Below, in pieces: positions 1 through 39,104 of a DNA stretch of 39,104 nt. The stretch's first letter is position 1. Each line of letters opens with the position of its first letter. Made by a program: the position numbers and the translations under genes. This DNA comes from Spirochaetaceae bacterium (GTDB lineage: Bacteria > Spirochaetota > Spirochaetia > DSM-27196 > Alkalispirochaetaceae): contig REEH01000132.1 in the NCBI GenBank assembly GCA_007695175.1, positions 1 through 39,104 of the forward strand, in the 5' to 3' direction. The notes below the pieces were generated by a model. It was not told where the DNA came from. It saw nothing but the letters and a program-made list of their open reading frames with translations, and searched no databases.

Positions 1-28
1 GGGACGCGCCCTGGGGACGCGCGCGCTG

Positions 29-58
29 TTGACCACATCGGGGAGCTGTCCCTATAGT
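29..58 (+). promoter_or_regulatory. Promoter of metG operon, possibly leaderless
   Basis: A -35 hexamer TTGACC (29-34) and a -10 hexamer TATAGT (53-58) are separated by 18 nt and lie directly before metG. Only 8 nt separate the -10 box from the ATG at 67, so transcription should start at or within about 3 nt of the start codon. The only purine run nearby, GGGGAG at about 40-45, lies upstream of the -10 box and so could not be in the mRNA. The promoter call is by inspection. Confidence 0.6.
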
Positions 59-66
59 GGTGCGTT

Positions 67-2325
67 ATGAAGAAACGCCTCATCACCAGCGCGCTCCCTT
101 ATGTCAACAACATTCCCCACCTGGGCAATCTCGTCCAGGTGCTTTCCGCGGACGTCTTTGCCCGTTTCTGCCGTTCTCGCGGGTACGAGACACTTTACGT
201 GTGCGGTACGGACGAGTACGGTACCGCCACGGAGACGCGAGCGCGGGAAGAGGGAATCACGCCGGCGGAGCTTTGCTCCCGGTACTACGAGATTCACACG
301 GACATCTACCGGTGGTTTGAGATCTCCTTCGACAAGTGGGGCCGCACATCCACCCCCGAGCAAACTGCGATCGTGCAGGACATCTTCCTCAAGCTGCACG
401 CCGCGGGATATATCCAGGAGCGCACGATCGAGCAGCTCTACAGCGAGAAATCCCGCATGTTCCTGGCGGACCGGTACGTACACGGCACGTGTCCGCGCTG
501 CGGATACGGAGATGCCCGGGGAGATCAGTGCGAGAGCTGCGGAGCACTCCTTGACCCGATGGAGCTGGTCGAGCCGCGCAGCGCCCTGGACGGATCCACC
601 CCGGTAGTCCGGGAAACGACTCACCTCTACATCGATCTACCCGCCATCCTTCCAAAACTCCAGGCGTGGATGGCGGAAGCGAGCGTGCGCGGCCGGTGGG
701 CGCGCAACGCGGTTCGCATGACCGAGGCGTGGATACGGGACGGTCTCAAGGAGCGCGCCATCACGCGGGACCTGAAGTGGGGGATACCCGTGCCGTTGAA
801 GGGGTTTGAGGAAAAGGTCTTCTACGTGTGGTTTGACGCACCCATCGGGTATATCTCGATCACGGCCACCCTGACCGACCGGTGGGAAGAGTGGTGGAAG
901 AATCCCGAGGAGGTAGAGCTCTTTCAGTTTGTAGGAAAGGACAACATCCCCTTTCACACTGTCATCTTTCCCTCCTCGCTTCTGGGAAGCGGTGACAAGT
1001 GGACGATGCTGCACCATATGAGTTCCACGGAGTACCTTAATTACGAGGGCGGGCAGTTCTCCAAGAGCAAGGGCATCGGAGTTTTCGGGACCGACGCCCG
1101 GGAGACGGGAGTACCCGCGGACGTGTGGCGCTTTTACATGTTCTACAATCGGCCCGAGACGAGCGATTACACATTCACCTGGGACGACTTTAAGGAGAGA
1201 GTCAACGGTGAACTGATCGGCAACCTGGCTAACCTCGTTAATCGTACCACTACCTTCCTGGCGCGCTTCTACGACGGCCGGGTGCCCGAGATCGACGCTG
1301 CCTCCGGCGATGGGAGGGACTTCTGGGAGGCGGTACGGGCCCGGGAGAAGGAAATTACAGAGGCTCTTGAATGGGCGGGGCTGCGGGAAGGTTTCCGCGG
1401 CGTATTCGCCCTCTCCTCCTATGGAAACCGCGTCTTCCAGGGGGCGGAGCCATGGAAAACGCGTACGACGGACCCGGAGGGGACGCATCGTCTGCTGGGC
1501 AACCTGATATACCTCGTACGCGACCTGGCTATCCTGGTGGAACCGTACATGCCCGCAACGGCCGGACGGATACGGGCGATGCTGAGCGGCGGACACGCCT
1601 CCGGCGAGGGGGGAGGCTGGACGTGGAGCGATCTGGGAAATCCCCGGGGCCTTACGCAAATCGGGACGCCGGAGATACTCTTCCAGCAGTTGCCGGATGA
1701 ACTGATCGCGGACCTGCGGGAGCGGTTTTCCGGCAGCCAGGCCGACCGAGCCCGCCGGGCCGGCGCGGTGAAGGAAGCGGAAGCGCCCCCGGCGCCCCCG
1801 GCGCCCCCGGCGCCCCCGGAGGAACGGTTCGCGGCAGCCCTGGAGCTCCGCGCCGCCCGGATCGTCGAGGTCAACCAGCACCCGGAGGCGGACAAACTCT
1901 ACATCGAGAAACTCCAGGATGGCACGCCGGAGGGCCGCACCATCGTGAGCGGCCTGGTGGGACACTACACACCGGAGGAACTGCTGGGCAGGACGGTCGT
2001 AATCGTGGCGAATCTGAAGCCCGCCAAGCTCCGGGGGGTGAAGAGCGAGGGAATGCTCCTGGCCGCCTCCGCCGGAGAGGGAGCGGACGCGATCGTAGAT
2101 GTGCTCTTCCTGGAGGACGCCGAACCGGGGAGCCGGGTGATCCTGAAGGGGCAGGTCGAGAATGCCGGCCGTGACGTTTCATTGAAACGCCTCAAGATCG
2201 AGGACTTTTTCGCTGTACCGATCCGGGCCGTCGGGGGAGAAATCATGGTAGGCGCTACCCCCCTTGTGAGCGACACCGGCGAATCGCTGCGGTCCCGACG
2301 GGTCAGTGACGGCACCGTCGGTTGA
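67..2325 (+). CDS. metG: Methionyl-tRNA synthetase with C-terminal tRNA-binding domain
   Basis: Cytoplasmic class I aminoacyl-tRNA synthetase that charges tRNA-Met with methionine (752 aa). The HIGH-type motif is HLGN at residues 18-21 after PYVNNIP, and the KMSKS-type loop is FSKSKG at 331-336. One zinc knuckle is formed by Cys142, Cys145, Cys155 and Cys158. An Ala-Pro-Pro linker (about 573-584) joins the anticodon-binding domain to a C-terminal EMAPII/Trbp111-like tRNA-binding OB domain (about 610-730), a module common in bacterial MetRS that helps dimerisation and tRNA capture. The ATG at 67 gives the canonical MKKRLITSALPYVNN start. It is the first gene of a plus-strand run with the FemAB-like gene 8 bp downstream. 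Identity is very secure. Confidence 0.97.
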   Translation: MKKRLITSALPYVNNIPHLGNLVQVLSADVFARFCRSRGYETLYVCGTDEYGTATETRAREEGITPAELCSRYYEIHTDIYRWFEISFDKWGRTSTPEQTAIVQDIFLKLHAAGYIQERTIEQLYSEKSRMFLADRYVHGTCPRCGYGDARGDQCESCGALLDPMELVEPRSALDGSTPVVRETTHLYIDLPAILPKLQAWMAEASVRGRWARNAVRMTEAWIRDGLKERAITRDLKWGIPVPLKGFEEKVFYVWFDAPIGYISITATLTDRWEEWWKNPEEVELFQFVGKDNIPFHTVIFPSSLLGSGDKWTMLHHMSSTEYLNYEGGQFSKSKGIGVFGTDARETGVPADVWRFYMFYNRPETSDYTFTWDDFKERVNGELIGNLANLVNRTTTFLARFYDGRVPEIDAASGDGRDFWEAVRAREKEITEALEWAGLREGFRGVFALSSYGNRVFQGAEPWKTRTTDPEGTHRLLGNLIYLVRDLAILVEPYMPATAGRIRAMLSGGHASGEGGGWTWSDLGNPRGLTQIGTPEILFQQLPDELIADLRERFSGSQADRARRAGAVKEAEAPPAPPAPPAPPEERFAAALELRAARIVEVNQHPEADKLYIEKLQDGTPEGRTIVSGLVGHYTPEELLGRTVVIVANLKPAKLRGVKSEGMLLAASAGEGADAIVDVLFLEDAEPGSRVILKGQVENAGRDVSLKRLKIEDFFAVPIRAVGGEIMVGATPLVSDTGESLRSRRVSDGTVG
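1783..1818 (+). repeat. Four tandem 9-bp units inside metG
   Basis: The 9-bp unit GCGCCCCCG is repeated four times without interruption and encodes (Ala-Pro-Pro)4 in the linker before the tRNA-binding domain. Each unit is a multiple of three, so copy-number change would keep the reading frame and only alter linker length. Confidence 0.9.
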
Positions 2326-2333
2326 TCGGCGCC

Positions 2334-3362
2334 ATGAGTCACCACCTTCTTCAGACGGAATGGTGGGGCCGGCTCAAGAGCGAATTCGGTTGGACCTCGG
2401 ACGGTACGCCCGGTGGGAGCGGGGCGCTCCGGGTCCTGCGGCGCTCGATAGGTCCCTTCCGGCTCGCCTACGTTCCCTACGGATTTGACGGTCTTTCCCT
2501 CTCCCTGCGGGAGGTTGTGGAGCGTTTGCGCGGTGCCGCCCTGGGCCCGGATCGGGAACCCCGGGGATCGGCGTGCCCCCGGCCCCACCTGCTGCGCTGG
2601 GATGTCCCCTGGCCGGTCGACGCATTCGATACGGATCTCGCGAGGGAGGCAGGGCTCGTCCCGGCGCCGGTACGGGTGCAGCCACCGGACACGGTGATTC
2701 TCGATCTCACCCTGGACGAGGATGCGCTGCTCGGGGCGATGAAATCCAAGACCCGTTACAATATCCGCCTGGCGGAGAAGCGCGGTGTCCTTCTCGAACG
2801 CCGCGGTCCGGAAGACCCCCGGTTTGAGGATGCCATGGCCGTCTGGTATCGCCTCTACCTTGAAACGGCGCGGCGGGACCGCATCGGCATCCATCCGGAG
2901 CGGTATTACCGCCGGGTGATCGAGAGCGCCCGGGGAGGCGGAACACCGGAGGTTTCCCTCTATCTCGCCGGCCACGACGGTGATGTTCTCGGGGGCATTA
3001 TCGTCGCTTCCTGGAACGGTACCAGTACCTATCTGTACGGCGCGGGCGCGGATATCAAGCGGAATCTCATGGCCAGTTACCTCCTGCAGTGGAGGGCGAT
3101 CCGGGACGCCCGTGCCCGTGGTGACCGGCTGTACGATCTCTTCGGCATACCTCCCGCGGACGATCCCGCTCACTCCATGTACGGACTGTACCGGTTCAAG
3201 ACGGGATTCGGAGGATCCATCCTGCGCCGACCGGGACCATGGGATCTTCTGCTCAGTCCTCTGGCCGCGCGATCCTTCCGTAGTGCGGAACGGCTGCGTC
3301 GGTGGTATCATCATGATCTGCGCAAGCGAGGCCTTCGTGCGCATCGGGAGAGGAAGCCATGA
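2334..3362 (+). CDS. FemA/FemB-family peptidoglycan-bridge aminoacyltransferase-like protein
   Basis: A 342-aa protein of the GNAT-fold FemAB family, whose characterised members add amino acids from aminoacyl-tRNA to the lipid II stem peptide. Family hallmarks are the N-terminal QTEWWGRLKSEFGW segment, the KTRYNIRLAEKRGV segment in the middle, and a C-terminal LYDLFGIPP/LYRFKTGFGG block. The long coiled-coil insertion of staphylococcal FemA is absent, so it resembles the shorter FemX/spirochaetal type. I start it at the ATG at 2334 rather than the TTG at 2322 that overlaps the metG stop, because MSHHLLQTEWW is a typical family start. It ends in an ATGA overlap with the next lipoprotein gene. 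The acceptor and the amino acid cannot be read from sequence. Confidence 0.82.
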   Translation: MSHHLLQTEWWGRLKSEFGWTSDGTPGGSGALRVLRRSIGPFRLAYVPYGFDGLSLSLREVVERLRGAALGPDREPRGSACPRPHLLRWDVPWPVDAFDTDLAREAGLVPAPVRVQPPDTVILDLTLDEDALLGAMKSKTRYNIRLAEKRGVLLERRGPEDPRFEDAMAVWYRLYLETARRDRIGIHPERYYRRVIESARGGGTPEVSLYLAGHDGDVLGGIIVASWNGTSTYLYGAGADIKRNLMASYLLQWRAIRDARARGDRLYDLFGIPPADDPAHSMYGLYRFKTGFGGSILRRPGPWDLLLSPLAARSFRSAERLRRWYHHDLRKRGLRAHRERKP

Positions 3363-5401
3363 CAAACGGTCAGCGATCAGGGGTATGGTTGGTTCCGTGC
3401 CTGATACCGCTCCTCCTTCTCTTTTTCGGTGGTTGCCGGACGATACCGGAGGACCCTGCGCCCGTGGTGGTGATCGTGGAGGGGCCCTCGGATGGGGATG
3501 TGCTCCACACTGATGAACGGCCGATTCGCCTGGATACGGGATTGATCGATCCCGCCACGGTGGAGATGATTCTGGTCCGTATCGAGCCGGGAGACGAACG
3601 GGAGACGCCGCCCCGTGTCGTGGGCGGTGAAATCCACTTCAATCTTCCCCTGGAGGGGCTTGAGGATGGCGGTACGTACCGCTTCGAGATCTTCCTTCGT
3701 CTGCGGGACGGCCGGATTATAGCCGCGGGTGAACCCTTCTCTCTGACGCTGCAGCTCGGATTACCCCGTCTCGAACCGCGGGAGCAGGACATGCTGACTC
3801 TGGATCCGCGGCCGCGGCTGACATGGCTTCTCCCGGAGGAGCTCCCGGAGGAGCACGCTTATACCGTGCAATTGAGTGTCCGGGGGGAGACGGTACCGGT
3901 GGAACTGGATCATTCGCCGGAGACCACCCGGCCCGTTGCCGCGCTTCCCCGGCGCGATATTGTCACGGCGGAGGATGTCCGGCGGGGAGTCGTTCTCCCG
4001 TGGCACGTGCGGGCCGTTTCACCCGGGGGTGTGCTGGGGCCTCTCTCTCCGACGGCGGTCATCCGGTATGATCCCGAAGGAAGCATACCGGAAGTGCGCA
4101 GTGCACGCACGGGGGACCTCACGCTCGTGGCACGACCGGGTCTCTCCTGGAGTACTGTAGCCGGTGCGGACCGGTATGCGGTGGAGTACCGGACCGGTCC
4201 CTCTCCGGACGATGAGGTGATAACGTGGGCAACCGGTGAAACCTCGTACCGCCTCCCCCTGGAGTTCATGGAGCGGGTTATCGCGGCAGGCCACGACGGG
4301 GAGATCCGCTGGCGCGTGCGGGCCGAGAATTCCCAGGGAGTATCCACACCCTGGAGCGCTGAACACGTTCTGGTACACAGGGTGCTTGCTCCCCTGATCG
4401 CCACCGTTCTCCCCCCGGGGGGGGCGGTTTCAGTGGTGATGGGAGCGCCATCGGCCTCGCCGGGCGTTCGGGCGAACGAGGTACCCCCGGTAGAGGTGCG
4501 GATAGATCGTCCCTTTGGTATTGCACGCACCCCCCTCACCAGCGAAATCGTGGCGGAACTGATCAATCAGGGATTGCGGCGGGAAGAACTGGTCTTTTCC
4601 GAGGAGGACGTGGTGCGTGATGCCCTGACCGGCCATACCGTGCTTGCCCTGGGAGTTCTCGATTTCGGGCAACAATTCGGACTGTTCGGGTACGAACGCG
4701 AAACCGAGGATGACGAGGCACCGGAATCGGGAGTCCGGCGTATCGGCTTCCACCCGGAGTACCGTTCCCATCCCGCCGTGGGAGTATCGTGGTACGGTGC
4801 CTCCTGGATGATGAATCACCTCTCCCGCCTGGAAGCGCGAAACCCGGTATACCGGTGGGTCCGGGAGAATGATACGTGGCGGATCGAAATGGAGGGAGAT
4901 TCCGACGGCTACCGTCTGCCGACGGAAGCGGAGTGGGCACTGGCCGCCGGTCAGCGGGAGCGCCTGCGTCCGGACGGGGAGAATGTTCCCGTGGAGGTGT
5001 ACCGTGTTTTTTCCTCCCGGGAATTACGGGGAATCAACTATCTCCGGAGCGGCGACGCCTGGGAGGACCCGGAACCGCCCTATACGCGGGCGGGGGGGCC
5101 CACCAACCCCGTAGGCGCTCTGGGCAACGCGACGCCCGCCGGCGTCTACGACCTGGTCGGGAACGTGTGGGAATGGATCTGGGACTGGTATCATCCGGAA
5201 CGGCAATCGCCGGAGGACAACTACAGCGGGCCGCCGCGGGCGCTTCCGGATATCTACGGGAGGGAAATGCGACTTGTCCGGGGTGGCGCGTGGAACACCC
5301 CCGGCGGAGAGATCCGCCCCACCATGCGCGGAGCGTTCTCCCCCTCCGCTACCAGCCACAGCATCGGTGTGCGCCCGGCGCGCACCCTGCCGCGCGACTG
5401 A
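3359..5401 (+). CDS. Lipoprotein with C-terminal SUMF1/FGE-like domain lacking the catalytic cysteines
   Basis: A 680-aa exported lipoprotein. Residues 1-25 are a signal peptide ending in lipobox FGGC, with Cys26 the predicted lipidation site. Two or more beta-sandwich, fibronectin-III-like segments follow (about 90-345). The C-terminal third (about 375-680) is a formylglycine-generating-enzyme fold: a VSWYGASWMMNHLS segment, YRLPTEAEWALAAG, GVYDLVGNVWEWIWDWY, RLVRGGAWNT, and a closing SIGVRPART. True FGE needs a cysteine pair in the last block. The only cysteines here are Cys14 and Cys26 in the signal region, so it cannot be an active FGE and is probably a binding or structural module. The start overlaps the femAB-like stop by 4 nt (ATGA), which suggests translational coupling and a shared envelope role. 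Confidence 0.85.
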   Translation: MTNGQRSGVWLVPCLIPLLLLFFGGCRTIPEDPAPVVVIVEGPSDGDVLHTDERPIRLDTGLIDPATVEMILVRIEPGDERETPPRVVGGEIHFNLPLEGLEDGGTYRFEIFLRLRDGRIIAAGEPFSLTLQLGLPRLEPREQDMLTLDPRPRLTWLLPEELPEEHAYTVQLSVRGETVPVELDHSPETTRPVAALPRRDIVTAEDVRRGVVLPWHVRAVSPGGVLGPLSPTAVIRYDPEGSIPEVRSARTGDLTLVARPGLSWSTVAGADRYAVEYRTGPSPDDEVITWATGETSYRLPLEFMERVIAAGHDGEIRWRVRAENSQGVSTPWSAEHVLVHRVLAPLIATVLPPGGAVSVVMGAPSASPGVRANEVPPVEVRIDRPFGIARTPLTSEIVAELINQGLRREELVFSEEDVVRDALTGHTVLALGVLDFGQQFGLFGYERETEDDEAPESGVRRIGFHPEYRSHPAVGVSWYGASWMMNHLSRLEARNPVYRWVRENDTWRIEMEGDSDGYRLPTEAEWALAAGQRERLRPDGENVPVEVYRVFSSRELRGINYLRSGDAWEDPEPPYTRAGGPTNPVGALGNATPAGVYDLVGNVWEWIWDWYHPERQSPEDNYSGPPRALPDIYGREMRLVRGGAWNTPGGEIRPTMRGAFSPSATSHSIGVRPARTLPRD

Positions 5402-5403
5402 GA

Positions 5404-5421
5404 GGCCCCGCCTGAGGGGCC
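5404..5421. terminator. GC-rich hairpin between convergent genes
   Basis: GGCCCC (5404-5409) pairs with GGGGCC (5416-5421) over a 6-nt loop. An alternative hairpin of GGGCCC with GGGCCC (5417-5433) overlaps it. It sits in the 34-nt gap between two convergent genes and could serve both strands. No T-tract follows on either strand, so intrinsic termination is only possible. Confidence 0.4.
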
Positions 5422-5435
5422 CTGCTCGGGCCCCG

Positions 5436-6647
5436 TTACCGCTCGATGCCGTATTCCCGCTCCAGCGCTTCGTAGTGATTTATCACGCGCCGGACATAGT
5501 CCCGTTTTTCCGGGTATGGCTTGTAGGAAAAGGAGCGTTTGAATCCATAGACGATGATATTCTTCAGCTGGCCGGAGGGAATATCGAAGGAATCCAGGGC
5601 CGTCTCGATCTCACCGGACACGGTGGTGTGGGATACCAGACGGTTGTCGGTGCAGAACGTGACTGAAAGCTTGTTTTCCAGCATTTTTCCGAGGGAGTGA
5701 TCCGCCACCGTCCTGATATCCGGGGCGGTCTGGAGATTGCTGGTTAGACACACCTCGATGGTGGTGCGGGCATTGGCGATATAGTCCACCAGCCGCTTGA
5801 TATAGTTGTCCCGGTCGGTGATGTCCGGGTCCCGGATGTGATCCGCGCTGAAAAGCCGCATGCCATGGCCGATCCGATCCGCGTGCAGCTTGGTGATCGC
5901 CTGAAAGATGGACTCCGGGCCGTACGCCTCGCCGGCGTGTACCGTCTTGTTGAGAAAGTGCTTGTGCACGAAATCGAACGCTTCCTCGTGGTCACCGGCG
6001 GGATACCCGTATTCGCTCCCGGCCAGGTCAAAACCGACAACCTGAATGTCCGTCTCGTCCCGGAGGCGGACCGTGGCCCGGGCAAGCTCGCTCGAGGCAA
6101 GCTGTATGATTTCCGACGCTGTGGAATAGCTGTGCACCGCGCAGAGGGCGCGGTAATAGTTTGAGAAGCTTGGAGCGAAGAAGCGCATGGCGATCACGAT
6201 GATGCCGTAGTCAAACTCCGGTTCACCCGCGGGGAGGCCGGTGTTAATCCGGGAGCGTGCCTCCCGGAGTCCCTCGTCCACGGCGTGCATCACCTGCGAG
6301 AAGGAGAGCTCATCATTGATGTGCAGCTGCGGGGCGAAGCGCACCTCAAGATACCGTACCCCCTCGTTGAAGTTGTCCCACGCAAGTTCTCCGGCGATCT
6401 GTTTGAGGTACTCCGCCCGCTGCATGACCCGCGTGGTGAGACCGAACCCGCGCAGGTACTCATCCAGATTGGCGTATTCGTTCTTGAAGACGAGCTCGTT
6501 CAGACCTTCCGGGGTGTAGGAGGGAAGATCGATTTTCTCCTCCCGGGCAATATCGATGAGCGTGGTCTCCCGGAGACTGCCGTCCAGATGAACATGCAGG
6601 TCTGTTTTTGGAATTTTTCGGATGAACTCTTTCGGATAGCGTCGCAT
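5436..6647 (-). CDS. add: Adenosine deaminase
   Basis: Zinc-dependent purine hydrolase that converts adenosine (and deoxyadenosine) to inosine in nucleoside salvage (403 aa). Metal and catalytic motifs of the amidohydrolase superfamily are in order: KTDLHVHLDGSLR with His18 and His20, HAGE (catalytic glutamate), RIGHGMRL, CLTSNLQT and CTDNRLVS. The final motif has Asp-Asn rather than the Asp-Asp of mammalian ADA. As far as I recall, TDNRL-type motifs are normal in one bacterial Add group, so I do not treat it as a defect. The start is the ATG at 6647, because the longer open frame upstream merely reads antisense to the neighbouring propeller gene. It is divergent from that gene with only 18 nt between the start codons. 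Confidence 0.92.
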   Translation of the reverse strand: MRRYPKEFIRKIPKTDLHVHLDGSLRETTLIDIAREEKIDLPSYTPEGLNELVFKNEYANLDEYLRGFGLTTRVMQRAEYLKQIAGELAWDNFNEGVRYLEVRFAPQLHINDELSFSQVMHAVDEGLREARSRINTGLPAGEPEFDYGIIVIAMRFFAPSFSNYYRALCAVHSYSTASEIIQLASSELARATVRLRDETDIQVVGFDLAGSEYGYPAGDHEEAFDFVHKHFLNKTVHAGEAYGPESIFQAITKLHADRIGHGMRLFSADHIRDPDITDRDNYIKRLVDYIANARTTIEVCLTSNLQTAPDIRTVADHSLGKMLENKLSVTFCTDNRLVSHTTVSGEIETALDSFDIPSGQLKNIIVYGFKRSFSYKPYPEKRDYVRRVINHYEALEREYGIER

Positions 6648-6665
6648 ACCATCATAATAATCCTG
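6648..6665. promoter_or_regulatory. Overlapping divergent -10 elements in an 18-bp spacer
   Basis: The AT-rich spacer between the divergent add and propeller starts holds CATAAT on the plus strand (6653-6658, 7 nt before ATG 6666) and TATTAT on the minus strand (6659-6654, 6 nt before ATG 6647). No Shine-Dalgarno faces the propeller start, and only a weak CAGGA-like run faces add. The -35 matches are poor in both directions, so this is a moderate call based on -10 position. Confidence 0.4.
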
Positions 6666-7961
6666 ATGAGGTTTATAACGCCATACCCGCTTGCCCTTCT
6701 TCTCGCCTTTCTGGCCGGTGTACCCGGACTCCCGGCGGAGCCCGGCGGTGTGTCTCCGGAGGACTCGGTTCCGCTCGTGAATCTCCGGATCCGTTCGTTT
6801 CCGCCCGAGGCGGAGCTCTTCCTGGACGGCCGGGCGCTGCGCCCGGTCCGACGGGACGGTTCCTGGCGTGAATACCGGATCAATCCCGAGGATGGGCCGG
6901 TAGAACTTTCGGCTCCGGGATACCGGGAACGACCCATCCATCTCATGGGCGCTTCCGGAGTTCTGGAACTGGAGGAGCGGCTTCTGCCCCGGAACGGGCC
7001 TCTCCTGCTGGCGGGAGAGTTTCCCACGGGGGCCTCTCCCAAGAGCGTTCTCTTTCTTCCGGGCAACAGACTGGTCGTGCCGCTGTTGCGCGATCGGGGC
7101 GCCGAAGTGTTCCGTTGGTCCCGTGGCGAGGGAGCGCTCCGTATGGAGTACCTGACGACGCTCTCGCCCGGTCCTGACGATGGAGATGTCGCCTTTGTGG
7201 AACCTCTGCTGCTTCAGCGGCGGGGAGAGGTCTGGATCTCCCGCATGGATCCGGACGAGCTGCACCGGTTCGATCTCCGCTCGCTGCGATGGCTGGAACG
7301 CATCTCTCCGCACGGCCGATGGCCGAAAGTCATGGTTCCGGAGCGAGCGGAAGAGAGGGTGTACGTCGCGAACTGGCTGTCCGAGTCGGTGAGCGTTATC
7401 GACGCTTCTTCCGGGGCGGTGGAGAGAACCATTGCCGTTGGAGGACAACCGCGAGGAATGTGGCTCTCCCCGGCGGGAGGATTCCTGTGGGTCTGTCTTT
7501 TCTCCACCGGTGATATCGAGGTAATAGATCTTGAGCAGGGTGAAGTAGTATACCGGCTTGGTCTTCCCCGGGGCGCGGCGCGCCACATCGTGGCCTCTCC
7601 CGACAACCGGACGCTCTATTACACCGACATGTACCATGGAACGGTGAGCATGATCGATGCGGAACGGCGGGTCGTTACGCGGACGCGCCGGGTAGGTCCC
7701 AACGTGAACACCCTTGTTCCCGACCCCCGGGGTGAGTTTGTCTTCGTCAGCGTGCGGGGTCGCAACAATCCCGCGGACTATCTCCTTCCCGGGCCGGAAC
7801 ACGGGCGGATCGTGGTTCTGGACGCCCGTACGCTGGAGGAGATTCAGAGCATATGGGCGCGGCGTCAGCCTACGGGCCTTGCGGTCTCACCGGACGGGAC
7901 GCTGCTTGCCGCTACCGATTTCCTTGACGACAATCTCGCGGTGTATGAGATACGGCGCTAG
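6666..7961 (+). CDS. Exported PEGA / YVTN-type beta-propeller protein
   Basis: A 431-aa secreted or periplasmic protein. MRFITPYPLALLLAFLAG is a signal peptide, with likely cleavage after GLPA. Residues about 38-95 look like a PEGA domain (IRSFPPEAELFLDGRAL ending GYRERPI). Residues about 115-431 form a WD/YVTN-like beta propeller with repeated blades such as ERVYVANWLSESVSVIDASS, IEVIDLEQGEV, TLYYTDMYHGTVSMIDAE and LLAATDFLDDNLAVYEI. Propellers of this type are binding scaffolds; no ligand can be inferred. I start it at 6666 because that ATG opens the signal peptide, although the frame is open far upstream antisense to add. Its stop overlaps the murD stop on the other strand within CTAG. Confidence 0.8.
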   Translation: MRFITPYPLALLLAFLAGVPGLPAEPGGVSPEDSVPLVNLRIRSFPPEAELFLDGRALRPVRRDGSWREYRINPEDGPVELSAPGYRERPIHLMGASGVLELEERLLPRNGPLLLAGEFPTGASPKSVLFLPGNRLVVPLLRDRGAEVFRWSRGEGALRMEYLTTLSPGPDDGDVAFVEPLLLQRRGEVWISRMDPDELHRFDLRSLRWLERISPHGRWPKVMVPERAEERVYVANWLSESVSVIDASSGAVERTIAVGGQPRGMWLSPAGGFLWVCLFSTGDIEVIDLEQGEVVYRLGLPRGAARHIVASPDNRTLYYTDMYHGTVSMIDAERRVVTRTRRVGPNVNTLVPDPRGEFVFVSVRGRNNPADYLLPGPEHGRIVVLDARTLEEIQSIWARRQPTGLAVSPDGTLLAATDFLDDNLAVYEIRR

Positions 7962-9406
7962 GGCGCCGCTCCCGTGGCCAGAAACGCTTCGGCCAGGGCG
8001 CGAAACTGGTCTCCCCGATCAAACTCGTTGCGGAACATCCCGAAGGAGGCGCACCCCGGGGAGAGCAGGATCGTCACCGTCTCCGCCGCTTCCCCGGCCC
8101 GGATCTCCCGGGCCAGTTGTACCGCACGGGCAAAGCTCGCCCTGAGGGACCTTTCCGGCCCATGGAGAGGGATCCCCGCTTCCCGGAAGAGCGGAACCAG
8201 CAGATCCGTGGCGCTCCCCTCCAGCAGTATGATCGCGCCTCCGCCCTGAAGGACGACACGGCCCGCTCTGACCAGCACGCCTGAATCAAGGCCCTTGTCG
8301 CTTCCGCCGGCGATGAGAACCAGGGGATTGGTGTACGCTTCCGCCGCGGCCAGCGTTGCCTCGGGGATTGTTGCCGCCGTATCGTTCACGATCTCCAGGC
8401 CCTCCCGCTCGCCGATCCGCTCGAGACGATGGGCCACGCCGGTGAAGGACCCCGCCGCCGCCCGCACTTGATCGGGCGGGACTCCGAGATGCCGGGCGGC
8501 GAGGGCCGCGAAGAAGAGGTTTCGCCGCATATGGGTACCCGCCATGGCCGGCGTCGGCGGGAGCAGATCCCCGATCTCCTCGTCCTCCGGCTCCCGCACC
8601 GTTACGCCCGCGGCCCCCGCAGCCGCCGCCGCGGCGAATCGTCCCTTCCAGCCCTCCGTGCAACCCAGAATCGCCAGTGCTCCCGGGCGCAGGTGCCGGA
8701 GGATCTCCTCCTTGTCGCGCACGTAGGAATCGATGGAATCGTAGTAGTCCTGGTGATCCGGGAAGATGCTGGTCACGATTGCCACGTCCGCGTTGAGGCG
8801 CGGAAAGAGCACTTCCTCCGGTAGAGCGTCGTTGCCCGGCCGGTTGATTTCCCGGCAGAAGCGCAGGTCACCGAGCTGAAAGGAGGAAAGCTCCAGCACA
8901 ACCGGGTCACCCCCCTGCAGCTCCTCCAGGAATCCGAGGGGCGAGATGGTGATGTTGCCCCCGAGACGCGTACCTCCCCGCTCGCTTCCCAGAATCGCCG
9001 CGGTGGCGGCGGCGGTGCTGCTCTTTCCCTTGGTTCCGGTGACGGCGACAAGAGGCCCCCGATCCCCTCCGAGGCGACCGGTCCACTCCGCGAGAAAGAG
9101 GGCGATATCGGTGGTTACCGCCGGAGCGAGCTTCAGGAGCGGTGCCGTGCGTGGTACGGCGGGATTCTTGAGGACCAGATCGGCCTCGAGAAAATCCTTT
9201 TCCCGGTGTTCCCCCGCGACCACCCGGATCGACTCAGGCAGTTTTCGCAGCGTCGGAGCGAGTTCCCCGGTGGTGCGAAGATCCGTCACCGTTACCCGTG
9301 CCCCCCGGCGATGGAGGTAGAGCGCCGCCGCGAGACCGCCGCCGTGCAGGCCGAGGCCCATCACGGTGATACGCCGGCCGGAGTAGGGGCTATTCCTGAA
9401 GGACAA
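7958..9406 (-). CDS. murD: UDP-N-acetylmuramoyl-L-alanine--D-glutamate ligase
   Basis: Cytoplasmic Mur ligase that adds D-glutamate to UDP-MurNAc-L-Ala in peptidoglycan precursor synthesis, using ATP (482 aa; E. coli MurD is about 438). It has an N-terminal Rossmann-like UDP-binding domain (ITVMGLGLHGGGLAAALYL), the P-loop VAVTGTKGKSST (about 120-131), ELSSFQLG, the DHQDYYDSIDSYVRDKEEIL segment, and the C-terminal domain with an NDTAATIPEAT stretch and LIAGGSDKG. NDTAATIPEA is the MurD version of the family N-D-(S/T)-A motif, which separates it from MurC/E/F. The start overlaps the end of the upstream gene by 17 nt, so they are probably co-transcribed. Confidence 0.93.
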   Translation of the reverse strand: MSFRNSPYSGRRITVMGLGLHGGGLAAALYLHRRGARVTVTDLRTTGELAPTLRKLPESIRVVAGEHREKDFLEADLVLKNPAVPRTAPLLKLAPAVTTDIALFLAEWTGRLGGDRGPLVAVTGTKGKSSTAAATAAILGSERGGTRLGGNITISPLGFLEELQGGDPVVLELSSFQLGDLRFCREINRPGNDALPEEVLFPRLNADVAIVTSIFPDHQDYYDSIDSYVRDKEEILRHLRPGALAILGCTEGWKGRFAAAAAAGAAGVTVREPEDEEIGDLLPPTPAMAGTHMRRNLFFAALAARHLGVPPDQVRAAAGSFTGVAHRLERIGEREGLEIVNDTAATIPEATLAAAEAYTNPLVLIAGGSDKGLDSGVLVRAGRVVLQGGGAIILLEGSATDLLVPLFREAGIPLHGPERSLRASFARAVQLAREIRAGEAAETVTILLSPGCASFGMFRNEFDRGDQFRALAEAFLATGAAP

Positions 9407-10346
9407 CCTGAAACTCTTTCATGTCTTCCTCATTGAGGTAGACCTTCATGCTCAGGGGTTCCCAGAATTTCTCCATCTCCGGGGGCACCCTTTCCTTGAG
9501 CTCCTGGAAGAGAGGCAGCTCCTCGCTGAACTCCTTTTCCCGCAGCACCTGCTGAATTATCTCAAGGTGGGGTTTGAGGAAATCCCGGGCCCGGTGGAGA
9601 AAGGGTATGGCTCGGCGCCGTGCTCCCGCTTCCAGGTCAAGCGGCGCGAGGCATACGGTGCGGAACTTGCTGTTGAAGGGGAAGTAGGGATAGAGCCGCT
9701 TGCCTCGGGGTATCATGAGCTTGGTGAAGAATTTCGTGAGGTCGCTGTCTATCCAGATCCCCTGGACGAAGTATCCCCGGCCCGTTTCACCGATCCACGT
9801 TTCGGATATCAGTTCCTCCACGAAAAGAACGGTGGGATTGTGTTCCGCCCCCTCCAATCCTCGAAGGGGGATCACATTGGCGTCAATAATCAGCTGGTCC
9901 GTGCGGTAAACGGGAGTCGTGTCGTTCGTGCCCCGGGTTATCACTTCATGCTGCTGGGGGCGGAAGACGAGGTCGATCTTCAGGTGAAAGAGATAGAGCT
10001 GGTCGTTGAGACGGAAGAGGCGAAAAAAGGCAGGCCGCAGCACCTCCGCGGGATCAAAGAGGTACTGTACGTCCCGGAGTATGTCTGGAATAAGGCGTTT
10101 CAGGCGCCCCACCAGCTCGCGCAGCGTGATGAGATACTGCGGGGACGGGTCCGATCGGCGGATGTCATGGTGAATGGAAAAGGAGGGTACCTCGAGGGGC
10201 TCCGCCAGCTTGAGGAAAAAGTCTTCCGACTGGTTGAAGTGGCGCGTGTACGCTACTCCCTCACCCTGTTCCTCCCGCAGAAGGGCGTCGATTTTCTCGT
10301 CCCGGGCGTGTATGCGGATGAGTCCGTGGGTCTGCACCTTTTCCAC
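9390..10346 (-). CDS. Conserved-looking cytoplasmic protein of unknown function
   Basis: I do not recognise this 318-aa protein. It has no signal peptide or membrane segment, is rich in charged residues, and carries runs such as DEKIDALLREEQGEG near the start, DDTTPVYR-like beta segments in the middle, and a helical, glutamate-rich C terminus (FSEELPLFQELKERVPPEME). Overlap with murD (17 nt) argues for co-expression. The frame extends to a TTG at 10400, but I prefer the GTG at 10346. There a TTGCGT-N17-TATTTT promoter-like pair stands exactly 6 nt before the codon, and no Shine-Dalgarno precedes the TTG. The start remains uncertain. Confidence 0.6.
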   Translation of the reverse strand: MEKVQTHGLIRIHARDEKIDALLREEQGEGVAYTRHFNQSEDFFLKLAEPLEVPSFSIHHDIRRSDPSPQYLITLRELVGRLKRLIPDILRDVQYLFDPAEVLRPAFFRLFRLNDQLYLFHLKIDLVFRPQQHEVITRGTNDTTPVYRTDQLIIDANVIPLRGLEGAEHNPTVLFVEELISETWIGETGRGYFVQGIWIDSDLTKFFTKLMIPRGKRLYPYFPFNSKFRTVCLAPLDLEAGARRRAIPFLHRARDFLKPHLEIIQQVLREKEFSEELPLFQELKERVPPEMEKFWEPLSMKVYLNEEDMKEFQVVLQE

Positions 10347-10352
10347 TACCAG

Positions 10353-10381
10353 AAAATACTCGTAAACCAGACGGGACGCAA
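10353..10381 (-). promoter_or_regulatory. Candidate leaderless promoter of the 9390-10346 / murD pair
   Basis: On the minus strand TTGCGT (10381-10376), 17 nt, TATTTT (10358-10353), then 6 nt to the GTG at 10346. The hexamers match consensus only 3/6 and 4/6. The call rests mainly on the spacing, which repeats that of several other genes in the window. Confidence 0.35.
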
Positions 10382-10402
10382 CCTCACGGCAGAGCCTCAA
10401 TC

Positions 10403-10431
10403 TTGTTATTTCGGGTATTGCGAGGTACAGT
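10403..10431 (+). promoter_or_regulatory. Candidate leaderless promoter of the FecR-domain gene
   Basis: TTGTTA (10403-10408), 17 nt, TACAGT (10426-10431), 6 nt, then ATG at 10438. The predicted transcription start coincides with the A of the ATG, and no Shine-Dalgarno precedes it. Confidence 0.55.
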
Positions 10432-10437
10432 TACGGT

Positions 10438-11685
10438 ATGAGCCGGTATCCTGCGGTATTGCTGATCCTTTTTCTGTCCCTGTTTGTGTTGGTATCGATG
10501 CTGGTGCCGGTGTCGCTGCGCGCGCAGGATCGGAGTGAGGCCTACGCCTTCATAATCTACGCCGAGGGGTATGATCTCTCCATTTTCCGCAACGGAGAGC
10601 TCAACACCTACGATGTGCTGGTGGACAACGTGGTGGGAATGCCCCTGCTGGCGGGCGATCTCGTCCAGACGGACGCCCAGACGTTTGTGGAGATCCAGGT
10701 CATGCCGGCCCGGACCGTCGTCAAGGTGGCGGAGAACACCACCTTCGAGATCGAGCGCCTCGGTGGCAGCGGTGGGGGTACCTTCAACATGACCTACGGG
10801 CGACTGCGAGCCCGGGTCGAGCGAGTCACACAGCAGGATCCCTTTGAGGTCCGCGGGTTTTCCGCCGTCGCCGGCGTCCGGGGCACCGATTTCGGATTTG
10901 ACTCCGTGGTGGAGCGGGAGAGCGCGAGCGAGCTGAGGACGCGGGTCTATGTTTTCGAGGGCGAGGTTGACGTGAGCGATCGGCCGCCGGAAGGATTGCC
11001 CGAGGAGGTTCAGACCGTGCGCGTCGCGGCCAACCAGATGGTCAACGTCACAACGGAGGTGCCCGACATTCCTCCCACGATCGATGCGCAGCCTGATGAA
11101 GCGCGGCCGGACCCCGCGCTTGTTCCGACGCGGCGGGTTGTCTTTCAGCAGGAGGAAATCGAGCCGGAGATCCAGGAGTTCTGGCAGCGGGAGACCTTTC
11201 GGGAGGAGCCGGTGGATCCCGATCTGGTGGACGAACGCTTTCCCGGTATAAACGCACGGGTCCAGCAGCTTTCCGAGGAACGGCGCCGGTACGAGGAACT
11301 GCAGCGTCTGCGCCGCGAGGGTCTGCTCATGGCTCCGGATGAGCTGCTCGCCGAGGCGGCGGGCCCCCTGGAGATGGAACCGGAACGGCAACCCGTGGGT
11401 GTTGATCTGGAGGGACCTCGCCCCTCGGACAGGGCGCAGCGGCTTGTTCTGCTTCCCCAGGAGGATCTCTCCCTGCGGCGCCAGACGCGCATGGCCGGGC
11501 ACTGGCTCCTGGGCCTGGGGATAACGATGGAGCTGGCGGGTGCGGCGACCGCCTGGTTCGGCCAGGGATACCGCTCCTTTTCCGATCTCGAGAGTGGCGG
11601 CCCCGGGGTGGCCATGATGACTGGAGGCGGCGTCTTCATCACCTCCGGCCTGATTTCCTACATTATCAGTATCATCGCGGATTAG
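10438..11685 (+). CDS. Exported FecR-domain protein with C-terminal membrane segments
   Basis: A 415-aa protein with an N-terminal signal peptide/anchor (SRYPAVLLILFLSLFVLVSM to SLRAQD). A FecR beta domain follows (about 45-185): LLAGDLVQTDAQTFVEIQV, VKVAENTTFEI, TFNMTYGRLRARVERV, FEVRGFSAVAGVRGTDFGF and VYVFEGEVDVS. This matches the stand-alone FecR domains common in spirochaetes, not a TonB-type sigma regulator. A charged, Glu/Arg-rich stretch (about 225-340) follows, then two hydrophobic segments at the C terminus (about 355-380 and 390-413). Its role is unknown; FecR domains outside iron transport probably act as envelope sensors or scaffolds. The stop overlaps the convergent kinase-like gene by 14 nt. 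Confidence 0.8.
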   Translation: MSRYPAVLLILFLSLFVLVSMLVPVSLRAQDRSEAYAFIIYAEGYDLSIFRNGELNTYDVLVDNVVGMPLLAGDLVQTDAQTFVEIQVMPARTVVKVAENTTFEIERLGGSGGGTFNMTYGRLRARVERVTQQDPFEVRGFSAVAGVRGTDFGFDSVVERESASELRTRVYVFEGEVDVSDRPPEGLPEEVQTVRVAANQMVNVTTEVPDIPPTIDAQPDEARPDPALVPTRRVVFQQEEIEPEIQEFWQRETFREEPVDPDLVDERFPGINARVQQLSEERRRYEELQRLRREGLLMAPDELLAEAAGPLEMEPERQPVGVDLEGPRPSDRAQRLVLLPQEDLSLRRQTRMAGHWLLGLGITMELAGAATAWFGQGYRSFSDLESGGPGVAMMTGGGVFITSGLISYIISIIAD

Positions 11686-13066
11686 GGCCGGTCAGCGGTA
11701 TCCTTTCCGCTCCCGACTCCCGGGTGCGGATTTCCCCTATCTCCCACCCGTACCGCGTTGGATGCAGTTCAAGATGATCTTCCGCCGCGACACGGAGCAC
11801 GGCATTGAGGCCCTCCTCATCGGAGGCGGGCCGCCACAGGTAGTACCGCGCCTGGGCCCGCACCACGTTTTCCTCGCGCAGCAGGATCGTAACCTCCAGA
11901 TCGGACACTCCGTAGGGTACCCGCTCGCCGGGACGTCCCGCCTCCATCCAATCCTCCGGCGGGATGAGGCGTCCGTGCATCGCGTGCGCGGCCTGAACGC
12001 GGTCGATCACGTATATGTTGGTGACCTCCCGGATCGTGTCACGGCTCACCCCGCGCGCAACCGCGTCTTCCATGAAGAGATGGTCCAGCTCCGTCCACGC
12101 CCGGTAATATCCCTCGATCAGCTCCATCGGTCCAAGCCCCTCGGTCAGGGGCGGTTTCAGGTGATTGCGCAGGATCGTGACGGGTATTGACCCCACCACG
12201 ATCAGCGCCAGCGCTCCCGCAAGCAGTCGCGCCCGGTTGCGTCTCCAGAAGGATCGCCGTTTCCGGGTCTGCTTCTGCACGCTCTTCCGGTTCCGCGCCG
12301 CCTCACGACGCTCCTCCACCGCCTCCGGGGATACATCGTCCAGCCAGCGGCCCCGGTTTGTCTCCAGCGTCTTCCGGATGCCTGACAGCAGCCGCGCTTC
12401 CTCCCGGGAATCTCCCCCCAGTATCAGGTCCAGCGCTTCCGCGATCGGCTGGTGTACCAGCGGATTGCGCTGGTGCACGGGAGTGACCACGGACGTTCCC
12501 TCCTCGTTGCGTGCTTCCGGCGCTGTGCCGCAGAGGGCGTGGTACAGGACTGCCGCCGCCTGAAATGCCCGGCCGGCGCCGCCCTCCAGTCGTTCGTCCG
12601 CGTACGGCCCGTGGACACGCGCGCGCTCCTTTGCGGGGATGCTGCGGTTGAGTTCCCTCGCCAGATCGAGGTTATACAGGAGCACGCCGTTATTCCGTGT
12701 AATGAGGCACGTCCTGATATTTCCCGGGTGGAGATCCGGATCGTCGAGAGACTGCAGCGTCGCCCGGAGGAACGCCGTGAGCCATACCGGAACGGAACCG
12801 GTACCGGTACCCCCCGAGGGAAGCAGCTCTTCCAGAGTTTCGCCCTCAAGCCACGGCCCGAGCAGGTAGAACTCTCCCTCGAAAGGGGTTACCCGGTGGA
12901 TGGGCCAGGGGGACGGGTGGCCTTCCTCGAAGAGTACGGCTCCCCGGCGGGCGAGGGCGGTAACCTGCCGCGCCACGTATCCCCGGGGTTCCATGCCGGT
13001 GCGTATCCCCAGCAGCTTCACTTCCTCATCCTGTGCGGCAATTCGGTTTTCCGAGATTCGTTCCAT
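11672..13066 (-). CDS. Single-pass membrane protein with a degenerate protein-kinase-like cytoplasmic domain
   Basis: A 464-aa protein, last gene of the minus-strand operon. The N-terminal 200 residues resemble a protein-kinase core: a hinge-like LLGPWLEGETLEELL (about 68-82), then DLHPGNI (111-117), like the catalytic-loop D-L-(H/K)-P-x-N of small-molecule and ABC1-type kinases. About 14 residues later comes LYNLDLA where a kinase has DFG. No glycine-rich loop or obvious beta-3 lysine precedes it, so activity is doubtful. An Arg/Lys-rich stretch (about 250-280) leads to one transmembrane helix (about 281-299) and an outer, possibly NTF2-like domain (about 310-464, LIEGYYRAWTELD). The ATG at 13066 is preceded by AAGGA; the frame extends further but overlaps the upstream gene. 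The function assignment is inference. Confidence 0.6.
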   Translation of the reverse strand: MERISENRIAAQDEEVKLLGIRTGMEPRGYVARQVTALARRGAVLFEEGHPSPWPIHRVTPFEGEFYLLGPWLEGETLEELLPSGGTGTGSVPVWLTAFLRATLQSLDDPDLHPGNIRTCLITRNNGVLLYNLDLARELNRSIPAKERARVHGPYADERLEGGAGRAFQAAAVLYHALCGTAPEARNEEGTSVVTPVHQRNPLVHQPIAEALDLILGGDSREEARLLSGIRKTLETNRGRWLDDVSPEAVEERREAARNRKSVQKQTRKRRSFWRRNRARLLAGALALIVVGSIPVTILRNHLKPPLTEGLGPMELIEGYYRAWTELDHLFMEDAVARGVSRDTIREVTNIYVIDRVQAAHAMHGRLIPPEDWMEAGRPGERVPYGVSDLEVTILLREENVVRAQARYYLWRPASDEEGLNAVLRVAAEDHLELHPTRYGWEIGEIRTRESGAERIPLTGPNPR

Positions 13067-13097
13067 GCTGTCCGGTCTGTCCTTGTTTCCCCGTTTT

Positions 13098-13907
13098 TCA
13101 GGTATAGGCGATCGCGGCGAGCACGACGCTGCCCGTATCACCCTCATACTCCGTCTCGAATGTACCACGATCGAGGATCAGGGGGCGAGTGGCGGGGCCG
13201 GCCAGAAGATGGCCCAGGGCGATCGGCCAGAGCGAGCGCGGCGGGGATTCCAGCGTTTCCATCGTACCGAGAATCTTCTCTCCCGGGGAATCCATGAGGA
13301 GCCGGATTATTCCTCGCGATCGAGCATCCGCCTCGCCGGGGGTCGTGAAGCCGCTCAGGTTTGCGCTCACCACGGTCAGAACTTCCCTGTCCCTGAGCAC
13401 GCCCGATATCGTCCGCGCCGCGTGCAGCAGGCGCGGTGGAGGCAGCGTCCCCACGAGAATAGGTATTATCGGAAGGGAACCGAAGAGAACGTAAACGGCG
13501 GGAAGCATCGTCTCGATGCTGTGGTCCCGCAGGTGCGCAAACTCGTCCATCTCGAAGAGCGTGGACGCACCGGTAAGACTCTCCAGCACCCCCCGGTCGA
13601 CGGGGAGTTCCCCGAAAGGCGTGGCAAAGGCGCTCGATTCCGGCAGAAGCACCCGGCTCGAAGTCGCATTGGGAGGAGCAAGGAGCAGTATAGCCGACGG
13701 CTTGAGTTTTGCTGCCGCCTTGAGAGCGTGCATGACGTAGGGGAGGGTGAGATCGTACGCACCGTACGGCCCGATGACCACCCGGGAGGTACCGGAGATG
13801 GCAGGAGCGTCGCTGAGGGCGCGCTGCAGCTGACGACGGAGCTCCTCCGGTTCGCCGGGATAGTACATTTCGTCCGCCACCATCGATCGTATCATTCCTT
13901 GTTTCAC
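13098..13907 (-). CDS. MEMO-family (AmmeMemoRadiSam protein B-like) protein with lost metal ligands
   Basis: A 269-aa MEMO-like protein. It keeps the family frame: MVADEMYYPGE near the start (cf. AGxFYPG), IGPYGAYDLTLPYV (cf. PHAGYxYSG), AILLLAPPN (cf. GPSH), FAHLRDHSIETMLPAVY (cf. EHSIExxLPFL) and VVSANLSGF (cf. SSDFSHY). At the three histidine metal sites of MEMO the sequence has Tyr/Gly, Asn and Gly, so iron or copper binding as in MEMO1 is unlikely; the EHS-type histidine (His129) remains. The start is uncertain: GTG at 13907 or the in-frame ATGs 12 and 24 nt later. It lies 18 nt after the rqcH stop, in the same operon. No AMMECR1 or radical-SAM partner is in view. Confidence 0.7.
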   Translation of the reverse strand: MKQGMIRSMVADEMYYPGEPEELRRQLQRALSDAPAISGTSRVVIGPYGAYDLTLPYVMHALKAAAKLKPSAILLLAPPNATSSRVLLPESSAFATPFGELPVDRGVLESLTGASTLFEMDEFAHLRDHSIETMLPAVYVLFGSLPIIPILVGTLPPPRLLHAARTISGVLRDREVLTVVSANLSGFTTPGEADARSRGIIRLLMDSPGEKILGTMETLESPPRSLWPIALGHLLAGPATRPLILDRGTFETEYEGDTGSVVLAAIAYT

Positions 13908-13925
13908 GTCCGGAGAAATTATCGT

Positions 13926-15347
13926 TCACTTGTCGGGTAAGTTCAAATCGGAGCCGATGCCGAGAGATCGCAGGCGCGCCGGATCAAGCTCCACGAAGAG
14001 GTTTTTCTCCTGGGTGGGCAGAACCAGGCCGGCAGGGCCGTTGCGAGGACGCCGCAGGTGCTTCACCTGGGTATAGTAGAGATCAGCGGCGCCGTTTGAA
14101 CGGGCCTTGCTGAAGAAGACCGCCAGGTTTCCCCCGTCCAGGAGAACCTCCAGGGGTACGCTTTGCCCTTTCTTTCCGCGGATGAAGACGAATCCACCGG
14201 CGTAGTCTCTCGTGTGGAGCCACCAGTCGTTGCCGCGAACGGCGCGGCGGAGCAGGGCCTCGTTCTCCCGGGCATTGCGTCCCACCAGAATGCGAAATCC
14301 CCGCGATTCAAACTCCAGCCCCGGCACCGTACCGCCGGTTGCTCCCTGTCCATCAGGAGTTGCCTGTTTCAGCTCCCGGGCCAGTTCCCGGAGGTCCTGA
14401 AGACTCATGTCCTCCAGCGCGGCCAGGCGTGAATCGGCCGCGGCGATTCTGTTGCGCAGGTTTGCCGCGGTGGAGTCGAGAAACGCCTCCGATTCCCGCG
14501 CGCGGGATGCCTTGTGGAAGAACTCCCGAGCGTTGTCCGCGGGCGTACGCCTGGGATCGAGGGTTATCCGAACGGTACGGTTTTCCTCCCCGTAGTCTTC
14601 CACATCCACCCAGGAGTCCCCCGGTTTTACCCGATGGATGTAGGCGAGAATCAGCTCACCCTGGTGCTGAAAACGATCCGCCTCGGCGGAGCGCTGCCGG
14701 CCCTCCTCGATCTCCTGGAGTCGCGCCGCGAGGCGGTTCCTCCGGCGTTCCAGGGACCGGGTACAGAGGCCGTGCAGCCGCTCCCGCTCGGCCCTCTCTT
14801 CCTCATCCCGGTAGAAGCGCTCGATGAAGGTGTTGAAAGGCTCATCCGGCGGGTGCGGCCGGCAATCCCTCAGGAGGTTGCTCTCCGGAGCTGCCGGTGA
14901 AAAAAGGACGCCCGTGGCTATGCCCTCCCGGGGCTTGCGGAAAAACGCATCCAGCACTCTCATCTCCCGGTCCGTAACGACGATATTCGCCCGGGTGCCC
15001 CACAGGCGGAGGTACAGAAAGCAGGTTATTCCGTTGTGAAGCACTTCCAGACGTACGATCCGGTCCTGATGAAGGTGCTCGGCGGCGACGATCCGGCCTC
15101 CGCGGATATGAGCGTGAAGAAAATCCTCAAAGCGCTGGTGCGAGCGTTTTGCTCCCGGTCCCCTTTCGGCCCTGTGGAAACGGACCCGGGGGTGCTCCAG
15201 ACAGACGCGAAGCCACCACGCGCCGGGCGGACGGAAAAGTTCCATGTAGAGGTTCCGGAAATCGCTCTGGATTACTTTCTGGATCGAGTGACCGGGAAGA
15301 TCCAGTTCCCGCAGAATCAGTTCAATCTCACCATTGTTCAGGGACAT
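13926..15347 (-). CDS. rqcH: RqcH/NFACT-family ribosome quality control protein
   Basis: A 473-aa NFACT protein. Bacterial RqcH binds obstructed 50S subunits with peptidyl-tRNA and recruits tRNA-Ala to add C-terminal alanine tails. An NFACT-N domain (1 to about 190) contains the Asp-Arg pair (Asp95-Arg96 in HQDRIVRLEV) needed for tRNA-Ala selection in RqcH. A coiled coil follows (about 190-345, rich in Arg/Glu/Leu), then a C-terminal NFACT-R domain with ILVGRNARENEALL, DWWLHTRDYAGGFVFIRG and the YYTQVKHLRRPRNGPAGLV block. Older annotation calls this family fibronectin-binding protein. It is shorter than Bacillus RqcH (about 570 aa), mostly in the coiled-coil region. The start ATG overlaps the folC stop by 10 nt. 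Confidence 0.88.
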   Translation of the reverse strand: MSLNNGEIELILRELDLPGHSIQKVIQSDFRNLYMELFRPPGAWWLRVCLEHPRVRFHRAERGPGAKRSHQRFEDFLHAHIRGGRIVAAEHLHQDRIVRLEVLHNGITCFLYLRLWGTRANIVVTDREMRVLDAFFRKPREGIATGVLFSPAAPESNLLRDCRPHPPDEPFNTFIERFYRDEEERAERERLHGLCTRSLERRRNRLAARLQEIEEGRQRSAEADRFQHQGELILAYIHRVKPGDSWVDVEDYGEENRTVRITLDPRRTPADNAREFFHKASRARESEAFLDSTAANLRNRIAAADSRLAALEDMSLQDLRELARELKQATPDGQGATGGTVPGLEFESRGFRILVGRNARENEALLRRAVRGNDWWLHTRDYAGGFVFIRGKKGQSVPLEVLLDGGNLAVFFSKARSNGAADLYYTQVKHLRRPRNGPAGLVLPTQEKNLFVELDPARLRSLGIGSDLNLPDK

Positions 15348-16744
15348 GGGATCTCACCCAGAAGGCGGCGGATTTCTCCCACCATGTAGAAGGAACCGGT
15401 CACGAGGATGGGGCCGGCGCGACGCGGAGCGCCGTGAGGGCTGTTCAGTTCGCGCGCCCGGGCCAGCGCGTCCACCGGTTCAAGGTGCAACTCCGCCGGT
15501 ATCCCCGCGGCAAGAACAGCTTCGTACACTGCACGGGGGTCGCCGGGCTTGAATGTTCCCGGCCGGGAGACTATCACGCGCTCCACGCGCCCCCTCAGGG
15601 CGGCGGCAATCCCCGGGAGATCCTTACCGCCCACCACGCCGAGAATCGTGATGCACTTGCGCCCCCGGAGCATCCTGACAGCCTGGGCCACGCTCTCCGG
15701 GGTATGAGCACCGTCCAGGAGCACGTCCTGTACCCGTTCGCCCCGGCCGGGCAGGCGCGCCCCGGCGAGGGCCCGGGAAAGCAACTCCGGAGACAGCACC
15801 TGCCGGGAGGGATCGCCCTCAAGGCGCGCCCCGGGAATCAATCCCCGGCGGAAGAGCTCCCGCACCGCCGCCAGGGCCTGGCCGGCGTTCACCAGCTGTA
15901 CCGCTCCAGCCATACCCGGGGTCAGGCCCGCGCTTCGTGAAAGAGGTCGCATCGTGACCAGGGGGGCTTGCCGATCCCGGGCGATCCGCTGCAGTACCTG
16001 CCGGACCTCCCGTCGCTGCGGGGCGATCACCACCGGAACACCCGGCTTGATGATCCCCCCCTTTTCCCGGGCGATTTCCTGAAGCGTCTCGCCCAGGTAT
16101 TCCTGGTGCTCCAGTTCGATCCGGGTGATCATCGTGATGAGCGGCCGACAGAGGTTGGTCGCGTCCAGGCGGCCTCCCAGGCCCGTTTCCAGAACGACCA
16201 CGTCACACCGCGTTGCGGCGAAGAAACGGAAGGCCAGAGCGGTAAGCAGTTCAAAGGTGGTGGGCAGCTCCTCCTCCGGGGTGCCCTCCCGGGACATCGC
16301 TTCCACCACGCTCCACACGAGGCGGCTCTCCCGGGCGAGGAGCATCTCCTCTTCCTCCTCCTCTTCCTCCCTGAGTCCGGGCCGATCCGCTCCCGGGGCG
16401 GGATCGCCCGCCGGCGGGGCATGCGCCGCCGCGGCCGCTCCCCGGAGAACCTGGAAGCGTTCCCGATACCCTGTAACATGGGGCGAGGTGTACAACCCCA
16501 CCCGCAACCCCGTCGCCGCCAGGATGTGCGCCGTGAAAGCGGCGGTGGAGCCCTTGCCCTTGGAACCCGCCAGGTGCACCGCCGGGAGCGTCTCGTGGGG
16601 ACTGTCCAGGCGCCGCAGGATCTGGTCCATCCGTTCCAGGCGATACTGCCGCAGGTGCGGTGTACCGCCCCGTTCGAGATTTGTCCGGGATTCAAAAAGC
16701 GCGAAGGCCTGGTCCACGATCATCGCCGTCACGGGGTCGCTCAT
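15338..16744 (-). CDS. folC: Folylpolyglutamate synthase / dihydrofolate synthase
   Basis: Cytoplasmic Mur-ligase-fold enzyme that adds glutamate to folates and, in many bacteria, to dihydropteroate (468 aa). Motifs are AVHLAGSKGKGSTAAFTAHIL (P-loop at about 60-66), LYTSPHVTGYRERFQV, VLETGLGGRLDATN, ITRIELEHQEYLGETLQEIAREKGGIIKPG and LLDGAHTPESVAQ. Between YRERFQV and the ligase core lies a low-complexity insertion ending in eight consecutive glutamates (about 145-152), not typical of the family. The start is the ATG at 16744, which overlaps the hisD-like stop by 4 nt (ATGA). Whether it is bifunctional cannot be told here. Confidence 0.9.
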   Translation of the reverse strand: MSDPVTAMIVDQAFALFESRTNLERGGTPHLRQYRLERMDQILRRLDSPHETLPAVHLAGSKGKGSTAAFTAHILAATGLRVGLYTSPHVTGYRERFQVLRGAAAAAHAPPAGDPAPGADRPGLREEEEEEEEMLLARESRLVWSVVEAMSREGTPEEELPTTFELLTALAFRFFAATRCDVVVLETGLGGRLDATNLCRPLITMITRIELEHQEYLGETLQEIAREKGGIIKPGVPVVIAPQRREVRQVLQRIARDRQAPLVTMRPLSRSAGLTPGMAGAVQLVNAGQALAAVRELFRRGLIPGARLEGDPSRQVLSPELLSRALAGARLPGRGERVQDVLLDGAHTPESVAQAVRMLRGRKCITILGVVGGKDLPGIAAALRGRVERVIVSRPGTFKPGDPRAVYEAVLAAGIPAELHLEPVDALARARELNSPHGAPRRAGPILVTGSFYMVGEIRRLLGEIPCP

Positions 16745-18054
16745 TCTCCGGTGCGCTCGTCTCTCCGGCGCAACGCCGCGGCGTGGGTATAAAAACCCTC
16801 GTAATCGGCCAGGGCTATTACGTGGTCCCGCATCAGCTCGTATCCGCGAGGTGTTATCTCCACGATGGACGACGCACGCATGAAGTCCCGCACCGAAACG
16901 GGTCCGTACGTGCGGGACCATCCCCCGGTAGGCAGCACGGCGTTGGGGCCCGCCGCGTAGTTGGCGAGGCTGAAGGCGGAGTGCGGACCGATGAGGATTT
17001 CCGCCGCGTTCGTTATGCCCGCCGCAACAGCCCGGGAGTCGGCGCAGTTGATCATCAGGTGCTCCGGGCCGTATTCGTTGACGATTTCCAGGGATTCCGC
17101 CTCCCCGGAGGTGAGTATGATCCCCCCGTATCCGGAGAAGACCTCCCTGAGGAAGGTGCGCCGCGGTTCCGGCACATCCGCGAGCAGCCTCTCCACGTGG
17201 ACCGCCGTGGCGTGGGCGAGTTCCTCCGAATCAGTCACCAGGAGGGCCGCGGAATCGCTGCCGTGCTCCGCCTCGATCATCAGGTCCAGAGCTACCCGCC
17301 AGGGATCGGCGCTGCCGTCGGCCAGAATGATCGCCTCCGAGGGACCGGCGGGGACACCCGTATCGACAATGTCCCCCACGATGCGTTTGGCGGCGGCGAC
17401 CCAGGCGCTGCCGGGTCCCACAATCTTGTGAACGGCAGGAACGCTCGCCGTTCCGTAGGCGAGCGCAGCCACTGCCTGCGCTCCACCCACGCGGTATACG
17501 TGCTCCACGCCGCACCGGCGGGCCGCGTAGAGAACCGCCGGATCCACGGCCCCGTCCGGTCCGGGAGGCGTCGTTACCGCTATCAGGGGCACCCTCGCCA
17601 GGGACGCGGGGACGGCCAGCATATAGAGCATGGAGGGGAAACTCCCTCGCCCGCTCGGTACGTAGAGGCCAACTTTTTCTATGGGCGTGAAGCGCTCCGA
17701 AGCAATGACGCCGGGCCTCACCTCCACGCTCTTCATCGATTCCTCCGCCTGGGCACGGTGGAAGCGACTCACGTTCTCGATGGCGAAATCCAGGGCGTCC
17801 CGGACGGGCTCGTCCAGAGTCCGGGAGGCGACTTCAAACTCCTCGGGCTGTACCGCGATACCGCGGTGGGCGATATCGATACCGTCAAGCTCCAGGGTCA
17901 GGCGCAGAAGAGCCGAGTCGCCCTCCCTGCGAACAGCCTCCACCAGGGGTTTCGCTTTCCGTACAATCGCGTCGATATCGATCCGGGACCGCGCCATGAT
18001 CCGGTCCCGCTCCTCCCGGGAGAGCGTTCTCCATCGTTTCGGTTCCAGTCTCAT
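16741..18054 (-). CDS. Histidinol-dehydrogenase-family enzyme with substituted zinc ligands
   Basis: A 437-aa member of the HisD family, which normally oxidises L-histidinol to histidine with NAD and zinc. The fold is clear: KVGLYVPSGRGSFPSMLYM, VGGAQAVAALAYGT, KIVGPGSAWVAAAKR, GVPAGPSEAIILAD and catalytic NEYGPEHL (Glu331, His332). Aligned by eye with E. coli HisD, the zinc ligand Gln259 is Glu261, His262 is retained (His264), Asp360 is Asn365 (LANYAAG instead of GDYxxG), His367 is Ala372, and His419 is retained (His424). No other his gene is nearby. It may therefore oxidise another alcohol, like other HisD homologues, so I leave the symbol empty. ATGA overlaps link it to both flanking genes. 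Confidence 0.85.
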   Translation of the reverse strand: MRLEPKRWRTLSREERDRIMARSRIDIDAIVRKAKPLVEAVRREGDSALLRLTLELDGIDIAHRGIAVQPEEFEVASRTLDEPVRDALDFAIENVSRFHRAQAEESMKSVEVRPGVIASERFTPIEKVGLYVPSGRGSFPSMLYMLAVPASLARVPLIAVTTPPGPDGAVDPAVLYAARRCGVEHVYRVGGAQAVAALAYGTASVPAVHKIVGPGSAWVAAAKRIVGDIVDTGVPAGPSEAIILADGSADPWRVALDLMIEAEHGSDSAALLVTDSEELAHATAVHVERLLADVPEPRRTFLREVFSGYGGIILTSGEAESLEIVNEYGPEHLMINCADSRAVAAGITNAAEILIGPHSAFSLANYAAGPNAVLPTGGWSRTYGPVSVRDFMRASSIVEITPRGYELMRDHVIALADYEGFYTHAAALRRRDERTGE

Positions 18055-18506
18055 AGGGCGGGATCATACCACGGGGGTGTTTCCGCCGGTAGACGGCGGG
18101 CGTGAATCGCATCAAAAAGAAGCAGAAAGAGACCTTGCGTGAGGATGCCCAGGCCGGTACCGCGCGCAAAGGGATAGCCCGCGGGAACCAGGTAAAGGCC
18201 GGCGCCGACAAGGCAGTAGAGAATGTCCATCCGTGCGTTTATGCGCAGGAGACGGCGCAGGCGCACCGTTTCGCGCACCTGGCGATACTCGTCGGGCCGC
18301 AGCTGCGCTGCGCGCAATGATTTCCGCCCTCCCAGGAAGGCAAGGACGGCGTCCACCGCACCCCATATCAGCAACTGGAGGGCAAATCCGCGTACAAAGG
18401 GTTCCAGGGCTGTGACCAGGAGCGTTACGCCAAGAAGTATCGACGCGAGACTCCATGCCATCAACTGTACCGCCAGGCGCCAGTAGTGCCGGTTAATATC
18501 GATCAC
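18051..18506 (-). CDS. Small four-helix membrane protein of unknown function
   Basis: A protein of about 151 aa with four hydrophobic helices: LMAWSLASILLGVTLLV, FALQLLIWGAVDAVLAFLG, ILYCLVGAGLYLVPAG and LGILTQGLFLLLFDAIHA. Between helices 2 and 3 is an Arg-rich cytoplasmic loop (LRPDEYRQVRETVRLRRLL). I do not recognise the family. I chose the GTG at 18506, which gives VIDINRHYWRLAVQL just before the first helix. An ATG at 18614 in the same frame would add a non-helical stretch that overlaps the divergent fabV start, which is less likely. It is the first gene of the minus-strand operon and overlaps hisD by ATGA. Confidence 0.6.
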   Translation of the reverse strand: MIDINRHYWRLAVQLMAWSLASILLGVTLLVTALEPFVRGFALQLLIWGAVDAVLAFLGGRKSLRAAQLRPDEYRQVRETVRLRRLLRINARMDILYCLVGAGLYLVPAGYPFARGTGLGILTQGLFLLLFDAIHARRLPAETPPWYDPAL

Positions 18507-18576
18507 CTCATCACGATATCCCGAAAAGCCGGTCCGGCGCCAGAGTCCCGGATCGAAACAGGAGGGGGCGCGGAGG

Positions 18577-18606
18577 TGGCCAGAGCATACTGATTCATGG
18601 TATTTT
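18577..18606 (+). promoter_or_regulatory. Candidate promoter of fabV
   Basis: TGGCCA (18577-18582), 18 nt, TATTTT (18601-18606), then 8 nt to the ATG at 18615. Each hexamer matches consensus 4/6. No Shine-Dalgarno lies in the 8 nt before the ATG. Weak, but the spacing agrees with other starts in the window. Confidence 0.35.
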
Positions 18607-18614
18607 TGACCCAT

Positions 18615-19784
18615 ATGATTGTAAAACCGATGATCCGCAACAATATCTGCATGAACGCGCACCCCCTGGGGTGTGAGAAGAGCGTGGAGCGCCAGATCGA
18701 GTATGTCCGGAAGCGGGGCAGGATAGGGGGACCACGCAACGCGCTCGTGATCGGTGCCTCCGCAGGTTACGGAATGGCCAGCCGGATCACCGCGGCCTTC
18801 GGTTCGGAGGCGGCAACGATCGGCGTCGCCTATGAATCGCCCGCGAAAAGTGGCCGGACCGGTTCGGCCGGCTGGTACCTGGACCAGGCGTTCCAGAAGT
18901 TTGCCGATCAGGCGGGTCTGCCGCACCGGAGCATCATAGGTGATGCCTTCTCCCATGAAGTGAAGCAGCAGGTGATCGATGCGATCCGGGAGATTATGGG
19001 GGGAACCGTGGACCTGGTTGTGTACAGTCTGGCCTCGGGAATCCGGGTGGATCCCGATACGGGTGAGATGTACCGTTCCACCCTCAAACCGATCGGCCGG
19101 GATTACTCTTCGATAACGCTCGACGGAAAGACGGGAGAGCTCACGGAGGCGATGGTGGAAGCCGCTACGGAAGAGGAGATCCGGCAGACCGTCAAGGTGA
19201 TGGGTGGTGAGGACTGGGAGTTGTGGATTCGGGCACTGCGGGAGGCCGGCGTGCTTGCGGAAGGCGCCGTAACGGTCGCCTATTCCTATATCGGGCCGTC
19301 CATAACATTTCCGCTCTACCGCGACGGCACGATCGGTCGCGCCAAGAAGCACCTGGAGGAGACGGCTCGTCGCCTGGACGGGGAACTGCAGGGACTGGGC
19401 GGTCACGCCTGGGTCTCGGTCAACAAGGCTCTGGTAACGCGAGCCAGTGCGGTGATCCCCGCGGTACCACTGTACCTGGCGCTACTTTATCGCGTAATGA
19501 AGCGGAAGGGGATTCACGAGGGTACGATCGAGCAGTGCTATCGGCTCCTGGCGGAACGGCTCTACACGGGCTCGCCCCCGGAGGTGGATGCGGAGGGGCG
19601 GATTCGCATCGACGACTGGGAAATGCGCGACGAGGTGCAGCGGGAGGTTCAGACGGCCTGGGACTCGGTGACGCCTGACAATGTGGAGGAGCATGCCGAC
19701 ATTGAGGGATTCAAGAGCGATTTCCTTCAGATTCACGGCTTTGGTTTTCCGGAAATCGATTATGAAGCGGATGTGGCTATATGA
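18615..19784 (+). CDS. fabV: FabV-type trans-2-enoyl-CoA/ACP reductase
   Basis: NADH-dependent enoyl reductase of the FabV/TER family, which reduces trans-2-enoyl-ACP or -CoA in the last step of fatty-acid elongation, or crotonyl-CoA in fermentation (389 aa; family about 395-400). The start MIVKPMIRNNICMNAHPLGC is the family signature and fixes the ATG at 18615 over the in-frame ATG at 18597. The nucleotide-binding loop is GASAGYGMASRI, and the active-site region is AYSYIGPSITFPLYRDGTIG followed by RAKK, with the Tyr-x8-Lys pair. Treponema TER is a CoA-specific close relative, so substrate choice is open. It is coupled to the helicase gene by a 4-nt ATGA overlap. Confidence 0.93.
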   Translation: MIVKPMIRNNICMNAHPLGCEKSVERQIEYVRKRGRIGGPRNALVIGASAGYGMASRITAAFGSEAATIGVAYESPAKSGRTGSAGWYLDQAFQKFADQAGLPHRSIIGDAFSHEVKQQVIDAIREIMGGTVDLVVYSLASGIRVDPDTGEMYRSTLKPIGRDYSSITLDGKTGELTEAMVEAATEEEIRQTVKVMGGEDWELWIRALREAGVLAEGAVTVAYSYIGPSITFPLYRDGTIGRAKKHLEETARRLDGELQGLGGHAWVSVNKALVTRASAVIPAVPLYLALLYRVMKRKGIHEGTIEQCYRLLAERLYTGSPPEVDAEGRIRIDDWEMRDEVQREVQTAWDSVTPDNVEEHADIEGFKSDFLQIHGFGFPEIDYEADVAI

Positions 19785-21490
19785 AGTTTGGTGAACTGCA
19801 GCTGGATGAAGCGATTCTTCGCGGTATAGAAGCGGTAGGCTTTGAGGAATGCACTCCCGTCCAGGAGGAGGCGATACCGCGCGTACTGGAGGGACGGGAC
19901 GTCATGGTCCAGTCCCAGACGGGAACGGGCAAGACCGCGGCGTTTTTGCTGCCCGCGTACCAGCTGCTTCTGCATAACGAGAAGTTTCGCGGTGCTACGG
20001 CGATCGTGATAGCTCCTACCCGGGAGCTGGCGGTACAGATCAAGGAGGAGTCGGACATGCTGGCGGAGCCCCTCCCGATCCGCACCGAGGTGTTTCACGG
20101 CGGCGTGGGATACGAGCACCAGCAACGCGCCCTCTCGGAGGGGGTGGATATCATAGTGGGTACGCCGGGGCGGATCCTTGATCTGAATCAGTCGGGGCAC
20201 ATGGATCTGCGGACGAACGCGATCATAATTATCGACGAAGCGGACCGGCTCCTGGATATGGGGTTTTACCCGGACCTGCGCAAGATGCTCCGCCGCATGC
20301 GTCCCAAGGAGGAGCGCGTTAACATGCTTTTCAGCGCTACCCTGGGGACCAAAGCGCGCAATATCGCGTGGGAGCACATGAACGACCCCGTGGAGATCGA
20401 GGTAGCGCCGGAACGCATAACCGTGGACACGGTGAAACAGGAACTCTACCACGTGGCTTCCAGCGACAAGCTGTCGCTTCTCCTGGGTATCCTGGAGCGG
20501 GATAAACCCCGCACGGCGATAATCTTCACCAACACCAAGCGCGCGGCGGAGGAAGTCTCGGGACGTCTCGCCATGAACGGATTCCCCACGGAGTTTATCA
20601 TCGGCGATCTGCCGCAGAGAAAACGGCTGGCCATCATCCGGCGACTCAAGGCGGGGGAAGCGGAGTTTCTCGTGGCGACCGACGTGGCTGCCCGGGGACT
20701 CCATATCGACAACCTGGAAATGGTTATCAACTATGATGTCCCGGAAGATCCGGAAGCGTACGTGCACCGTATCGGGCGCACCGCCCGGGCCGGCGAGAGC
20801 GGGAAAGCGATCATGCTTGCCTGTGAGAGGTATGTGTTCGGACTTGAATCGGTAGAGAGTTTCATCAACCAGAAAATACCGGTGGGAGAGTCCTCCCCCG
20901 ATCTGTACGGACAGGACGCGAGTAAGGGAAAACGGATCCATCTTGAGCACGCCGGTGGAGGCGGGGGACGCGACCGCGACCGCGATCGCGATCGCGACCG
21001 GAGTCGCAGATCACCCCGCCCACGATCGGGAGAACGTTCCCGTTCGGAACCGCGGGAGGTTCGGCGGGACGAACGGCCCCGACCCAAACCCCATACCGCG
21101 GGCGCGCAGGCGTCCGCGCACGGATCGGCCGGACACGGACAGCCACGATCCCGCCGCGCACCGGAGAGACCGCGTGGATCCGCCCCCGTTACGGCGGCCC
21201 GGTCGGGGGATACCCTGGAACAGCGTCTGGCCTATTACCGGCAGAAATATGGCGAGGACTTTCAGCCCACCGACGAGATGCTGGCCAACATCGACGGAGA
21301 TGGCGGGCGCGACCGAAAGCGCAAGCGTCGACGCTCCGGTCGCCCGAAGCCGGAAGCATCCCGGGCCACCAGCGCGCCGACCGGTGAGTCGAAGCCGAAG
21401 CCGAAATCGAAGCCGGAACCGGAACCGAAAGGGGACGGGAAGAAGGGCGGCGGAATCCTGGGAGCGCTGCGAAACCTGCTCGGAGGGTGA
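19781..21490 (+). CDS. DEAD-box ATP-dependent RNA helicase with long basic low-complexity tail
   Basis: A 569-aa RNA helicase. Residues 1 to about 375 hold all core motifs: FEECTPVQEEAIP (Q motif), SQTGTGKT (45-52), PTREL, GG, TPGR, IIDEADRLLDMGF (DEAD 152-155), FSATL, IIFTNTKRAAEE, TDVAARGLHI and HRIGRTARAGE. It resembles RhlB/RhlE/CshA-type proteins that remodel structured RNA. The tail (about 390-569) is disordered and arginine/proline-rich: a (Arg-Asp) repeat around 398-408, then Arg/Ser/Pro stretches, a short ordered LEQRLAYYRQKYGEDFQPTD island, and Lys-Pro repeats before a final GGGILGALRNLLGG. Such tails usually bind RNA or partners. The Arg-Asp run is coded by GCGATCGC-rich repeats near 20970-21000. 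Confidence 0.93.
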   Translation: MKFGELQLDEAILRGIEAVGFEECTPVQEEAIPRVLEGRDVMVQSQTGTGKTAAFLLPAYQLLLHNEKFRGATAIVIAPTRELAVQIKEESDMLAEPLPIRTEVFHGGVGYEHQQRALSEGVDIIVGTPGRILDLNQSGHMDLRTNAIIIIDEADRLLDMGFYPDLRKMLRRMRPKEERVNMLFSATLGTKARNIAWEHMNDPVEIEVAPERITVDTVKQELYHVASSDKLSLLLGILERDKPRTAIIFTNTKRAAEEVSGRLAMNGFPTEFIIGDLPQRKRLAIIRRLKAGEAEFLVATDVAARGLHIDNLEMVINYDVPEDPEAYVHRIGRTARAGESGKAIMLACERYVFGLESVESFINQKIPVGESSPDLYGQDASKGKRIHLEHAGGGGGRDRDRDRDRDRSRRSPRPRSGERSRSEPREVRRDERPRPKPHTAGAQASAHGSAGHGQPRSRRAPERPRGSAPVTAARSGDTLEQRLAYYRQKYGEDFQPTDEMLANIDGDGGRDRKRKRRRSGRPKPEASRATSAPTGESKPKPKSKPEPEPKGDGKKGGGILGALRNLLGG

Positions 21491-21504
21491 TTGGCCCTGT
21501 TTTT

Positions 21505-21533
21505 CCCTGCCGCGAAAAAACCTCGCGGTGGGG
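21505..21533 (+). terminator. Hairpin after the helicase gene
   Basis: CCCTGCCGCGA (21505-21515) pairs with TCGCGGTGGGG (21523-21533), including two G-T wobbles, over a 7-nt loop. The stem is strong but no T-run follows, so termination may be weak or factor-dependent. The -35 region of the next gene abuts it. Confidence 0.4.
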
Positions 21534-21563
21534 AGGACAAGTCCTTCCTAAATAGATTATAAT
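21534..21563 (+). promoter_or_regulatory. Promoter of the 21573 lipoprotein gene
   Basis: AGGACA (21534-21539), 18 nt, and a perfect TATAAT (21558-21563), followed by only 9 nt before ATG 21573. No Shine-Dalgarno is present (the bases before the ATG are TTCAGTCAG). Confidence 0.6.
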
Positions 21564-21572
21564 TTCAGTCAG

Positions 21573-22265
21573 ATGAAACCGAGTGCTTTTTTCCGTCGGC
21601 CGGCGCTGACCGTACTCGTGTCCGCCGTCCTTCTGTTGGCTGTCTCCTGCCCCTATGAACTTCCGGACTTTGACAACCCCGTAGATCCCAGGAACTCTCC
21701 CGGACCGGGCGGAACGCTGATCGCGGAGGGCATCATCCTGTATACCGGTTTCGGAGAACTTGACGTCAACGGAACTGTGGTTGCCGCCTTTGACCGTGTG
21801 ATCGTAACGGGTGGTCCCGACGAAGAGGAACCGGACATCAGTGTCTTCAGTCTTTTCTTCGTCCAGGCGGGGATGCTGGATGAGGCCAACCTGGTCTTTT
21901 CCGGGGAGGGACCCATGGTCTATATCGACCTGGATGAATGGTCAGGTCACGATCAGCCCCGCTCCCTCTCCTATGCGCTGGACCAGGGCTTTCCGACCTC
22001 CACGGAAGGCGTTATCGTTGAGCTGGCGCTCGCCGAAAGTGTGATCCTGGACGGCTATGTGGGCGAGTCGCTCGACCCGTTTCTGGAGTCGAGCGGACAG
22101 GTCGCATTCTACCTAGAGGATTCCCCCGAGATCACGACGATTGACACGGGTTTTTTCGGTGCGGGATTCGATGCGGGCACCGGCCCGGCCGGAGGCGACA
22201 CTTTTTCGATGTTTTTCGCGGACGAGAGTGATGATTTGTGGTTAATGGTGTTCACCTTCAACTAG
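21573..22265 (+). CDS. Acidic lipoprotein of unknown function
   Basis: A 230-aa lipoprotein. The signal peptide MKPSAFFRRPALTVLVSAVL ends in lipobox LAVSC, giving lipidated Cys26 or nearby. The mature part starts with PYELPDFDNPVDPRNSPGPG, a Cys-x(n)-DNPVDP-type start that I know from other spirochaetal lipoproteins. It is very acidic (many Asp/Glu, few Lys/Arg) and beta-rich, with several GF/GY turns. I do not recognise a domain. It ends just before the rpsD -35 box, so rpsD is independently promoted. Confidence 0.75.
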   Translation: MKPSAFFRRPALTVLVSAVLLLAVSCPYELPDFDNPVDPRNSPGPGGTLIAEGIILYTGFGELDVNGTVVAAFDRVIVTGGPDEEEPDISVFSLFFVQAGMLDEANLVFSGEGPMVYIDLDEWSGHDQPRSLSYALDQGFPTSTEGVIVELALAESVILDGYVGESLDPFLESSGQVAFYLEDSPEITTIDTGFFGAGFDAGTGPAGGDTFSMFFADESDDLWLMVFTFN

Positions 22266-22267
22266 TC

Positions 22268-22295
22268 TTGACACGGCAACGTCGCATTTCATAAT
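22268..22295 (+). promoter_or_regulatory. Promoter of rpsD
   Basis: A perfect TTGACA (22268-22273), 16 nt, CATAAT (22290-22295). The predicted start is near 22302, leaving a leader of about 40 nt with Shine-Dalgarno AAGGAG (22329-22334), 8 nt before the ATG. It is a strong housekeeping promoter with a conventional leader, unlike its neighbours. Confidence 0.75.
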
Positions 22296-22342
22296 ATTGC
22301 GCCTCGATACGCGTTCGTTGAAAGAAACAAGGAGATTTGTGA

Positions 22343-22957
22343 ATGGCCCGACCTTCAAAAGCCCGAGGCAAGATCGCCCGACACCTCGGCATCAACGTGT
22401 TTGGTAATCCCAAGTACGACCGTCTGCTCAAAAAGAAACCCTACGGGCCGGGCAACCCTAAAAAGGGGCGCATTCGCGAGACTGAGTATGCGCGTCAGCT
22501 CAAGGAAAAGCAGAAAGTCAAGTTCGCCTACGGCTTGTCGGAGAAGCAGTTCAGAAACCTGTTTTACAAGGCAAAGTCGATGAAGGGCGTGACGGGACAC
22601 AACATGCTTGTCATGCTGGAGCGTCGCCTCGATAACGTGGTGTATCGCATGGGAATGGCAGCAAGCCGGCGGCAGGCCCGTCAGCTCGTGAGCCACGGTC
22701 ACATCCATCTCAACGGACGCAAGGTGACTATTCCCAGCGCGCTGGTACGCCCCGGAGATCTTGTAGCGACAAAGCAGAAAAAGAACTCGGAAATGCTCAT
22801 GCGCAGGATGGTTTCGGAGAACTCGGCCCGCCAGGCAGCGCCCTGGATCGAGGTCTCTCAGGATGAGCTCACCGGCAAGGTGACGATGCTTCCCACGCGG
22901 GATATGATTCCCACGGTCGCGGAAGAGCAGCTGATCGTCGAGTTCTACTCCAAGTAG
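22343..22957 (+). CDS. rpsD: 30S ribosomal protein S4
   Basis: Primary 16S rRNA-binding protein that nucleates 30S assembly (204 aa). It has the canonical MARPSKARGKIARHLGINVF-type start, YGLSEKQFRNLFYKAKSMKG, the S4 RNA-binding fold LERRLDNVVYRMGMAASRRQ/ARQLVSHGHIHLNGRKV, and the VEFYSK terminus. It lacks the four N-terminal zinc cysteines of the C+ paralogue type. The gene stands alone instead of in the rpsM-rpsK-rpoA operon, has its own promoter and Shine-Dalgarno, and is followed by structured RNA and an intrinsic terminator. Confidence 0.97.
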   Translation: MARPSKARGKIARHLGINVFGNPKYDRLLKKKPYGPGNPKKGRIRETEYARQLKEKQKVKFAYGLSEKQFRNLFYKAKSMKGVTGHNMLVMLERRLDNVVYRMGMAASRRQARQLVSHGHIHLNGRKVTIPSALVRPGDLVATKQKKNSEMLMRRMVSENSARQAAPWIEVSQDELTGKVTMLPTRDMIPTVAEEQLIVEFYSK

Positions 22958-22985
22958 TTCAACTCGATACCAGGCTGTACAGGCA

Positions 22986-23030
22986 GACCGGTCGGCCCCG
23001 CGGGGGTCGGTCGCCGTCCCGAGAGGACGG
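22986..23030 (+). other. Two adjacent GC-rich hairpins 3' of rpsD
   Basis: GACCG (22986-22990) pairs with CGGTC (23008-23012) enclosing a CCCC/GGGG inner stem. CCGTCC (23014-23019) pairs with GGACGG (23025-23030). They stand before the true terminator and may protect the rpsD 3' end. No coding potential is evident in 22958-23113. Confidence 0.45.
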
Positions 23031-23040
23031 GGTTGCATAG

Positions 23041-23073
23041 GGAGCGGGGTCGCACGAGCGGCTCCGTTTTTTT
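23041..23073 (+). terminator. Intrinsic terminator of rpsD
   Basis: GGAGC (23041-23045) pairs with GCTCC (23061-23065), extended by CGC/GCG across a 5-nt bulge with an ACGA loop. A run of eight T begins at 23067. It is a clear Rho-independent terminator. Confidence 0.85.
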
Positions 23074-23077
23074 TGGG

Positions 23078-23107
23078 TTCAAACAATTGAGTGAAACTGC
23101 CGATAAT
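23078..23107 (+). promoter_or_regulatory. Candidate leaderless promoter of the regulator gene
   Basis: TTCAAA (23078-23083), 18 nt, GATAAT (23102-23107), then 6 nt to ATG 23114. It begins just after the rpsD terminator, and no Shine-Dalgarno is present. Confidence 0.5.
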
Positions 23108-23113
23108 CCCTTC

Positions 23114-24388
23114 ATGAGACGCTTCCCTGTGGTCAGCAGCGACACGGAGCTGAATGATCGGGTCACGCGAATTTGTGAGCGCTTCGGCAGCATATATGAA
23201 CCGGTCTTCCTGGCCAACCTGGAGGAAGCACTGGAGTATATCCGGTATGAGCTGCCGGAATTCCAGCTGGTCCATTTCTCCGATTCCATTGTAGATGGCG
23301 TAGAGCTGATACAAGCGGTGACCGAGGATCCCTGGTTGCATTACGGGGGAGTCATCGGAGTCTACGCGCGAAAGGACGCGCGGCGCATTGAGGAGCTACC
23401 CCGGGAAACCAATATCGTGACGATGATACGCCGGGGAGAGTTCGTGGAGACCTTCTTCCGGGTCCTGGTGCTTCTGCACAAGAACCGGCAGATCCTGTTT
23501 CAACGGGACATCCAGATGGACTTCATCGGGACGATCCACGGCAACCTGGAAATGGACAACGATCCCTACAACGCCCGCACCTACGCTTCGCTCATCTCCA
23601 ATTACCTCTTCAACTCAAACTACATCGACATCGAAATGCGGGACCGGCTGCACGTGGCGCTCTTCGAGCTGATCATGAACGCGATCGAACACGGCAACTG
23701 CGGGATCTCCTACGAGGAGAAGAACGACTACCTTCACGACTACGGTGACATCATCCCCCTTATCCGGGAGAAGTGTCGTGATCCGGAGATCGGGCGCCGC
23801 CGTGTGGCGGTCTCCTATACGATCGATGCGGAGCAGTCCTCCTTTACCGTGGAGGACGAGGGAGAGGGTTTTGACTGGCGATCCCGCATGGAAGACCGGG
23901 AGACCAACCTGGATCTTCACGGACATGGAATCCGGATGACCCAGCACTATTTCCGGACGCTGAAGTACAACGAGAAAGGCAACACCGTTTCGCTGGAAGT
24001 CCAGCATGAGAAGCAGGCCAACGCCGCGCCGGGACTCTTTTCGCAGCAGCAACCGGAGGATTTCTCCCCCGGAGAGGTGATCTTCCACGAGGGCGACGTC
24101 TCCAACGACTTGTACTACATCATAAGCGGGAGTCTGGACGTGGTGAAGGAGGGGCAGCGAATCGCCACGCTCACGCCGGATGATATTTTCCTGGGGGAGA
24201 TGTCCTTTCTGCTCGGTAATCGCCGTTCCGCCGCCGTTGTCTCCCGGACCCAGAGCCGCCTGATCCGGGTAACCAAGAACGCCTTTGTATCGGGTATCCA
24301 GCGACAGCCCCATTATGGCATTTTCCTGGCGCGTCTGCTGGCGCAGCGACTTTCACGGATAAACGTTCAGGTTGCCACCTCGGGGTAA
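23114..24388 (+). CDS. Regulator: receiver-like, HATPase (anti-sigma-kinase type) and cyclic-nucleotide-binding domains
   Basis: A 424-aa soluble regulator. Residues 1 to about 125 look like a receiver fold that lacks the phospho-acceptor aspartate pattern. Residues about 170-300 are a GHKL ATPase of the RsbW/HATPase_c_2 type: ELIMNAIEHGN (N box, Asn189), FTVEDEGEGFDW (Asp248) and LHGHGIRMTQHYF. Residues about 312-424 are a cyclic-nucleotide-binding beta roll: FSPGEVIFHEGDVSNDLYYI, DIFLGEMSFLLGNRRSAAVV with the family Glu362 and Arg371 in place. So cNMP binding and a serine-kinase switch are plausible, but neither ligand nor target is known. I start at ATG 23114, since upstream in-frame ATG 23033 would put the rpsD terminator inside the gene; a TTG at 23087 is an alternative. 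Confidence 0.82.
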   Translation: MRRFPVVSSDTELNDRVTRICERFGSIYEPVFLANLEEALEYIRYELPEFQLVHFSDSIVDGVELIQAVTEDPWLHYGGVIGVYARKDARRIEELPRETNIVTMIRRGEFVETFFRVLVLLHKNRQILFQRDIQMDFIGTIHGNLEMDNDPYNARTYASLISNYLFNSNYIDIEMRDRLHVALFELIMNAIEHGNCGISYEEKNDYLHDYGDIIPLIREKCRDPEIGRRRVAVSYTIDAEQSSFTVEDEGEGFDWRSRMEDRETNLDLHGHGIRMTQHYFRTLKYNEKGNTVSLEVQHEKQANAAPGLFSQQQPEDFSPGEVIFHEGDVSNDLYYIISGSLDVVKEGQRIATLTPDDIFLGEMSFLLGNRRSAAVVSRTQSRLIRVTKNAFVSGIQRQPHYGIFLARLLAQRLSRINVQVATSG

Positions 24389-24413
24389 CCACCTCAGGGT
24401 AACCACATCAGGA
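24375..24413 (+). repeat. Tandem 14-bp repeat across the regulator stop codon
   Basis: CCACCTCGGGGTAA (24375-24388), CCACCTCAGGGTAA (24389-24402) and partial CCACATCAGGAC (24403-24413) follow head to tail. The first copy contains the TAA stop of the regulator gene. Confidence 0.85.
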
Positions 24414-24420
24414 CGACCGG

Positions 24421-24438
24421 CCGGGACGCTATTCCCGG
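24421..24438. terminator. Small hairpin at the convergent regulator/HMA junction
   Basis: CCGGGA (24421-24426) pairs with TCCCGG (24433-24438), and the stop codon of the minus-strand gene lies in the loop. No T-run follows, so this is only a possible bidirectional terminator. Confidence 0.3.
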
Positions 24439-24644
24439 AGCACCGCTTCGTACCCTATAGCCTTCACGAAACCCTGTATCTTCTCCACCGTGGCGGGGTT
24501 GCCGTCCCACTCCAGGTGGATCTCTCCGGTGCCGCGATCAACCTGAATTTGGTCCACTCCCTTGATTCTCCGACCCATGTGTTCTATGCCGATCGAGCAG
24601 GATGTGCAGGTCGCTCCCTGCAGGTCAAGAATAGCCTGTTCCAT
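24429..24644 (-). CDS. Heavy-metal-associated (CopZ-like) domain protein
   Basis: A 71-aa single-domain HMA protein with metal-binding motif TCTSCS (Cys13 and Cys16) and a beta-alpha-beta-beta-alpha-beta pattern. Such proteins carry Cu(I), or bind other soft metals, in the cytoplasm. No copper ATPase or repressor is adjacent, so the metal is unproven. It follows plsC on the same strand by 16 nt. A TATTTT hexamer stands 6 nt before its ATG, so it may also have its own promoter. Confidence 0.8.
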   Translation of the reverse strand: MEQAILDLQGATCTSCSIGIEHMGRRIKGVDQIQVDRGTGEIHLEWDGNPATVEKIQGFVKAIGYEAVLRE

Positions 24645-24660
24645 GTCCAGAAAATACTGA

Positions 24661-25908
24661 TCATTTTTCTCGGAGTAAAGTTGAGCCCGGCCCAGCGGTG
24701 ATCGCCAGGATAGTCTGCTCGAATCGGTACGCCGAGGGGCCGGGGGGCCTGATCCGCAGGACGTAAAGGCGGCCCCCCGCGTAGAATTCCAGTTGGTGCG
24801 TGTACTGTACGGTGAGTCCCGATATCTCTTTCACGCCGATTCTTCGCGTGCACCCCGGCGCGAGGGTCTTCCGCGTGGCGGAGGCGGTCAGTGTCAGGTG
24901 CTCCCGGGTCAACTCCGCCCGGACCGTTCCCCAGGACCTGAGCGGACGGGAGCGGTGCCCCGTGAACAATGTCGCCGCGGGAGAGACGCAGGGCAGGGGC
25001 GAGTGCTCGCCGTCGGGCCGTTCCCTGTCGCCCCGTACCGCATTCCGAAGCGTCTGGAGCTGAAACTCGTTCCACTCCGGCAGCCGTCGGAATGGTCCCC
25101 CCTGGAGCGTGCCGGAGGGCAGGAAGTATGTTTCCGTACCACAGGCGCCGCATCGTGCGATCTCTCCCCGTGACTCGAAGGTGTCCCATCCACCGCAGGA
25201 AGGGCAGAAGAAGAGCACCGTTCCCGCGCCGCCGGCGCGATTTCTTCCGACAAAGAGCAGGCGGTGCTCCTCCTGCCACCGGTTGTCATCAAAGAAGAGC
25301 GCCTTTTCTATCCCCAGGGCCAGCTCCCGCCGTCCGCCCGTTTTGACCTCGGCCCCGGAGAAGAGGGTGGTCAGTTCGATCTCCAGAAGACCCCGGCGGA
25401 ACGAAACAGCCCAGCGCGGTTTGGAGAGGTACGCTCCCTTTAGACGCACCGCGACTACGGGAACACCCAGGATGCGGACCAGCTTCTCCGTGCCGGGAAG
25501 GAGAGCCCGACTCCGTCCGTCCCAGGTGCGCTGCCCCTCGGGAAAGAAACCGACGGCGTTTCCGTTCCGCACAAGTGCCTGCATTGCCCGGATGCTCTCC
25601 ATGTCGTTTCGTGACTTCGCCTTGGGCACCGTCCCGGCCAGGCCCATGAGAAAGCGCATGATCCGGGACCGGTAGTTGCCATCGGCGGCGATAAGGTGGA
25701 CCGGGTGCCGGAAGGCAAAAGCTACCAGAAAAGGGTCCCAGAAATTGGCGTGGTTGCTCAGCACCACAAAGGGGGGCCTCATGAAACGAAGGTTCCGGTC
25801 TCCGCTTATCCGCACGCGGTAGCGCCGGAAGAGCCAGGGCTTGAGCGTGGCCAGCAGAAAGAGCTGCAGGAGGCGTGATGCCCTGGGATGGGGTTCTTTC
25901 CCGTTCAC
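24661..25908 (-). CDS. PlsC-type acyltransferase with C-terminal zinc-ribbon domain
   Basis: A 415-aa protein. Residues 1 to about 210 are a 1-acyl-glycerol-3-phosphate acyltransferase domain: catalytic HX4D motif NHANFWD (His53, Asp58) and acceptor-binding FFPEGQRTWDG (about 123-131). PlsC converts lysophosphatidate to phosphatidate at the inner membrane. After it comes a zinc ribbon, CPSC (235-238) and CGAC (253-256), then a beta-rich domain of about 150 residues (LTREHLTLTASATRKTL, QLEFYAGGRLYVLRI) that may be PH-like. This fusion is unusual; ordinary PlsC is about 240 aa. I chose the GTG at 25908. The frame continues to an ATG at 26037, but that would translate the promoter and the tandem repeats. 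Confidence 0.82.
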   Translation of the reverse strand: MNGKEPHPRASRLLQLFLLATLKPWLFRRYRVRISGDRNLRFMRPPFVVLSNHANFWDPFLVAFAFRHPVHLIAADGNYRSRIMRFLMGLAGTVPKAKSRNDMESIRAMQALVRNGNAVGFFPEGQRTWDGRSRALLPGTEKLVRILGVPVVAVRLKGAYLSKPRWAVSFRRGLLEIELTTLFSGAEVKTGGRRELALGIEKALFFDDNRWQEEHRLLFVGRNRAGGAGTVLFFCPSCGGWDTFESRGEIARCGACGTETYFLPSGTLQGGPFRRLPEWNEFQLQTLRNAVRGDRERPDGEHSPLPCVSPAATLFTGHRSRPLRSWGTVRAELTREHLTLTASATRKTLAPGCTRRIGVKEISGLTVQYTHQLEFYAGGRLYVLRIRPPGPSAYRFEQTILAITAGPGSTLLREK

Positions 25909-25914
25909 GGCGGT

Positions 25915-25943
25915 ACTGTAGCGTCTCCGGACGGGGTGGGCAA
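25915..25943 (-). promoter_or_regulatory. Candidate leaderless promoter of the plsC-like gene
   Basis: On the minus strand TTGCCC (25943-25938), 17 nt, TACAGT (25920-25915), 6 nt, then GTG 25908. Hexamer, spacer and gap match the FecR-gene promoter almost exactly. No Shine-Dalgarno is present. Confidence 0.5.
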
Positions 25944-25960
25944 TCCCGGCGCGGGGGGGG

Positions 25961-26032
25961 GCGGCCTGGCGCGGGTTTGCGGCCTGGCGCAGGATGGCGG
26001 CCCGGGGCGGGTTTGCGGCCTGGCGCGGGGTT
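25961..26032. repeat. Four tandem 18-bp units upstream of the plsC-like gene
   Basis: Units start at 25961, 25979, 25997 and 26015, with consensus GCGGCCTGGCGCGGGTTT. Copies 1 and 4 differ only at their ends, and copies 2 and 3 by a few bases. They lie upstream of the promoter. The 18-bp period could encode a hexapeptide repeat if a longer plsC frame were used, which I think unlikely. Confidence 0.85.
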
Positions 26033-26078
26033 GGCAACCCCGGGTGCGCCGGTAAATGGGTAATGCCCCGTTAACTGG

Positions 26079-26114
26079 GTACTAAAATAGGTACTAAGTG
26101 GAGTACTAAAATGG
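26079..26114. repeat. Three tandem 12-bp AT-rich units
   Basis: GTACTAAAATAG (26079-26090), GTACTAAGTGGA (26091-26102) and GTACTAAAATGG (26103-26114). They form an AT-rich island in GC-rich DNA, between the 18-bp repeats and the prfB promoter. Confidence 0.85.
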
Positions 26115-26263
26115 ATGCTATAGGAGGTGCTGATTCCGGGGCGGCGCACCCCTGCGAGGGCTTGGATCAGAGCTGTCTGCCCCGCGGACGTTTTACGCCG
26201 TGTGATCGCATCGCCCTGGATGCCCCGCGTCCGGGTCTGTTCGCCGGCTGTTTGTTGGCTCCC
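26115..26263. other. Intergenic stretch with an orphan Shine-Dalgarno
   Basis: I see no convincing gene here. TAGGAGG (26121-26127), a perfect Shine-Dalgarno, is not followed by ATG, GTG or TTG at normal spacing. An ATT at 26133 opens a frame of about 40 codons, which is weak evidence for a small gene. Confidence 0.3.
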
Positions 26264-26293
26264 GTGACACCCCCTCCCGGCCCGTGCTACAGT
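26264..26293 (+). promoter_or_regulatory. Promoter of prfB
   Basis: GTGACA (26264-26269, 5/6 to consensus), 18 nt, TACAGT (26288-26293). The predicted start near 26300 leaves a leader of about 30 nt with Shine-Dalgarno GGGAGG (26319-26324), 6 nt before ATG 26331. Confidence 0.65.
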
Positions 26294-26330
26294 GGCAACG
26301 CTAAACTGAGATCATTTCGGGAGGCCCCAT

Positions 26331-27435
26331 ATGCTGCAGGAACTTACGACACCGCTGGAAACGCTGAAGGAGAATGTCCGCAACACCTGGAGGTATCTTT
26401 GACCCCGATGAGATAAGGACCCAGATTGCGGACAAGGAAGCGGCCACGGGAGACCCGGCGTTCTGGAACGACCAGAACAAGGCGGAAGCGACCATGACCG
26501 AGATCAAGCGACTGCGTGACCTCATTGAGCCCTGGGAGACGCTTGTCGCGGATATCGAGGATACGGAAGCTCTCCTGGAGCTGGCCCTTGAGGCCGGCGA
26601 CGATTCACAGGAGGCGGAGATCCGGGCCGCCCTGGAGGACCAGAGGAACCGCTACGAGAAACTGCAGCTCAAACAGCTTCTGCGGGAAGAGGCGGATGGG
26701 GCCGATGCGTTCCTCACGATCCACAGCGGTGCCGGCGGTACCGAGGCGTGTGACTGGGTGAGCATGCTCTACCGCATGTACCGGCGCTGGATCGATTCCC
26801 ACGGATATCAGTCCGAGGTAATAGACCTGCTGGAGGCGGAGGGTGGTATCAAGTCCGTGACGATCGAGGTGAAGGGCCCCTACGCCTTTGGCTACCTCAA
26901 GGCGGAGGCCGGTATCCATCGTCTGGTACGCATCTCCCCCTTTGATTCCAGCGGCCGTCGCCATACCTCCTTCGCATCCGTTTACGTCTCCCCGGTGATC
27001 GACGACACGATCGATGTGGACCTCAAGATGGAAGAGGTCCGGGTGGATACGTACCGCGCCAGCGGCGCCGGTGGGCAGCATGTCAATAAAACGGACTCCG
27101 CCGTTCGTATGACCCATCTCCCCACCAATATCGTCGTTCAGTGCCAGAACGAACGGAGCCAGCACAAGAACCGCGCCGTGGCGATAACCATGCTCAAGAG
27201 CCGGCTTTACGAGTACTACCGGCAGGTGCAGGAAGCGGAGCAGGCCTCCAAGGCGATAGAGAAGAAGGATATATCCTGGGGACACCAGATACGCTCTTAT
27301 GTCTTCCAGCCCTACACGATGGTGAAGGACCTGCGCACGTCCGTGGAAACGGGCAACGTTCAGGCGGTAATGGATGGAGACCTTGATCCCTTTATCGAAG
27401 CGTTTCTCAAGCACCAGGCCGGGCAGGCGGTATAA
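26331..27435 (+). CDS. prfB: Peptide chain release factor 2 with programmed +1 frameshift
   Basis: RF2 recognises UGA and UAA stops and triggers peptide release (367 aa after the shift). The zero frame runs 23 codons from ATG 26331 to the in-frame TGA at 26400-26402. A +1 shift at CTT then continues in the frame read from GAC 26401 to 27435. The catalytic GGQ lies in ASGAGGQHVNKTDSAVR, and the RF2-specific SPF codon-recognition motif in RLVRISPFDSSGRR. The frameshift autoregulates RF2: when RF2 is scarce, slow UGA decoding favours shifting. An ATG at 26374 would give a continuous frame but lacks a Shine-Dalgarno and the true N terminus. Annotators may report only 26374-27435. Confidence 0.96.
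26388..26402 (+). promoter_or_regulatory. RF2 programmed frameshift site
   Basis: TGG AGG TAT CTT TGA: an internal Shine-Dalgarno-like GGAGG sits 3 nt before the slippery CTT, followed by in-frame TGA and C. This is the same layout as the E. coli prfB site. Confidence 0.93.
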
Positions 27436-27469
27436 TCCGCGTTCGCCCCGCGTGCCGGGAGTCGCTGCC

Positions 27470-28993
27470 ATGGCGGGCCGGTACCGCCGGGTCGCGCGGC
27501 TACCCACGCTCGTTCCGGCGATACTCCTCCTCTTCCTCCTCTGTATGTCCGGCACGCTTTACGCCATGGGTCGCGGCGAGACGGACCAGGACAGGGCCCG
27601 GGCGATGCGGCGAGACCTTACTCCGGAGGAAGTGGTCTGGCGGTATGCCCTGGGTACGGTGGTCGCGGAAGACCATTCCCAGGCGGACCGCCTCCAGCTC
27701 GGCTCCTACGTGCGCATTCTGGAAGATGCTCTGAGCGACGTGCCCCTGCGGTACCTGACTGTCGGAGAGCAGAGGTCCTGGAGTGACCGGATCATCCGGC
27801 AGGAGAGGCTACGGTTGCGCCGGAACCTGGACGAACGCACCCAGACTTTGGACCGGGGTCGTCTGGAATCGGGCGTGGAACACCCGGACAATCGATGGGA
27901 GGAGGACACACGAGTCAGGGAACTGCTGGAATCGCTGCGTATCCTCGGTATTGTTGAAGGTGGTCCCCTGCGACTCCCCGAGACGGCTCGGCTGGAACTG
28001 GTCCGCGGGGAGCACCAGTATCGCAGAATCCTTGCCGGTCCGGCGGCGGCCGCGGACGGTCGAAACGTGGATATGCTGCTGTACCTTACCGTCGTTTCTC
28101 TGGAGGACCTGCTTTTTCTGCGCATCCGGTCCTATAACAGGCTTGCCGGTACGGACCGGGAGATTGCCCGGATTGTAGCTACCGCCGAGGAGATGCCCCG
28201 TCGCCTGGAGGACATGGCGGGTGTCCTGACCAGGGAAGTTTCCGGCCGGGAGCTGGCCGACCTTCTCGTACAGGTCACCGACTCCGAAGGGATGCCCGAG
28301 GAGTCCGCCCGGATCAGACTCAACGATACCCTGGTAGGGGTGGGACGCGCGGAGGAACGCTTTCTTCTGCCCGGTGAATACAGTGTCTCCATCGCCACCG
28401 GCGACGGGCGGCAGGTGAGTCAGAGCGTGCTTCTGACGGCGGGCGAGCAGCGCCGCCTCCTGGTGGAGCTTCCCCCCCACCGTGGCGGGATGATCCGGCT
28501 GGAGTCGGACCCGCCCGGAGCGAAGGTGTACCAGGGAGCGCTCTGGAGCGGCGAGACGCCCCTGGATGTGCCGCGCCCTACGGAGTCGCGGGAATACACG
28601 TTGAGCATGAAGGGGTACTACGACAGCCGCGTGCAGCTCGGACCGGATAGTCCCTCCCGGGTCTCCCGGAACCTGGTCCATACCGATACGGACTGGTACG
28701 GTGAAGTTACGGATACGCGTAATCGCTTTTACCGCTCCTTTGGAGCCTTTGCGCTTTCCCTGAGCGCGCCGATCCTGCTGAACGGAATGTACCAGAATCT
28801 GGGCGGCCTCTTCCCCGGTGGTGAAGCGCGGTCGGATCTGACGGCGGAGGAGCAGGAGAAGTACCTGGGCCGGGCCAACACCATCCTGGTGGGGTACTAT
28901 GTGAGCTTCGGGTTGAGCACAGCCTTGTTTGGCAATATGGTATGGAGGCTCACGCAGTATATCCGTACTGCCCAGGAGTATCATTATCGGTAA
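27470..28993 (+). CDS. Exported PEGA-domain protein
   Basis: A 507-aa protein. The N-terminal segment RRVARLPTLVPAILLLFLLC is a signal peptide or anchor, with likely cleavage near TLYAMG. The middle (about 40-260) is charged and helical. Residues about 280-350 form a beta domain, and about 365-425 is a PEGA domain (MIRLESDPPGAKVYQGALW then YTLSMKGYYDSRVQLG). Two hydrophobic segments follow near the C terminus (about 425-445 and 470-490). I picked the ATG at 27470, preceded by GGGAG, over the upstream in-frame ATG 27374 that lies inside prfB. PEGA modules are surface beta domains of unknown ligand. It is 34 nt after prfB and just before ftsY. Confidence 0.75.
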   Translation: MAGRYRRVARLPTLVPAILLLFLLCMSGTLYAMGRGETDQDRARAMRRDLTPEEVVWRYALGTVVAEDHSQADRLQLGSYVRILEDALSDVPLRYLTVGEQRSWSDRIIRQERLRLRRNLDERTQTLDRGRLESGVEHPDNRWEEDTRVRELLESLRILGIVEGGPLRLPETARLELVRGEHQYRRILAGPAAAADGRNVDMLLYLTVVSLEDLLFLRIRSYNRLAGTDREIARIVATAEEMPRRLEDMAGVLTREVSGRELADLLVQVTDSEGMPEESARIRLNDTLVGVGRAEERFLLPGEYSVSIATGDGRQVSQSVLLTAGEQRRLLVELPPHRGGMIRLESDPPGAKVYQGALWSGETPLDVPRPTESREYTLSMKGYYDSRVQLGPDSPSRVSRNLVHTDTDWYGEVTDTRNRFYRSFGAFALSLSAPILLNGMYQNLGGLFPGGEARSDLTAEEQEKYLGRANTILVGYYVSFGLSTALFGNMVWRLTQYIRTAQEYHYR

Positions 28994-29029
28994 AGGTCGA
29001 TGCCGGTCACGGGAGGTTTGTACAAGAGC

Positions 29030-29911
29030 ATGAGCACGAGCACGAAGAAAAAACTTGGCACCCGTCTCCGGGAGCTCTTTTTCCCCGGTGGCGCACTCTC
29101 GGAGGAGTTCTACGAGGAGCTGGAAGACCTCCTGATCGAGGCGGATCTGGGTACGCAGGTTACCATGGAACTGAGCGCCCGGCTGCAGGCTGCCTCCGGT
29201 ATCGGAACGCGGGATCAGCTCCTGGAAAAACTGAGGGAGCTGCTGCTGCAGGATCTCGTCCCGGCGGACCTCGCTCTCGATCGGGAGCGCCTCAACGTAG
29301 TCCTGGTGCTCGGTGTCAACGGCGTGGGCAAGACTACGAATCTCGCCAAGATCGCGCACTTTTACAAAGAGGCCTGGCCCGAAGCGGGTATCGTCCTCGC
29401 CGCGGGTGATACCTTCCGGGCCGCTGCCGTGGAGCAGCTGACGCTCCACGCGGAGCGGCTCGGTGTGCGGATCGTGCGGCAAGGTTCCGGTTCCGACGCG
29501 GGAGCGGTTGTCTACGATGCCATCAGCAGTGCCCGGAGCCGTGGTGACAGACTGGTGCTGGCCGACACGGCGGGACGGATGCACAATCGCGCCAACCTGG
29601 TGAAGGAGCTGGAAAAGATCCACGGTATCATACGCAAACTGGCCGGCGAGGAGGTGATATACCGGAAGATTCTCGTCCTGGACGGTACCACGGGACAGAA
29701 TGCGCTGCAGCAGGCAGAGCTCTTCCACCAGGCGGTGGGCGTGGATGCGGTTCTCCTGGCGAAGTACGATTCCACGGCCCGGGGGGGTATTCTCGTTCCC
29801 CTGCAGCGGCGATACGGTCTTTCCTGCGGGTGGCTTGGTACGGGTGAGCGCTATACGGATCTCCGCCCCTTTTCCCCGGTTGAGTACGTAAATGAACTTC
29901 TCGCTCCCTGA
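29030..29911 (+). CDS. ftsY: Signal recognition particle receptor FtsY
   Basis: SRP-receptor GTPase that docks ribosome-nascent-chain-SRP complexes at the inner membrane (293 aa from this start). It holds the NG domain only, without the acidic A domain of E. coli FtsY. Motifs are GVNGVGKTTNLAKIA (G1), DTFRAAAVEQL (SRP insertion box), DTAGRMHN (G3), LDGTTGQNALQQ, and AKYDSTARGG where most family members have TKLDGTAKGG. The base-recognising Lys and Asp remain. I start at ATG 29030, 13 nt after GGGAGG; ATG 29000 in the same frame has no usable Shine-Dalgarno. The last 20 nt overlap the next gene. Its position before lolCDE suggests a membrane-targeting/lipoprotein operon. Confidence 0.93.
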   Translation: MSTSTKKKLGTRLRELFFPGGALSEEFYEELEDLLIEADLGTQVTMELSARLQAASGIGTRDQLLEKLRELLLQDLVPADLALDRERLNVVLVLGVNGVGKTTNLAKIAHFYKEAWPEAGIVLAAGDTFRAAAVEQLTLHAERLGVRIVRQGSGSDAGAVVYDAISSARSRGDRLVLADTAGRMHNRANLVKELEKIHGIIRKLAGEEVIYRKILVLDGTTGQNALQQAELFHQAVGVDAVLLAKYDSTARGGILVPLQRRYGLSCGWLGTGERYTDLRPFSPVEYVNELLAP

Positions 29912-30947
29912 GAGACCATCTCTGCGTTTCCTCCTCCCCTTTCTCGTTCCCTTCCTTCTCCTGACGGGCGCTGTCGGGCAGCCGGCGGATTTGGCGGCTC
30001 AGTCCGCCTGGTACCACTCGAACGAGGATTTCATGGATCTGGAGGAACGGCCCGACGGTCCCGGTGAGGGCTGGTCCCTGAAAGTGGAACGCAACCGGAC
30101 CGACCCCCATCGCGAGGTGAGGACGCTCTATCTGGAGGGCGAACGCCGGGGTTGGGAGGAAGTGCTCCACAATCCGCGGGGCCTGCCCGTGGAGGTGCGC
30201 CGGTTCCGGGACACGCTGGAGGTCCGGCCGGAGCCGGAACCCGGCCCGGTACCCGACCCGGAACCCGGCCCGGAACCCGGCCCGGAACCCGACGCCGAGG
30301 AAGTCTTCCGCCTGGAAATAAGCTATCGTCCCGGGGGTACCCTCCGCAGCATCCGGCGATGCGCCGGCGAGGAGTGCATACTTGTCCGATACGCTCCCCC
30401 CGGCATGGCGGGATTGGAGAGTATCCGGGGGCCGGAACTCACCATGGGTATTCGCTATGGCGAATCGGCGCGTCCGGAGTACGTGCGCCGGGAGTCCCCG
30501 GGGGAGCCCCTGGAGGAGGAGTGGTATGAGTACGACCAGGGTCGTCTCCGATCCTCCCGTACCGTGATCGGTCCCCGGGAAGTGGTTCGCCAATACACCG
30601 ATGGACTGCTGACGCTGGAGGAAACACGCCGGGACCGGCTCCTGGTGGAACGGCTGCGCCTGGAGTACCGCGCCGACGGAGAACTCCTGGAACGGATACG
30701 GGAGACGCGCAACCGCGTGGAAAGGGATCGCTACATTCCCGACGTGATCGAGGGGGTAACCCGGGAGCGGTTCATAAACGGTGTCCTGGTGGAACAGGAG
30801 GAAATCACCTCCCCGGGTGAGCGGGTGGTTACACGCCTCCAGGGGGGAGAGATCCTCTTCAGAACGTGGTATACCGAGGATCAGCCCGCGCGACGGGAGA
30901 TCTACCTGGAGGGAGAAATCCTGCGGGTGGAGCAGGTGGGAGAATGA
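29892..30947 (+). CDS. Exported protein with Pro-Glu-Gly-Pro repeats, unknown function
   Basis: A 351-aa protein with signal peptide (RFLLPFLVPFLLLTGAVG to DLAAQSA). After a beta-rich stretch comes a PEPGP-type repeat (about 115-133, DNA unit close to GAACCCGGCCCG). A long charged beta-repeat region follows, in which segments such as EEWYEYDQGRLRSSRTV, VRQYTDGLLTLEETRRD and LRLEYRADGELLERIRE recur every 20-25 residues. The pattern recalls MORN-variant/YwqK-like repeats, but the match is weak. It begins inside the ftsY 3' end and ends 7 nt before lolC, so it is probably made with the Lol transporter and may act in the periplasm on lipoproteins. That role is inference from position only. Confidence 0.7.
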   Translation: MNFSLPERPSLRFLLPFLVPFLLLTGAVGQPADLAAQSAWYHSNEDFMDLEERPDGPGEGWSLKVERNRTDPHREVRTLYLEGERRGWEEVLHNPRGLPVEVRRFRDTLEVRPEPEPGPVPDPEPGPEPGPEPDAEEVFRLEISYRPGGTLRSIRRCAGEECILVRYAPPGMAGLESIRGPELTMGIRYGESARPEYVRRESPGEPLEEEWYEYDQGRLRSSRTVIGPREVVRQYTDGLLTLEETRRDRLLVERLRLEYRADGELLERIRETRNRVERDRYIPDVIEGVTRERFINGVLVEQEEITSPGERVVTRLQGGEILFRTWYTEDQPARREIYLEGEILRVEQVGE

Positions 30948-30954
30948 GGCGCCC

Positions 30955-32205
30955 GTGAGTTGGATGATATTTATCGCCCGGCGACTGCTGCTCGCCCGCC
31001 GCGCCCGGGGTGCCGGCGTCGGGGGGATGGCGATTCTGGGTATAGCCGCGGGCGTTGCCACGCTCGTGGCGGTTCTTGCGGTGATGAACGGATTCCAGAT
31101 GGGGATGATCGAGAGCATTCTCGAGATCAATTCCCACCATCTGCGCATTGAAACGGATACTCCCCTGGGCGATCACGATGATCTGCGGGAACTGGCAGAG
31201 GCGCTTTCCCGCGTTCGCGGTATTCGTACTGTTTCTCCGGTGGCGGAACTGCAGACGCTGGCGCGAGGGTTCTGGCCTGAGCCACAGGGGATCGTGGTGC
31301 GAGCGGTACCGCCGGGTTGGCCCCGGGATGACCCGGGGGCGGCGGAGCGCATGTCAATGATCGCGGGCCGATTTGATCTGGATGGTCCCGGGTCCGTCGT
31401 CCTGGGCAGTGAGCTCGCCCGGAGCCTTGGCGTGCGGACGGGCGATTCCGTGGCGGTCACCCATATTCCCGGCGGTGGAACTCGGCCGGCGGAACAGCAG
31501 CTCCTCGTGACGGGACTTTTCCGGACGGGCCACCTTGATTTTGACCGCTCCTGGGCGTTTGTCTCGATTGCCACGGCGGTGGATCTGCTGGAAGCTCAGG
31601 AATCAACGGTACTGGGTATCAAACTGGACAACCGTTTTTCCGACATTACGGTTGAACAGCGGATTCGTCCGCTCCTTACCCCGGACCAGCGCATCGTGAG
31701 CTGGCGCGAGTACAACCGGGGGATTTTCGGCGCTCTCCGGGTGGAGAAGGGGATGATGACAATCCTGATCGGTCTCATCTTTCTCGTCGTGGCGGGAAGC
31801 ATCTACCAGCTGCTGCGGCGGAGTATCATGGAACGGAGCGAGGACATCGCCATCCTCCAGGCCCTGGGGGCTCCCCCGGGGCAGCTGCGCCTCGTCTTCG
31901 TAATGGAAGGGTGGATGATCGGCGCCGCCGGAACGTTTCTGGGACTCATGACCGGACTGGCTCTCGCTCTCAATGTGAACGGGATTTTTGCCGCTCTGGA
32001 GGTCCTGACGGAATTGCTCGTGCAGCGGGGCGTCCGCGTCTTCTCCCCCTCCCATTTCTACATCCTGGAGGTGCCGGTGCGGATTCTTCCCTGGGAGCTT
32101 TTTCTCGTCGCGGCCGGCGCGATCGGGATCTCCGTTCTCGCCTCCGCCCTGGCGGCCCGTGCCGTTGCGGGATATCGGCCGATGGAACTTCTACGGGGGC
32201 AGTAA
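30955..32205 (+). CDS. lolC: LolC/LolE-family lipoprotein-releasing ABC permease
   Basis: Inner-membrane permease of the transporter that extracts outer-membrane lipoproteins (416 aa). It has the expected four-helix FtsX/MacB-like layout: one N-terminal helix (about 20-44), a large periplasmic domain (about 48-265), and three C-terminal helices (about 265-410) with the RSEDIAILQALGAPPGQLRLVF coupling segment. The GTG at 30955 has GAGG 5 nt upstream, while the in-frame ATG at 30964 is too far from it. It is followed with no gap by lolD and then a second permease. Confidence 0.87.
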   Translation: MSWMIFIARRLLLARRARGAGVGGMAILGIAAGVATLVAVLAVMNGFQMGMIESILEINSHHLRIETDTPLGDHDDLRELAEALSRVRGIRTVSPVAELQTLARGFWPEPQGIVVRAVPPGWPRDDPGAAERMSMIAGRFDLDGPGSVVLGSELARSLGVRTGDSVAVTHIPGGGTRPAEQQLLVTGLFRTGHLDFDRSWAFVSIATAVDLLEAQESTVLGIKLDNRFSDITVEQRIRPLLTPDQRIVSWREYNRGIFGALRVEKGMMTILIGLIFLVVAGSIYQLLRRSIMERSEDIAILQALGAPPGQLRLVFVMEGWMIGAAGTFLGLMTGLALALNVNGIFAALEVLTELLVQRGVRVFSPSHFYILEVPVRILPWELFLVAAGAIGISVLASALAARAVAGYRPMELLRGQ

Positions 32206-32931
32206 GTGGATACACGGAAGGAAGGGCACGTGAGAGGAAACGAGGAACAGCTCCGGGGACTCGCGGTACGAATCAGGGGAGTGGAGAAGAGTTTCCCCAA
32301 TGGCGAGGAACGGCTGCAGGTGTTGCGCGATATCAATATCGACGTCGGCGCCGGAGAGACTGTTTCGATCACCGGGGAGAGCGGAAGCGGAAAGAGCACG
32401 CTCCTCAGCCTCGTGGCGGGCCTCGATCAGCCGGAGCAGGGCGAGATCATCGTGGGAGCGGAACGGGTGGATCGCCTGCAGGAGCGGGAACTTACCCGGT
32501 ATCGTGCCGTCACGGTGGGACTGGTTTTCCAGTTCCACTATCTGCTCAGGGATTTTTCCGCCCTGGAAAACGTCATGCTGCCGGCGCTGATGCAGAACCG
32601 ACCCGCCGCGGAAGCGGAGGAACGGGCCCGGAAGCTCCTCCGGCAGGTGGGACTCTCCGACAGGGATTCCCATTACCCTCCGCAGCTCTCCGGCGGTGAA
32701 CGGCAGCGCGTCGCCGCCGCCCGGGCGCTTGTAAACGATCCCCTCCTGATCCTCGCCGATGAACCAACGGGTAATCTTGATGACTACAACTCGCAGCGTG
32801 TGGAGGATACGCTCCTGTCCCTGGTATCAGACCACGGAAAAACGCTGATCGTGGTGACGCACAATCCCGCCCTGGCCGCGCGGGCGGCAAGAACGTTCCA
32901 CCTGGAGAAGGGATGCCTCGTTTCCCGGTAG
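32206..32931 (+). CDS. lolD: Lipoprotein-releasing ABC ATPase LolD
   Basis: ATP-binding subunit that powers the LolCDE transporter (241 aa). Walker A is GESGSGKST, the Q-loop region is [20 protein letters not shown], the signature is [15 protein letters not shown], Walker B is [13 protein letters not shown], and the H-loop is VVTHN. The [14 protein letters not shown] segment is typical of the LolD/MacB group. The GTG at 32206 follows the lolC stop directly. A second in-frame GTG at 32230, 7 nt after AAGGA, may be the real start and would trim 8 residues. It overlaps lolE by 19 nt. Confidence 0.93.
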
Positions 32932-34253
32932 TGCTCCTGGCGGTGCGCTTTCTTGCGGGCTCGCCGCTCTCCCGGAGGGGCCGGGGCCGCCTCGTGGGAG
33001 CGGTGATCGCCGTGGCGGTGAGTCTGGTTCCGCTCGTGGTGGTGCAGCAGGTGGCGGATGGTATGATCCTGGGAATCGTGGAGCGTTTTATCGAGACCGG
33101 CAGTTATCACGTGCAGGCCGCGTCCCGGCCCGGCGCCGGTGGAGTCCTGCACGAATCCTTCCCGGACAAACTCGCGGAGATCAGAATGGTGCCGGGGGTA
33201 CGCGGTGCGCTGGCGGAGCGACAGGGATTCGGCCTTGTCTATTCGAGCCGGGGCAGGAGCGGTGTAACGCTCCGGGCGGTACCGCAGTCGTTCTGGGACG
33301 ACGACCCGGGAGTGCAAGCCTACATGGAGGTTGTCTCCGGCAGCTTCGAGTTGAGCAGTGAGGACTCGATCATCCTGGGTATCGAGATAGCCTCCCGGCT
33401 CCAGGTAGGAGAGGGTGACGAGGTCAGGGTGCTCACGGTGCGCCCCCTGGGGGAGGGGCGCATGATCCCCCGGGTGAGCCGGTTCACCGTTCGCGGCGTG
33501 GTATCCACGGGATATCGCGACCTGGATCGCCTCTGGTCCTTTGTCCCCCGGGAACGGGGAATGCGGATCATACCGGACGAAACGGCCCGCGATCTGGTGG
33601 GTGTCAAGGTTGATGCGCCGCTGGCGCTGGAGAACCCGCTCTTTCAGCGCGGAATAAACGCGCTGGTACACGGTCGGGATCAGCGCCGCATGGAAGAAGC
33701 CCTGACCGCTGTTCGGGGAGTGCTCGGTCCGGAGTGGGTGGTCTACAACTGGTACAGCGCGGAACGGAACAGGTACGTATCCTTTCTCACGAGCCGCAAC
33801 CTGATCGCTTTCGTGATGTCCCTCATCGTGGCGGTGGCGGCAGTAAATATTTCCTCCGCCCTGGTGCTCCTGGTGATCGAGAAGGAGGAGGAAATCGCGA
33901 TCCTCCGGGCGACCGGCGCGGCCCGTCTCCAGGTCGGGGCGATCTTTCTCGCCTGTGGAGCCGTTATCGGGGCTGGAGGAGCCCTGCTGGGAATCGTTCT
34001 GGGCGCACTCCTGGCGGTCAATATCAACGAAGTCCTCAGGGGCCTTGAAATCCTCGCAGGATTTCTCTCGGGACAGCATGTCAGTCTCTTTGACGCGGAC
34101 TTCTATCTTGAGAACGTGCCGGTGGAACTCGGTCTCGTTCCGCTTGTACTTGCCGTGTTTCTGGCCCTCTCCCTTGCGATCCTGGCGGCGGTGATACCGG
34201 CCCGGAGAGCGGCATCCGTGTCCCCGGATCGTATCCTGCGGCGCCACGGATAG
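32913..34253 (+). CDS. lolE: LolC/LolE-family permease, second subunit
   Basis: A 446-aa partner permease to lolC. It has an N-terminal helix (LVGAVIAVAVSLVPLVVVQQ), a periplasmic domain with WDDDPGVQAYMEVVSGSFEL, and three C-terminal helices (about 292-440) around EKEEEIAILRATGAARLQVG, ending in a PARRAASVSPDRILR tail. The ATG at 32913 has GGAGAAGGG directly upstream and lies inside the lolD 3' end, so expression is coupled. Which of the two permeases is LolC and which LolE is by gene order only. Confidence 0.85.
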   Translation: MPRFPVVLLAVRFLAGSPLSRRGRGRLVGAVIAVAVSLVPLVVVQQVADGMILGIVERFIETGSYHVQAASRPGAGGVLHESFPDKLAEIRMVPGVRGALAERQGFGLVYSSRGRSGVTLRAVPQSFWDDDPGVQAYMEVVSGSFELSSEDSIILGIEIASRLQVGEGDEVRVLTVRPLGEGRMIPRVSRFTVRGVVSTGYRDLDRLWSFVPRERGMRIIPDETARDLVGVKVDAPLALENPLFQRGINALVHGRDQRRMEEALTAVRGVLGPEWVVYNWYSAERNRYVSFLTSRNLIAFVMSLIVAVAAVNISSALVLLVIEKEEEIAILRATGAARLQVGAIFLACGAVIGAGGALLGIVLGALLAVNINEVLRGLEILAGFLSGQHVSLFDADFYLENVPVELGLVPLVLAVFLALSLAILAAVIPARRAASVSPDRILRRHG

Positions 34254-34312
34254 AACGCCTTACGCGCCCACTGTTCCGGAAACTCCCGGTGGTGCAAGCG
34301 TCCGTGCCGTGG

Positions 34313-34318
34313 TACACT
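34313..34318 (+). promoter_or_regulatory. -10-like hexamer of the mcsA operon
   Basis: TACACT with 7 nt to ATG 34326. I see no good -35 or Shine-Dalgarno. It fits the leaderless spacing of other genes but is weak alone. Confidence 0.3.
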
Positions 34319-34325
34319 CCCGGTA

Positions 34326-34814
34326 ATGGCGGAACGGGAGCAGCGAGTCAGAATAATTCGTGTCGTGGGGGGCAGGCGTCAGGAGATGGAGATCTCGGCT
34401 GCCCGCGCACGAGAGCTGGGGATAACCGGTGAGAGCCGTCGGGACCCGACGGTGGCATATCTCCTTGAGGGCGTCCTGGCGTGGCATCGTACGGGGGGGC
34501 GCGCCGAGAATGAATGTCCCCGCTGCGGCACGACGCAACGGGAAATGGTGCTCTACCGCCGCGCCGGGTGTTCCCGTTGTTACGAGGTGTTCCATCGCAC
34601 CGTTGACCGGCTGCTTCGTCTGGACACTTCCGATAAGGGAATCGCTCACCGTGGTCGAGTACCCCGGAGACTGGACCGCTTCCGGCGCATGTTCGTGGAA
34701 CGGGAGGATCTGCTGTCCCGCCTCTCCCTGGCCGTGGATGATGAGGATTTTGAGACTGCCGCCACACTCCGGGATCGCTTGAGAGGTCTGGACCGGGACG
34801 ATGTCGAGGCCTGA
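34326..34814 (+). CDS. mcsA: McsA-like zinc-finger/UVR-motif protein
   Basis: A 162-aa protein with two CxxC zinc pairs (Cys64/Cys67 and Cys82/Cys85) and a C-terminal UVR motif (about 130-155, LSRLSLAVDDEDFETAATLRDRLRGL). In Bacillus, McsA activates the McsB arginine kinase and helps ClpC-dependent stress proteolysis. The N-terminal 55 residues are not the usual McsA start, and the protein has two zinc pairs instead of four, so it is a short version. It is the first gene of the mcsA-mcsB-like-clpC operon. No ctsR repressor gene is present here. Confidence 0.83.
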   Translation: MAEREQRVRIIRVVGGRRQEMEISAARARELGITGESRRDPTVAYLLEGVLAWHRTGGRAENECPRCGTTQREMVLYRRAGCSRCYEVFHRTVDRLLRLDTSDKGIAHRGRVPRRLDRFRRMFVEREDLLSRLSLAVDDEDFETAATLRDRLRGLDRDDVEA

Positions 34815-34819
34815 TCCCG

Positions 34820-35902
34820 ATGCTGACGCATACGATCATACCCCGGCTTGAGGGGTGGTTCTCCCTGGGAGGGGAGGACTACGATGTTGTCGTCGCGACG
34901 AGTTTTCACCTGGCACGGAATATCGAGGATCTTTCATTCACCGATACCTTCGGGCCCGATGATGCGGTGACGCTGCGGAAGCGGGTGGAGCAGACCTTCC
35001 TGAACATGCCCGGCGAATACCGCCTGCTGGATCACGACACTCTCCGACCGGAGGCGATCCGCTTCTATCATTCCCGCGAGATGCTCCGTTATGTCGAGGC
35101 GGGAGCTGTTTCGATCCTCTCTCCGGACGACACGATCGCGGTTCATCTTGGTGGAGAGGATCATCTCACGCTCACGAGTTTTACCGGTGGATGGAATCCG
35201 GAGGAGGCGCTCCACCGGGTGCGGGTGCTTGATCACGGGCTGGAAGAACACCTGCCCTGGGCCGTATCGCTCCGGTTGGGGTATCTCTCTCCCAGGGTCG
35301 AGAGTGTGGGTACGGGACTGGTAGCGGAGGCGGTGCTCTTTCTGCCGGCTCTCCGGCAGGGAGCGGGAATACCCGCAGCCCGGGGTTTGGACACCGACGG
35401 GACTGCAACCGGAGGAAAACGGGTGGGCGGTCCATTGCCGGGCCTTTCGCAGGACCGGGTGGAAATCCACCAGGTATCCTCCGGCGCTTTCCTCGAGTCT
35501 TCGCTCTACCGTGTGCGCTGCCGCGCCCGCTTTCCGGAAGGGGAAGAGGATACGATCGCATTGCTTGAAGAGACGGTACAGCGGTTAGTACATTATGAGC
35601 GGGAAGCGCGGGAAAGACTCCGCGGGGAGCACCTGCTTACGGTGAGCGACGCGGTCAATCGCGCGCGGGGGCTGCTCGGCAGTGCCCTGACGCTGACGCA
35701 GGAGGAAGCGGTAGCACAGGCGGCTCTCCTGCGTCTTGGAGCTTCCTGCGGGTTGATTGAGAGCCCCGGGCCCGAGGGGGCCACGGTTCTGCTCTACGCC
35801 GCGGATGATGACGCGGTGGCGCTTCTCGGGGACGGGGAGGGTGCTTCGCCGGACGAGCGACGCGCTCGATTGATTGGAAGTATATTAAGGGATCGCGTTT
35901 AG
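34820..35902 (+). CDS. McsB homologue that has lost the arginine-kinase active site (predicted pseudokinase)
   Basis: A 360-aa protein of the McsB/guanidino-kinase family by position and fold. Compared with Bacillus McsB as I remember it: SSRIRLARN becomes ATSFHLARN, NEEDHIRIQ becomes GGEDHLTLT, GYLTSCPTNVGTGLRAS becomes GYLSPRVESVGTGLVAE, and the RGIYGEGSEA loop cannot be found. In its place is a non-matching stretch of about 40 residues (GIPAARGLDTDG to VEIHQVSSG). So the phosphate-binding arginines and the active-site cysteine appear absent. The C-terminal helical half (HYEREARERLRGEH onward) still resembles McsB. It probably acts as a ClpC adaptor rather than an arginine kinase. It starts 5 nt after mcsA and ends 17 nt before clpC. 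Confidence 0.78.
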   Translation: MLTHTIIPRLEGWFSLGGEDYDVVVATSFHLARNIEDLSFTDTFGPDDAVTLRKRVEQTFLNMPGEYRLLDHDTLRPEAIRFYHSREMLRYVEAGAVSILSPDDTIAVHLGGEDHLTLTSFTGGWNPEEALHRVRVLDHGLEEHLPWAVSLRLGYLSPRVESVGTGLVAEAVLFLPALRQGAGIPAARGLDTDGTATGGKRVGGPLPGLSQDRVEIHQVSSGAFLESSLYRVRCRARFPEGEEDTIALLEETVQRLVHYEREARERLRGEHLLTVSDAVNRARGLLGSALTLTQEEAVAQAALLRLGASCGLIESPGPEGATVLLYAADDDAVALLGDGEGASPDERRARLIGSILRDRV

Positions 35903-35919
35903 CGACAGGAGTGTAAGGG

Positions 35920-38580
35920 ATGTTCAAGGGTTTGACGCAACGAGCGCAGCGCGTGCTGCAGATACTGGCTCAGGATGAAGCCAAGCGATTTCACTCCGAT
36001 CAGCTGCTACCGGAGCACATCATGCTGGCGCTTCTCAAGGAGGGGGGCGGACTCGGTTACAAGGCTCTGGAGAAGCTGATGATCGATCCGGCCAGGATGC
36101 AGATCGAGCTGGAGAGCGTGATTCCCCGCAAGCGCGGCGGCTTCACCCTTGGTGATGTACCGCCCTCTCCGCGGGGACGAAAGGTGCTTGAGGATTCCGC
36201 CGAGGAGGCCAGAAATCTGGGTCACGAGTACATCGGTACGGAGCACCTCCTGCTGGCGTGCAGTCGCGAGGAGGGAGGGCGGACCGCTCAGTTCCTGCAG
36301 GAGTTCCAGGTTACCACGGAAACGCTCCGGGAGGTGATCGCGGACCTGAGCGGTAGCGCCGGCAGGGGACAGGTCGGCTCCGGCGCCTCGAGCTCCACCT
36401 CCGGGGCATCCTCGTCAAGCCAGACGCGCCGTCGTGTTGCTACGGCGCAGTCGGGAAAGAAGACCACTCCTACCCTGGACGAGTTTTCCCGGGACCTCAC
36501 CACTCTGGCGCGGGAAAACAAACTGGACCCGGTCGTAGGACGGGCCCGGGAAATAGAGCGGGTGATCCAGATTCTGGCGCGGCGGACCAAGAACAATCCG
36601 GTCCTCATCGGGGAGCCCGGCGTGGGCAAGACCGCGATCGTGGAGGGACTGGCGCAGAAGATCGTGGATGGAACCGCTCCGGAAGTCCTGGTGGGCAAGC
36701 GTGTGCTCACCCTGGATCTGGCGAGCCTCATCGCCGGAACCAAGTATCGCGGCGAGTTTGAGGAGCGCCTCAAGCGGGTCATGAAAGAGATTACCACCAA
36801 CGGCAACGTAATACTCTTCATCGATGAGCTGCACACCATAATCGGCGCCGGCGGCGCCGAGGGTGCGATCGATGCGAGCAACATGCTCAAGCCGGCCCTC
36901 TCCCGGGGAGAGATGCAGTGCATCGGCGCCACGACGCTCAATGAATACAAGAAGTACATAGAGAAGGATGCCGCTCTGGAGCGGCGCTTCCAGTCGATCA
37001 TCGTCCAGGAACCCTCCGTGGAGCAGACGATCGAGATCCTGAAAGGCATAAAGGAGCGCTACGAGCAGCACCACAACGTCTCCTATACCCCGGGCGCGCT
37101 GGAGGTTGCTTCAGTCATGTCCCGGCGGTACATCTCGGACCGGTTCCTTCCGGACAAGGCAATCGACCTGATGGATGAAGCGGGCAGCCGCAAGCGGATC
37201 AGCAACAGCGTACGCCCCACGGAGATAGCCGAGCTGGAGCAGCAGATCGAGGTTCTCAACGGGGAGAAGCTTGCCCTGGTAAACAGCCAGAATTACGAGC
37301 GCGCCGCGGCGGTTCGGGACGAGGTACGACAGCTCAAGGACCGTGTGGAGAATCTGCGAAACCAGTGGAAGGTAACTCTCCGCAGCGAGCAGAGTGTGGT
37401 GGACGCGGAGGATATCAACTACGTCCTGAGCGAAATAACCGGGATCCCCCTGGTGCGGATCGCCCAGTCCGAGAGCGACCGTCTCCTGGACATCGAGAAG
37501 GATCTGCACCGCCGTGTAGTGGGTCAGGACGAGGCTATACAGGTGATCGCCTCCTCAATCCGCCGGTCCCGCACCGGCCTGAGTGCGCCGGAGCGGCCTA
37601 TGGGTTCCTTCATCTTTCTCGGGCCCACCGGAGTCGGCAAAAGCCTCCTGGCAAAGTCCCTGGCGGAGTTTCTCTTCGGTTCCTCCGACGCGCTTATCCG
37701 CATCGATATGTCGGACTACATGGAGAAGCACAACGTCTCCCGCCTTGTGGGTGCTCCTCCGGGCTACGTGGGCTACGACGAGGGCGGGGTGCTCACGGAG
37801 AAAATCCGCCGGAAACCCTACAGCGTCGTTCTGCTCGATGAGATCGAAAAAGCACACCCGGATGTCTTCAATATCCTGCTCCAGATTCTGGAGGAGGGCG
37901 AGCTGCAGGACAACCTGGGTCACAAGGTTAACTTTCGCAATACCGTGATGATCATGACCTCCAACGCGGGAGCCCGGGAAATCACGCGGGAAGCCTCGGT
38001 CGGCTTCCGAACGAACGACGGAATACTGGAACACCGCGAGATCCAGGCCTCGGCGATGAACGAGCTGCGCCGTCGCTTCCGGCCGGAGTTCCTCAACCGT
38101 GTTGACGAGATCGTCGTCTTTCACAGTCTCTCCGACGAGCAGGTCCGGAATATCCTGGGTATTCTCCTGGGTGAAATGCAGATGCGTCTTGCCTCCCGGG
38201 AGATCACGCTCGAAGTGAGTCGGACCGCCCGGGATCTGCTCATAGAGAAAGGCTACGACGTCAAATACGGAGCGCGGCCGCTTCGCCGGACGATTCAGCG
38301 GGAGATAGAAGATCCCCTGGCGATGGATCTTTTGCGCAATCGCTTCGGTGAGGGCGACCACATTCTCGTGAGCGTCCGCAAGGGATCCTTCACGTTTCGC
38401 CGCAAAGGCGGCAAACGGGAGAAGACCGAGGGGGAGAAGAGTCTCGTGGCGAGTGATGCCGGGAAGAGTAGCGCCGGGAAGAGTAGCGCCGGGAAGAGCG
38501 AGACGGGGGAGGGCGACGTGTCCGCCGGTGACACGGGCACTGCGCCCTCCGGTGAGTTCCGCCTGGGAGACCAGGGGTAG
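35920..38580 (+). CDS. clpC: ClpC-type AAA+ unfoldase
   Basis: HSP100 unfoldase that feeds substrates to ClpP (886 aa). It has an N-terminal Clp repeat domain (1-140), a Ser/Gly-rich linker (about 148-172), and NBD1 with Walker A GEPGVGKT (231-238) and an [18 protein letters not shown] segment. A short middle domain with a UVR-like [20 protein letters not shown] (about 450-475) marks ClpC rather than ClpB. NBD2 has GPTGVGKS (568-575), [16 protein letters not shown] and a sensor-2 GARPLRR. The C-terminal tail (about 825-886) is low-complexity, with Ser-Ala-Gly-Lys repeats. The ATG has AGGAG 8 nt upstream. No ClpP gene is in the window. Confidence 0.95.
38458..38499 (+). repeat. 15-bp tandem repeat in the clpC tail
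   Basis: GCCGGGAAGAGTAGC at 38458-38472 and 38473-38487, then a partial copy at 38488-38499. It encodes Ala-Gly-Lys-Ser-Ser repeats and keeps frame. Confidence 0.9.
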
Positions 38581-38591
38581 CAGGTATACGC

Positions 38592-39104
38592 TCACAACTC
38601 CTCCCGCTCCCGGAAGCTGTAGTACTCCCGGGGCGAGAAGATGATGTGGTCCAGTACCCGTATTCCCAGTATATCCCCCGCCTCCACCAGAGTCTCCGTC
38701 ACCGCCCGATCCTCGCCGCTGGGCTGCACGTTGCCGCTGGGGTGATTGTGGGCCACGATAATGGCGGCGGCGCGATCCTTGAGCGCGTCGGAGAAGACCT
38801 CCCGGGGATGAACCAGCGTTCTGTTCACCAGCCCTACAGAGACAATCCGCACCGCGTTGACCTCGTGAGCGCCGTTGAGCGAGATGGCGATGAAGTGCTC
38901 CTGGCGTCGGTCCGCGTAATGCTGCAGCAGCGGTACTGCATCGGAGGGTTGCCTGATCCGGTAATTGCGCGGCGCCAGGACGCGGCGGCAGAACTCGATC
39001 GCCGCGGCGAGCTGCGTTGCTTTGGCGGGCCCCATTCCGTTCACTTGCATGAGGTCGCTCGGGGAGGTCTCAAAATTCTCCCGTTCCAGGACCCGCAGCA
39101 CGTG
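38592..39104 (-). CDS. radC: RadC/JAMM-family protein, 5' end beyond the window
   Basis: The C-terminal 170 or so residues of a RadC-family protein. A helix-hairpin-helix segment (LMQVNGMGPAKATQLAAAIE) is followed by the JAMM metal motif in IVAHNHPSGNVQPSGED, with a LVEAGDILGIRVLDHII segment after it. The frame stays open to the window edge (a histidine codon precedes the GTG at 39101), so the gene is partial and lacks about 50-60 N-terminal residues. The RadC role is unsettled; the JAMM fold suggests a metal hydrolase. It is convergent with clpC, with 11 nt between stops. Confidence 0.88.
   Translation of the reverse strand, partial: HVLRVLERENFETSPSDLMQVNGMGPAKATQLAAAIEFCRRVLAPRNYRIRQPSDAVPLLQHYADRRQEHFIAISLNGAHEVNAVRIVSVGLVNRTLVHPREVFSDALKDRAAAIIVAHNHPSGNVQPSGEDRAVTETLVEAGDILGIRVLDHIIFSPREYYSFREREEL

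Follow-up and report, generated by a model that had tools for sequence, protein, structure and literature searches.

The metG promoter and other boxes in the window

The window is one whole contig (C251) of 39,104 bp, taken from an assembly of 3.72 Mb in 256 contigs. The contig begins at metG, so the upstream neighbour of this gene in the window's organism lies outside the sequence. The metG gene encodes methionyl-tRNA synthetase (67..2325, + strand) and is predicted to be leaderless, with a leader of 0-2 nt. It is preceded by a -35 element TTGACC (29..34, +) and, after an 18-nt spacer, by a -10 element TATAGT (53..58, +) that ends 8 nt before the ATG at 67. The preliminary description had reported this TTGACC-N18-TATAGT-N8-ATG arrangement at 29-69 and the lack of a usable Shine-Dalgarno sequence, and the upstream sequence bears out both. 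A TAG in frame with metG lies within the -10 box itself, and the N-terminus MKKRLITSAL is conserved from residue 1 among orthologs; therefore, the start codon is fixed from both sides. The nearest named relatives of this metG belong to Spirochaeta and Spirochaetales assemblies.

The metG promoter was compared across 27 orthologous loci, leaving out L022 (a duplicate of L079) and L076 (genome G007). All loci keep TTGAC (TTGTC in one), with a -35/-10 spacing of 17-18 nt and a gap of 6-10 nt between the -10 box and the ATG. Mean pairwise identity was 0.88 for the -35 element and 0.85 for the -10 element, while the surrounding and intervening bases showed 0.29-0.37. The sole exception was L076, where a SurA-like gene ends 9 nt upstream of metG and the promoter box is gone; here the start is preceded by GGAG, a Shine-Dalgarno sequence in place of the promoter box. 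In G005, which belongs to the same genus as the window's organism, the SurA-like gene lies 68 nt upstream and a leaderless-type promoter is found within that gap.

Four other strong sites carry boxes at the positions reported earlier. The FecR-domain gene (Pfam FecR; 10438..11685, +), predicted to be leaderless, has TACAGT (10426..10431, +) with a gap of 6 nt to its ATG at 10438, and TACAGT, TACACT or TAAAGT at a gap of 6-7 nt is shared by the window and three same-genus orthologs (L164-L166). The lipoprotein gene has TATAAT (21558..21563, +) 9 nt before the ATG at 21573, and no usable orthologs were found for a conservation comparison. The plsC-like acyltransferase gene has TACAGT (25915..25920, -) 6 nt before the GTG at 25908. 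Its same-genus orthologs were unalignable at the N-terminus, and among plsC-like homologs from other families the box is TATACT or TACAGT, with a gap of 8-10 nt. The fourth site belongs to a regulator, described below.

Four weaker sites of the preliminary description were also seen. The UVR-motif gene (mcsA-like) has TACACT (34313..34318, +) with a gap of 7 nt to the ATG at 34326. A -10-like TATTTT precedes fabV (18601..18606, +; gap of 8 nt to the ATG at 18615), the HMA-domain gene (24651..24656, -; gap of 6 nt to the ATG at 24644) and the gene starting at 10346 (-; gap of 6 nt to the GTG). Single weak sites such as the one at 10346 are possibly chance matches. The G005 ortholog of the HMA-domain gene has TACATT at the same gap, with the same ACTTTAC upstream. 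For fabV, TGG[CT]CA-N18-TATWTT is retained in G001 and G002 with gaps of 6 and 10 nt, and the conserved FabV N-terminus starts at the called start codon. In G004 (L230), a similar GGTATTTT box is followed by a leader of about 20 nt with AGGAGG, apparently a leader gained or lost at a retained promoter. One further box, TATGAT before hisD (18063..18068, -; gap of 8 nt to the ATG at 18054), was absent from the earlier list.

Conventional leaders, as had been reported, were confirmed for rpsD, with AAGGAG, and for prfB (26331-27435), with GGGAGG before the start at 26331. The prfB gene has GTGACA-N18-TACAGT followed by the leader that contains this GGGAGG, and it thus provides a leadered contrast to metG.

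Two side observations were made on these genes. The prfB gene retains its programmed frameshift site, with CTTTGA at 26397. At 34326-38580, the mcsA-like UVR-motif gene, an mcsB-like ATP:guanido phosphotransferase gene and a ClpC-type ATPase gene are consecutive, which in this spirochaete corresponds to an operon of the arginine-phosphorylation type.

The regulator gene (23114..24388, +) encodes HATPase_c_2 and cyclic-nucleotide-binding domains and is predicted to be leaderless. Its box GATAAT (23102..23107, +) lies 6 nt before the ATG at 23114, within TTCAA-N16-GCCGATAAT. CCGATANT at a gap of 6 nt was found in all seven same-genus genomes (7/7), and a TCAA-N16-[GA]CCGATA arrangement upstream of the gene (23070-23114), GCCGATA in the window, is conserved in the genus. 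Some other families have a CCGATA box about 20-25 nt upstream, with a longer leader. The sigma-28 (FliA) promoter consensus is TAAA-N15-GCCGATAA-like; the regulator's arrangement differs from it in the -35 part, and FliA is encoded in the genome. The box and gap were where the preliminary description had placed them, but the promoter resembles, and may be, a sigma-28 type rather than a sigma-70 one. In the genome sample, CCGATA boxes showed no enrichment near starts, and this promoter type therefore does not form a general class.

Boxes before start codons across the genome

A metagene was built from 1.07 Mb of stretches of the window's genome (G000, 61% GC). For comparison, 300 kb of E. coli K-12 was sampled along with 400 kb each of G005 and of G012, the latter from the same order. 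Genes were called by codon-pair statistics alone, so starts were chosen blind to the upstream sequence. This home-made caller gave wrong starts for some genes, in the window those of FecR, the regulator and plsC; the FecR start, for example, was placed at a later ATG (10498) instead of 10438. A strict TATART scan of the phylum returned three matches and was too stringent for a genome of 61% GC, and TANNNT with a shifted-gap control was used instead. TANNNT is a loose motif, and about one quarter to one third of its individual matches are expected by chance.

The metagene displayed the sharp peak that the preliminary description had named as support, with 6-9 nt between motif and start. TANNNT at this gap preceded 85 of 394 operon heads (22%), against a mean of 19.7 in 100 dinucleotide shuffles (s.d. 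4.5, maximum 29; z = 14), and nine 4-nt windows farther upstream, used as a second background, averaged 25. The commonest gap was 6 nt (39 genes), with the first T of the box at -12. Inner operon genes, which closely follow another gene, stayed near background with boxes in 14 of 355 (4%; 7.3 in shuffles, 7-8 expected), and genes with an upstream gap of 25-80 nt had them in 23 of 129, compared to about 5 expected. Internal in-frame ATGs carried TANNNT at gaps of 5-9 nt in 84 of 3903 cases (2.2%). The relatives repeated the peak (27/150 vs 6.3 in G005; 28/142 vs 8.2 in G012), and it was absent from E. coli K-12 under the same pipeline (6/139 heads vs 10.0 shuffled). An artefact of in-frame TAA or TAG stops was considered for the gap-6 peak and rejected, because TAC and TAT boxes alone gave 33, 21, 17 and 13 genes at gaps 6-9 over a background of about 6.

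The boxes have the features of promoters. When 108 genes were aligned on TA...T alone, a TTGAC element emerged unselected, mostly 17 nt upstream, and 33 of the genes had TTG[ACT] at a distance of exactly 17 nt. Genome-wide, TTGAC-N18/19-TANNNT-N6-8-ATG occurred 69 times; lengthening the gap by 10 nt left 10 matches, and the reversed pattern gave 3. Across 13 genomes of the class, the pattern occurred 570 times in total against 179 for the lengthened gap (ratio 3.2), and over 67 genomes of other classes 1885 times against 1396 (ratio 1.35); these ratios are conservative because the lengthened-gap control itself includes real leadered promoters. Box presence also agreed between orthologs: among start-consistent pairs of G000 and G005, the G005 gene had a box in 6 of 10 pairs with a box in G000 and in 1 of 38 without (P 1e-4), and metG was among the six.

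In two divergent pairs of G000, 65 and 68 bp apart (C6:28666-28730 and C32:2166-2233), both genes have a start-abutting box, with overlapping -35 hexamers (TTGACA/TGTCAA). Apart from these two striking pairs, short spacers between divergent genes showed no clear peak when examined for an excess.

The Shine-Dalgarno core was found in 137 of 394 heads, with a strong contrast between heads with a box (2/85) and those without (135/309). This contrast is partly mechanical because a TA box fills the same few bases. Mechanical exclusion alone was nevertheless rejected as the cause, since AT-rich control hexamers at the same place left a core in 12 of 63 heads, against 1 of 82 for TAY boxes and 182 of 441 for the others. 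The 16S 3' end of G005 and G015, GGATCACCTCCTTTCT, retains the anti-Shine-Dalgarno CACCTCC, so leaderless and Shine-Dalgarno modes would coexist. No 16S match was found in the window's assembly, and the anti-Shine-Dalgarno is probably retained in this organism as well, judging from these two relatives.

Proposed leaderless initiation and alternative readings

Our reading of these start-abutting, operon-head boxes is that ordinary vegetative-type promoters start transcription at the AUG or at most about 3 nt upstream, giving leaderless or near-leaderless mRNAs (probability about 0.9). In E. coli, transcription usually starts 7-9 nt after the -10 box. Since the boxes here end 6-9 nt before the AUG, we infer from this geometry that RNA polymerase, at a promoter of TTGAC, 17-18 nt and TANNNT, would start on the A of the AUG or no more than about 3 nt before it; a gap of 6 nt would place +1 on the A of the ATG. 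Such mRNAs would have no room for a Shine-Dalgarno sequence and would be translated without that pairing, ribosomes presumably engaging the 5'-terminal AUG, and the remaining genes would use ordinary leaders. These genes could have leadered mRNA as well if a second promoter lies farther upstream.

Subtracting the background leaves about 60-65 boxes among 394 heads, 18 among 129 middle genes and about 6 among 355 inner genes. From this excess we estimate the leaderless share at about 15-17% of operon heads, or roughly 1 in 6, and about 10% of all genes. The preliminary description had called leaderless mRNA routine in this organism. Start-abutting boxes are indeed recurrent, with strong support from the metagene and its controls, the unprompted -35 element and the orthologs, but an extension to most operon heads does not fit the estimated share.

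Other readings of the boxes were weighed against the same data. Instead of promoters, the TA boxes might be AU-rich elements that bind the ribosome or S1, on mRNAs with longer leaders; for other bacteria, an AT-rich bias before starts has been attributed to S1 binding (PMC5397173). However, a translation element would be needed within operons too, whereas the boxes are confined to operon heads, and the TTGAC hexamer that appears unselected at promoter spacing also argues against an S1 element. We consider this reading very unlikely. Slightly less likely still is that the promoters are real and the annotated starts too early, with translation from a downstream codon that has a Shine-Dalgarno sequence. 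Composition-based start calling is error-prone, but a downstream ATG or GTG with a strong Shine-Dalgarno within the first 40 codons occurred no more often among TA genes (6/108) than among the rest (24/415), and in metG and fabV the conservation of the N-terminus from the called start speaks against downstream starts.

The boxes could also be the product of a loose motif that matches AT-richer intergenic DNA by chance, and chance alone would indeed account for about 20-25 of the 85 matches at heads. For the set as a whole this is refuted by the z of 14 against shuffles, the sharpness of the peak, its repetition in G005 and G012, its absence in E. coli and the retention of boxes in orthologs, and its probability is close to nil.

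Leaderless initiation may further be an old, gene-specific trait of Spirochaetia, with metG foremost, and genes may switch to and from Shine-Dalgarno initiation by loss of an intergenic promoter or gain of a leader. We give this proposal roughly even odds. If true, such switches would be natural pairs for comparing both initiation modes on one gene. In the metG, fabV and regulator families, leaderless orthologs can be matched with leadered ones to test the effect on expression. Across many genera the metG promoter has stayed next to its start codon, and start-codon prediction in these genomes should add a promoter model to Shine-Dalgarno.

Comparison with known leaderless systems

The preliminary description had supposed leaderless mRNA to be undescribed in spirochaetes, which was mistaken. 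In Leptospira interrogans, dRNA-seq identified about 440 leaderless mRNAs among 2865 primary start sites; these begin no more than 10 nt from the start codon, about half of them less than 2 nt away (PMC5243855). Zheng et al. (2011) predicted leaderless genes in 6 of 18 Spirochaetes genomes, at an average of 3.9% (1.8-6.9%) (PMC3160421). Leaderless genes are thus a known kind in the phylum. Beyond Leptospira, our search of papers available without subscription found no measured leaderless sets for Borrelia, Treponema or Spirochaeta, and no literature linking metG to leaderless mRNA in spirochaetes. The present data add a promoter architecture that is clear and strong in this class, together with conservation and switching at the gene level. 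By prediction, leaderless transcription is extended from Leptospira, the only measured spirochaete found, to an uncultured or little-studied order.

As in L. interrogans, many operon-first genes appear leaderless in this member of the same phylum. Leptospira lies outside the order of the window's organism, and its leaderless mRNAs were measured by dRNA-seq, while those described here are predicted from sequence. Unlike L. interrogans, in which no conserved vegetative promoter motif was found (PMC5243855), the present genome has a clear TTGAC-17/18-TANNNT promoter. The boxes resemble the TA-led genes of Zheng et al., with TANNNT about 12 bp upstream in operon-leading genes and the form TAnnnT in high-GC genomes (PMC3160421). 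The share of about 10% of genes exceeds the 3.9% of their spirochaetes, although the methods differ and the figures are not strictly comparable. The same promoter-to-start geometry is found in the leaderless genes of Actinobacteria and Deinococcus-Thermus (PMC3160421), where they reach 20-40% of genes.
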